From: a virus
Direction: 5' to 3' (one strand)
Length of the DNA: 36,106 bases
Virus record (IMG/VR): IMGVR_UViG_3300048837_000617
Span: 1-36,106 of that record
Shown here: positions 1-36,106 of the stretch, piece by piece
How positions within the stretch are numbered: position 1 is the stretch's first letter
Layout: the number at the start of each line of letters is the position of its first letter
The notes under the pieces: generated by a model
Databases searched by the model: none
The model's input: the letters and a program-made list of their open reading frames with translations, nothing else
Told to the model about the DNA's origin: nothing
Translations under genes and position numbers: made by a program

Positions 1-127
1 TTGCTGAGGTAAACTTGCGCGCCCGCCCCCAAAATATTCACGCCTCAAGTCGTCCTCAGTCCGCCCAACGGGCGCGCCTGAGGGCGCAGGTGACGTTTTT
101 GAGGGCTGACCCTTGTATGCGGGCGTT
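1..127. repeat. Direct terminal repeat, left copy
   Basis: These 127 bases are identical to the last 127 bases of the window (35980-36106). The scaffold reading frame continues without a break when the two copies are merged. 127 is a common maximum k-mer length in short-read assemblers, so this is most simply an assembly overlap showing that the molecule is circular or circularly permuted, not a biological terminal repeat. Confidence 0.95.
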
Positions 128-534
128 TGAGTTGACGCGGGCGCTGGAATGAGGCTTTTAAGGGCCTCAGCATCATCGCGCATTTCGTCTTCATCTTCGC
201 CCCGCAAACGGGCCGCCAGTTCGATTGGCAAGCCGACTTCTTTCGCAATGCGGGCCGCCATCGTTTCGCGCTCCCGCTCAGTCCTCATGGCGTTCAATTC
301 CGCCTCAGCCCGCTCAGCCCGCGCTTTCCATTCCGTTTCGCTTTGAGCCTCAGCCTGAGCGTTTCCGCTGGCCAATTTGGCCTCAAGCTCCCGAATACGG
401 TTGCGCCGCTGGTTATTTTGCGCTTTCAACCGCGCCACATACGCCGCGTCATACGACTTCGGCTTGGCTGGGTCGTCAGCGGGCTGCTGTTCAGTTACGC
501 CATTCTCAAGGTCTTGCGCGTTGTCAGTTTCCAT
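1..534 (-). CDS. Head scaffolding protein, N-terminal 178 residues (gene crosses the circle join)
   Basis: This is the first part of an internal scaffold that guides assembly of the capsid shell and is removed before DNA packaging. The ATG at 534 has GTGAGG upstream. The frame is open to base 1 and, joined with 35979-35929, gives 194 aa ending in FVFGGR. The protein is highly charged, with a helical/coiled-coil middle (about residues 28-90), an acidic stretch (GEDEDEMRDDAE) and a Pro/Ala-rich tail ending TEDDLRREYFGGG. Composition, size and position directly before the major capsid gene are those of tailed-phage scaffolds. No sequence-level family match was possible, so the assignment rests on composition and synteny. 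It belongs to the leftward operon that starts at 857. Confidence 0.8.
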   Translation of the reverse strand, partial: METDNAQDLENGVTEQQPADDPAKPKSYDAAYVARLKAQNNQRRNRIRELEAKLASGNAQAEAQSETEWKARAERAEAELNAMRTERERETMAARIAKEVGLPIELAARLRGEDEDEMRDDAEALKSLIPAPASTQTPAYKGQPSKTSPAPSGAPVGRTEDDLRREYFGGGRASLPQQ

Positions 535-542
535 TGCCAACC

Positions 543-857
543 TCACAAATTTGACGGCGGATTAAAGCCTTGCCCCGCCGCAATCCTCATAGCCTCATCA
601 CGAGTAATCGGAAAGCCCCGCCGCCCCGCAATTTCCATAATCCAAGTCGCCAGCCGCCCCACCATCAGCACGCGCCTGACATGCGCGCCCTTTTGGCTTT
701 CCAGCCGTTCATCAAACTTGGCGTTGGGCAATACGTAACTATCCGGCGTCCATGCCCCCGACTTCCACACATCATGTAACGTGTCAATATCCGCCCTGTT
801 GCCCTGATGCAACGGTTGCATTGCGGAAAGAAGTTCGAAGAATGTTACTGGTCGCAT
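543..857 (-). CDS. Small protein of unknown function, first gene of capsid operon
   Basis: This 104-aa protein starts MRPVTFFELL at an ATG at 857 and stops 8 bp before the scaffold start, so the two are probably co-transcribed. It is soluble, with no membrane segment and several Trp/Arg-rich helical stretches. I do not recognise a family. An upstream TTG at 914 would add 19 residues, but that stretch holds the best -10 candidate, so the ATG is preferred. No strong Shine-Dalgarno sequence is visible, and the -10 lies only 7 bases before the ATG, so the message may be leaderless. Confidence 0.6.
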   Translation of the reverse strand: MRPVTFFELLSAMQPLHQGNRADIDTLHDVWKSGAWTPDSYVLPNAKFDERLESQKGAHVRRVLMVGRLATWIMEIAGRRGFPITRDEAMRIAAGQGFNPPSNL

Positions 858-893
858 ACTCAATAGTATGCCAGATAAGTCATAGCCGCGCAA
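854..893 (-). promoter_or_regulatory. Putative leftward promoter with operator-like dyad for capsid operon
   Basis: Read leftward, TTGCGC (893-888) and CATACT (870-865) are 17 bp apart, and the -10 has the TG extension of extended -10 promoters. A perfect 7+4+7 inverted repeat, GCATACT-CAAT-AGTATGC (854-871), covers the -10 and the start codon. It is a likely regulator site or a hairpin that hides the start. The weak -35 keeps confidence moderate. Confidence 0.45.
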
Positions 894-1000
894 GTCATTT
901 GAGACACAAAACAAAATGCTGGCAAGACCAGAACGGGCGTGCTATATTTGGCATGTCCTACGCGGGGCCGCTTCATAGAAAAAGCGCGTCACCCGCGCGG

Positions 1001-1038
1001 GCCTGAAACGCTGGCCCACCATCATCAGCATTTCAGGC
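1001..1038 (-). other. Stem-loop in the leader region between 1150 and 857
   Basis: Arms 1001-1013 and 1026-1038 pair at 12 of 13 positions around a 12-base loop, with no U-tract on either side. It lies between the terminator at 1090-1125 and the capsid-operon promoter. The rest of 858-1089 holds no convincing gene. Confidence 0.5.
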
Positions 1039-1089
1039 GTTCAGTAGATGAGCGGGGCCGCGCTCATACCAGCGGCCCCCAGCAAACGA

Positions 1090-1125
1090 AAAAAGACCCC
1101 GCTCATTGGCGGGGCCTTTTTGTTT
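1090..1125. terminator. Two-way intrinsic terminator
   Basis: The core stem CCCCGC/GCGGGG (97-102 with 109-114 of this 1000-block) has an A-run on the left and a T-run on the right, so it can end leftward transcription from the 1389 gene and also transcripts coming from the left. Confidence 0.8.
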
Positions 1126-1149
1126 TATTCAGTTGTAGGGGCCTTGAGG

Positions 1150-1389
1150 CTAGACCGCCTCACCCTTGACCAGCGCCCCTGCCTCAAGGCCAATTTCCGT
1201 TGCCTTGAGCAAGTAAAAGCCGTCGCTCAAGTCAACCGCCAGCCCTGAGGCAATCAGCACGTCCGCTTCTTGCCGCACGTCATTGAAATTCAGCGCAACC
1301 GGATAAGAGTCGGTCAGGGTGACCAGCGCGCGGGTCACGTTGCTGAGGCTGATGCTGTTGATGCTGTTGAGGCTGTTGATGGTTGCCAT
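1150..1389 (-). CDS. Small winged-helix-like protein, cassette 1
   Basis: This 79-aa protein starts MATINSLNS at an ATG at 1389, nine bases after GAGGGAGCGACC. A TTG further upstream is rejected because this Shine-Dalgarno fixes the ATG. The second half has the pattern of a small winged helix: a helix (about residues 33-47), then GLAVDL-SDGFYLL as a possible beta wing, then KATEIGLEAG, like the end of MarR/PadR-type domains. This fold is inferred from pattern only. The gene has its own promoter and terminator and resembles the two cassettes to its right (1613-1969, 2165-2449) in layout and flanking DNA. Function unknown; a small regulator is likely. Confidence 0.75.
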   Translation of the reverse strand: MATINSLNSINSISLSNVTRALVTLTDSYPVALNFNDVRQEADVLIASGLAVDLSDGFYLLKATEIGLEAGALVKGEAV

Positions 1390-1391
1390 TT

Positions 1392-1491
1392 GGGTCGCTC
1401 CCTCTTGCGTTGTGCGGCTTGCCCGCCGCTCAGTCAATAACTAAAGTATAGGGCATTGTGTCAATTGTGTCAACCCTTTTAGTGCCACAAA
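1392..1491 (-). promoter_or_regulatory. Promoter, leader hairpin and conserved ribosome-binding element of cassette 1
   Basis: Leftward -35 TTGACA (1473-1468) and -10 TATACT (1450-1445) are exactly 17 bp apart. A second TGACACAA in the spacer makes a tandem TTGACAC motif, and a near-palindrome TTTAGTG-C-CACAAA lies at 1478-1491. The leader has a GCGGC/GCCGC hairpin (1414-1429), followed by GGGAGCGACCC (1402-1392) before the ATG. Confidence 0.85.
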
Positions 1492-1568
1492 ATTCAAATT
1501 GGTCAGTGAATTTACAATCTTCATAAATGGGCGCGCCGTAAAGGTCAGCGGGCGGGCGGGCGCTGGGC

Positions 1569-1594
1569 AAAAAAAAGCCCCGCTTTCGCGGGGC
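1569..1594 (-). terminator. Intrinsic terminator after cassette 2 gene
   Basis: Read leftward, GCCCCGC/GCGGGGC pairs around a short loop and is followed by eight T (1576-1569). Confidence 0.9.
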
Positions 1595-1612
1595 CGATGG
1601 GCTGGGGGCTGG

Positions 1613-1969
1613 TTAGTTGGCTGCGCCCCGATTGTAGGGCCGCCCGTTCCGTTCCTCAAGGTACTCAATGATGGGCTGGCCAGCCGCGCGGCCCGCCTCA
1701 GTAATCTCAAGGGTGAATTGGCTCGTGCTGCATGCGGTCAAGCGGGCGTAGCCCATTTCAATCATCTTGAGGCCCATTGCATAGGTGAATTCATTTGTGC
1801 CGTACATATTGACCCAACCGTAAAGGGCCAGCAATCCCACTTGGAAGCCCAATTTGCTGACGGGCGCGCCCATGACGTGGCCCTCATTCATCAGGCTTTC
1901 ATACTTGGAAACGTCAATCTTGGCATAGTTGCTGTTGTAAACGGTTTGGTCAATCGCGTTGCTGGTCAT
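1613..1969 (-). CDS. Small winged-helix-like protein, cassette 2
   Basis: This 118-aa protein starts MTSNAIDQTV at an ATG at 1969, just after GGGAGCGACCCAA. It is mostly helical. Residues about 80-105 read as a wing and closing helix (ARLTACSTSQFTLEITEAG), the FxLTxxG-like ending common in MarR/PadR-type winged helices. The ITEAG string recurs in the cassette 3 protein, so the two are probably diverged relatives. It stands alone between its own promoter (1972-2066) and terminator (1569-1594). No signal peptide or membrane segment is seen. The DNA-binding role is inferred, not shown. Confidence 0.75.
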   Translation of the reverse strand: MTSNAIDQTVYNSNYAKIDVSKYESLMNEGHVMGAPVSKLGFQVGLLALYGWVNMYGTNEFTYAMGLKMIEMGYARLTACSTSQFTLEITEAGRAAGQPIIEYLEERNGRPYNRGAAN

Positions 1970-1971
1970 TT

Positions 1972-2066
1972 GGGTCGCTCCCTGTTAGCGGCTTGCCCGC
2001 CGCGCTCATCAATACAAGTAGTATAGGCTATTGTGTCAAACGTGTCAAGTCTTTTTGTGACACAAA
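1972..2066 (-). promoter_or_regulatory. Promoter, leader hairpin and conserved ribosome-binding element of cassette 2
   Basis: Leftward -35 TTGACA (2048-2043) and -10 TATACT (2025-2020) are 17 bp apart, with a second TTTGACACAA in the spacer. Just upstream is a perfect palindrome TTTGTG-A-CACAAA (2054-2066), an operator candidate. The leader hairpin GCGGC/GCCGC is at 1988-2003, followed by GGGAGCGACCC (1982-1972). Confidence 0.88.
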
Positions 2067-2125
2067 TTTCATTCTGGTCAGCGTATTTGCGAAATTCACA
2101 AATGGGCGCGCCGACTCAAGGCAAC

Positions 2126-2148
2126 AAAAAGCCCCGCCTGAGCGGGGC
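2126..2148 (-). terminator. Intrinsic terminator after cassette 3 gene
   Basis: GCCCCGC/GCGGGGC (2131-2148) is followed, read leftward, by a TTTTTGTTG tract. Confidence 0.85.
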
Positions 2149-2164
2149 CTTGTCTTGCGCTGGC

Positions 2165-2449
2165 CTAAAGTTCAAGGCCGCGCGCGCGGGCGATTAGGGC
2201 TGCAGTCTCATAGCCCGCCTCAGTGATGACGACCGTCATATGCGCGCGCCCCCAGCCCGTGACCGTTGCGAAATAATCCGCAAACAACTGGCGGGCCACA
2301 ACAGCCCACGTGTCACTTTGCGGGCCGTACAAGTTCAATTGGCCGTGACGGGCCAATGTGATGAGCATATACGCATAGCGGCTCATTTGCTGACCCGCCG
2401 CATACGGCTGGTCGCACGTTGACTGTTGTAGTTCCCTTGAATTCATCAT
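2165..2449 (-). CDS. Small winged-helix-like protein, cassette 3
   Basis: This 94-aa protein starts MMNSRELQQS at an ATG at 2449 after GGGAGCGACCCTC. An extension to 2557 would run through the promoter and is rejected. The C-terminal part, RAHMTVVITEAGYETAALIA, matches the wing-plus-helix ending of the cassette 2 protein, and the middle is helical. As with its two neighbours, it has its own promoter and terminator inside the late region. Regulator or accessory (moron) function is inferred. Confidence 0.75.
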   Translation of the reverse strand: MMNSRELQQSTCDQPYAAGQQMSRYAYMLITLARHGQLNLYGPQSDTWAVVARQLFADYFATVTGWGRAHMTVVITEAGYETAALIARARGLEL

Positions 2450-2451
2450 GA

Positions 2452-2551
2452 GGGTCGCTCCCCTTGTTTTGAGCGGCTTGCCCGCCGCGTCGGTCAATAC
2501 AAGAATAGTAAAGCCTATTGTCACAATTGTCAAGTCTTTTAGTGACACAAA
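2452..2551 (-). promoter_or_regulatory. Promoter, leader hairpin and conserved ribosome-binding element of cassette 3
   Basis: Leftward -35 TTGACA (2533-2528) and -10 TACTAT (2510-2505) are 17 bp apart, with a second TGACAA in the spacer. A near-palindrome TTTAGTG-A-CACAAA lies at 2538-2551, a leader hairpin GCGGC/GCCGC at 2473-2488, and GGGAGCGACCC at 2462-2452. Confidence 0.85.
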
Positions 2552-2570
2552 ATGCAAATTGGTGAGGCCG

Positions 2571-2598
2571 AAAGAAAAGGCCCCGCCTGAGCGGGGCC
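2571..2598 (-). terminator. Intrinsic terminator ending the packaging/head operon
   Basis: GGCCCCGC/GCGGGGCC (2579-2598) is followed, read leftward, by TTTTCTTT. It separates the operon from the three small cassettes. Confidence 0.9.
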
Positions 2599-2605
2599 GT
2601 GCGGG

Positions 2606-2854
2606 TCAGTCCAGTTTGGCCGCCAGCCGCATGATGGCGCGGTCAAGGTCAAATGGCTCATCATAGGCCCCGCCCTCAAGCCAATGGTTGACCGCCCTCA
2701 GCGCGCCGCGCAGCCCATACTTGTCATAGAATTCCGCCAGCGTGTCAGCAAACCCCGCGCTATCCGCCAGCCGCCGCCGCATGAAGTCGGCAATCAACGG
2801 CTCCGCCGCTTGCATTTCCTCAACCGCCCGTTCAATGCTTTTCTGTTCACTCAT
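2606..2854 (-). CDS. Small protein behind the MuF-ADP-ribosyltransferase gene; candidate immunity/partner protein
   Basis: This 82-aa, helical, acidic protein (MSEQKSIERA...) starts at an ATG at 2854 with GAGGGG upstream, inside the end of the MuF gene; the two overlap by 8 bp and must be translationally coupled. I do not recognise a family. It is the last gene before a terminator. Being directly behind a toxin-like domain, it could be its antitoxin or a chaperone, but it could equally be an unrelated head gene; that reading rests on context alone. Confidence 0.75.
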   Translation of the reverse strand: MSEQKSIERAVEEMQAAEPLIADFMRRRLADSAGFADTLAEFYDKYGLRGALRAVNHWLEGGAYDEPFDLDRAIMRLAAKLD

Positions 2855-4901
2855 TGCTCAACCCCTCATTCAGCGTTCTCAAACCGCGCTCATCAAAATT
2901 GGACTCGTCCACAACCTCAACAATCAGTGTGTTGGGCGCGCGCCAATAGGCCGAGCGGCGCGGGTCATCATCGGGCAAGTCAATGACCCTCACCGCACGA
3001 ATAATTCTGAAACGTGTATCCGCGCTGGTCAGGACTTCCATTTCGCCTGAAAAGTGCGAGTTACCCTCAACCAATACGCCTTGAGACTGAACGTTTAGCA
3101 CGTCAACAACCGTGTCAGCCGTCAAAAAGCCCCCAGCATAGCGCCGGTTGTAGGAATATGAGGACGTGCCGCGCTCATACCAGTAACCATTTTCAACGTT
3201 GTAACCCACATTTTCAGCGTTGGGGTTGCCGTTGTGGTTCAAACTCAGGCCGCGCCGAATACTCCCAGCATAGCGGTTATTGCGCTGGGCCTCAACAAAC
3301 GTTGTGGCCCGCTCCCCAAGTGTGAAATAGCGTTCCCTTTCGCTTTCCTCAAGATAGGCCGCCGTGCGAAGGGCTTTAGGCACAAGGCTCCCGCGCTGTA
3401 CCATTTGCGTTTCACGCATAAACGAATAGGCCGACCCCGTAAAGTCCCAAGAGGCTGAGGTCATGGCATTGGCCTCATCTTCGCTAAAGCCCAAGTTCCT
3501 GAGGTTGGAAACAAAGTCATTGCGGTCAAACCCCGTATTGCGATAGGTCACGCCGTTGCGCGTTTCGCCAGCAACAGGGGGCCGCGCCAGATGACGCATA
3601 AACGCCTCATGCCGCCTGACCGCCTCAATATCGCCCCGCCGCCAAGCCGCCTCATGCTGGTCATAGTAAAAGTCAGCCATGTTCATAGCCGCCTCAACCG
3701 TCAGATTGGGGTTTGCTTCGCGCTGGGCGCGGACGGCGTCATGCCAGCCCAGCCGCACGTTTGACGGGTCAAAGGGCGGCATTTCGCCCCCAGCCGCTTG
3801 CTGGGCTGGGCGCGCTGGGGCGGGCGTGGCCCGCAATGGGCGCGGGGCGGGCCGCTTTCGCAGCCCTAACTCAGTCAGCGTGGGGGCGCGATACATAGTC
3901 CCATAGATGGCGTTCTGGTATGGCTTGCGTAAATCAGCCCACGCCACGTTACCCGCGCTGTATGCCTCAAACAGCCCGCGCCCCATCAGGGCGCGCTGCA
4001 TATCCTCAGGCTGGGCGTCAAACCATTCAGGCCCCGTGCCGTATTCCTGAGGCCATGAGGCCCCCTTTACAACAGGCAACATGGCGCAGCGGCCCTGATG
4101 ATGGTCACGCAACAGTTCGTCAAGCGTAAACTCTTGCCCGTCTTGAGACAAGCAAGAAACGCAAGTCCGCACGTCACGGCTTGACGACCAAATCCAACCC
4201 CTGAGCAAATGCTTGTTTTGCTGGTATGCAAACAGCGCGCCAGCCCTGTAACTATACAGTTGCAACGTGCGGGCCGTATTATTGGCCCACGAAAGAGGGA
4301 CGCCCCACCATGCGTTGAGGTAACGAGCGGTTGCCAATGGCGACTTGCCTTGAGCCATCATGGTCAACAGCGTGTCACCCAAATTTTGGGCCGCGTTGGG
4401 CGCAAAGTCTTGCCAAACCTTTTGGAAGCCCGACTCGTCAACATAGACCGCCGCGTTTCGCATGGCCCCAGCGTTGGGCTGTATCCATGCCGCGCGAATG
4501 ACGCCCGTGCCAGTATCCTGCGCCGCCGTCATGGCCCCAGCGCCCGCTATCCCTTGCGTGACCGCTTGCTCATAGATGGGCGTGCCAAGCCCTGACCCAA
4601 TCCGCGCAAATTCCGCCAGTTCGCCTTCAACCCGTGCCAAGAGGTCAGCGTAGCCCCTCAGCCCGCGCACGTCCTCATAACTGATTTGACCGCCCGATTG
4701 CTCATACAATGCGCGGTATTCGCTCATCAGCCGCGTTGCATTGGCCCGTATAGGGATTAGTGACCGCTCATAGACAGCCGTCAGCCGCCTTGAGGTATTC
4801 GCGTAATCCCTGAATAGCGTTGCGCGCCATTCGTCACGGGCCGCAATGACCGCCGCCGCCGCCGTTTGGCGCGGCAGCGGAATATTCCGCCGCCGTGCCA
4901 T
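2847..4901 (-). CDS. MuF-type minor head protein with C-terminal ADP-ribosyltransferase-like domain
   Basis: This 684-aa protein is encoded directly after the portal gene, the usual place for MuF proteins, which sit inside the head near the portal and can be ejected with DNA. Residues about 150-285 hold the MuF core, with C247, C250, H267/H268 and C272 in the typical cysteine/histidine pattern. A Pro/Ala linker (about 345-380) leads to a C-terminal region with the order of R-S-E ADP-ribosyltransferases: IRRGLS (R550), GTSSYSY (S580/S581) and GEMEVL (E620-x-E622), then TRFRII, as in VIP2-like and other bacterial toxins. The family assignment comes from motif reading. Such fusions are known polymorphic-toxin carriers in temperate phages; the target (host, rival phage or own virion) is unknown. 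Start ATG at 4901, two bases after the portal stop. Confidence 0.85.
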   Translation of the reverse strand: MARRRNIPLPRQTAAAAVIAARDEWRATLFRDYANTSRRLTAVYERSLIPIRANATRLMSEYRALYEQSGGQISYEDVRGLRGYADLLARVEGELAEFARIGSGLGTPIYEQAVTQGIAGAGAMTAAQDTGTGVIRAAWIQPNAGAMRNAAVYVDESGFQKVWQDFAPNAAQNLGDTLLTMMAQGKSPLATARYLNAWWGVPLSWANNTARTLQLYSYRAGALFAYQQNKHLLRGWIWSSSRDVRTCVSCLSQDGQEFTLDELLRDHHQGRCAMLPVVKGASWPQEYGTGPEWFDAQPEDMQRALMGRGLFEAYSAGNVAWADLRKPYQNAIYGTMYRAPTLTELGLRKRPAPRPLRATPAPARPAQQAAGGEMPPFDPSNVRLGWHDAVRAQREANPNLTVEAAMNMADFYYDQHEAAWRRGDIEAVRRHEAFMRHLARPPVAGETRNGVTYRNTGFDRNDFVSNLRNLGFSEDEANAMTSASWDFTGSAYSFMRETQMVQRGSLVPKALRTAAYLEESERERYFTLGERATTFVEAQRNNRYAGSIRRGLSLNHNGNPNAENVGYNVENGYWYERGTSSYSYNRRYAGGFLTADTVVDVLNVQSQGVLVEGNSHFSGEMEVLTSADTRFRIIRAVRVIDLPDDDPRRSAYWRAPNTLIVEVVDESNFDERGLRTLNEGLSNE

Positions 4902-4902
4902 G

Positions 4903-6279
4903 TTAGAACAACCCGCCCGTTCCCAGCGCCGTCAAGGTATCTGTCAGCGCCGAAGTCGCGTCATTCTGTTCTTCAGCCATGCGCTCAGTCTCAGTCGGAT
5001 AATCACGCCCCAAGTCCGCCGCCGCCGTTTGCTTGCTGGTCGTGCCAATCTCAATCTCAGTCTTGAGGGCTTGTACGAGTTCAATCCTGTTGGTTGGCAA
5101 GAATTCGCCCCAATGGCATGCGGGGGCCTCATCACCCCAGCCCATAATCACCCCGACTCGGCGGGCCATTTCAGCAATGCCATTTCCATACAACCGCCGC
5201 CGCGCGCTGACCAGTTTGGTCATGTCATGAAACAGCATGCGGACGCCGAAATTGGTTAGCGTGCCAATGTGGTCACGGACGCTGGAAATATCCACAACGC
5301 GCCCCTCAGCAAAAAAGGCCGCCCTCAGGCTTTCCAAAAAGCGCATTGATGAGCCTAAGTCGCTGGTCATTTCAAGGTTGTAAACGCTGACGTCTTTGCT
5401 TTCAAACGTGATGGCCACGTCAGGCGCGGTTTGCTGCTCCATGTCAAGTTTGCCGCCCGTCACAATCGTGCGCGGGCTGGCATGGACTTTGATAATCTTG
5501 GCTGTATTCGAAGCCACAAAATTGACGCTATCATTCAGCGCCCGCACGGACTTGTCTAAGTCGGCGCGCCCATAGTACGAAAGCGGGTTATGGGCGTTTT
5601 TCCAATCAATGATTGGCGCAAAGTCATAGGGCCACAAGTCACGGGCTGTTTCTTGCAGCCCGTTCTGGCCTTGCCGATATTCAATGATATACCAGCCCTC
5701 AGCCCCGCCCTCAGGCACAAGTTCTGATGGCACAATGTCTTGTACGCGCCGTTCCTGACCGACTTGCCATTCCAGCCGATAGAACAGCACATCCTTGACG
5801 TCAGTCTCATTCCAGATGACCGTAACCGTTCGCGGGTCAAGCAAGGCAACGTTCAGTTCGCCATAGCGGTTGACATACAACTTGAGGAATATGTGACCCG
5901 CAATGACGCCCGTCATAACCGTGTCATGGATAAATTCGCTGAATTCCTGCCGCTCAAGCCAATCCTCAAGCCCTTGCTGGGCGGGGCTTTTGAGGGTCAC
6001 AATCCGCCGCCCATCTTGCGGGTCAGGCTCCGCCTCAATGCCGTTGGGGAGTTCGAGTTCAGGCTCATCAAGCGCCCCAACAATGCGGTCAGCCTTAATG
6101 CCGCATAGGTTGAGGGTCACGTTGCTTTCCTGACCGCGCCGCAGCGGGGCCTTATGATTGCCATAGGCATAATCCCACGCCGCGTTAATCTCAGCCACGC
6201 GGTCGCGCCGTTCCTTGCCAATCGCCTCAGTCAGCGTTTTGTCATTGGGGTTGTAGACCCCCGAAAAGAAACTAGGCAT
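4903..6279 (-). CDS. Portal protein
   Basis: This 458-aa protein forms the dodecameric ring through which DNA enters and leaves the head. It lies between the large terminase and MuF genes and has the usual length. Its N-terminal region (MPSFFSGVYNPNDKTL) leads into a mixed alpha/beta core, and the C-terminal third is helical (LVSARRRLYGNGIAEMARR and ERMAEEQNDATSALTDTL), as in SPP1/HK97-like portals. Start ATG at 6279 with AGGGGGTTGAAGCA upstream, just after the terminase stop. Identification is by synteny and general character, with no diagnostic short motif. Confidence 0.88.
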   Translation of the reverse strand: MPSFFSGVYNPNDKTLTEAIGKERRDRVAEINAAWDYAYGNHKAPLRRGQESNVTLNLCGIKADRIVGALDEPELELPNGIEAEPDPQDGRRIVTLKSPAQQGLEDWLERQEFSEFIHDTVMTGVIAGHIFLKLYVNRYGELNVALLDPRTVTVIWNETDVKDVLFYRLEWQVGQERRVQDIVPSELVPEGGAEGWYIIEYRQGQNGLQETARDLWPYDFAPIIDWKNAHNPLSYYGRADLDKSVRALNDSVNFVASNTAKIIKVHASPRTIVTGGKLDMEQQTAPDVAITFESKDVSVYNLEMTSDLGSSMRFLESLRAAFFAEGRVVDISSVRDHIGTLTNFGVRMLFHDMTKLVSARRRLYGNGIAEMARRVGVIMGWGDEAPACHWGEFLPTNRIELVQALKTEIEIGTTSKQTAAADLGRDYPTETERMAEEQNDATSALTDTLTALGTGGLF

Positions 6280-6291
6280 TGCTTCAACCCC

Positions 6292-7539
6292 CTAATCGTA
6301 AAACGGATTAGCAATCACTGACCCAATCAGGCGCGGGGCGCGGGTCACCCCGTGCCACGCAATCGCCAGCGCCATGACCATATCATCATGACCCCCGTCA
6401 GGCGCGGCATAACGATAGTTGCCCGCTTGCGTGCGGGTCATTTCAAAGGCTTGCAGCTCCGCCACTTGTACGCGGTCATTCAACAGCGCAATTGTGCCGC
6501 GCTCAATCGCCAGTGAAAGCGCGTCAATAATCTCAGCCTTTGATTGCGCGGTTGTCACGAACGGCTGGATAGGCAAGCCGCCACGCTGTAACTGTTCAAT
6601 CAGGACTGACCCAATGGAGTTATGCTCAGCCCAAATTACCTCAGGCCGCCACGCCTCATACATCACTTTGAGCCGCCCTATCTGGACTTCCCATGAGACT
6701 TCGCGGAAACGGTCACTTGCCACTTGCTGACCCGAGTCGCGGTCAATCACTTGAATGACCGTGAAGTCGTTTTCACGCCCCCAATCGACTCCAAATACAA
6801 ACCGCCCCCCGTAGGGGTTGCGCTCATCAAGATAGGAAACGTCAGCCACGCCGCGAAAGACCCCGCCCGCGTCATCTAGGAATTCGGCAAGGTATTCCTG
6901 CCGAAAAGCCCGTTCTGGCAACGATAAGCGGGCTTCCGCAATTTCCTCAGGGTCAAGCAACGGGCTGGTTGTGGTCGGAAAGTTCCATGATTTGTAACTG
7001 GACTGCAGCGGGTCAAGGCCGCGCACGTAAAGGTCATAAAACCAATTGCGCCCGCGTGGCGTGCTGAGGAATAGCGCGCGCCCCTTGAGGTCAGTCAGCG
7101 CGGGCCTCAAGGCCGCGTTCCACATATCGCCTGACTTGACCATTGCCGCCTCATCAACAATGATGATACCCGCCGCCCCGCCGCGCATAGTGTCATAAGC
7201 CGTTGCTGACCAAACCATCAGGCTCCCGCCGTTGGCAAAATACATCATCTTGTCACTGACACTAACCTCAACCGCGAAAGGGGCCAGCGTGCCGTATAGT
7301 TCGCGCCACGTTGCCCGACTCATCTTGTAAGTCGGGCTAATCCACCAAACAGGCAGCCCATAGCGCAAGGCCCCCTCAATCGCCACTAAACGCCCGAATT
7401 CCGTTTTGCCCCAGCGCCGCCCGCAAGCCACAACTTGAAAGCGCGCGGGATGTAAATACAACGCCCGCTGACCGCCTGTATGCGGCTTGACCAGCGTTAA
7501 CGCTGTTGGCTGGGCGCGCTTATGCCTTGCTGCAACCAT
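6292..7539 (-). CDS. terL: Terminase large subunit (ATPase and nuclease)
   Basis: This 415-aa packaging motor cuts concatemers and pumps DNA into the prohead. The ATPase domain has a Walker A-like GRRWGKT (G40-T46) and Walker B IIIVDE (D129, E130), followed by the coupling motif LSTPRG (159-164). The RNase H-like nuclease domain starts FVFGVDWGREND (D252) and ends with GGHDDMVMAL near residue 386-395, giving the three acidic positions expected. Start ATG at 7539 with TGAGGGTC upstream. It overlaps the upstream small gene by 43 bp, long but compatible with the compact operon. Confidence 0.95.
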   Translation of the reverse strand: MVAARHKRAQPTALTLVKPHTGGQRALYLHPARFQVVACGRRWGKTEFGRLVAIEGALRYGLPVWWISPTYKMSRATWRELYGTLAPFAVEVSVSDKMMYFANGGSLMVWSATAYDTMRGGAAGIIIVDEAAMVKSGDMWNAALRPALTDLKGRALFLSTPRGRNWFYDLYVRGLDPLQSSYKSWNFPTTTSPLLDPEEIAEARLSLPERAFRQEYLAEFLDDAGGVFRGVADVSYLDERNPYGGRFVFGVDWGRENDFTVIQVIDRDSGQQVASDRFREVSWEVQIGRLKVMYEAWRPEVIWAEHNSIGSVLIEQLQRGGLPIQPFVTTAQSKAEIIDALSLAIERGTIALLNDRVQVAELQAFEMTRTQAGNYRYAAPDGGHDDMVMALAIAWHGVTRAPRLIGSVIANPFYD

Positions 7540-7769
7540 TTGCGTTTTTGACCCTCACAATTCACGTCGCTCAGCCGCGTAACGCCGCGCCGTTCCATAT
7601 CCGCCGCCAGCGCCTTGAGCCGCCGCGCCTCAGCCTCAGCAAACGCAAGGCTGCTCAAAACATTGCCGTCGCTGACCAAAAGGCGGCTGTTGCGCGCTTT
7701 CCAAATGCGGTTGACCGCCAGCCAACAGCGGCCCGTCACGTCATAATCACACCCGCACGGCTGGCTCAT
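7497..7769 (-). CDS. Small hypothetical protein between terminase subunits
   Basis: This 90-aa protein (MSQPCGCDYDVTGRCW...) overlaps the small terminase stop by 4 bp (ATGA type) and the large terminase start by 43 bp. The N-terminus has four cysteines in 15 residues, possibly a small metal-binding knuckle; the rest is a charged helix (AEAEARRLKALAADMERRG) with a Lys/Arg-rich end. I do not recognise it. Its place suggests a packaging accessory factor, an inference from position. Confidence 0.65.
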   Translation of the reverse strand: MSQPCGCDYDVTGRCWLAVNRIWKARNSRLLVSDGNVLSSLAFAEAEARRLKALAADMERRGVTRLSDVNCEGQKRKWLQQGISAPSQQR

Positions 7770-8227
7770 TCGTCAGCCCCCGATGGCAACTCGTCAGCCC
7801 CCAGCCCGACTTCGTCAGTCGGGTCAATCGCGTCAACCCACTGAATTTGAACGGGGCGCGCTGTACTGCCTTGCAACTCATGAATGAGCCGCCCATACTG
7901 TTCTTTATAGCGCCGCTCAAGTTTCCAAGCCGCCGCCTGCCAGTTTCCATTTGAGGCCGCGCGCTCAATTTTCAAAAGCCACTTGACCGCCGCCTCACCC
8001 TCAGCCTTTTGTAATTCATCAAACAATTCAACGTATGGTTGATTGGCCTTGCCCCCAGCCTCAGCCCGTTCGCGCCAGTTGATGAATGTCTGGAATGAAA
8101 TGCCCGCATACTTGCAGGCAAGGTCATACGTTGCGCCCGCGCTCAGGGCGTCAAGCAGCCGCCTTTGCGTTGTAGGAGTCAATTTTGAGGGCCGCCCTTT
8201 AGCGCGGGTCTTTTTCTCTTGTGCCAT
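7766..8227 (-). CDS. terS: Terminase small subunit
   Basis: This 153-aa protein recognises phage DNA to start packaging. Residues about 12-58 form an HTH region (RPSKLTPTTQRRLLDALSAGATYDLACKYAGISFQTFINW), typical of terminase small subunits with an N-terminal homeodomain-like fold. A long helix and a KRYKEQYG-like middle part suited to oligomerisation follow. Start ATG at 8227 with GGGGGTTGGA. It sits directly upstream of the large-subunit block and behind the methyltransferase gene. Confidence 0.85.
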   Translation of the reverse strand: MAQEKKTRAKGRPSKLTPTTQRRLLDALSAGATYDLACKYAGISFQTFINWRERAEAGGKANQPYVELFDELQKAEGEAAVKWLLKIERAASNGNWQAAAWKLERRYKEQYGRLIHELQGSTARPVQIQWVDAIDPTDEVGLGADELPSGADE

Positions 8228-8236
8228 TCCAACCCC

Positions 8237-9604
8237 CTAGAATGGAATTTCCGCGTTATCGGTCAGTTCTGGAAGCAGGCCCTCTTGCTCGAGCCGGTCA
8301 AGAATGACCGCCACGTATAGCGGCTCAATTTCCATTGCGTAGCACGTTGCCCCAGCCCGCTCAGCCGCCACAACCTGCGCGCCTGACCCCGCGAATAGGT
8401 CAAGCCACGCGCCGCCAGCCGCATACCGCTGGCCAATCTCTTGAAACAATGCAACGGGCTTTTCTGTTGGGTGACGTCTTGACTCGCCATGCTGGCTGGC
8501 CTTGTGCAAGCCGTTCCATAGGTGATGAAAGACCCGACTCGCCCCCTTTTCAGCGCCGTCTTGCCATGCCAGTTCGCAATCTGAAAAGTCATTCCGTGTG
8601 ATGCCTTCGCGCTTATCCCAAACAAACCACGCGCGCGAAAGCGGCAGCTTGTCCGCAAAGTTATTCGCCCCCCACAAGATGGTTATTGGGGCCAGCCCCA
8701 ACAGCGGGCGCGGGTCAAACGGGCCGTCATCACCCTCAATCACTGGATATAGAACGGGGACGGGGACATAGGCATGCTTTGAGGCCCGATGGGTTGAGCC
8801 GTAACCCTCAGGGGCCTTGTCCTTAAACCCCACTGAGGGCGCTGTTGAGCGCGTTGAGCCGCGCCCCGTTCCCTGTTGCCCAGCCTTGCCCTCTTGTACG
8901 GCGTTAATGCCGTATGGCGGGTCAGTGTGCAGCAAGTCAGGGGCCGCGCCTTGCAACAGCGTTTCTCTATCCGCTGGATTGAAAGCGTCACCACACATAA
9001 CCCTATGCCGCCCCACTTGCCAAGCCTTGCCGCGCTCAACGCCATACTTGGCAGCCAACTCTTGCGCCTTGTCAATCAGCGCGGTTGAGGCCCCAGCCTC
9101 TTGCTGTTCAGCAATCTCTTGCGCCCGCTCAAGGTCATCAAGCAACGCCTGCACGTCATCGGCGTCATAGCCTGTTGCCTCAAGCAGACTCGCGTCAATC
9201 CGCTCAAGGTCTTGCAAGAGGGTTGCCAATTCGCTGTTGTGCCAGCCGCCCAACTCAGTCAGGCGGTTGTCGGCAATCAAATACGCCTCAACCTCAGCAT
9301 CAGAATTAAAGGCAATGCCCCTGACAACAGGCACATACCATTCACCGTCGCGCGCCTCAATCCGCGCTGGGGCCTTGCGCCCCTGCGCTTTCATTTGGGT
9401 CAGCGTGTCAATTCGCCCATGCCCAGCAACCATCAGGCCCGTTCGCTCATCAACCGTCACGGGCGCAACATAGCCAAACCGATTGATGGCCTTTGCCAGC
9501 GCCCCTATGTCATGGTCTTTCGGATTGCGTGAATGGCGCAACGCCGCCAGTTCTGTCAGGGCCATGTATTCAATCCGCATGGCCCCAGCGTTTTGTTTTG
9601 ACAT
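8237..9604 (-). CDS. ParB-domain DNA methyltransferase (beta-class N6-adenine/N4-cytosine)
   Basis: This 455-aa fusion has an N-terminal ParB/Srx-like domain (about 8-115; includes GLMVAGHGR and the LIADNRLTE string) followed by an amino-methyltransferase. Catalytic motif IV TDPPYG (D228-Y231) comes before the AdoMet-binding motif LDLFAGSG (404-408), the order of beta-class enzymes, with HPTEKP before motif I. It methylates adenine N6 or cytosine N4 in DNA; the target site cannot be read from sequence. Such ParB-methyltransferases are common next to phage terminases and may mark DNA for packaging or protect it from restriction. Start ATG at 9604; stop 9 bases before the small terminase ATG. 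Confidence 0.92.
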   Translation of the reverse strand: MSKQNAGAMRIEYMALTELAALRHSRNPKDHDIGALAKAINRFGYVAPVTVDERTGLMVAGHGRIDTLTQMKAQGRKAPARIEARDGEWYVPVVRGIAFNSDAEVEAYLIADNRLTELGGWHNSELATLLQDLERIDASLLEATGYDADDVQALLDDLERAQEIAEQQEAGASTALIDKAQELAAKYGVERGKAWQVGRHRVMCGDAFNPADRETLLQGAAPDLLHTDPPYGINAVQEGKAGQQGTGRGSTRSTAPSVGFKDKAPEGYGSTHRASKHAYVPVPVLYPVIEGDDGPFDPRPLLGLAPITILWGANNFADKLPLSRAWFVWDKREGITRNDFSDCELAWQDGAEKGASRVFHHLWNGLHKASQHGESRRHPTEKPVALFQEIGQRYAAGGAWLDLFAGSGAQVVAAERAGATCYAMEIEPLYVAVILDRLEQEGLLPELTDNAEIPF

Positions 9605-9605
9605 G

Positions 9606-9818
9606 CTATAAAAGCGTTCCTTGTGTCAGGCCGTCAGCCGCGTCATCACCATAAACCCACTGGTCACTGTACATCGGCGGGCCTATGTGCTTTACGTAAT
9701 GGCATTTGAGACCCGTATGCGACTCCGCAATCTTGCGGGCGTCATTGGGCGTGGGGGCCGTCACTGTTTTGAATACGCCGCCCTTGAGTTTGACAAGGTA
9801 CTCGAAATATTCAGGCAT
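9606..9818 (-). CDS. Small hypothetical protein
   Basis: This 70-aa protein (MPEYFEYLVKLKGGVF...) has a compact beta-alpha-beta look: strand FEYLVKL, strand FKTVTAP, helix PNDARKIAESH, strand KCHYVKHIG. Start ATG at 9818 has GGGAGCGGCCC upstream, a variant of the phage's conserved ribosome-binding element. No family recognised. Second gene of the packaging operon. Confidence 0.7.
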   Translation of the reverse strand: MPEYFEYLVKLKGGVFKTVTAPTPNDARKIAESHTGLKCHYVKHIGPPMYSDQWVYGDDAADGLTQGTLL

Positions 9819-9836
9819 TTGGGCCGCTCCCCGTGC

Positions 9837-10112
9837 TTAGCGCATTTTGATGAGGTTGATTTGGTGACCGCTGGATTTATCCCCCAGCGCCGTTGTGAAG
9901 GCTTGCAAAGCCGTGATGGCCGCCGTCACTTTCGCGCCGTTCAAATGCGGAAAGGCGGTATCCCCGTAATCAGCGGCGGGCAGCGTGCTGTTGAAATTGT
10001 TGGCAAACCATTCAGCCTGTAGATTGGCCGCTTGGTCGCACAGTTCCACCAACTGTTGCGAAATGCCCACGACTCGAGCCACGTAATTGCCCTCTTGCCC
10101 CGTTAAAGCCAT
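9837..10112 (-). CDS. Hypothetical protein, first gene of packaging/head operon
   Basis: This 91-aa helical protein (MALTGQEGNYVARVVG...) starts at an ATG at 10112 with GGGGGTGACAAC upstream; further N-terminal codons lie within the promoter region. The run VGISQQLVELCDQAANLQAEWFANNF and the helix VTAAITALQAFTTAL suggest a small helical bundle that may oligomerise. Related-looking small genes often precede terminase in siphoviruses, but no function is assignable. Confidence 0.7.
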   Translation of the reverse strand: MALTGQEGNYVARVVGISQQLVELCDQAANLQAEWFANNFNSTLPAADYGDTAFPHLNGAKVTAAITALQAFTTALGDKSSGHQINLIKMR

Positions 10113-10141
10113 GTTGTCACCCCCGTTTTTGAGTTTCCTAA

Positions 10142-10170
10142 ACTGTAGCACGATTGGCCAGATAGTTCAA
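10142..10170 (-). promoter_or_regulatory. Leftward promoter of packaging/head operon
   Basis: TTGAAC (10170-10165) and TACAGT (10147-10142) are 17 bp apart, 30 bp before the first ATG of the operon. There is no leader hairpin or GGGAGCGACC here, unlike the accessory units. Confidence 0.65.
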
Positions 10171-10202
10171 TTTGTTGCATGTCATCAATGGCGTATTGAC
10201 AG

Positions 10203-10235
10203 ACAAAATAAACGCCCGCCGTTGGAAAGCGGGCG
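10203..10235 (-). terminator. Intrinsic terminator after integrase operon
   Basis: CGCCCGC/GCGGGCG (10213-10235) is followed, read leftward, by TTTATTTTGT, directly after the stop of the four-TM/HTH gene. Confidence 0.75.
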
Positions 10236-10241
10236 CGCGGC

Positions 10242-11117
10242 TTAGCGCCGCTCAGCCCTCATGGAATTCCGCACGTTGTAAAGGGTTGACTTTCCAATGC
10301 CCAAGTCAGCCGCGACTTCCACAAGGTTGATTGAGTCGTCAAACAGCGCGCCGCTGTTGTCATGAAAGAATTGGCGCGCCAATGCTGAGGCGTTGGGCGT
10401 TTTGGAATGGCCAAGAGTGGAATTGCTTGGAAGCGCGGGCGGGCTTTCCATTCCAGCCGTTCCAATGGAAACGGAATTGGAAGGGTTGGAAATTTCCACT
10501 TTTACCCCCAGCCGTGACTTTTGCGCCTCAAACGCCTTGTTACAGTCAGCCCACCATTGGGCAAGGGCCGCGTCATAGGCCGCTTGCGCCTTGCGCCCCC
10601 GCGCCGCGTTGGCAACCGCTTCCATTGCCAGTAGTTCGCCACTGATGAGGGCCAGCGCGGGCGCGCTGACGGCAACCGCCACAAGAATGATGAGGTTGAT
10701 GACGTCACCAAATTCAACCCCGCCAGCCTTGAGGGTTGCATGGACGTTCGCGGCAACCGCCACGCTAAACGCCAGCCACATACCCGCTCGAGTCAGCCGC
10801 TTAACTTGCTGATGGCGGGCCTCATCATAGTTGCGCCGCGTGAAAACATAGGCCGCCCCAACAATGCCCAATTCCAGCATGGCAAACGCCGCCGCGCCGA
10901 CAACCCCGCCGCCAAATTCCGTGATAGTGCGACTGCCTGACACAATCACGCTGGCAATCACCATAATGCTCAGGGCCAGCACGACCAGCCAATCAGCCCG
11001 TTCAGCCTCAGGGGCGGGCGGCAGGGGCCGTTTGGCTTTGAACATTTCAACATGGGCCGCGTGGGCGGCATTGTGCCGCGCCACAAGTTCATCATACTGA
11101 CTTAACTCAATGCTCAT
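10242..11117 (-). CDS. Four-TM membrane protein with C-terminal helix-turn-helix
   Basis: This 291-aa protein starts MSIELSQYDE at an ATG at 11117 (AGTGGGGGCAACC upstream), 12 bases after the integrase stop. After a soluble start, four hydrophobic segments follow (about residues 42-66, 72-96, 111-135, 139-164), then a charged cytosolic helix and a low-complexity Ser/Pro stretch. The end (about 265-291) is an HTH resembling AraC/resolvase-type helices (VEVAADLGIGKSTLYNVRNSM). Four TM segments plus a cytosolic DNA-binding tail recall DUF2637/SpdB-like proteins of actinobacterial mobile elements, but I am not sure of homology. Membrane-tethered regulation, DNA anchoring or superinfection exclusion are possible. 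It shares an operon with the integrase. Confidence 0.8.
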   Translation of the reverse strand: MSIELSQYDELVARHNAAHAAHVEMFKAKRPLPPAPEAERADWLVVLALSIMVIASVIVSGSRTITEFGGGVVGAAAFAMLELGIVGAAYVFTRRNYDEARHQQVKRLTRAGMWLAFSVAVAANVHATLKAGGVEFGDVINLIILVAVAVSAPALALISGELLAMEAVANAARGRKAQAAYDAALAQWWADCNKAFEAQKSRLGVKVEISNPSNSVSIGTAGMESPPALPSNSTLGHSKTPNASALARQFFHDNSGALFDDSINLVEVAADLGIGKSTLYNVRNSMRAERR

Positions 11118-11129
11118 GGTTGCCCCCAC

Positions 11130-12773
11130 TTATGCTGACAGTTTCAAGACCGCCTCATCAACGCCAGTTCCAGCCGGAAACAGGCGGAAACGTGTAGCAT
11201 ATGTGGGGAGAATTCCTGTCCTCCCCGTTCGTGCTACACTTTTTTGCAACAGGGCCGTCGCGGCGGGCGTTAATTCCGCCGCGATTGGCTCCCCGTTGCG
11301 CGCGTAAATGGCATTAAACAGCGCGTGAATGATTTGCCCCCGTTCGCTGGCATTGGCCACGTCCCATAACGCCCCGATATTTGCCAACAGCGCCGCCGCA
11401 TACTCAAAGGCCGCCGCCGTCAAGCCCGCCTCAGGGGCGGGCGGTATCAGGCGCGCCCGCTCAGCATCATACTCCGCAAGGGTCACGTCACCCCTGAGGT
11501 AAAGGTCTTTCAAACGCCGCAGCCGTTCCTGAGTTTCGTCATCAGGGTCAGGCCGTGCCGCCGCCATCGGGCGGCCCAACTCAGTCAGCGCGCGCGCCCG
11601 CCAATCGTCAGGCAGCTTGAATTTGTGCAACAGCCGCCCAACGCGGGCCTCAAGGTCAGCCGCCTTGACCGTCTTTTTGCGCGCCGTACAAGGCTCATCA
11701 TGCAAGTCGCGCCGTACATCCCGATAGCATGCGACCCCGTGTACGGGCCAGCCTGACATAGCCCGCCCGCAGTCCGCGCAACGCAAGACCCCACTGAGCG
11801 GATAAACGCGGTACTTTTCGCGCCGTTGGGTCTTGCGCCGCATATTGACCCGCTTTACCTCTTGCGCCGCCTCAAACAACTCAGCCGTCACGAGCGGCTC
11901 ATGCGCGCCCGCCAGCCATTGCCGTTCGTGGCCCGCCACGCGCCGCCCGTAGGACGTTTCACCGATGTAAAAGCGATTGCTCAAGAGGTCACTGACCATA
12001 TCCGCCGTGATAAAGCCTGACCCCCGCCGCGCCGTATTCCGATAGCCCGCGTCATTCAGGGCCAGCGCAATCTTGCGCGCGCTCAGCCGCTTATTGACAT
12101 ACAAATTAAACGCCAGCCTGACCCCCTCAGCCGTGTCAGGGTCAGGAATGGCCAGCGTTTTGCTGGCCTCAGCATACGCCTCAAGGGCCGCCTGTATCCG
12201 ATGGCGCTGCTCATGTTCACATTCGCCCAATTCCGCCAGCCGCGCCGCCAATCGCTGTTTGGTTGTGTAGCCCCACGATAATTGGCCGTTGTGAAAGCCT
12301 GAGGCCGCGCGCTGACGTTTGCCCTTGCGTATTTCGCCCCTCAGATTGTCAACATAGTATTCAGCAAGGGTTGCCATAATGTGCAATTGCATTTTGCCTA
12401 TGGGCGTTGTGAAGTCCCAATTTTCGCTAATCGAAATGACCGCCACGCCGCCCGCTTGCAAGCGGTCAATAATCTGCCGCGTTCCCACCAATGACCGACT
12501 CATGCGGTCAAGCCGATGAATAAGCACAACGTCAAGCCCGCCGTCAGCACAGTCCGCCATCAACCGCTGTAGTTCGGGCCGCGCCAATGTTGTGCCGCTG
12601 ACCCCCTCATCAACATACCAGCCCGCAATCACCCAACCGCGCTCATCAGCATACCGCTGTAAAAGGTCACGCTGGGCCTCAAGGCTAAAGCCGTCATCAA
12701 CTTGCATGGCTGTAGAAACGCGCGTATAGGCCCCGACGCGCGCGCCGTTGCCACTGTAGGGCTGTTTATCCAT
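11130..12773 (-). CDS. int: Large serine recombinase (phage integrase)
   Basis: This 547-aa enzyme would integrate and, with a directionality factor, excise the phage. The catalytic domain starts VGAYTRVST, with nucleophile S20; HRLDRMSRS and the GKMQLHIMATLAEYYVDNL helix follow. A recombinase DNA-binding domain (about 215-290) and a zinc ribbon (LRCADCGRAMSG..CYRD..CTARK, about 355-395) are present, then a coiled-coil region. Start ATG at 12773 is chosen for GGGAGCGGCTCAAC upstream and because it overlaps the preceding small gene by 8 bp. A long imperfect palindrome lies in its last codons (11192-11239). Confidence 0.95.
   Translation of the reverse strand: MDKQPYSGNGARVGAYTRVSTAMQVDDGFSLEAQRDLLQRYADERGWVIAGWYVDEGVSGTTLARPELQRLMADCADGGLDVVLIHRLDRMSRSLVGTRQIIDRLQAGGVAVISISENWDFTTPIGKMQLHIMATLAEYYVDNLRGEIRKGKRQRAASGFHNGQLSWGYTTKQRLAARLAELGECEHEQRHRIQAALEAYAEASKTLAIPDPDTAEGVRLAFNLYVNKRLSARKIALALNDAGYRNTARRGSGFITADMVSDLLSNRFYIGETSYGRRVAGHERQWLAGAHEPLVTAELFEAAQEVKRVNMRRKTQRREKYRVYPLSGVLRCADCGRAMSGWPVHGVACYRDVRRDLHDEPCTARKKTVKAADLEARVGRLLHKFKLPDDWRARALTELGRPMAAARPDPDDETQERLRRLKDLYLRGDVTLAEYDAERARLIPPAPEAGLTAAAFEYAAALLANIGALWDVANASERGQIIHALFNAIYARNGEPIAAELTPAATALLQKSVARTGRTGILPTYATRFRLFPAGTGVDEAVLKLSA
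11192..11239. other. Long imperfect palindrome in integrase 3' end; candidate attP
   Basis: This 48-bp dyad has outer arms GTGTAGCA/TGCTACAC and inner arms GGGGAG/CTCCCC, placed symmetrically around an unpaired centre. This is the size and style of large-serine-integrase attP sites. Read rightward it also looks like a hairpin followed by six T, so a terminator of antisense transcripts is the main alternative. Confidence 0.45.
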
Positions 12774-12942
12774 GTTGAGCCGCTCCCATTGCTGTACGGG
12801 CCGCGATTGCCGCCAAGAGGGCAATCAGCGCCGTTACCTCAACCTCAGTCGGCCCCCTGTCAGACATGGCGCATGACACGCCCCCCAACTCAAGCCGCTG
12901 TTTTGACCGTAACACTGTTTCGCCCGCCGCCGCAATGGTCAT
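12766..12942 (-). CDS. 58-aa protein encoded upstream of and overlapping integrase
   Basis: The ATG at 12942 has AGGGGG upstream and lies about 30 bases after a near-consensus promoter. The stop overlaps the integrase ATG by 8 bp, so the two are translationally coupled. The sequence (MTIAAAGETVLRS...) ends with an Ala-rich hydrophobic helix (VTALIALLAAIAARTAMGAA) that is either a single membrane span or an amphipathic helix. No family recognised. Its place would suit an integrase partner, but nothing in the sequence proves this. Confidence 0.65.
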   Translation of the reverse strand: MTIAAAGETVLRSKQRLELGGVSCAMSDRGPTEVEVTALIALLAAIAARTAMGAAQHG

Positions 12943-12973
12943 ATAGTGCAACCCCCTCATTGCCATACTTGTC

Positions 12974-13002
12974 ATTATAGCAAACGCGCACGGGGGCGTC
13001 AA
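12974..13002 (-). promoter_or_regulatory. Leftward promoter of integrase operon
   Basis: TTGACG (13002-12997) and a perfect TATAAT (12979-12974) are 17 bp apart. Its -35 lies 40 bp from the -35 of the rightward promoter at 13043, so the two are divergent. Confidence 0.88.
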
Positions 13003-13042
13003 TCCGACTTCTGACAACTTAGGCTAATTTTCAATTTGGGTA

Positions 13043-13075
13043 TTGACAAGTGCATCACTTGATATATAATTCAAG
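13043..13075 (+). promoter_or_regulatory. Rightward promoter with operator dyads
   Basis: TTGACA (13043-13048) and TATAAT (13065-13070) are 16 bp apart. CAAGTG-CAT-CACTTG (13047-13061) is a perfect dyad in the spacer, and CTTGA/TCAAG (13058-13075) flanks the -10. These look like repressor sites. Confidence 0.85.
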
Positions 13076-13107
13076 TATAGTCAAGTTCAATCAACGGAGT
13101 CACTGAC

Positions 13108-13332
13108 ATGGCCAAAAAAGTTACCCTCACCGCTACACTGCCCAACGGAAAGACCGTCAGCCGCACGACCGCCCATGATTACAAATTCGTCATTTACGGT
13201 CAGCACGCCGAAGAAGGCCGCGTTTGGGTCTTGTCATGGACTAGCCGCCTTGATTTGGCCGAAAAGGAAATTGACCGTTGCCGCAGCAAGAATTTTGCGG
13301 GTTGTGAATTCGGTTACGTTGAGGTCAACTGA
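13108..13332 (+). CDS. Small hypothetical protein
   Basis: This 74-aa protein (MAKKVTLTATLPNGKTV...) starts at an ATG with CGGAGTCACTGAC upstream. It reads as an all-beta start (VTLTATLPNGKTVSR, KFVIYGQ, VWVLSWTS), a helix (DLAEKEIDRCRSK) and a last strand. Not recognised. It is the first gene of the rightward arm under a strong operator-bearing promoter and is followed by its own terminator. Confidence 0.75.
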   Translation: MAKKVTLTATLPNGKTVSRTTAHDYKFVIYGQHAEEGRVWVLSWTSRLDLAEKEIDRCRSKNFAGCEFGYVEVN

Positions 13333-13346
13333 CCGCCGCGCTCAGC

Positions 13347-13373
13347 AAGGCCCGCCGAAAGCGGGCCTTTTTT
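13347..13373 (+). terminator. Intrinsic terminator
   Basis: AAGGCCCGC/GCGGGCCTT (13347-13369) is followed by a T-run. The next gene starts only 16 bp further on, so partial read-through or attenuation may control it. Confidence 0.88.
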
Positions 13374-13388
13374 CTTCAGGGGGGCCAT

Positions 13389-13610
13389 ATGCCACGCTAC
13401 ACAATTACTGTCACCGATGAAATGAGCCAAGCCGTAGCCGAATACCAGCAACAGCACAACCTTGCGTCATGGTCGCAAGCCGCCGCCGCGTTGCTTTCGC
13501 ATGGCCTTGAGGCCCAACAGCCGCCGCCCGCGAACGTGCGAACGTGGGGCGGCAGCCGCGAATTGCCACGCCCGCGAAAGCGGGCCTATAAACGCCGCAG
13601 CCGCCTGTAG
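13389..13610 (+). CDS. Ribbon-helix-helix-like small DNA-binding protein
   Basis: This 73-aa protein opens with PRYTITVTDEMSQAVAEYQQQHNLASWSQAAAALLSHGL, a beta strand followed by two helices as in CopG/MetJ-type ribbon-helix-helix repressors, and ends in a Pro/Arg/Lys-rich tail. The ATG at 13389 follows CAGGGGGGCCAT. It has no promoter of its own that I can see. RHH proteins bind DNA as dimers through the strand; here it could act on the divergent promoters at 12.97-13.07 kb. That target is inferred. Confidence 0.8.
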   Translation: MPRYTITVTDEMSQAVAEYQQQHNLASWSQAAAALLSHGLEAQQPPPANVRTWGGSRELPRPRKRAYKRRSRL

Positions 13611-13634
13611 CCACGCGCGCGCGCCCGCGCGTAT

Positions 13635-13664
13635 AAGACCAGCCCTAAAGGGCTGGTCTTTATT
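13635..13664 (+). terminator. Intrinsic terminator
   Basis: AAGACCAGCCC/GGGCTGGTCTT is a perfect 11-bp stem with a TAAA loop (13635-13660), followed by TATTA. The T-tract is short. Confidence 0.8.
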
Positions 13665-13665
13665 A

Positions 13666-13860
13666 CTAGTATTTATATAGCCGCGCGCGCGCGCGTATAT
13701 GTATTTATATATATATCTCTATAGCGTACATGCGCGCGCCCGCGCGCGTGGCCTGAATTCTGTCACGCCGCCCCTCAATCTGTTGACAGAATTTGTGTGA
13801 AATATTTCACGGAAATTGTGTCAACCAAAAAGGGGGTTGTGACACAATAAATAAATGACA
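13666..13860. other. Non-coding block of alternating CG and TA runs with dyads; candidate origin or control region
   Basis: No gene is supported between 13611 and 13985. The stretch holds alternating CG runs (about 13611-13630, 13681-13696, 13731-13750) around an AT-rich run (13697-13722), a perfect 14-bp palindrome GTGAAATATTTCAC (13797-13810), a TGTGTCAA and a palindrome TTGTG-A-CACAA (13837-13847) like the one upstream of cassette 2. Easily melted DNA with protein-site dyads at the arm divergence would suit an origin; this is inference. Confidence 0.4.
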
Positions 13861-13894
13861 TTAATCCGCTCGGTTTGCGCCGCGTTTGTTTTTT

Positions 13895-13906
13895 GAACAT
13901 TTGTTC
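13895..13906. promoter_or_regulatory. LexA-type box GAAC-N4-GTTC
   Basis: GAACATTTGTTC is a perfect match to the Gram-positive-type LexA (DinR/Cheo) box. It lies 14 bp upstream of the -35 of the promoter at 13921-13949. It suggests direct control by the host SOS repressor. Confidence 0.6.
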
Positions 13907-13920
13907 TAACTGTCCACCTC

Positions 13921-13949
13921 TTGAAAAGCGGGTGGCTCAGGGATATGAT
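13921..13949 (+). promoter_or_regulatory. Rightward promoter next to the LexA box
   Basis: TTGAAA (13921-13926) and TATGAT (13944-13949) are 17 bp apart. The transcript would run through 13986-14210 and antisense to the repressor gene. Confidence 0.65.
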
Positions 13950-13985
13950 GAGGGCTATGAATTGTGTTTTGGTTAGGGGGCGTCA

Positions 13986-14210
13986 TTGACCATACAAGAC
14001 AAACAGCGCCTTGCGGCGCTGCGCCAGTTATCGCCTTTTTGCTTGTTGCTGCTGGGCTGGTTAGCCCGTCAGGGCTTGCGGGGGGATTGGCTAGAATTAA
14101 GCGTTGCCGCGCTGGTAAGACTCGCTCAGGCGCGCAACCGCGTGAAGCACGTCGGCAGTCCTGTTCTCGCGGAGTGCCGCAAGCAACTGGAATTCCAATG
14201 GCGTTACTAA
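13986..14210 (+). CDS. Possible 74-aa protein from a LexA-box promoter, antisense to repressor 3' end
   Basis: The TTG start at 13986 has TTAGGGGGCGTCA upstream and is 37 bases after the -10. The protein (TIQDKQRLAALRQLSPFC...) is basic and helical with one hydrophobic stretch (FCLLLLGWLARQGL). Its last 114 bp overlap the 3' end of the repressor on the other strand, unusual for two real genes. The promoter, box and Shine-Dalgarno argue for it; the overlap and TTG argue against. If real, its place suggests an induction or antirepressor role, as inference. Confidence 0.45.
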   Translation: MTIQDKQRLAALRQLSPFCLLLLGWLARQGLRGDWLELSVAALVRLAQARNRVKHVGSPVLAECRKQLEFQWRY

Positions 14211-14432
14211 TTGCTCATCAACCGCCCCGTGCTGGTCATCTGTCAGCGCCAGCAAGTAATCTGAGGTCACCCCCAGCGTTTTTGACATAGCCGCCAAATG
14301 CTCAGCCGATGGCTGGCTAGTCCCCATTTCGTAACGATGGTACTGCCGCAGGCTGATACCACAACGGTCAGCCACGTCTTGTTGAGTTAATCCGGCGGCT
14401 TCCCTGACCGCCCTCAGGCGTGATGCTTGCAT
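14097..14432 (-). CDS. CI/Xre-type repressor
   Basis: This 111-aa protein starts MQASRLRAVR at an ATG at 14432 with GGGGGTCACACC upstream; a longer frame to 14597 runs across the operator region and is rejected. Residues about 4-60 form a classic Xre HTH (LRAVREAAGLTQQDVADRCGISLRQYHRYEMGTSQPSAEHLAAMSKTLGVTSDYLLAL). The short C-terminal part is helical, with no LexA-like protease domain and no Ala-Gly cleavage site, so it cannot be cut by RecA in the lambda CI way. It is transcribed divergently from the early operon and likely maintains lysogeny. Confidence 0.88.
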   Translation of the reverse strand: MQASRLRAVREAAGLTQQDVADRCGISLRQYHRYEMGTSQPSAEHLAAMSKTLGVTSDYLLALTDDQHGAVDEQLVTPLEFQLLAALRENRTADVLHAVARLSESYQRGNA

Positions 14433-14480
14433 TGGTGTGACCCCCGATATTTGCACAAAAAAATTCGTGCTAATACCACA

Positions 14481-14509
14481 ACTGTAATCCCACAAGACAT
14501 TGATGGCAA
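14481..14509 (-). promoter_or_regulatory. Leftward promoter of the repressor gene
   Basis: TTGCCA (14509-14504) and TACAGT (14486-14481) are 17 bp apart. It is divergent from the early promoter at 14534. Confidence 0.7.
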
Positions 14510-14525
14510 TAGTCGTATATGCCGC

Positions 14526-14562
14526 ATGCCATATTGACATACTTGGCATACGCTGGTATAGT
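14526..14562 (+). promoter_or_regulatory. Early rightward promoter with operator dyad
   Basis: TTGACA (14534-14539) and TATAGT (14557-14562) are 17 bp apart. ATGCCA/TGGCAT arms at 14526-14549 flank the -35. Related half-sites occur at 14516-14523 (TATATGCC) and 14574-14579 (CGGCAA). This is the likely target of the repressor at 14097-14432. Confidence 0.78.
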
Positions 14563-14599
14563 ACGAAATGTACGGCAAATTCACCTATGGAGGGCAATT

Positions 14600-14848
14600 A
14601 TGGGACGTGGTATGAGCATGGAGTCAATGGCCCGTATTCGTTTCAACGGGGAGCCGCTTGACAAGCTAATCCCCCGCTTGCTTGACGAAGAAGGGACTGT
14701 TCACGGGGCCGCCGTGCGGCTGGGCGTTTACCCCAATGCAATTCGCCAATGGGCAAGGCGTGAGGGGCTTGAGTTTGCCCATGCGGTCAAACTCGTGCCA
14801 GCCTCAGGGCGCAATGAGGCCCGCGAGTCGGACTTCGGCGGGCGCTAA
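14600..14848 (+). CDS. Small HTH protein, first gene of the early operon
   Basis: This 82-aa protein (MGRGMSMESMARIRFN...) starts at an ATG with TGGAGGGCA upstream. Residues about 31-55 (EEGTVHGAAVRLGVYPNAIRQWARREGL) are a helix-turn-helix of the homeodomain-like/transposase type. It overlaps the next gene by one base (TAATG). In this place, opposite the repressor, it may be a Cro-like or early regulator, but the fold is not Xre-type, so the role is uncertain. Confidence 0.8.
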   Translation: MGRGMSMESMARIRFNGEPLDKLIPRLLDEEGTVHGAAVRLGVYPNAIRQWARREGLEFAHAVKLVPASGRNEARESDFGGR

Positions 14849-15363
14849 TGGGCCAGCGCGTTTATGGCTTTGATGAGCAGTTTGCCATTGGCAAACGGGG
14901 GGAAGCCGCGCTTGACGCCTTCCTTTCGGGGCGGCTGGGGGCGCGCGTTTTAGACGTGCGTCAACTCGAGCGCGCTGGGGTTGACCGCGTTTACACAATG
15001 GGCGGGGCCAATCATATGCTAGTCGAATACAAGACTGACATGATTGCCGCTGAAACGGGCAACGCCTTTATTGAATTGGTCAGCGTCAACAAAGACGGGC
15101 GTCAAGGCTGGGCCTATACGTGCAAGTCCGACGCCCTGATTTACTTTTGCGCTGACAAGACGGGGGGCGGGCGCGCCTTTTGGTTGACGCCTGCCCGAAT
15201 TCACGCGGAATTGCCGTCATGGTTAGTTCGGTATCCGCGCCGCACAGTCCACAATGCCAATTATGAGGGTCAAGGGCTGTTAGTCCCATTGGCCGAAATT
15301 GAGCGGATTGCTGTTCTGGTCTACAACGTGCCGTCAGGGCAAATGGCGGCTGCAAAAGCCTAA
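14848..15363 (+). CDS. PD-(D/E)xK-like nuclease or resolvase
   Basis: This 171-aa protein has the pattern of a restriction-like nuclease core: GKRGEAALDAFLSGRLGARV (helix), then GVDRVY and HMLVEYKTD, giving D49 or so and an E-x-K pair; AFIELVSV and ALIYFCADK are later strands. It lies just before the Rad52-like gene, the place for recombination nucleases or Holliday-junction resolvases. Exact substrate unknown. The ATG overlaps the previous stop (TAATG). Confidence 0.7.
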   Translation: MGQRVYGFDEQFAIGKRGEAALDAFLSGRLGARVLDVRQLERAGVDRVYTMGGANHMLVEYKTDMIAAETGNAFIELVSVNKDGRQGWAYTCKSDALIYFCADKTGGGRAFWLTPARIHAELPSWLVRYPRRTVHNANYEGQGLLVPLAEIERIAVLVYNVPSGQMAAAKA

Positions 15364-15378
15364 GAGGGAGCGACCATC

Positions 15379-15981
15379 ATGACGCAAGGCATATCTGAAA
15401 AAGACCGCGCTATGCTGATTTGCCCGTTTCCGCGTGCTGAGCATGAATTCATACGCGGTTATGTGTACATCACCGAAGACGCCATCAATACCCGCTTGGC
15501 GAAAGTCGACCCCGCTTTCACCTTTGAAATTCTCAGCATCACCGCACGGGGCCGCCAAGTTTCCTGTCACGCCCGCCTGACCGTTAACGGGGTTGCGCGT
15601 GACGCCATCGGCATGCAGTCGATTGAATATCTCAAGGGCAAGGACGGGCAAGAGGATGTAAACCGCGAAGCGGGTGAGCCTGAAAAGTCGGCGGATACCG
15701 ACGCGTTCAAGCGTTGCGCCCGAAAGCACGGCATTGGCTTGTATCTCTTGCAATCCCCGAAAGAGGGCGCGCAGTTTGAGCAATGGCTTAGCGAACGGCT
15801 GGCCGCTTGGAAAGCCGCGTATGGCCATCTATTCGAAGCGCCCGCCCAATCGCCCAGCCCAACCCTAGAAAATGCCTTTCCGCGCCCCGCTGGGGGCCTT
15901 GAGCCGCCCCAGCCGCGCCGCGCTGACCCCAATTACCCTGTTCTGCAGCCACGTGCGGCTCAACCGCTGGGCGGGCGTTAA
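15379..15981 (+). CDS. Rad52/Rad22-like single-strand annealing protein
   Basis: This 200-aa protein would coat single-stranded DNA and anneal complementary strands in phage recombination and repair. The core (about 25-130) shows the family order: AINTRLAKVDPAFTFEIL, VSCHARLTVNGVARDAIGMQS, then EKSADTDAFKRCARKHGIGLYLL, the KxAxTDAxKRxA-like helix typical of Rad52 proteins. The C-terminus is a Pro-rich tail. Start ATG at 15379 after GAGGGAGCGACC. It is flanked by two small nucleases, forming a recombination module. Confidence 0.85.
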   Translation: MTQGISEKDRAMLICPFPRAEHEFIRGYVYITEDAINTRLAKVDPAFTFEILSITARGRQVSCHARLTVNGVARDAIGMQSIEYLKGKDGQEDVNREAGEPEKSADTDAFKRCARKHGIGLYLLQSPKEGAQFEQWLSERLAAWKAAYGHLFEAPAQSPSPTLENAFPRPAGGLEPPQPRRADPNYPVLQPRAAQPLGGR

Positions 15982-16262
15982 TGGCCCCGCCGCGTCATGG
16001 TAAGCGCGATATGAATGAGGCGCGGATTGTCCGCGCCTTGCGCGCTGTTGGGGCGACTGTTGAATTCCTCAGTAAAAAAGGTTGCCCCGACTTGTTAGTC
16101 GGTTATCAGGGTCAAAATTGGCTGTTTGAGGTCAAGACCGAGTCGGGCAAATTGACGCCTGACGAGATTGAATGGTTTGACGGCTGGCAAGGCCAGCGCG
16201 CCATCGTGCGCTCAGCCGATGAGGCCCTTGAAATGCTTGGCATTACGGTTTGGAAGCCCTGA
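15981..16262 (+). CDS. VRR-NUC-like nuclease
   Basis: This 93-aa protein matches the small phage VRR-NUC (PD-(D/E)xK) type: EARIVRALRAVGATVEFLSKKGCPDLLVGYQG, then WLFEVKTESGKLTPDE. PD at the end of GCPD and E-V-K of FEVKTE are the expected metal-binding and catalytic positions. Such proteins cut branched DNA. The ATG overlaps the previous stop (TAATG); an inner ATG (MNEARIV) 30 bases on is also possible. Confidence 0.85.
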   Translation: MAPPRHGKRDMNEARIVRALRAVGATVEFLSKKGCPDLLVGYQGQNWLFEVKTESGKLTPDEIEWFDGWQGQRAIVRSADEALEMLGITVWKP

Positions 16263-16268
16263 CATGAA

Positions 16269-16298
16269 ATAAAAAAGCCGTCAGGGCAATGACGGCTT
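16269..16298 (-). terminator. Leftward-oriented terminator-like hairpin
   Basis: AAGCCGTCA/TGACGGCTT (16275-16298) has a run of A on the left only. It would therefore stop leftward (antisense) transcripts; rightward it lacks a U-tract and may only slow or stabilise the message before the primase gene. Confidence 0.6.
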
Positions 16299-16360
16299 AT
16301 GCGCGCAATCGTGGGGAGCGACCCTCAAGGTTGCGCTGTACACCACAAGGATAAATCACC

Positions 16361-18838
16361 ATGCTGCAAACTGTCAACCCTATGTCAGATGACGCAAACC
16401 CTACCCCTGTTTTGACGGTCACCAAAACAACGGAACGTGACCTTGAGGACGTGCGCGGCATTACGCCCGCTGTTCAAGCCATGTTCAAGGTGAAAAACAA
16501 AAGTGACGGCTGGATTTACTATGTCAAGACACGCGGCGGGCAAGAGGCTTGCCGTTTCAAATCCTATTGGTCAGCGCGCCCGAAAGGGCCTGAGGGCGAC
16601 CGCTGGGCAAAATACCGCTGGCTGCCTGACAAGCCTGAGGGGGCGGACTATTGTTATCCCGCTGGTCAATCGCTGACTGAGGCCATCAGGGCCGCACGGG
16701 GCCGCTTGTATTTGGTCGGGGGCGAAATGGCCGTGATGGCCATGATGAGCGCGGGCTATATGAATGTCACATCCTTTTTTGGGGACTCCGCTATCCCCGC
16801 CACGTTCGCCAATGACATGAAAGCGTGGGGCGTTTCTGAGGTTGTGCTTATCCCTGACCGTGACCATTCAGGCGAGCAATGGGCGGTCAAATTGGCCGCC
16901 GCCCTCAATGCAATCAACCTCTTTTTCACCGTCTTGGCATTGCCAACAGAATTCAGCGTAAATCATGGCGCTGACGTCAATGACCTATGGATAAAGCACG
17001 ATTGTGAGGTTGAGGAATTCCGCGCGGCCCTTGAGGGCCTTGAGGAATGGCCATTGCCCGCGCCACAAGGCGCGCCCAGCGCATTTGAGGGGGCGCGCGA
17101 TAAAACGGACGTTGAATTGCCTGAGGCGTTTTTGACCGCCATTGAGGCCCGTTTGGGCGTTGATGGGCCTTATCGCGCAAGCGGCTGGTCACGCAAGCCC
17201 GTTCGTTGCCCGTTCCATGACGATAGTAACCCGTCAGCCTATTTCAACCGTCAAAAAGGGCTGTTGCATTGCTTTTCTGGCTGCAGCAAGACCTATCTGG
17301 CGAAAGAAACGGGCGAACGGCTGGGCGTGCGGCTGGCTGATTATTTGCCGCCGCTTGTTTCGCCCAACAGCAAGGGCGCGCCGCTGGTCACGCTGCCCGC
17401 GCAGCCCCAGCCCGCTCAGGCGGGGCCTCATCACGCGGCCCTGACCCGCGCCTTGCGCCCGCAGCTCCCCGCTGGGGCGGTTGATGAGGGGTTGATGGCG
17501 CTGGCCAGCGGGGGGCGCGCTTGGCTTGACGGTTACGTTGAATGGGCTAAGTCAGCCTCACCCCTGACCCCCAAGTCCTATCATGAGGCAATGGGCCTTT
17601 GGCTGATTGCGGTCATGACCGCGCGCCGAGTCGTCTTGCGGCTGGGGGGCGAAAACATATTCCCTAATCTGTACATCCTGATAGTCGGGCGGTCATCAAT
17701 CTATCGCAAGTCAACCGCTATGAAACTGGCCCGCCGCGTGCTGGATAGGGCTAACATGGGCGCGCTGTTATTACCCGAAGAAGCCAGCGCGGAAGCCTTG
17801 TTTGAGGAATTGAGCGGCATTGCGCCCAAGAATTTTGACGCGCTTTCCAATGAGGCCCGTCAGGAATGGCTTTGGGGGCGGCTGTTTGCCGCCCAGCGTT
17901 CAATCATGCTTGACGAAGCCTCAACCCTGTTTGGCAACCTCAAAAAAGAGTATATGCAAGGGCTGGCTGAAATTCTCTTGCGCGGATATGACGGGGACTC
18001 GGGGCGCTATACCAAAACAATGAAAGGCGCTGGTATGGTCAGCCTCAAGGCGGTTTGCCTGAGTTTCTTAGGGGCGACGACGCCCGTCATGTATGGTAAA
18101 TACATCGGGATTGAAGAGAATGAAAATGGCTTTGCCGCCCGCTTTGCGGTTGTCACCCCTGATGAGCAGCCGCCCTATGCCATCAGTGATGGTGTTATCG
18201 AAGTCCCCGCCGCGCTGGCTGACCGCCTGAATTTCGTTTCGCGTCATGTCTTGCCGCGCCCCGTTCCGACTGAGCCGCCTCAGGAGCCGCAAACGCCTGA
18301 CGTAATTGACGCGCTGGCTGACCCGCAAGCCCTGACGTTGCTCAATGGTTATCGCAAGGCCCTCAATTACGATATGGTCATCGGCATGAATTTATCTGAC
18401 CGTTATGCCGCCTCATACGCAAGGCTGGGGACTATGGCGGTCAAGGTTGCGCTGTTGCTGGCCACGATTGACGCCGCTGAAACAGGAATACGCATTGAGG
18501 CCCGCCACGCCGCCGCCGCCATCAACATAGTTGAGGATTGGCGCGAAAGTCTACACCGGATTGACGCGGACGTTGCGCGCGCCATGAGCGCGGGGCCAGA
18601 TGATAAGATTATCGACTTCCTGAGGTCACGCGGGGCCGCTGGCTCAACAGCCCGTGACGTCACGCGCAGTTGTGGTATCCGTGACCACAAATTGACCGCC
18701 GCCACGTTACAAGGGCTGATGGACGCGGGTGAGGTTGAATGTGTCAAGATTGCCCATGAGGGGCGGGGCCGCCCCGCGCTGGTCTATCGGCTGGTCAACG
18801 CCGACACCCTGTTGACGTTGCCCGCAAATGTGCCGTAA
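16361..18838 (+). CDS. Primase-helicase with Toprim before the zinc finger
   Basis: This 825-aa replication protein has a Toprim domain at about 112-215 (LYLVGGE with E122; LIPDRDHSG with D166, D168), then a DnaG-like zinc-finger region (C283, H286, C304, C308), then a helicase-like ATPase of the DUF3987 type (Walker A GRSSIYRKS at 443-451; Walker B IMLDEA with D518-E519). The last 70 residues form a winged helix (SGPDDKIIDFLRSRG...VYRL). In DnaG the zinc finger comes first, so the order is reversed here. The ATG at 16361 has AAGGATAAATCACC upstream. It acts in DNA replication initiation or at the fork. Confidence 0.88.
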   Translation: MLQTVNPMSDDANPTPVLTVTKTTERDLEDVRGITPAVQAMFKVKNKSDGWIYYVKTRGGQEACRFKSYWSARPKGPEGDRWAKYRWLPDKPEGADYCYPAGQSLTEAIRAARGRLYLVGGEMAVMAMMSAGYMNVTSFFGDSAIPATFANDMKAWGVSEVVLIPDRDHSGEQWAVKLAAALNAINLFFTVLALPTEFSVNHGADVNDLWIKHDCEVEEFRAALEGLEEWPLPAPQGAPSAFEGARDKTDVELPEAFLTAIEARLGVDGPYRASGWSRKPVRCPFHDDSNPSAYFNRQKGLLHCFSGCSKTYLAKETGERLGVRLADYLPPLVSPNSKGAPLVTLPAQPQPAQAGPHHAALTRALRPQLPAGAVDEGLMALASGGRAWLDGYVEWAKSASPLTPKSYHEAMGLWLIAVMTARRVVLRLGGENIFPNLYILIVGRSSIYRKSTAMKLARRVLDRANMGALLLPEEASAEALFEELSGIAPKNFDALSNEARQEWLWGRLFAAQRSIMLDEASTLFGNLKKEYMQGLAEILLRGYDGDSGRYTKTMKGAGMVSLKAVCLSFLGATTPVMYGKYIGIEENENGFAARFAVVTPDEQPPYAISDGVIEVPAALADRLNFVSRHVLPRPVPTEPPQEPQTPDVIDALADPQALTLLNGYRKALNYDMVIGMNLSDRYAASYARLGTMAVKVALLLATIDAAETGIRIEARHAAAAINIVEDWRESLHRIDADVARAMSAGPDDKIIDFLRSRGAAGSTARDVTRSCGIRDHKLTAATLQGLMDAGEVECVKIAHEGRGRPALVYRLVNADTLLTLPANVP

Positions 18839-18882
18839 AATTCAATAGGGTGTGTGACTCCTCTATCAGCATCATAGTACGG

Positions 18883-18919
18883 GCAACCGCGTGGCTTCAT
18901 GCCGCGCGGTTTGCTTTTA
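18883..18919 (+). terminator. Intrinsic terminator after primase-helicase
   Basis: GCAA-CCGCGTGGC pairs with GCCGCGCGGTTTGC (18883-18914) around a TTCAT loop, then TTTTAT follows. The rest of 18839-18990 holds no gene I can support. Confidence 0.78.
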
Positions 18920-18990
18920 TCCCCCCAGCCTCATTTAACCCGACTCCCTCAGTCAACGGAAATTGATTGTCAAAATTGGCATTTTGCCTA

Positions 18991-19072
18991 TTGACACGTT
19001 TGACACATACCGCTATACTACTTGTATTGATGAGCGGCGGGGCAACGCCGCGCAAGATGAGGGGAGCGACCC
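18991..19072 (+). promoter_or_regulatory. Promoter, leader hairpin and conserved ribosome-binding element of the pentapeptide-repeat operon
   Basis: TTGACA (18991-18996) and TATACT (19014-19019) are 17 bp apart, with a second TTTGACACA in the spacer. The leader hairpin is GCGGCG/CGCCGC (19034-19051), then GGGAGCGACCC (19062-19072). The layout and most bases match cassettes 1-3 at 1.4-2.5 kb. Confidence 0.88.
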
Positions 19073-19075
19073 ACA

Positions 19076-19417
19076 ATGGCAACACACTTTATCTCTTTCG
19101 GAAACGTGACCATGACCCGCAAGCAGCCCGCGCCGACTCAATATCGCGCCATCGTGGGCGACGTGGTCAAGGTCAAGGCGGGCGTTCTGGCTGACCATGA
19201 GGTTGAGGGTTTGGTCATTTCCGCCAGCAAGTCAGGGCTGGATTTGACGGTTGTTTACTATCTGACCGACGAGCGGGGCGTTTGGGAGTGGACTGAATAC
19301 ATGAGCGTTTACGCCCTGAGCGGGCTGGTCTTTGAGGCTGATGCTGAGCGTTTGAGCATGGTCTCCGCCTTTTACGAAGGCAATCTGTATGCTGAGGTTG
19401 CTGAGCGGCTGGCGTAG
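19076..19417 (+). CDS. Hypothetical protein, first gene of the pentapeptide-repeat operon
   Basis: This 113-aa protein starts at an ATG after GGGAGCGACCCACA. It reads as a small beta barrel-like domain (YRAIVGDVVKVKAGVLADHEVEGLVISASKSGLDLTVVYYL), then EWTEYMSVYAL and a C-terminal helix. No family recognised. An SH3- or Tudor-like barrel is possible. The next gene begins 33 bp on, after its own copy of GGGAGCGAC. Confidence 0.75.
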   Translation: MATHFISFGNVTMTRKQPAPTQYRAIVGDVVKVKAGVLADHEVEGLVISASKSGLDLTVVYYLTDERGVWEWTEYMSVYALSGLVFEADAERLSMVSAFYEGNLYAEVAERLA

Positions 19418-19450
19418 CCGCTCAGTCTTATTCATCAAAAGGGGAGCGAC

Positions 19451-20122
19451 ATGAATATTGGCACATACGAATACCGCAAGTTTCAAACCATCATGGCCCG
19501 CCGTCAGGCGGCCCTATATCCGATTGGCCGCACGGGCGCGGGTCACTGGCGGCTGAGCGCGGGCGAAATTGCCAACGCTGTTGAGGCGAATTTCAAAGAC
19601 TATTCGCATGGCTGGCTCAAGGCTGAGGCAATTGACAACCTCAACCTTGAGGGGGCCGACTTCGGCAATGCTCAATTGGCGTGGGTTGAATTCCGCAATT
19701 GCAACCTTGAGGGCGCAAATTTCGACAACGCCAGCCTTGACGGCGTTTCTTTCGTGGGCTGCAACCTGCAAGACGCCAGTTTCAGCGGGGTTGAGGCCAT
19801 CAACGTGCGAATGACCAATTGTGACTTGAAAGGCGTGAATTGGGGTGACCCGCGCCTGTTGCTCAGCCTTGACGTTTCCGACTCATTGCTTGACGCCAGC
19901 CTGTTTCTGGCCAGCGTGACCCTGCCCCGCATGGGCGCAGCGGTTGAAACGTTGCAAGCCTTTGACTTTGGTGACGGGCTGAAATTCATGGTTGACGGGG
20001 TTGAGGCGGGTTATCAAAAGTTCCGCCTGATGATTGCCGCCAGCAAGGGGCCTGACTCGCTGTACTTTGACGCCGCCGCCGCCATTCTCAGGAGCCACGC
20101 GGTTTGGCAAGGGGCTAAGTGA
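19451..20122 (+). CDS. Pentapeptide-repeat protein 1
   Basis: This 223-aa protein has about 13 A(D/N)Lxx-type repeats (residues ~62-132: NLEGA, DFGNA, EFRNC, NLEGA, NFDNA, SLDGV and so on), which form a right-handed square beta helix. It is flanked by conserved ends shared with its three neighbours: an N-terminal GHWRLSAGEIANAVEANF and a C-terminal DSLYFDAAAAILRSHAVW. Pentapeptide proteins of the MfpA/Qnr kind mimic B-DNA and bind gyrase; these helices are shorter, so that function is only a possibility. Start ATG directly after GGGGAGCGAC. Confidence 0.9.
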   Translation: MNIGTYEYRKFQTIMARRQAALYPIGRTGAGHWRLSAGEIANAVEANFKDYSHGWLKAEAIDNLNLEGADFGNAQLAWVEFRNCNLEGANFDNASLDGVSFVGCNLQDASFSGVEAINVRMTNCDLKGVNWGDPRLLLSLDVSDSLLDASLFLASVTLPRMGAAVETLQAFDFGDGLKFMVDGVEAGYQKFRLMIAASKGPDSLYFDAAAAILRSHAVWQGAK

Positions 20123-20811
20123 TGACAGACAAAATTACCCCGATGGGCTTTGGTGAATTGGGCGCGCTGAAAAGGCGCGCCCAAGAGGGCGAGCCCTATT
20201 GGGCCGCGACCGCTGATGAGGTCTTGCGCGCATACGCGGCGGGCCATCGTAATTTTGACTATGCCGACTTGCGCGGTCAGTCATTCCGCGCCCAGCGGTT
20301 GACGGGCATTAGCCTCAACAGCGCCGCGCTCAGCAATTGCGACTTTCGTTTTGCCAATCTTAGCGGGGCAAACCTGCGCGGGGCGTTCTGTCACAAGGCT
20401 CATTTTGAGGGGGCATGGCTGACACATGCGCGGCTCAGGGGGGCATTGCTCAAGACGGCTGAGGTTTGGGCTTTCCAAATCATCACCGCCCATTTCGCGG
20501 GGGCTTACTTGCCCCGCAGCGTTTTCGCGGCTGAAATTGCCCTACCCAATATGTCAAGCCGTGACGACTCGCTCAAAGGCTACGCCGAATATTCAGGCGA
20601 GTTGCTGACGTTGCGCGCGGGCTGTTTTGAGGGCAACCCCCTTGAGTTCATTGAGGCGGTCAAAGCGCGGCATGGCGAAGAGTCGCTGTATGTTGACGCG
20701 CTGGGCCTAATCCTCAAGGCATATGACCGCTGGCTTCCAACCGCCCGCCCCGATGGCGCTGACGACGCCATCTATGAGGCTGAAGCCCGCGCCTTTGACG
20801 TTTCAATGTAG
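20122..20811 (+). CDS. Pentapeptide-repeat protein 2
   Basis: This 229-aa protein overlaps the previous stop (TGATG). It has about 14 repeats (NFDYA, DLRGQ, SFRAQ, RLTGI, SLNSA, ALSNC, DFRFA, NLSGA, NLRGA and so on, residues ~38-107). The N-terminal YWAATADEVLRAYAAGHRNF and C-terminal EESLYVDALGLILKAYDRW match the same positions in proteins 1, 3 and 4, so all four are diverged copies. A charged tail (about 208-229) is unique to this copy. Confidence 0.9.
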   Translation: MTDKITPMGFGELGALKRRAQEGEPYWAATADEVLRAYAAGHRNFDYADLRGQSFRAQRLTGISLNSAALSNCDFRFANLSGANLRGAFCHKAHFEGAWLTHARLRGALLKTAEVWAFQIITAHFAGAYLPRSVFAAEIALPNMSSRDDSLKGYAEYSGELLTLRAGCFEGNPLEFIEAVKARHGEESLYVDALGLILKAYDRWLPTARPDGADDAIYEAEARAFDVSM

Positions 20812-20825
20812 CCGATTGCGAATGA

Positions 20826-20845
20826 GGCGGGGCGCAAGCCCCGCC
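20826..20845 (+). other. Intercistronic hairpin
   Basis: GGCGGGGC/GCCCCGCC with a GCAA loop is a perfect stem with a stable tetraloop and no U-tract. It lies between pentapeptide-repeat genes 2 and 3 and probably affects message processing or stability. Confidence 0.7.
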
Positions 20846-20863
20846 CGTGAAAAGAGGGTCAAC

Positions 20864-21490
20864 ATGAATAGTGAAACAGCCGAATTTGTCATCAATCTCA
20901 TGAGCCGCCGTAATCATGGCGTTGGGCGCTGGGCCGTCACGGGTGAGGAATTCCGCGCCGCTGTTGAGGCTGGGGTGACGTATTTCGTGGGGGCTGACAT
21001 TGGGCCTGAGGCTGACCTTGAGGACGCGGACTTGAGCGGTTGCAATCTTCAGGGCGCGGCCTTTCGCAAGGCCCGCCTGAGCGGGGCCGAATTCGCGCTT
21101 GCCAATCTGGCTTATGCCAATTTTGATGGCGCGGACTTGACCGACGCGCAATTTGCTGGGGCCAATCTATACGCGACTGACTTTCGCGGCTCAAACGTCA
21201 CGGGTGACCAGATATGTCAGGGCGTTGGGCGGGATGTAGCCATTGATGATGACGTCTTTTTTGCGGTCATGCGCGTTTCTGGACTGCATGCCGACTTGCG
21301 GGCCTTTGAATGGGCGGGCGACTTGTACATTACTCAAGGTGATGACGCCAGCCTGCCCGCCGCCAAATTCGGCCCGTTCGTGGTCAGGAAATACGGGGCC
21401 GAGTCGATGCTTGCCAAGACGGTTGAATTGATTGAGGCCAGTTACGTTGAATTCAAGCGCCGCCAAATGGCGCGCGCGGGTCAGGCATAA
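20864..21490 (+). CDS. Pentapeptide-repeat protein 3
   Basis: This 208-aa protein starts at an ATG (20864) with AGAGGGTCAAC upstream; a longer in-frame start is inside gene 2 and rejected. It has about 13 repeats (DLEDA, DLSGC, NLQGA, AFRKA, RLSGA, EFALA, NLAYA, NFDGA, DLTDA, QFAGA, NLYAT, DFRGS) flanked by GRWAVTGEEFRAAVEAGVTYF and AESMLAKTVELIEASYVEF. It is the most regular solenoid of the four. Confidence 0.9.
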   Translation: MNSETAEFVINLMSRRNHGVGRWAVTGEEFRAAVEAGVTYFVGADIGPEADLEDADLSGCNLQGAAFRKARLSGAEFALANLAYANFDGADLTDAQFAGANLYATDFRGSNVTGDQICQGVGRDVAIDDDVFFAVMRVSGLHADLRAFEWAGDLYITQGDDASLPAAKFGPFVVRKYGAESMLAKTVELIEASYVEFKRRQMARAGQA

Positions 21491-21499
21491 GGGGGAGTC

Positions 21500-22321
21500 A
21501 TGTCAGTCACACAACAGCAGTACCCAAATTCAGATGACGCGCCGCTGACTGAGGCGGAATTATCGTCAATCCGCGCCCGCTGGCAACAGTACACCATTTC
21601 GGGCGTTCACTGGCCCGTTACCCCTGATGAGGTTGTCGGGGCGGCCCGCATGGGCTGGTTTGAATTTTCTGGCTGCGACTTGAGCGGGGCCGACTTTGCT
21701 GATGTATATCTGTCAAATTGCATCTTTGAGGACGCCCATTTCAGCGGGGCGCGGTTTGACGGGGCCTATCTGTACAAATGCAATTTTCGCGGGGCGTATA
21801 TGGTCAACGCCACGTTCATTGAGGCCCGCGTTGAGGAGTCGAATTTCACCGACGCCCTCTTGAGCAACGTGAATTTTCAATCCGCAAACTTGCATAGCGT
21901 GACGTTTGACCATGCCCGTTTCTATGCAACAAACCTCATCAACGCGTCCCTCAGCAACTCAAGTTTCGTCATGACCAACTTGAGGTCAGCCAAATTCAAC
22001 ACATATGGCCCGCAGTTGATTAGGGCGAATTTGACGCGCGCGCAACTGCCTGACGGGCTGTTTTACGCCAGCGCGCAAGCCTCAGGCATGTCAAGCCGTT
22101 ATGACGCGCTGTATGGTTACGTTGACAAGGTTGGCGGTCAGCCGGAATTAGTCTTAGCCGCTGGTTGTCAGCGCGGAAGCCCCGCCAGCATGAAACAGCG
22201 GGTCCTAGACGTCTACACCGATAGCAGCCCCTACCTCAGCGCCATCGAATTCATTGTGTCAGCATACGCCGCTTTTAAGGCCAATCAAGAGGCCGCCAGT
22301 ACCCTTGAGGAGTCAATCTGA
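21500..22321 (+). CDS. Pentapeptide-repeat protein 4
   Basis: This 273-aa protein is the longest of the four, with about 22 repeats (EFSGC, DLSGA, DFADV, YLSNC, IFEDA, HFSGA, RFDGA, YLYKC, NFRGA and on to about residue 180). Flanks are VHWPVTPDEVVGAARMGWFEF and PYLSAIEFIVSAYAAFK, again the family ends. Start ATG after GGGGGAGTC. Its stop overlaps the next start (TGATG), so the immunity-like protein is translated with it. Confidence 0.9.
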   Translation: MSVTQQQYPNSDDAPLTEAELSSIRARWQQYTISGVHWPVTPDEVVGAARMGWFEFSGCDLSGADFADVYLSNCIFEDAHFSGARFDGAYLYKCNFRGAYMVNATFIEARVEESNFTDALLSNVNFQSANLHSVTFDHARFYATNLINASLSNSSFVMTNLRSAKFNTYGPQLIRANLTRAQLPDGLFYASAQASGMSSRYDALYGYVDKVGGQPELVLAAGCQRGSPASMKQRVLDVYTDSSPYLSAIEFIVSAYAAFKANQEAASTLEESI

Positions 22322-23025
22322 TGACGTTGGCAACCTACAGCCCCAATACGCATATTGAGCGCATTAACGCGCGCCGCCGTGCCATTGCTGAAATGAATGA
22401 GGTTGACCGTTTCATCTTGCGCGGCAAAATTTGCGTCAAGGGCCGTGAATGGCTGGAAAGCAACGGCTTTACATCTATGCAGTCGGCGTGGCGCGCCTGT
22501 CACAACGCGGGCTGGCTGATTATCGCCCTCAAGAGGGTCACCATCACTGAGGCCCGCACGTATGCTGACGTTGCCCTTGCTTTAGTGGCTCAAAAGACGA
22601 TTGCCAGCCTGTCAGTCCTTGACACGGTTAAAGACCCCAGCATGAAAGGCATGGTCAACAGCGCGCTTGACTTTTTGGCCTATCGCATGAATTTTCAGGA
22701 CTTCATGGCGCACGCCCAGCGGCACGGGCTGCCCGAGTCCGACCAGCCGGAAATAGCCGCCTGTAATGAGGCCGTCAGGGCCGCGCTGTATGCCGCCGTC
22801 ATTTCGGGGCGCGCCAATGACGGGCGGGTTGACGGGGGCCGCGATTGGCGCGGGGGCCGCCTTGATTGGGAAACAGCCCACGCCGCCGACTGCGCGCTGA
22901 CCGTTTCCGATTACGCCGCCCGCGCGCTGGCCAGCAACATTTACCCCCACGATTACAAACGCATGCGGAAAGGGCAAGCCGATATTATCCGCCGCTTGCT
23001 GCCTGACTTTCCTGAGTTTAGATAG
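22321..23025 (+). CDS. Immunity-protein-like protein (putative immunity family)
   Basis: This 234-aa protein ends the pentapeptide-repeat operon. It resembles the widespread 'putative immunity protein' family of phages and bacteria: KICVKGREWLESNG...SAWRACHNAGWLIIAL near residues 36-70 (the C..GxxW...AWxxC...W pattern), an Ala-rich helical middle, and the closing KGQADIIRRLLP, like the family's CADIVRKxIP ending. The family assignment is from memory of this pattern and not verified. Whether it neutralises a toxin (for example the ADP-ribosyltransferase at 2847-4901) or works with the pentapeptide proteins is unknown. Confidence 0.65.
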   Translation: MTLATYSPNTHIERINARRRAIAEMNEVDRFILRGKICVKGREWLESNGFTSMQSAWRACHNAGWLIIALKRVTITEARTYADVALALVAQKTIASLSVLDTVKDPSMKGMVNSALDFLAYRMNFQDFMAHAQRHGLPESDQPEIAACNEAVRAALYAAVISGRANDGRVDGGRDWRGGRLDWETAHAADCALTVSDYAARALASNIYPHDYKRMRKGQADIIRRLLPDFPEFR

Positions 23026-23046
23026 TCAATACTGGCAAATTGGGTA

Positions 23047-23135
23047 TTGACATAAACGGCATGGCGGCGCTATAATTTGACTATCAAATGAGCGGGGCGG
23101 ATTGCCCGCCCCGCGTTATCTCAGGGGAGCGACCC
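23047..23135 (+). promoter_or_regulatory. Promoter, leader hairpin and conserved ribosome-binding element of the DUF932 operon
   Basis: TTGACA (23047-23052) and TATAAT (23071-23076) are 18 bp apart. The leader has a 9-bp hairpin GCGGGGCGG/CCGCCCCGC (23092-23114), then GGGAGCGACCC (23125-23135). It has the same layout as cassettes 1-3 and the 19-kb operon, though without the tandem TTGACAC. Confidence 0.85.
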
Positions 23136-23137
23136 TC

Positions 23138-24265
23138 ATGGCACATAACATTCTTGGCGAACGTTTCTACAACCGCAGTGACAAGCCCGCTTGGCACGGC
23201 ATTGGCCAGAACATTGCTGACGCCACTGACGGGGCTGAAGAAGCCTTGCGGCGGCTGGGCCTGTATTCGGTTGAAAAGCGCGCGCTGTATTGGCTGAATG
23301 GCGAAGGCTTGCAAGAGGAAACGGGTTATTACGGGCTGTTTCGGGAGCCGATTGCTGAGGACTTGCAATGGCGTATGCTGGGGACGCCCGTGACCGAGTC
23401 GTATGAATTGATTGACCCGCTGACCGCCGCCCGCCTTTGGGACGACAACGTGCGCGGCCCCGATGGCGCGCCCGTTCCGGTTGAAACGGTTGGCATTTTG
23501 GGCAAGGGCGAACGGCTGTTCATTACGACTGAATTGCCCACCTACGAAGTCGCGGGTGATGAGGTCAAGAGTTTCCTGTTGTTTGACAACCCGCTCCAGA
23601 ATAACGTTTACGTGGGGGGTTATGTCACGGGCGTGCGGACGGTTTGCCAAAATACCCTCATGGCTGGTATCAGCCGCGCCAGCCAAACCTTTCACGTCAG
23701 CCACGACAAGGGCGTGACCGCCCTCATGGGCGAATGGCTGAGCAACGTTTATCAGCACGCGCTTATGACCAATGAGGTCATTGCTGAGGCGTCAAACCTC
23801 ATGGCCCGCAAGCCCGCGAACGACTTTGAGGTTAGATGGATTATTGACGGGGCCTATCCCGAGCCGAAATGGCAACAGAATGACCCGCGCGCCCGCAAAG
23901 ACTTGGCTGAGCGCCAGAAACAGTTTGAGTATCTTGTGGAATTGAATGAGCGCAGCCGTGAATTGGCCTTTGCCCTGTATTCGGGTGAGGGGACGGGCTT
24001 GCAAACTGAGGCAACGGGCGGGACTGCGTGGGGGGCCTATTGCGCCATCACCGAATTGGAAACATACCGCCGCGGGTCACTGGCCAGCGCCGTGACGGGC
24101 TGCATCAAAGGCGAACGGGCGGCCCGCATGCGCCGCGCTTGGAAATTGGCCATGAATGCTGACATGGCTGACGAATACGACCCCGCGACCGCCCTCAAGG
24201 TCATCAATCAGGCTGACCCTGAGGCCGACCCTGAGGCTGAGCCGGAATTAGTGCCAGCATACTAA
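23138..24265 (+). CDS. DUF932 family protein (phage/plasmid-like protein)
   Basis: This 375-aa protein starts MAHNILGERF at an ATG after GGGAGCGACCCTC. The opening (AHNI...RSDKPAWHGIGQ), the central SFLLFDNPLQNNVYVGGYVTGVRTVCQNTL and the later helical region are typical of DUF932 proteins on phages and plasmids. The biochemical role is not known; they are usually near replication or recombination genes. The end is a short acidic repeat (DPEADPEAEPE). Confidence 0.85.
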   Translation: MAHNILGERFYNRSDKPAWHGIGQNIADATDGAEEALRRLGLYSVEKRALYWLNGEGLQEETGYYGLFREPIAEDLQWRMLGTPVTESYELIDPLTAARLWDDNVRGPDGAPVPVETVGILGKGERLFITTELPTYEVAGDEVKSFLLFDNPLQNNVYVGGYVTGVRTVCQNTLMAGISRASQTFHVSHDKGVTALMGEWLSNVYQHALMTNEVIAEASNLMARKPANDFEVRWIIDGAYPEPKWQQNDPRARKDLAERQKQFEYLVELNERSRELAFALYSGEGTGLQTEATGGTAWGAYCAITELETYRRGSLASAVTGCIKGERAARMRRAWKLAMNADMADEYDPATALKVINQADPEADPEAEPELVPAY

Positions 24266-24326
24266 TCACAACCTATCTGTCAGCGGGGCGGCCCTCAGCC
24301 GCCCCTTTCGTTGAATTGAGGAAACA

Positions 24327-24923
24327 ATGAGCCAACAAATTGACATAGAAAAAGCCCGCGCCGAATATGCCGCCGCATACCTCAAGGCCCAAGAGGCCAC
24401 GAAAGAGGCCGACGCCGTCAAGCGGGCCTTTGAGGCCGAGTCGGGCCACATCCTCAAGGCCGCGCGCGCGGCGGAGTCTGAGTTACGCGCGGCTGATGAG
24501 GCGTTGCGCGAAGCCACGCTGACCGCATACGCTCAGGGTCAGGCGTTGGGGGCGGGCCTCAACATTCGCAAACGTGACGTCCCCGCAATTGACGACTTGC
24601 TTGATTTGGTTATCGCCCTGATGGCTGAGGGGGCCGCCCAATTCTTGCAAGTCAATTCTGAATTCAACAAATGGGCCGCCAGCCCTGAGAATTGCGCCCC
24701 AATTCTTGACACGGAAACGGGTGAGTTCGTTATCCGCCCCTTGCTCAACGGCAAGCCGCTCCCTGTCAGGCTTGAGCGCGTGACCGTTCCAGTTGTGACC
24801 GCAAACGCTATCATCACCGCGCTTGACGAAGCCGCATACAACGCGCGCATGGCCCAAGCCGCTGACGAAAACAGCACGCCAGCGCACGACATGGCCCCGA
24901 ATTTTGACGCCAGCCCTCAATAA
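24327..24923 (+). CDS. Coiled-coil hypothetical protein downstream of DUF932
   Basis: This 198-aa protein (MSQQIDIEKARAEYAAAY...) starts at an ATG with TGAGGAAACA upstream. The first 75 residues form a charged Ala/Glu/Lys coiled coil; the rest is a mixed domain (DDLLDLVIALMAEG, then a beta part around PILDTETGEFVIRPLLNGKPLPVRLERV). No family recognised. It is co-transcribed with the DUF932 gene and ends before the two-way terminator. Confidence 0.75.
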   Translation: MSQQIDIEKARAEYAAAYLKAQEATKEADAVKRAFEAESGHILKAARAAESELRAADEALREATLTAYAQGQALGAGLNIRKRDVPAIDDLLDLVIALMAEGAAQFLQVNSEFNKWAASPENCAPILDTETGEFVIRPLLNGKPLPVRLERVTVPVVTANAIITALDEAAYNARMAQAADENSTPAHDMAPNFDASPQ

Positions 24924-24947
24924 CGTCTTAGCGGGCGCGAAAGGGCG

Positions 24948-24991
24948 TTAAAAGCCCTGTAGGGCCTTATACGCGCTTATACGGGCCTCAG
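24948..24991. repeat. 44-bp imperfect direct repeat, copy A
   Basis: Matches 25132-25175 at 38 of 44 positions. Inside, the TTATACGCG/TTATACGGG units repeat in tandem. It lies between the gene stop at 24923 and the terminator. Confidence 0.8.
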
Positions 24992-25000
24992 CCGAAATAC

Positions 25001-25031
25001 AAAAGCCGCCCCCGTCACGGGGCGGCTTTTT
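25001..25031. terminator. Two-way terminator between convergent arms
   Basis: AAGCCGCCCC/GGGGCGGCTT (25003-25028) has T-runs on the right and A-runs on the left, so it works in both directions where the rightward and leftward arms meet. Confidence 0.92.
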
Positions 25032-25131
25032 CGTTGCCGACTGTCAACTGCCAATGGCCAGCGCGGGCGCGCTGGGGCCGTCAAATTTCAACGCGGCGGC
25101 TCATTCATGGCTTAGAGGGCGTCAAGGGCCG

Positions 25132-25175
25132 TTAAATGCGTTGTAGGGCCTTGTACGGGCTTGTACGGGCCTCAG
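25132..25175. repeat. 44-bp imperfect direct repeat, copy B
   Basis: Second copy of the 24948-24991 repeat; here the inner units are TTGTACGGG twice in tandem. It overlaps the stop codon of the glycosidase-like gene. Between the copies, CCAGCGC/GCGCTGG at 25058-25075 forms an additional stem. Confidence 0.8.
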
Positions 25176-26515
25176 TTCGGATTGACCCCCAAGTTCTGCC
25201 GCTCATCAGTGTGTACGCGGGCCGCCGCCGCCTCATAGATGGCGGCAATCTGGTCATGGTAGCCCGCAAGCTGCTCGAGCGCCGCGCGGGCCACGCCCGC
25301 CGACTCAACAGCGGCCCTCAAGGCCCCCGCGCTTTCACGATGGTAAACCGCCGTTTGCTGGGCCTCATCTTCAGTCAGAAACAGGCTGTAAAGGCGGTCA
25401 GGGTCAGGCAAGGGCGTCGGCTCAGGCTCAGGCTCAGGCTGAGGCTCAGGGTCAGGCGTGAAAACAGCCACGTCAGCCCTGACGTAACCCTTGAGGCCGT
25501 CCGCCAGAATGACGGCATACCACTCCGCCGCGCCATCTTTCACCCCTGAGGGCAGCCATTTACCCGCTGTTGCCTCATGCGTCAACCGCCCGATGATTGC
25601 CCCGTTCGTATTGGGGGCGCGCCGCACATTCGTGGCCGCCCCTATGCTGGCCAGCGCGCCCGACTGCCAGCCCGCCGCGTTTTCATCTGGAAATGTTGTG
25701 TCAGCCATCGGCTCAAGTTCCTTTAATGGATAAGTCAAATTCAACCGTGAAAGCGCGCCCAACAGCGCCGCCTGACCGCGAATACCAAAGCCTGAGCGCA
25801 TGCCCTCATCATTGTCTGGCCAATCGTCATAACTAAACCAGATGACGGGCAGCCCGTGCCTATTCCAGAATTCCGCCCAGCGTTCCATGAAATGGCTGTA
25901 CGCCTCAACGCTCAAATGGCCTTTATAGCCCTTGTTTGCGTCATGGATTGAGCGGATAAAGCCGAATTCTGTTAGTACCCAAAAGCCCCCGACCTGCTCC
26001 CTGACCTTGAGGAATTCAAGCCCGCCCTCATCATGCGCGCCGTCGCTGTACATATGCGCGCCGATAATGTGACGCCCTGACCGCGCCGCCCTGATGAGGT
26101 TGTCACGCCCCTCAAGCCAATCCTCTTGGCTTTTGTTCGTGCCATAGTTGTAAATGACCAGCCTCAGCCCAACGGAGTCGGCATAGTCTAGGGCTTGCTT
26201 AGTCCATTTGTGCAAGTCAGGGCTGGGCGGGTCAACCTCATTGGTTAGATGAATGGCGAAAGCGCGCGGGGCCTGAGCGGCCCGCGCCTTGACGAATTCA
26301 ACAGGGTCAATCTTGAGCGGGCTGGACTGCGGGTCATCACCCGCCTGACGATAAATGACCCGCATACCCCTGTCAGTCGCCCAATTGACCAGCGTCGGGC
26401 TGTTTCTGACCAGCGCCCACGCCCCCCGTACAAACGCCATGTCAGCAATGACGTTCTCGCGGCTCAGCCCGAAGTCGGTCACGTTGAGGCCGTGCGGCCC
26501 CCTGAGCGGCAGCAC
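25172..26515 (-). CDS. Glycosidase-like TIM-barrel protein with SH3b domain (tail-associated or lytic)
   Basis: This 447-aa protein probably starts at GTG 26515, with GAGG six bases upstream and the previous stop two bases before. Residues about 1-285 look like a clan-A glycosidase barrel, with AIHLTNE (E93, acid/base position) and WVLTEFG (E183, nucleophile position). A bacterial SH3-type domain follows (about 305-370: ATNVRRAPNTNGAIIGRL..WYAVILADGLKGYVRA), then a Pro/Glu linker and a helical end. It could be the endolysin or a virion cell-wall enzyme; it is the last gene of the tail operon. A bind-only structural role is also possible. Confidence 0.75.
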   Translation of the reverse strand: MLPLRGPHGLNVTDFGLSRENVIADMAFVRGAWALVRNSPTLVNWATDRGMRVIYRQAGDDPQSSPLKIDPVEFVKARAAQAPRAFAIHLTNEVDPPSPDLHKWTKQALDYADSVGLRLVIYNYGTNKSQEDWLEGRDNLIRAARSGRHIIGAHMYSDGAHDEGGLEFLKVREQVGGFWVLTEFGFIRSIHDANKGYKGHLSVEAYSHFMERWAEFWNRHGLPVIWFSYDDWPDNDEGMRSGFGIRGQAALLGALSRLNLTYPLKELEPMADTTFPDENAAGWQSGALASIGAATNVRRAPNTNGAIIGRLTHEATAGKWLPSGVKDGAAEWYAVILADGLKGYVRADVAVFTPDPEPQPEPEPEPTPLPDPDRLYSLFLTEDEAQQTAVYHRESAGALRAAVESAGVARAALEQLAGYHDQIAAIYEAAAARVHTDERQNLGVNPN

Positions 26516-26516
26516 G

Positions 26517-26990
26517 CTAAACCTCAATCACTGTGAGGTTGGCATATCCGGCAGGCACAACCGTTGTAGGAGTCGTCAGGAGTCGATAATACGGCTTGAT
26601 GTAATTGGCCCCGTCAAGGGTCAGCCCCGTTGCCAAATAGGTCACGCACATTCCGGTTACGTTTGGCACGCAATAGATTTGACCTAAGGCGGCGGAAAGG
26701 ACGCCATTGACTTGAATGTAAAGTTCCATGTAATTGCCGACTGCTGATGAGGCATTGACAGACAACGTACATAGCGCGCGGTTGGAAATTTGCGGGATAA
26801 AAGACGTCATGGCTGGGGCCACAACCAACTCCGCCGCAATGGTTGACGTCAAGTTGAGCGCGCTGGTATTTTTGGCGTAATGCGTTTGACGGGCCGCCAG
26901 CCGCGTCATGTTGTCGACAATCTCATTATTCCATTGCTCAGCCGTTACAACGTGACCCGTAGCCCTGACGGGCGGAATGGTCATAGGCAT
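26517..26990 (-). CDS. Minor tail protein
   Basis: This 157-aa protein (MPMTIPPVRATGHVVTAEQWNNEIVDNM...) has a short N-terminal helix of the kind that attaches to the tail tip, then a beta-rich, Thr/Ser/Asn-rich domain with no membrane segment. This suits a small tip or receptor-binding protein, but the function is inferred from position between the hub and the glycosidase-like gene. Start ATG at 26990 with AAAGGATTTAACC upstream. Confidence 0.65.
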   Translation of the reverse strand: MPMTIPPVRATGHVVTAEQWNNEIVDNMTRLAARQTHYAKNTSALNLTSTIAAELVVAPAMTSFIPQISNRALCTLSVNASSAVGNYMELYIQVNGVLSAALGQIYCVPNVTGMCVTYLATGLTLDGANYIKPYYRLLTTPTTVVPAGYANLTVIEV

Positions 26991-26992
26991 GG

Positions 26993-28471
26993 TTAAATCC
27001 TTTCAAGGGTCAACTCGACCCGATAGTCATTTAAGCCCGCTTTCCATGTCATAGTTTGCCCGATGACGAGATAGTTGATGACGGGCGCGCCCGCGTGTAA
27101 CTGACCGTCCGTGATTTGAATTTTCGTCAAGAGGTCAGGCGTATATTCCTGCGCCAGCGCCAGCGTGCGCGGGATAAACGTCACTGAGCGCATGGCCCCA
27201 AACCGTTTTAGACGGTCAAGAAGCGCCTGAGCGCGCGCCTGAGCGGACTCCCTGTCAGCCATCGTGCGAATACTGACCCGTTCGCGCCGTTCGCCATGCT
27301 TGTTTATGTGCAAGAGGTCTTGTGCCTCAGCCTCACCCGCGTCATAGGCCCGATAAAGCCGCCCGCGAATGTTGAGGGTTGAAGCAATGCCGCTGTTATC
27401 GCCCTGATTGTAAATTTCAACCGTGCAGCCGTCAGTCGTGACGTCATGGAGTCTGGAAATAAACCAGCGCCCCGTATATGAAAAGTCGGTCAGGCGGACT
27501 TCGTCAGCCTTGACCAGTTCAGTCCCATCAGGCAGCCGAAAGCGGACTTCATAGAATTCGCGTTCCGTTGGGTTGAGGGTCAGCGGTTCAGGAATTGACC
27601 ATAAAATTTCGTCAGCGGTTGCGCTGACCGAGCGCGGATAGAACGTCACATTGATGGCGTTGCGATAGTCATCACTGTATGTAAATGAGGCTGCGGCATG
27701 CTTATCAGTCCAAGAGGCCGCCGCCGCGCCCGCCTTGAGCATGGCCATGAATGAGCCTGAGGCATACCACAACTGCCCCTCAGGCGTGAAAAAGAAACGC
27801 CCCTCATCAGCCGCCGCAATGTCACCAATGGCGTTTAAGAGGCTGGTAGCCTCAGTCCAGTTATCCCCGATGAAAGGATAGCGCGGCTCCGCCGCCTCAA
27901 GGCCCGCCATGCTGACCCCATAGCGCCCGTCAAATCCCCATAGCGCGGTATTTACGCCCAATTCTGACTCGCCCAATTGCCAGCCGTCAGTCCGTGACCC
28001 CACGAAAGCCCGTTCAAACAACTGCTGAATGGCTGTTGCCGCGCTAATGTCAGTCATCAGGGCTGTTGAAGCCCTGATGGCTTGCAACTGGTTACGCATG
28101 GTTGTGAGCCGTATAGCGACTTCGCGCCCCTTGTTTTTGAGCGGGTCAGGCGCAATGTCATCAATCCAGCCCGTAAACAGCGGCAGGCTGCGGCTGGTAT
28201 CCGTAATTCTGACCATTCGCCCGATATGCAGGCTTGACCCGTCACTGAGGGTTATGCCGCTTTCGCCAGCATCAGCCGCCGCAAGGCTAAACTCACCGTC
28301 ATGGTTGCTGACGATAATTTCCGCCTTGTATTCGTCACAAACCCACTGCAGGGGCCGCCGAAAGCCGCGCGTGATGGTCACGCCCTTGACCCGCCCCGAT
28401 GGCAGCGTATGGGTCAGGGTTGACCCCCCAGCGCCGTCATACTCAATACTGATTGGCAATGCCGCGCCCAT
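26993..28471 (-). CDS. Tail hub/baseplate protein
   Basis: This 492-aa, beta-rich protein follows the tape measure directly (stop and start overlap as TAATG). In siphoviruses this place encodes the distal tail or hub protein that closes the tube. The N-terminal part (about 1-150: VKGVTITRGFRRPLQWVCDEYKAEIIVSNHDGEFSL and TGWIDDIAPDPL) and the C-terminal YLVIGQTMTWKAGLNDYRVELTLERI match the kind of beta sandwich and hub-like strands seen in gp27/hub proteins. Identification is by synteny and pattern. Confidence 0.8.
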   Translation of the reverse strand: MGAALPISIEYDGAGGSTLTHTLPSGRVKGVTITRGFRRPLQWVCDEYKAEIIVSNHDGEFSLAAADAGESGITLSDGSSLHIGRMVRITDTSRSLPLFTGWIDDIAPDPLKNKGREVAIRLTTMRNQLQAIRASTALMTDISAATAIQQLFERAFVGSRTDGWQLGESELGVNTALWGFDGRYGVSMAGLEAAEPRYPFIGDNWTEATSLLNAIGDIAAADEGRFFFTPEGQLWYASGSFMAMLKAGAAAASWTDKHAAASFTYSDDYRNAINVTFYPRSVSATADEILWSIPEPLTLNPTEREFYEVRFRLPDGTELVKADEVRLTDFSYTGRWFISRLHDVTTDGCTVEIYNQGDNSGIASTLNIRGRLYRAYDAGEAEAQDLLHINKHGERRERVSIRTMADRESAQARAQALLDRLKRFGAMRSVTFIPRTLALAQEYTPDLLTKIQITDGQLHAGAPVINYLVIGQTMTWKAGLNDYRVELTLERI

Positions 28472-31311
28472 TAAAAGCCCCTATCCCTCAAGGCCGTCAC
28501 CACAAGGTCAGCAACCTCTTGCGGGCTGTTGCCATAGGCATTGATGACAAATTGTGACCCGCCCCCGCCCAAGCCCACGCGCCCGCGCGCCGCGCGGACT
28601 TCGTCATCAGTCAAGACGTATTCACCCGCATGCAGCAAGGCCAGCCCCGTGCGCGGCACATAGCCGCCGTCAGCGTAGCCCCCCAGCCCCGCCGAGCCGC
28701 CGCCGCCGCCTTGCACAACCGTTTCAATCTGAACATTCACGGTTGCCGTTGTATTGAATTGCTCAGCAACCGCGCTGTTGATGGCGGTTTGGACTTGATT
28801 GCGGATTGGCGTCAACGGAATGTTGAGGGCCGTGACCAAATCCATGAGCGAGTTGTAATCCGTTTCATTGGCGGTATTGACCGCCTGTTGCAAGACGGCA
28901 AACAATTCCGCTGGCATTTCGCCTTCAGCCGCCAGCCTAACCGCGTCAATGAATGGCCCCGTGACCGTTTGCCCTGACATTTCAAAGACGAATGTTTCAT
29001 CAAGGTTGAGCGTTTCGCCTTGCATGCGCGCGCGCAATTCCTCAATGACGTAATTCTCAATCGCCAGTTCGTCAACCCGCGTTCTGATGGCTTCGCGGTC
29101 AACGTCAAGATTGGGCGCAATGTCAACGCCCGTCCCCTCAAGGACTGCCTGACGTAAATTACCCAACTGAGTTGTAATCTCGAGTTGAGCGTTCAAGAAA
29201 AAGCCCTCAAGGGCGCGCTGTACATTCTCAGCCGCAATGCCCAACTGAGCGGGCAAGCCCTCAATCGCGGTCACAAAGCCCGACCAAATTTCCTGAACGG
29301 TTGGCAAATCGGCCCCCGTCAGTCGTTCAAGGAATGTGATGAGGCCAGTACCCAACCCCTCAACCGCCGCGCCGCCCAATGACGTTATGACCGTCAAAAG
29401 GCCGTTGCCCATCGACTCAAGGGTTGCCCCTAAGTCAGCCTTGCCCGCCAGCAAGTCCCCAACCGCGCCGACAAGGCTGGCAAGCCCTTGCCCCAGCACG
29501 GGCAAGTTATTGCCCAGCCCCGTCATCACGCCTGAAATGACGTCAACCGGAAACGCCAAGACGTAAGACAAGAATGAGCCAATCGCGCTGGCAATCTGGC
29601 CCAACTGCTCAACCCCGTCCGAGTCAATCCCTGACAGGGCCGCGCCAAACCCCGAAATGCCCGCGCTGAGCGACTCCCACGCCCCCGCCAGCGGGGCCGT
29701 CAGCCAGTTCAGGCCGTCCCTGAGGGCCGTGCCAATTTCCGATAGGGACGGCAAATCCAGCCCCGTGATATTCTCAATCGCCCCAACAAACGCCTCAAGG
29801 GTTGTAACCGCCGTGTCAGCCAGCGCGCCCGCAATGTTGCTCAGCCCTGTTGAAATGAGACCCAAGCCGCCCTCATAGTCACCCGCAAGCAAGAGGTCAA
29901 GGCCGCCCGTCAGATTGCCAATGTTATCTTTGACAGTCTCAACAAACCCGCCCATTGCCGTCAGCACGTCATTGAGCGTTCCGCCGACCGCCAGTACCCC
30001 CACGAAAAGCCCAGCCACGATGGCCAGCGGACTCGTGATGAGGCCCAGCGCCGAGCCAAGCAGCCCGACTGCCGTTCCCATTGAGCGGAACAGATAGCCG
30101 CCGACCGCCAGCGCGGGCGGCAAGACTGAAAAGCCCCCCAGCATGCCCACAATGCTGCTGGTCAACTGAGGGTTGGCAAGCGCCCATTCATTCACCTTAT
30201 TGACCACATCGGTCAATTTCGTGGCCATTGGCGTTAAGACGTTATCCATCAGCGGAGTCAGGGCGTTAATCATCAGCGTTTCGACTGACCCCTTGAGGGC
30301 CTCAACCTTGCCGCTGAACGTTCCCATAGCCGCCTGCGCTGTTTCGGTTGCTGAGGGCGCGCCGTCCATAGCCGCCAGCATGCCATCAATGCCGCCCGCC
30401 GCGACAAGGGCGTTCAAGCCCACAATACCGTAAGACCCCGCAAGGTCTTGCATGACCCTGTTCTGTTCTTCGGCTGGCATGCCCTCAAGACCCGCCGATA
30501 TGTCATCAATGATGAGGTCAAAGTCACGCATATTGCCCTCAGCATCATACATAGTCGTCCCCAGCGCCTCCCACGCGCTGGATACCGCCTCAGTATCTTG
30601 TGACATAGTTAACAGCATGGAACGGAGCTGCGTGCCAGCCTCAGCCCCGCTAATGCCCACGTTCTCAAAGACGCCCAACGCGGCTGAGGTTTGCTCAATG
30701 CTGAGGCCAAACGTGGCGGCAACAGGGGCGGCATTGCTCAACGCCTGACCCAAGCCCCTGACGTCCGCACGGCTTGCGCTTGCCGCGCGCGCCAATGCGT
30801 TGCTGACCCTTGAGGCTTGATTGGCTTCAAGGCCAAAAGCCGCCAGCCCCGATGAAAGGATACCCGCCGCCTCAGCCATGCCCATTTCACCGACCGCCGC
30901 AAGGTCAAGGGTTGACGTCACTGAGGCCATAGCCTCATCAACCGTTTGACCCGCCTTGACCAGTTCTAACAGCGCGCCCGCCGCGTCACTGGCGCTGAAG
31001 GCCGTGTCAGCGCCCATTTGTAGGGCCGCCTGACGGACTGTTTCCAGTTCGTCACCCGCCAGCCCGCCAAATACCGCCACTTGATTGATGACGTCCTCAA
31101 AGCCTGAGGCCGCGCGTATGCCCCCAGCCCCGATGGCGTAAAGGGGCGTTGCCAACAGCCCCAACTGCGCCCCCGCCGAAAGCATGCGGTTGCCCATGTT
31201 GGTCAGGCCGCTTGAAATGCCGCTCAGGCGGTTGTCAACCTCATTCATGGATTGGCTGAAGCCGCCGATATTCGCCCCAACCTCAACCATCAATTGGGCA
31301 ATGGTTGTCAT
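28471..31311 (-). CDS. Tail tape measure protein
   Basis: This 946-aa protein sets tail length (about 140 nm at 1.5 angstrom per residue, an estimate). The N-terminal 250 residues (VEVGANIGGFSQSMNEVDNRLSG...GFEDVINQVAVFGGL...LSNAAPVAATFGLSIEQTSAALGVF) match the TP901-type tape measure domain. A hydrophobic Gly/Ala/Leu-rich middle (about 380-480) may insert into the host membrane during ejection. The end (GGYADGGYVPRTGLALLHAGEYVL) is a common tape-measure C-terminus. Start ATG at 31311 overlaps the chaperone stop (ATGA). Confidence 0.93.
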   Translation of the reverse strand: MTTIAQLMVEVGANIGGFSQSMNEVDNRLSGISSGLTNMGNRMLSAGAQLGLLATPLYAIGAGGIRAASGFEDVINQVAVFGGLAGDELETVRQAALQMGADTAFSASDAAGALLELVKAGQTVDEAMASVTSTLDLAAVGEMGMAEAAGILSSGLAAFGLEANQASRVSNALARAASASRADVRGLGQALSNAAPVAATFGLSIEQTSAALGVFENVGISGAEAGTQLRSMLLTMSQDTEAVSSAWEALGTTMYDAEGNMRDFDLIIDDISAGLEGMPAEEQNRVMQDLAGSYGIVGLNALVAAGGIDGMLAAMDGAPSATETAQAAMGTFSGKVEALKGSVETLMINALTPLMDNVLTPMATKLTDVVNKVNEWALANPQLTSSIVGMLGGFSVLPPALAVGGYLFRSMGTAVGLLGSALGLITSPLAIVAGLFVGVLAVGGTLNDVLTAMGGFVETVKDNIGNLTGGLDLLLAGDYEGGLGLISTGLSNIAGALADTAVTTLEAFVGAIENITGLDLPSLSEIGTALRDGLNWLTAPLAGAWESLSAGISGFGAALSGIDSDGVEQLGQIASAIGSFLSYVLAFPVDVISGVMTGLGNNLPVLGQGLASLVGAVGDLLAGKADLGATLESMGNGLLTVITSLGGAAVEGLGTGLITFLERLTGADLPTVQEIWSGFVTAIEGLPAQLGIAAENVQRALEGFFLNAQLEITTQLGNLRQAVLEGTGVDIAPNLDVDREAIRTRVDELAIENYVIEELRARMQGETLNLDETFVFEMSGQTVTGPFIDAVRLAAEGEMPAELFAVLQQAVNTANETDYNSLMDLVTALNIPLTPIRNQVQTAINSAVAEQFNTTATVNVQIETVVQGGGGGSAGLGGYADGGYVPRTGLALLHAGEYVLTDDEVRAARGRVGLGGGGSQFVINAYGNSPQEVADLVVTALRDRGF

Positions 31312-31783
31312 CTTTTCTTTTTCTCCTCAGCCCGTTTCATTTCCGCCGCCTTAACAGCGAAAATGTCAGTCATGGTTGAAAATGGCAAGGCGTCAATCTG
31401 GTCAAAAGTCCAGCCAAACCACTCCGCTAAGCGCATTTGCATGAGCAAGTATTCGTTATCGCCCAACGGAAACTGCTCCCCGCCGAATTTCAAAAAGAGA
31501 TAGACGGACTTTTCTAACTCTTGCGCGCGTTTTTTGACGCCTCAGCATAGGCAATCAAAAGGTCTTGGAATTCGCCATAAAATGGCAAATTCGCGTATGT
31601 CTCAGGATTGCGCGCGTCCCCAAACGGGCAGTTCACCACAACCCCACTGGCGAAATATTCCGCTATCGCCATAATGTCATCACGCCGCAAGGCCCCGAAA
31701 TATTCATGAGCCTGACGGGCCGTAATCCCGCTGAAGTCGAACGTCAGCCCAGCAACCCGCTTGCTTTCCACAATTGCGCTCAT
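31308..31783 (-). CDS. Tail assembly chaperone GT, made by -1 frameshift
   Basis: A 158-aa fusion: the first 85 codons are those of the G protein (31783-31529), then a -1 shift continues in the 31308 frame. The slippery heptamer A-AAA-AAC is at 31535-31529 and is in the correct frame (TCA AAA AAC). The joined sequence reads AEASKN then RAQELEKSVYLFLKFGGEQF..., with no stop before 31308. As in lambda gpG/gpGT, the pair holds the tape measure and recruits tube protein. The downstream part has no start codon or Shine-Dalgarno of its own. Confidence 0.85.
31514..31783 (-). CDS. Tail assembly chaperone G (unshifted product)
   Basis: This 89-aa protein (MSAIVESKRVAGLTFDFSG...) starts at an ATG at 31783 with GAGGGCAAG upstream and stops just after the slippery site. 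Its helical body (TARQAHEYFGALRRDDIMAIAEYF) and place before the tape measure are those of siphovirus G-type chaperones. It is the main product when ribosomes do not shift. Confidence 0.82.
   Translation of the reverse strand: MSAIVESKRVAGLTFDFSGITARQAHEYFGALRRDDIMAIAEYFASGVVVNCPFGDARNPETYANLPFYGEFQDLLIAYAEASKNARKS
31529..31535 (-). other. Slippery heptamer A-AAA-AAC for -1 frameshift
   Basis: On the minus strand the zero frame reads TCA AAA AAC GCG, an exact match to the strongest -1 class. No clear downstream pseudoknot was worked out by eye. Confidence 0.88.
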
Positions 31784-31842
31784 CTTGCCCTCTTGTTATT
31801 GACCGCCAAAAGAAACGGGCGCAAACGCGCCCGCTGTTGAGC

Positions 31843-32157
31843 CTAGCCTTGCGCGGGCTGTTTATGACCGTAAAGCAGCCCCCAAACCAAATCCACAAAG
31901 TTAGCGCCAAACCCCAGCGCCAAACCCGTCACAATCTGGCCCACGATGGGCGAAAGGGTCACGGCATAGGCCGTTTCGCCAGCAAATATATTCATGCCAG
32001 CGCCGACCGCCGCGAATACGCCCAAGACCAACGAAAGGGTCAGGGTCAGGACTTTGCGCCGCCCGTCATTCGTGACATACGGCTCCAAGACCGTCTTTTT
32101 GACATACTCGACAAGGCGATTAACGGCAATCGCCATCACGCCCAATTCCTCAATCAT
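31843..32157 (-). CDS. Holin-like two-TM membrane protein
   Basis: This 104-aa protein starts MIEELGVMAI at an ATG at 32157 with GGGGGCGGAA upstream, overlapping the previous stop by 8 bp. It has an amphipathic N-terminal helix with Lys pairs, then two hydrophobic segments (about 36-58 and 70-95) with a short loop and a short charged end, the layout of class II holins. A holin makes the membrane lesion for lysis. No signal peptide. Unusually, it lies inside the tail module. Confidence 0.6.
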   Translation of the reverse strand: MIEELGVMAIAVNRLVEYVKKTVLEPYVTNDGRRKVLTLTLSLVLGVFAAVGAGMNIFAGETAYAVTLSPIVGQIVTGLALGFGANFVDLVWGLLYGHKQPAQG

Positions 32158-32731
32158 TTCCGCCCCCGTTGTCATCAACCCCCGCCAGTTTGGGCGGGCG
32201 CAACTGAACGTCAAGCCGCTCAATCAACAGTTCGTATGCCTTGACTTGTACGCGCATATCCAAAATGTCACGTTCCAAGTCGTTCACCCGAATTTCCAAC
32301 TTTGCCGCCCTGTCAAGGGCGTCATTGCGTTCCTGTTTCAAACGCGCGTTCTCGCTTTTCAATTGCGTTACCTCAAGGGTCAGCGCGTGCAATTCACCCC
32401 CTTGAGCCGCCAGCCGCGTTGTCAGAATATCCCTGTCAGTATTGGCCGCCGCTATCTCTTGCCGCGTGGCTTGCGCCTCAGCCTCAACCCGCGCCAGCCG
32501 CTCCAGCATAGTTTCGACAAGGGCCTTTTCAAGCGCGTCATGGCCCTCATCATGGTCATTGCCAACAGGGCTGGGCAATTCAGGCCCAGCCCCGTCAGCC
32601 CCCGCAAGCCGCTGTTTTATCAGGCGTGGGGCCGCGCTCAGGAAAGCCGCGACCGCCGCCGCAAACGCCAGCCCAAACGCCGTCCCAATCACATCAGGGC
32701 TAATGCCCCCCGCCGCTGGTAAATCACTCAT
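32150..32731 (-). CDS. Membrane-anchored coiled-coil protein (spanin/lysis-accessory-like)
   Basis: This 193-aa protein has one N-terminal hydrophobic segment (about 12-34), an acidic linker, and a long coiled coil (about 72-178: LEKALVETMLERLARVEAEAQATRQ...ARLKQERNDALDRAAKLEIRVNDLERDILDM). One membrane span plus coiled coil is the layout of Rz-like spanins, but those belong in Gram-negative hosts, and the lipoprotein partner is not seen. It could instead span from membrane to wall or tail. Start ATG at 32731 with GGGGGCGTC upstream. Coupled to the holin-like gene. Confidence 0.6.
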   Translation of the reverse strand: MSDLPAAGGISPDVIGTAFGLAFAAAVAAFLSAAPRLIKQRLAGADGAGPELPSPVGNDHDEGHDALEKALVETMLERLARVEAEAQATRQEIAAANTDRDILTTRLAAQGGELHALTLEVTQLKSENARLKQERNDALDRAAKLEIRVNDLERDILDMRVQVKAYELLIERLDVQLRPPKLAGVDDNGGGND

Positions 32732-32740
32732 GACGCCCCC

Positions 32741-32761
32741 GCCAGCCCCGTCAGGGCTGGC
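32741..32761 (-). other. Intercistronic hairpin after the major tail gene
   Basis: GCCAGCCC/GGGCTGGC is an 8-bp perfect stem with a 5-base loop and no U-tract leftward. It may trim or stabilise the abundant tail-tube message. Confidence 0.6.
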
Positions 32762-32776
32762 CTCAGCCCTCAGTCA

Positions 32777-33199
32777 TCACGGGCCAACAAATGCCTCACC
32801 CTCAGCCAGCATCACGCCGCCTGTATTGACAAACTCAACATTCAAGACCGCCACGCCATCATAGGGAATGGATTGGCTGGCCTTGCTGACCCGCGCGTCG
32901 AAGCCCCACTCAGGCAGCCCCGCCGTCTTGCCTTGCGGATACCACATCAGGGCCGCTTCGGAGCCAACCGCCAGCGCCGCAATGAGGGCGTCACCCGTTA
33001 CCCCCGACTCCATCAGAATTTCAATGGTTGCGCCGATGGTCTTGACCGTTGGCACGTAAACCCGATAGTCATCACCCCCAGCGGTTGCGTCAACCTGCTC
33101 CTCTTCGTGCGTAACCTCAAAGTTACGCCCGCTTGCGCTGATGACGTCAGCCCCAAACTCGACCAAAAGGTCACGCCCCGTAAAGCGAGTCGTAGCCAT
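32777..33199 (-). CDS. Major tail (tube) protein
   Basis: This 140-aa protein forms stacked rings of the tail tube. It opens TTRFTGRDLLVEFGADVISASGRNFEVTHEEEQVDATAGGDDYR, a pattern common in siphovirus tube proteins, and is beta-rich (VKTIGATIEILME, AALMWYPQG, VAVLNVEFVNTG). It follows the connector genes and precedes the chaperones, with the membrane pair between. Start ATG at 33199 with AGGGGGTTTGAAAC upstream. Confidence 0.85.
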   Translation of the reverse strand: MATTRFTGRDLLVEFGADVISASGRNFEVTHEEEQVDATAGGDDYRVYVPTVKTIGATIEILMESGVTGDALIAALAVGSEAALMWYPQGKTAGLPEWGFDARVSKASQSIPYDGVAVLNVEFVNTGGVMLAEGEAFVGP

Positions 33200-33218
33200 G
33201 TTTCAAACCCCCTGTTGC

Positions 33219-33635
33219 TCAGTGAATTTCGGAAACGCGCAGCCGGAATAATCCGCCCGCATACTGGTAAACCGTCTTATCGGTTATTTCGTCATACTCA
33301 ATTGACGCCGTAGTCCGGCAATCAATGACCGTAAACAGGGCCGCCAAGCCGCCCTCAAAGGCGAAGGCGCGCTCATGCAAAGCGTCATGAATGGCGCTGG
33401 CAATTTCCGCCGCCTCAGCCCCATCTTCGCTGACGGCAATCACATTGAATTCCGCAGTCCAGCCGTCATTTGGCGTTTCGTTATCGGGGCCGCCGCCCGC
33501 GAACGTGACCAGCACACAAGGCAAGCTGCCGCCGCGCGGCATAACCCGCCTGTAGACCCGCCCGCCGACCGCCGTATTGACCGCCGCATTGGCCAGCAAT
33601 TCACGCCGTAGGGTTGCGTAAAGCGCCTGCAACAT
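33219..33635 (-). CDS. Tail terminator-like protein (DUF3168 type)
   Basis: This 138-aa protein starts MLQALYATLR at an ATG at 33635 with AAAGG upstream (a TTG three codons earlier is weaker). The pattern LRRELLANAAVNTAVGGRVYRRVMPRGGSLPCVLVTF and VIDCRTTASIEYDEITDKTVYQYAGGLFRLRV matches the tail-completion/tail terminator proteins of siphoviruses, which cap the tube. Position between the gp10-like and tube genes agrees. Confidence 0.82.
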   Translation of the reverse strand: MLQALYATLRRELLANAAVNTAVGGRVYRRVMPRGGSLPCVLVTFAGGGPDNETPNDGWTAEFNVIAVSEDGAEAAEIASAIHDALHERAFAFEGGLAALFTVIDCRTTASIEYDEITDKTVYQYAGGLFRLRVSEIH

Positions 33636-33640
33636 GAGGC

Positions 33641-34051
33641 TCAAACCTTTGCGAAGTCGTCAAACAGCCGTCGCATATTGCCCCTCAGCCATTCCGCCAT
33701 TGGGCGCATAAACGGGCGGGCTGCCATGTTGACCGTGCCAAATTCCAAGTGCATGCCATGCTCAACCCCCACCACGATATAGCGCCGAAAGCGCGCGGGC
33801 TTTTCAATCGAAATGCTGTTCTTTAGCGCCCCCGTGTCAACAGCGGGCGGGCTGCCTGCCGCGCTGGCAACGTGATATTTGCGCCGCCGCCTGTACGTGC
33901 GCCCCCGTGCGCCCGTGCCAAACGACTGCATCACGTAACGCTGACCGTCAAGCGCCGCATACTGGATTGCATTTTCAGCCTTGTCAGGGGCCGTGCGGAT
34001 TAGGTCTTTGAGTTTGCGGTCATTGAGCGTTACCTTGACAACGGGCGGCAT
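33641..34051 (-). CDS. HK97 gp10-like head-tail joining protein
   Basis: This 136-aa protein has the marks of the HK97 gp10 family: VTLNDRKLKDLIRTAPDKAENAIQYAALDGQRYVMQSF, the Arg-rich TYRRRRKYHVASAAGSPPAVDTGALKNSI, then VVGVEHGMHLEFGTVNMAARPFMRPM near the end. PPAVDTGxLxxSI and HLEFGTxxMxARPFMxPA are familiar family motifs. It acts in head-tail or tail completion. Confidence 0.92.
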   Translation of the reverse strand: MPPVVKVTLNDRKLKDLIRTAPDKAENAIQYAALDGQRYVMQSFGTGARGRTYRRRRKYHVASAAGSPPAVDTGALKNSISIEKPARFRRYIVVGVEHGMHLEFGTVNMAARPFMRPMAEWLRGNMRRLFDDFAKV

Positions 34052-34053
34052 GG

Positions 34054-34437
34054 TCAGCCCCCCGCTTGTAACGTCACGGTTGCCCGCAAAAAGACCCGAC
34101 TTGTATGCAAGGCGTGACAGTCATTCACCACATAAACCTCAGCCCCGCGCAGCACGCGATAGCCAACCCCCAGCGGGGCGTTATAGGGCAGGGTCAATTG
34201 ATACCGTTGGGCCTCAGGAAGCCCAGCGCCAATGATGGCGTCACCCGTTGCCCTGTTGAGCGGGTCAAACCGCGCTGGTATGTCAGCCCCGCGCACGACC
34301 CACGCTATCGCCAGATAGCCCGCCGCGTCAACCGTTTGGGTATTCTCTTGAATGGTCACCCGCTCAGGCAAAAGGTTGTCCGCCTCAGCCCTCAGGGTTG
34401 CCAACATTCCTTGAGACACAAACAGCCCGTCGCTCAT
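34054..34437 (-). CDS. Head closure (stopper) protein
   Basis: This 127-aa, beta-rich protein (MSDGLFVSQGMLATLRAEADNLLPERVTIQ...) is of the SPP1 gp16/stopper kind: a small barrel that closes the connector after packaging. The ATG at 34437 is chosen over 34443 because GAGG then sits seven bases upstream. Its start overlaps the connector stop. Assignment is by size, pattern and synteny. Confidence 0.72.
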   Translation of the reverse strand: MSDGLFVSQGMLATLRAEADNLLPERVTIQENTQTVDAAGYLAIAWVVRGADIPARFDPLNRATGDAIIGAGLPEAQRYQLTLPYNAPLGVGYRVLRGAEVYVVNDCHALHTSRVFLRATVTLQAGG

Positions 34438-35018
34438 AGCCATACCTCAAGGTCATCACGGACTAGCCGCACGGACTGACCCGTTGAGCCAGCGCCGCCG
34501 CGCGGCATGCTCGAGCGGGCGTAATACGACTCCGCTTGACGCATGTAAACGTCACGCAATTGTGACCGCTTGAGGTCATGGTTATCCGTTTTGACGTCAT
34601 ATAGCGACTCGGCCAATTGCCCCAGCCGCCACATAAAGACGTCCCCCACCGCGCCATAGCCGTCAAGCGTTTGGAACGTTGCCCAAATGGGCAACGTGTC
34701 AGGCTGGGCCGCTGTAGGGTCACTGAGCGTTAACGTGCGGGCTGCAGCGTCAACAGCAATCAGGGCCGTGTCAATCACCGCCCCGTCAGCCGTTTCTAGC
34801 CGATAGCCCGCCGCGTCCGCGTCAACAAACTCAGGCGCAAGCGTATACAGTAAAACGCGGGCCGCGCCCGCGCCTGAGGCCATCAGGGGCCGCATAAGCA
34901 GCCTCTTGACGTAACCATAGCGGCTGGCAATCAGCGCCTTTAATGCCGTGTCATCAAGGTCACTGATTGCCAAATTGGCATGCTGCCTAACCCAAGCCAA
35001 TGCCGCCGTGTCATTCAT
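34434..35018 (-). CDS. Head-tail connector (adaptor) protein
   Basis: This 194-aa protein lies directly behind the major capsid gene, where SPP1 gp15/HK97 gp6-type adaptors are encoded. The N-terminus is helical (ALAWVRQHANLAISDLDDTALKALIASRYGYVKRLL), the middle is beta-rich (LETADGAVIDTALIAVDAAARTLTL), and the end has long helices, an expansion over the usual 100-130 aa. Start ATG at 35018. Confidence 0.72.
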   Translation of the reverse strand: MNDTAALAWVRQHANLAISDLDDTALKALIASRYGYVKRLLMRPLMASGAGAARVLLYTLAPEFVDADAAGYRLETADGAVIDTALIAVDAAARTLTLSDPTAAQPDTLPIWATFQTLDGYGAVGDVFMWRLGQLAESLYDVKTDNHDLKRSQLRDVYMRQAESYYARSSMPRGGAGSTGQSVRLVRDDLEVWL

Positions 35019-35040
35019 GCGATTAAACCCCCGTCAGCCG

Positions 35041-35892
35041 TTAAGACGGCTCGGTGCAAGGGCCGAGCAGTTTCACGCCGTTGGAAACGTTATTCACGCC
35101 CCAGCCGCCGCGCACAACAAAGTTCAAGTCCCAACCGCGAACGGTTGCCGCGCGCTCAGCCTCAAGGGTCAGGGGCGTGCGCTCGTCCCAAATCATGGCG
35201 TCCGCCGTGAAAGCCGCGCCCACGATGGTATTAGTGTCATCAGGGTCAATCGCGGTATTCAGATACCAGTTTGCGCCCATGTATTTGCTGACGAAATACT
35301 GACGCATGGCCTCATTTGCGACTTCGTTGCCAGCCGAAGCCGGATTACCCCCCAAGTCAACAATCTCTTTCAAGAGGTTGTGCCATTCGTAGGGGTGCAA
35401 GACGAAATTGACCACGCCGCGCGCGCTTGCCGCGTGCAGTTTGGTCATGGCAACCGCGCAAGCCGAAAGGCTCAAGGCCGTTGCCGCCGCGCCCGCGCTG
35501 GCCGTGAATGAGGCAAACTTGGCAACGCCGTCAACCTCAATCTTTTCAGTGATGGCCATGCCGCCCTCACGGGCCGCAGCCTGACGGGCCTCATCAGGGT
35601 CAGTCATAATGCGCTCGTCGGTCAGCGGCACGATATGATGATAAATCACGGGCGTGATAGTCCCCGCGTTCGTCTTGACCAGTTTGGTCTTGACCGGAGC
35701 CTCACCCTCAGCCACGGTCGCGGCTGAATGTTTGGTGTATTTCGGCAGGTTGCGCGGGGCCATCGTGCGGGCCGTCGCGTTTTTGACCAAACGGGTCAAC
35801 AGTTCAGTTTGCCGGTTGACGAAGAAGCCCTCTTCGTAAATTTGGGCAAACAGTGAATTCAAGTCACTTACGGCGCTGTAGTCAGTAGCCAT
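35041..35892 (-). CDS. Major capsid protein
   Basis: This 283-aa shell protein follows the scaffold gene. It starts MATDYSAVSDLNSLFAQIYEEG at an ATG at 35892 with AAGAGGCTATTGAC. It shows an HK97-fold pattern: an N-arm, then RNLPKYTKHSAATVAEGEAPVKTKLVKTNAGTITPVIYHHIVPLTDERI (E-loop and P-domain strands), a long spine helix (EARQAAAREGGMAITEKIEVDGV) and a C-terminal AAFTADAMIWDERTPLTLEAERAATVRGWDLNFVVRGGWGV (A-domain and last strands). No maturation protease gene was found beside it, consistent with a scaffold-dependent capsid. Confidence 0.93.
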   Translation of the reverse strand: MATDYSAVSDLNSLFAQIYEEGFFVNRQTELLTRLVKNATARTMAPRNLPKYTKHSAATVAEGEAPVKTKLVKTNAGTITPVIYHHIVPLTDERIMTDPDEARQAAAREGGMAITEKIEVDGVAKFASFTASAGAAATALSLSACAVAMTKLHAASARGVVNFVLHPYEWHNLLKEIVDLGGNPASAGNEVANEAMRQYFVSKYMGANWYLNTAIDPDDTNTIVGAAFTADAMIWDERTPLTLEAERAATVRGWDLNFVVRGGWGVNNVSNGVKLLGPCTEPS

Positions 35893-35928
35893 GTCAATAG
35901 CCTCTTATGCTGGAATTATGCGAACGGG

Positions 35929-36106
35929 TCAGCGGCCCCCGAATACAAACCGCCCGTCACCATCAGCACCCCCGCTGGATTGCTGAGGTAAACTTGCGCG
36001 CCCGCCCCCAAAATATTCACGCCTCAAGTCGTCCTCAGTCCGCCCAACGGGCGCGCCTGAGGGCGCAGGTGACGTTTTTGAGGGCTGACCCTTGTATGCG
36101 GGCGTT
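35929..36106 (-). CDS. Head scaffolding protein, C-terminal part (continues at base 534-1)
   Basis: The frame from the left end of the window continues here through the repeated 127 bases and ends at TGA 35931-35929 with SGGADGDGRFVFGGR. The unique part is 51 bp; the remainder duplicates bases 1-127. Treat it with the 1-534 entry as one 194-aa gene. Confidence 0.85.
   Translation of the reverse strand, partial: TPAYKGQPSKTSPAPSGAPVGRTEDDLRREYFGGGRASLPQQSSGGADGDGRFVFGGR
35980..36106. repeat. Direct terminal repeat, right copy
   Basis: Identical to bases 1-127. Unique genome length is therefore 35,979 bp if the repeat is an assembly overlap. Confidence 0.95.

What the first reader, a model, noticed from the sequence alone, without database searches (positions are those of the whole stretch)
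19076..23025. Operon of four related pentapeptide-repeat proteins ending in an immunity-like protein
Four consecutive genes each carry a short pentapeptide beta helix (about 13, 14, 13 and 22 repeats) between the same two end motifs: N-terminal W-x-(V/A/L)-(T/S)-x-(D/E)-E-(V/I/F) with Ala and Gly following, and C-terminal (D/E)S-L-Y-x-D-A-x-x-x-I-x-x-A-Y. They are old tandem duplicates that kept both ends while the solenoids changed length. They overlap or nearly touch, start from one strong promoter, and are translated together with a protein like the 'putative immunity' family. Single pentapeptide proteins of the MfpA/Qnr kind bind gyrase by mimicking DNA; a four-member phage set with an immunity-like partner, in the accessory zone, looks like a defence, anti-defence or host-takeover system not described as a unit as far as I know.
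Basis: partly seen in the sequence, partly recalled or inferred. Interest (0 to 1): 0.78.

Follow-up and report, generated by a model that had tools for sequence, protein, structure and literature searches.

The report
Four paralogous phage pentapeptide-rod genes
A phage, probably of Chloroflexota bacteria, carries four neighbouring genes for rod-shaped pentapeptide-repeat proteins whose end pieces resemble those used by other phages, followed by an unrelated orphan gene; the arrangement is a tight version of something already present in other phages, and its function is still open.

Summary
P1-P4 (19451-22321) are pentapeptide-repeat proteins with homologous ends, clear for P1, P2 and P4 and marginal for P3. 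They form one same-strand run with a small gene before (P6) and an orphan gene after (P5), between two near-consensus promoters. The ends are not private to this operon: the N-caps of P2 and P3 match the start of generic pentapeptide models (PHROG 7713, HetL, Alr5209), and the C-cap of P2 matches an uncharacterised phage cap (PHROG 20532). Outside the window I found that cap on pentapeptide rods and on YdcK/hexapeptide rods, a different kind of beta-solenoid. Both staphylococcal Silviavirus genomes examined carry three pentapeptide paralogues in 3-5 kb. P5 matches no immunity family or any other library searched; P1-P4 score far below Qnr, MfpA and HalA cut-offs. Best reading: duplicated, diversified binding rods beside replication genes, for host takeover or counter-defence, target unknown. 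The more surprising by-products are the cap shared by two kinds of solenoid and extreme restriction-site avoidance in the whole record (GATC 0, against 54 or 104 expected by two null models).

The parts
18991..19019 (+). Promoter-like site TTGACA-17-TATACT for the P6-P5 run
   Evidence: 11 of 12 consensus positions
19061..19070 (+). Leader/ribosome-binding element GGGGAGCGAC before P6; also exact at 16313, 19441 (P1), 23124 and, - strand, 2454
   Evidence: 9 matches at <=1 mismatch against 3.17 expected
19076..19417 (+). P6, 113 aa, unknown, first gene of the run
   Evidence: ORF; the 101-aa form from 19112 had no Pfam, NCBIfam or PADLOC hit and only PHROG noise (E 0.13)
19400..19426 (+). Hairpin with weak T tail at the end of P6: possible attenuator or weak terminator
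19451..20122 (+). P1, 223 aa, pentapeptide rod, acidic solenoid, C-cap without the Cys
20122..20811 (+). P2, 229 aa, pentapeptide rod, slightly basic solenoid, clearest generic C-cap (AGCFEG...HG)
20812..20863 (+). P2-P3 gap with GC-rich hairpin
20864..21490 (+). P3, 208 aa, shortest pentapeptide rod, acidic; C-cap only marginally recognisable
21500..22321 (+). P4, 273 aa, longest pentapeptide rod; predicted N helices, quadrilateral helix, C-terminal strands plus two helices
22321..23025 (+). P5, 234 aa, basic (pI 9.1), helical by low-confidence prediction, orphan
23047..23076 (+). Promoter-like site TTGACA-18-TATAAT, 12 of 12, of the next unit (DUF932 gene)

Best explanation
P1-P4 are four paralogous, non-enzymatic binding rods. 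Each has a helical N-cap, a right-handed pentapeptide beta-helix of about 13-23 repeats, and a C-terminal strand-and-helix cap related to a family widespread in phages (PHROG 20532). They arose by tandem duplication; repeats were then gained and lost while the caps stayed. They are expressed with P6 and the orphan P5 from one strong promoter beside the replication primase. Shown: fold family, homology of the ends (P3 marginal), generic nature of the ends (N-cap for P2 and P3, C-cap directly for P2), gene layout. Inferred: the caps seal and perhaps pair the rods; each rod's outer faces bind a host protein; several copies give several surfaces, so the set works in host takeover or counter-defence. 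P5 may be a passenger or a partner.
For: Pfam and fold matches. End homology. Outside-only cap profile finds P2 (E 2.4e-5) and, once P2 is added, P4 (E 1.7e-6). Cap seen in phages of many hosts and in 1 of 396 genomes of the probable host class. Different surface charge: D+E/K+R counts in the solenoids, with boundaries I chose, 11/4, 6/10, 12/4, 13/9. Rod-length change in other phages: L129 and L130 differ by five residues, within the rod by eye; phage L against ST64T lost one repeat by 15 bp in an early-left gene (PMC8022706, passage); GB2A lost 375 bp, that is 25 x 15, in its pentapeptide gene relative to RW (PMC11053796, passages). Setting: primase upstream, Rad52-like gene nearby.
Against: No target, phenotype or expression data. 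P3's C-cap is near noise (E 0.045-0.1 against best shuffles 0.24-0.28). P4's cap ranks below the best shuffle with outside-only profiles. A profile of outside caps plus P2 and P4 did not bring up P1 or P3 among the rows shown, shuffles included, so P1 and P3 reach the outside cap only stepwise through P2 and P4. No relative of the whole run was found, so no conserved gene order supports P5 or P6 as functional partners. A cap-bearing protein of phage Thanatos-2 lies between baseplate genes, which fits a structural role for at least some relatives.
Confidence: 0.5

Rival explanations
1. MfpA/Qnr-like DNA mimics that bind host gyrase or topoisomerase IV and shift supercoiling in the phage's favour.
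For: Same fold (P4 model Z 13.7-16.2 to MfpA, Qnr and AlbG entries); P1 and P3 solenoids are acidic; gyrase is a known phage target through other peptides, and pentapeptide rods are typically dimers through C-terminal helices (PMC10886550, passages).
Against: Scores far below the curated Qnr (47.3 against 240) and MfpA (31.8 against 360) cut-offs; the P2 solenoid is slightly basic and P4 nearly balanced; the same cap sits on YdcK/hexapeptide rods, not known to me as gyrase binders; pentapeptide proteins with other roles score as well.
Confidence: 0.15
2. Anti-restriction or other anti-defence proteins that mimic DNA or block a defence enzyme.
For: Location in the replication segment; the record bears marks of heavy restriction pressure.
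Against: Site avoidance suggests that the phage cannot simply switch off those type II enzymes (inference); McbG and QnrB did not relieve BREX in the one test seen (PMC7261183, passages); no PADLOC match at E<=1, though that library holds defence rather than anti-defence proteins.
Confidence: 0.15
3. Virion-associated or assembly-scaffold proteins.
For: Thanatos-2 TH2_184 with the cap lies between gp6-like and gp7-like baseplate genes; PHROG tail profiles match the repeats of two other capped pentapeptide proteins and of RM10 gp34 and Boilgate 64.
Against: Here the run lies in the + strand replication segment, apart from the - strand terminase, portal and tail genes; cap-bearing genes of Boilgate, RM10 and L116 lie near primase, recombination or ParB-like genes.
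Confidence: 0.1
4. A toxin-immunity or toxin-antitoxin operon with P5 as the immunity protein.
For: P5 is basic and P1, P3 and P4 are acidic, so pairing is conceivable; P4 and P5 overlap by one base.
Against: No immunity, toxin or antitoxin family match for P5; no recurrence of the pair found.
Confidence: 0.04

Closest known systems
Staphylococcus Silviavirus pentapeptide sets (Stau2_115/118/120; RP15 gp101/gp104/gp110)
   Same: Three paralogues in 3.3-5.2 kb; in Stau2 the N- and C-terminal parts align while the solenoids differ (alignment without a shuffle test); positions
   Different: Interspersed with small other genes; their caps are divergent (Stau2_120 E 0.0003 and Stau2_115 E 0.001 with the outside cap profile; not found at E<=0.001 in the larger search); no P5 match in these loci by tblastn at E<=0.01
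EBPR siphovirus 1 gp3 and Pseudomonas phage Amjad_SA MAJJADAN_00005 (capped pentapeptide rods; PHROGs 31265, 7713, 20532)
   Same: Pentapeptide rod plus the same C-cap; tblastn of P2 aligns rod and cap of gp3 together (34% identity over 72% of P2, E 2e-10)
   Different: One such place in the EBPR record; more regular repeats and a different N-terminal part by eye
YdcK/hexapeptide-type phage rods with the same cap (Mycobacterium Boilgate 64, Paenibacillus Pd_22F, Ruminococcus RM10 gp34, Bacillus phiAGATE, Shewanella Thanatos-2)
   Same: Same C-cap
   Different: The rod is another kind of solenoid (PF18836, PF00132, NF040481)
HetL and Alr5209 (Nostoc pentapeptide proteins)
   Same: N-terminal stretch leading into the rod: P2 aligns from model positions 2 and 1; P4 model Z 16.7 and 14.6
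   Different: Below curated cut-offs; no phage C-cap known to me (recalled)
MfpA, Qnr, AlbG
   Same: Pentapeptide beta-helix
   Different: Qnr and MfpA far below family cut-offs; C-terminal part larger in the P4 model (by inspection and recall); gyrase binding untested

Membership tests
Pentapeptide-repeat proteins (Pfam PF00805 and clan mates) | Score above the curated cut-off | tested here: met
   50.5, 43.1, 61.3, 84.1 bits against 20.2 for P1-P4
Pentapeptide-repeat proteins (Pfam PF00805 and clan mates) | Quadrilateral beta-helix fold | tested here: met
   P4 model only (pLDDT 77.3, pTM 0.64); Z about 14-20 to pentapeptide entries, designed ones on top; Foldseek TM-scores low, mostly 0.15-0.4 of the query; P1-P3 not modelled
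Phage capped solenoids (cap = PHROG 20532) | C-terminal cap recognised by a profile | tested here: inconclusive
   P2 met by outside-only profile (E 2.4e-5; direct PHROG 20532 match weak, E 0.18); P4 met once P2 is in the profile (E 1.7e-6); P1 only with a P2+P4 profile (E 0.0018); P3 near noise (0.045-0.1); P1 and P3 not among the rows shown with outside+P2+P4
Qnr | NCBIfam equivalog cut-off | tested here: not met
   best 47.3 bits (P4) against 240 (NF033086)
MfpA | NCBIfam equivalog cut-off | tested here: not met
   best 31.8 bits (P4) against 360 (NF000349)
MfpA/Qnr | Binding or inhibition of DNA gyrase | not testable with these tools
   needs a binding or supercoiling assay
HetL and Alr5209 | NCBIfam equivalog cut-off | tested here: not met
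   HetL best 49.8 (P4) against 260; Alr5209 best 58.9 (P2) against 125
Hailong effector HalA | NCBIfam equivalog cut-off | tested here: not met
   best 32.7 bits (P4) against 250 (NF051894)
   no hit for P5 in Pfam E<=1, NCBIfam E<=10, PADLOC E<=1

The most novel reading that the evidence does not exclude
The working part is the cap, not the rod: one small phage domain that docks on a widely conserved host or phage component has been fused to at least two kinds of beta-solenoid, which serve as length-variable, stackable rods. The four-gene run is then a set of rulers of about 13 to 23 repeats that pair through their caps into mixed rods, with basic P5 binding the acidic ones: a phage-made multi-subunit complex of which I found no description.
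Probability: 0.1. Interest if true: 0.75.

Novelty: new variant of a known kind. Interest (0 to 1): 0.42.

Why it matters
It replaces a one-off oddity by a testable family: a phage cap domain without assigned function (PHROG 20532; no Pfam or NCBIfam model covering it came up for the capped proteins scanned) that occurs on two kinds of beta-solenoid in phages of many hosts. A run of four natural paralogues with different rods and related caps is a good experimental entry point for asking what the cap does and whether the rods bind gyrase, defence enzymes or something else.

Tried and rejected
Relatives of the whole run: word scans of viral contigs with P5, P4 and P2 gave 13, 1 and 7 stretches, none confirmed; P2+P4 alignment 41 stretches, none confirmed; primase no stretch; P5 in genome contigs 32 stretches, none confirmed. 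P1-P4 profile and P5: 0 of 30 chosen terminase-related records each (30 of the 80 loci fetched). P5 in 396 genomes of the probable host class: 1 match at E 6.7e-4 per genome, about what chance gives over 396 genomes. P5 tblastn in phages and plasmids: none. P5 and P6 tblastn at E<=0.01 in the loci then held, L006-L128: no row. Isolated caps of P2 and P4 by tblastn in phages at E<=1: 1 and 37 records, weak short matches only. Most of these scans need near-exact words or close similarity, so absence is weak evidence.

P5 as a relative of the N-caps: rejected (z -0.1 to 0.8). P5 structure: single-sequence model pLDDT 38.2, unusable, no fold search made. Cap as a methionine-sulfoxide-reductase-like motif: one phmmer hit at E 0.0085, not repeated with another cap or with the cap profile at E<=1; dropped. 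The cap was not modelled alone, so its fold was not compared with others. Literature: searches; in the 8-20 rows listed for each I saw no paper on a phage operon of pentapeptide paralogues or on this cap. I read listings and the passages cited, not whole papers, several searches matched hundreds to thousands of papers, and the library lacks most subscription journals.
Full report
What is there. The window is a 36,106-base virus record, 58% G+C, with structural genes on the - strand (terminase, portal, tail), a serine integrase (11133-12773, -) and an HTH repressor-like gene (14100-14546, -), and a + strand segment with a Rad52-like gene, a primase with DUF3987, the run under study, and a DUF932 gene. 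Its best terminase relatives in genomes are 53% identical in a Chloroflexi MAG and 45% in an Anaerolineae MAG (the best two of 4 relatives confirmed from 13 stretches; the other two, 26%, lie in a Bathyarchaeota and a Lachnospiraceae MAG), so the host is probably in Chloroflexota (inference).

The run. P6 (19076-19417), P1 (19451-20122), P2 (20122-20811), P3 (20864-21490), P4 (21500-22321) and P5 (22321-23025) follow one another on the + strand. Promoter-like sites with 11 and 12 of 12 consensus positions lie before P6 and before the next unit. Both units and the primase gene share the leader GGGGAGCGACCC, without mismatch. The run is not seamless: a hairpin ends P6 and another fills the P2-P3 gap. 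Within the record, P4 finds only itself and P1-P3 (5 places at E<=0.001).

The four proteins. All pass Pfam's pentapeptide cut-off. A model of P4 from the four-row alignment (pLDDT 77.3, under 50 at 1-11, 168-176 and 269-273) shows N-terminal helices, a regular quadrilateral helix, two long strands and two C-terminal helices. It matches solved and designed pentapeptide proteins at Z about 14-20, although Foldseek's TM-scores are low. The ends are homologous: C ends are linked P2-P4 (z 18.7), P1-P2 (z 11.9) and P3-P4 (z 5.5), with the other three pairs at z 1.4-2.3; N ends reach z 3.0-5.9 in the six pairs. A P2+P4 profile finds P1 at E 0.0018; P3 stays near noise at 0.045-0.1. By eye, repeats number about 14, 18, 13 and 23.

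The ends are generic, in part. P2 matches Alr5209 and HetL models from positions 1 and 2. The matches of P1 and P4 to these models start inside the rod, so their N-caps were not shown to be generic. For the C-cap, tblastn with the cap of EBPR siphovirus gp3 found 17 of 50,697 phage records, itself included. A profile of 8 outside caps, with no window sequence, found P2 at E 2.4e-5 above all 1000 shuffles; P4 ranked below one shuffle, and P1 and P3 were not among the rows shown. With P2 added, P4 is found at E 1.7e-6; with P2 and P4 added, P1 and P3 still do not appear among the rows shown. The cap corresponds to PHROG 20532: EBPR gp3, Amjad_SA, Boilgate, Pd_22F, RM10 and L116, 6 of 6 scanned, match it.

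Two kinds of rod carry the cap. Of 10 outside proteins scanned in Pfam, five have pentapeptide repeats, four match YdcK-solenoid or hexapeptide models, and Pd_22F has no Pfam hit but matches NCBIfam YdcK at E 9.7e-26. Two of the ten, RW gp16 and Stau2_120, have divergent caps (E 0.015 and 0.0003; neither found at E<=0.001), and Boilgate is the weakest found (E 9e-10). Hexapeptide solenoids are left-handed and pentapeptide ones right-handed (recalled). An extra scan returned 8 confirmed loci of 80 stretches, one of them (L132) the contig already held as L101; 7 of the 8 pass the cap profile at E<=0.001 (L136 does not), two of them on YdcK-like rods by eye (L133, L134). Two closely related rods, L129 and L130, have the same ends and differ by five residues in the solenoid, by eye.

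Precedent for sets. The Stau2_120 cap was found in 90 of 50,697 phage records with 192 places. In Stau2, three pentapeptide genes lie within 3.3 kb with aligned ends and different solenoids; in RP15 three lie within 5.2 kb, although one search counts four places in that record and I found three in the stretch fetched. So paralogous sets are a known kind of arrangement; four in nearly direct contact is a tighter version. The link of the staphylococcal caps to PHROG 20532 is weak, as said above. I looked at two such genomes and made no census of set sizes.

P5. It matches nothing in Pfam, NCBIfam, PADLOC or the PDB at permissive limits, and only noise in PHROGs; no phage or plasmid record by tblastn; none confirmed in viral or genome contigs. 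Its model is unusable (pLDDT 38.2). The immunity label is not supported; a function for P5 cannot be named.

How it probably works. Pentapeptide rods are binding surfaces; those studied are typically dimers through C-terminal helices, and Qnr and MfpA bind gyrase (PMC10886550, passages). Here the four rods differ in length and charge while N- and C-caps are kept, which fits duplication followed by diversification of the binding surface. Phage rods are plastic elsewhere: a one-repeat deletion in an early-left gene separates phages L and ST64T (PMC8022706, passage), and a 375-bp deletion separates GB2A from RW (PMC11053796, passages). In Listeria phage CKA15 a pentapeptide-like gene lies in a co-transcribed group (PMC12282133, passages). 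Position beside replication genes suggests early expression, but I have no expression data. The target is unknown. Gyrase mimicry suits acidic P1 and P3 better than P2. Anti-restriction is possible, yet the record is purged of many sites (GATC 0, CCWGG 0, CCGG 19 and AGCT 9, against 104.4, 87.7, 236.8 and 109.0 in 50 dinucleotide shuffles; a trinucleotide-based estimate gives 54, 194 and 118 for GATC, CCGG and AGCT), as if it must avoid those enzymes rather than block them; this is inference and would not bear on type I enzymes.

Verdict. A real run of paralogous capped rods, made of parts that other phages also use, with an orphan neighbour and no known function. It is a new variant of a known kind. 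The cap shared by two kinds of solenoid and the strong site avoidance deserve follow-up more than the claim of a four-protein defence unit.

Noticed in passing
window 1-36106: Extreme avoidance of short palindromes: GATC 0 (shuffle mean 104.4), CCWGG 0 (87.7), CCGG 19 (236.8), AGCT 9 (109.0), GGGCCC 0 (21.2), CGGCCG 0 (28.7), CCATGG 0 (16.8), CCGCGG 1 (29.8); GANTC 56 (90.5) and RGCGCY 64 (95.5) milder; GGCC and GCGC not depleted. Of 14 other loci checked, none combined these; L103 lacks GGCC and almost lacks GATC and CCWGG, L122 lacks GGCC, L118 lacks CCWGG.
   Followed up: partly
L094, L009, L096, L097, L100, L095, L099, L133, L134: One uncharacterised C-terminal cap (PHROG 20532) sits on pentapeptide rods and on YdcK/hexapeptide rods in phages of unrelated hosts.
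   Followed up: partly
window 8240-9604 (-): DNA methylase (PF01555) with a ParB-like N-terminal part by eye, close to the terminase genes; possible link to the site avoidance.
   Followed up: no
window 16313, 19061, 19441, 23124 (+); 2454 (-): Shared leader element GGGGAGCGAC at five exact places; the P6 and DUF932 units also have similar promoters and 5' hairpins, suggesting common control.
   Followed up: partly
window 24900-24991 and 25084-25175: Two 92-nt direct repeats, 76% alike, 184 bp apart, near the end of the + strand gene block.
   Followed up: no
window whole: TATTGACA-like words (<=1 mismatch) 45 times against 15.5 expected; cause not resolved.
   Followed up: no
L116 1486-1836 (-): A 117-aa minimal version (N-cap, few repeats, cap) beside a gene that looks ParB-like by eye, in a genome of the probable host class.
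   Followed up: partly
L099 1745-2683: Cap-bearing hexapeptide protein between gp6-like and gp7-like baseplate genes of Shewanella phage Thanatos-2.
   Followed up: no
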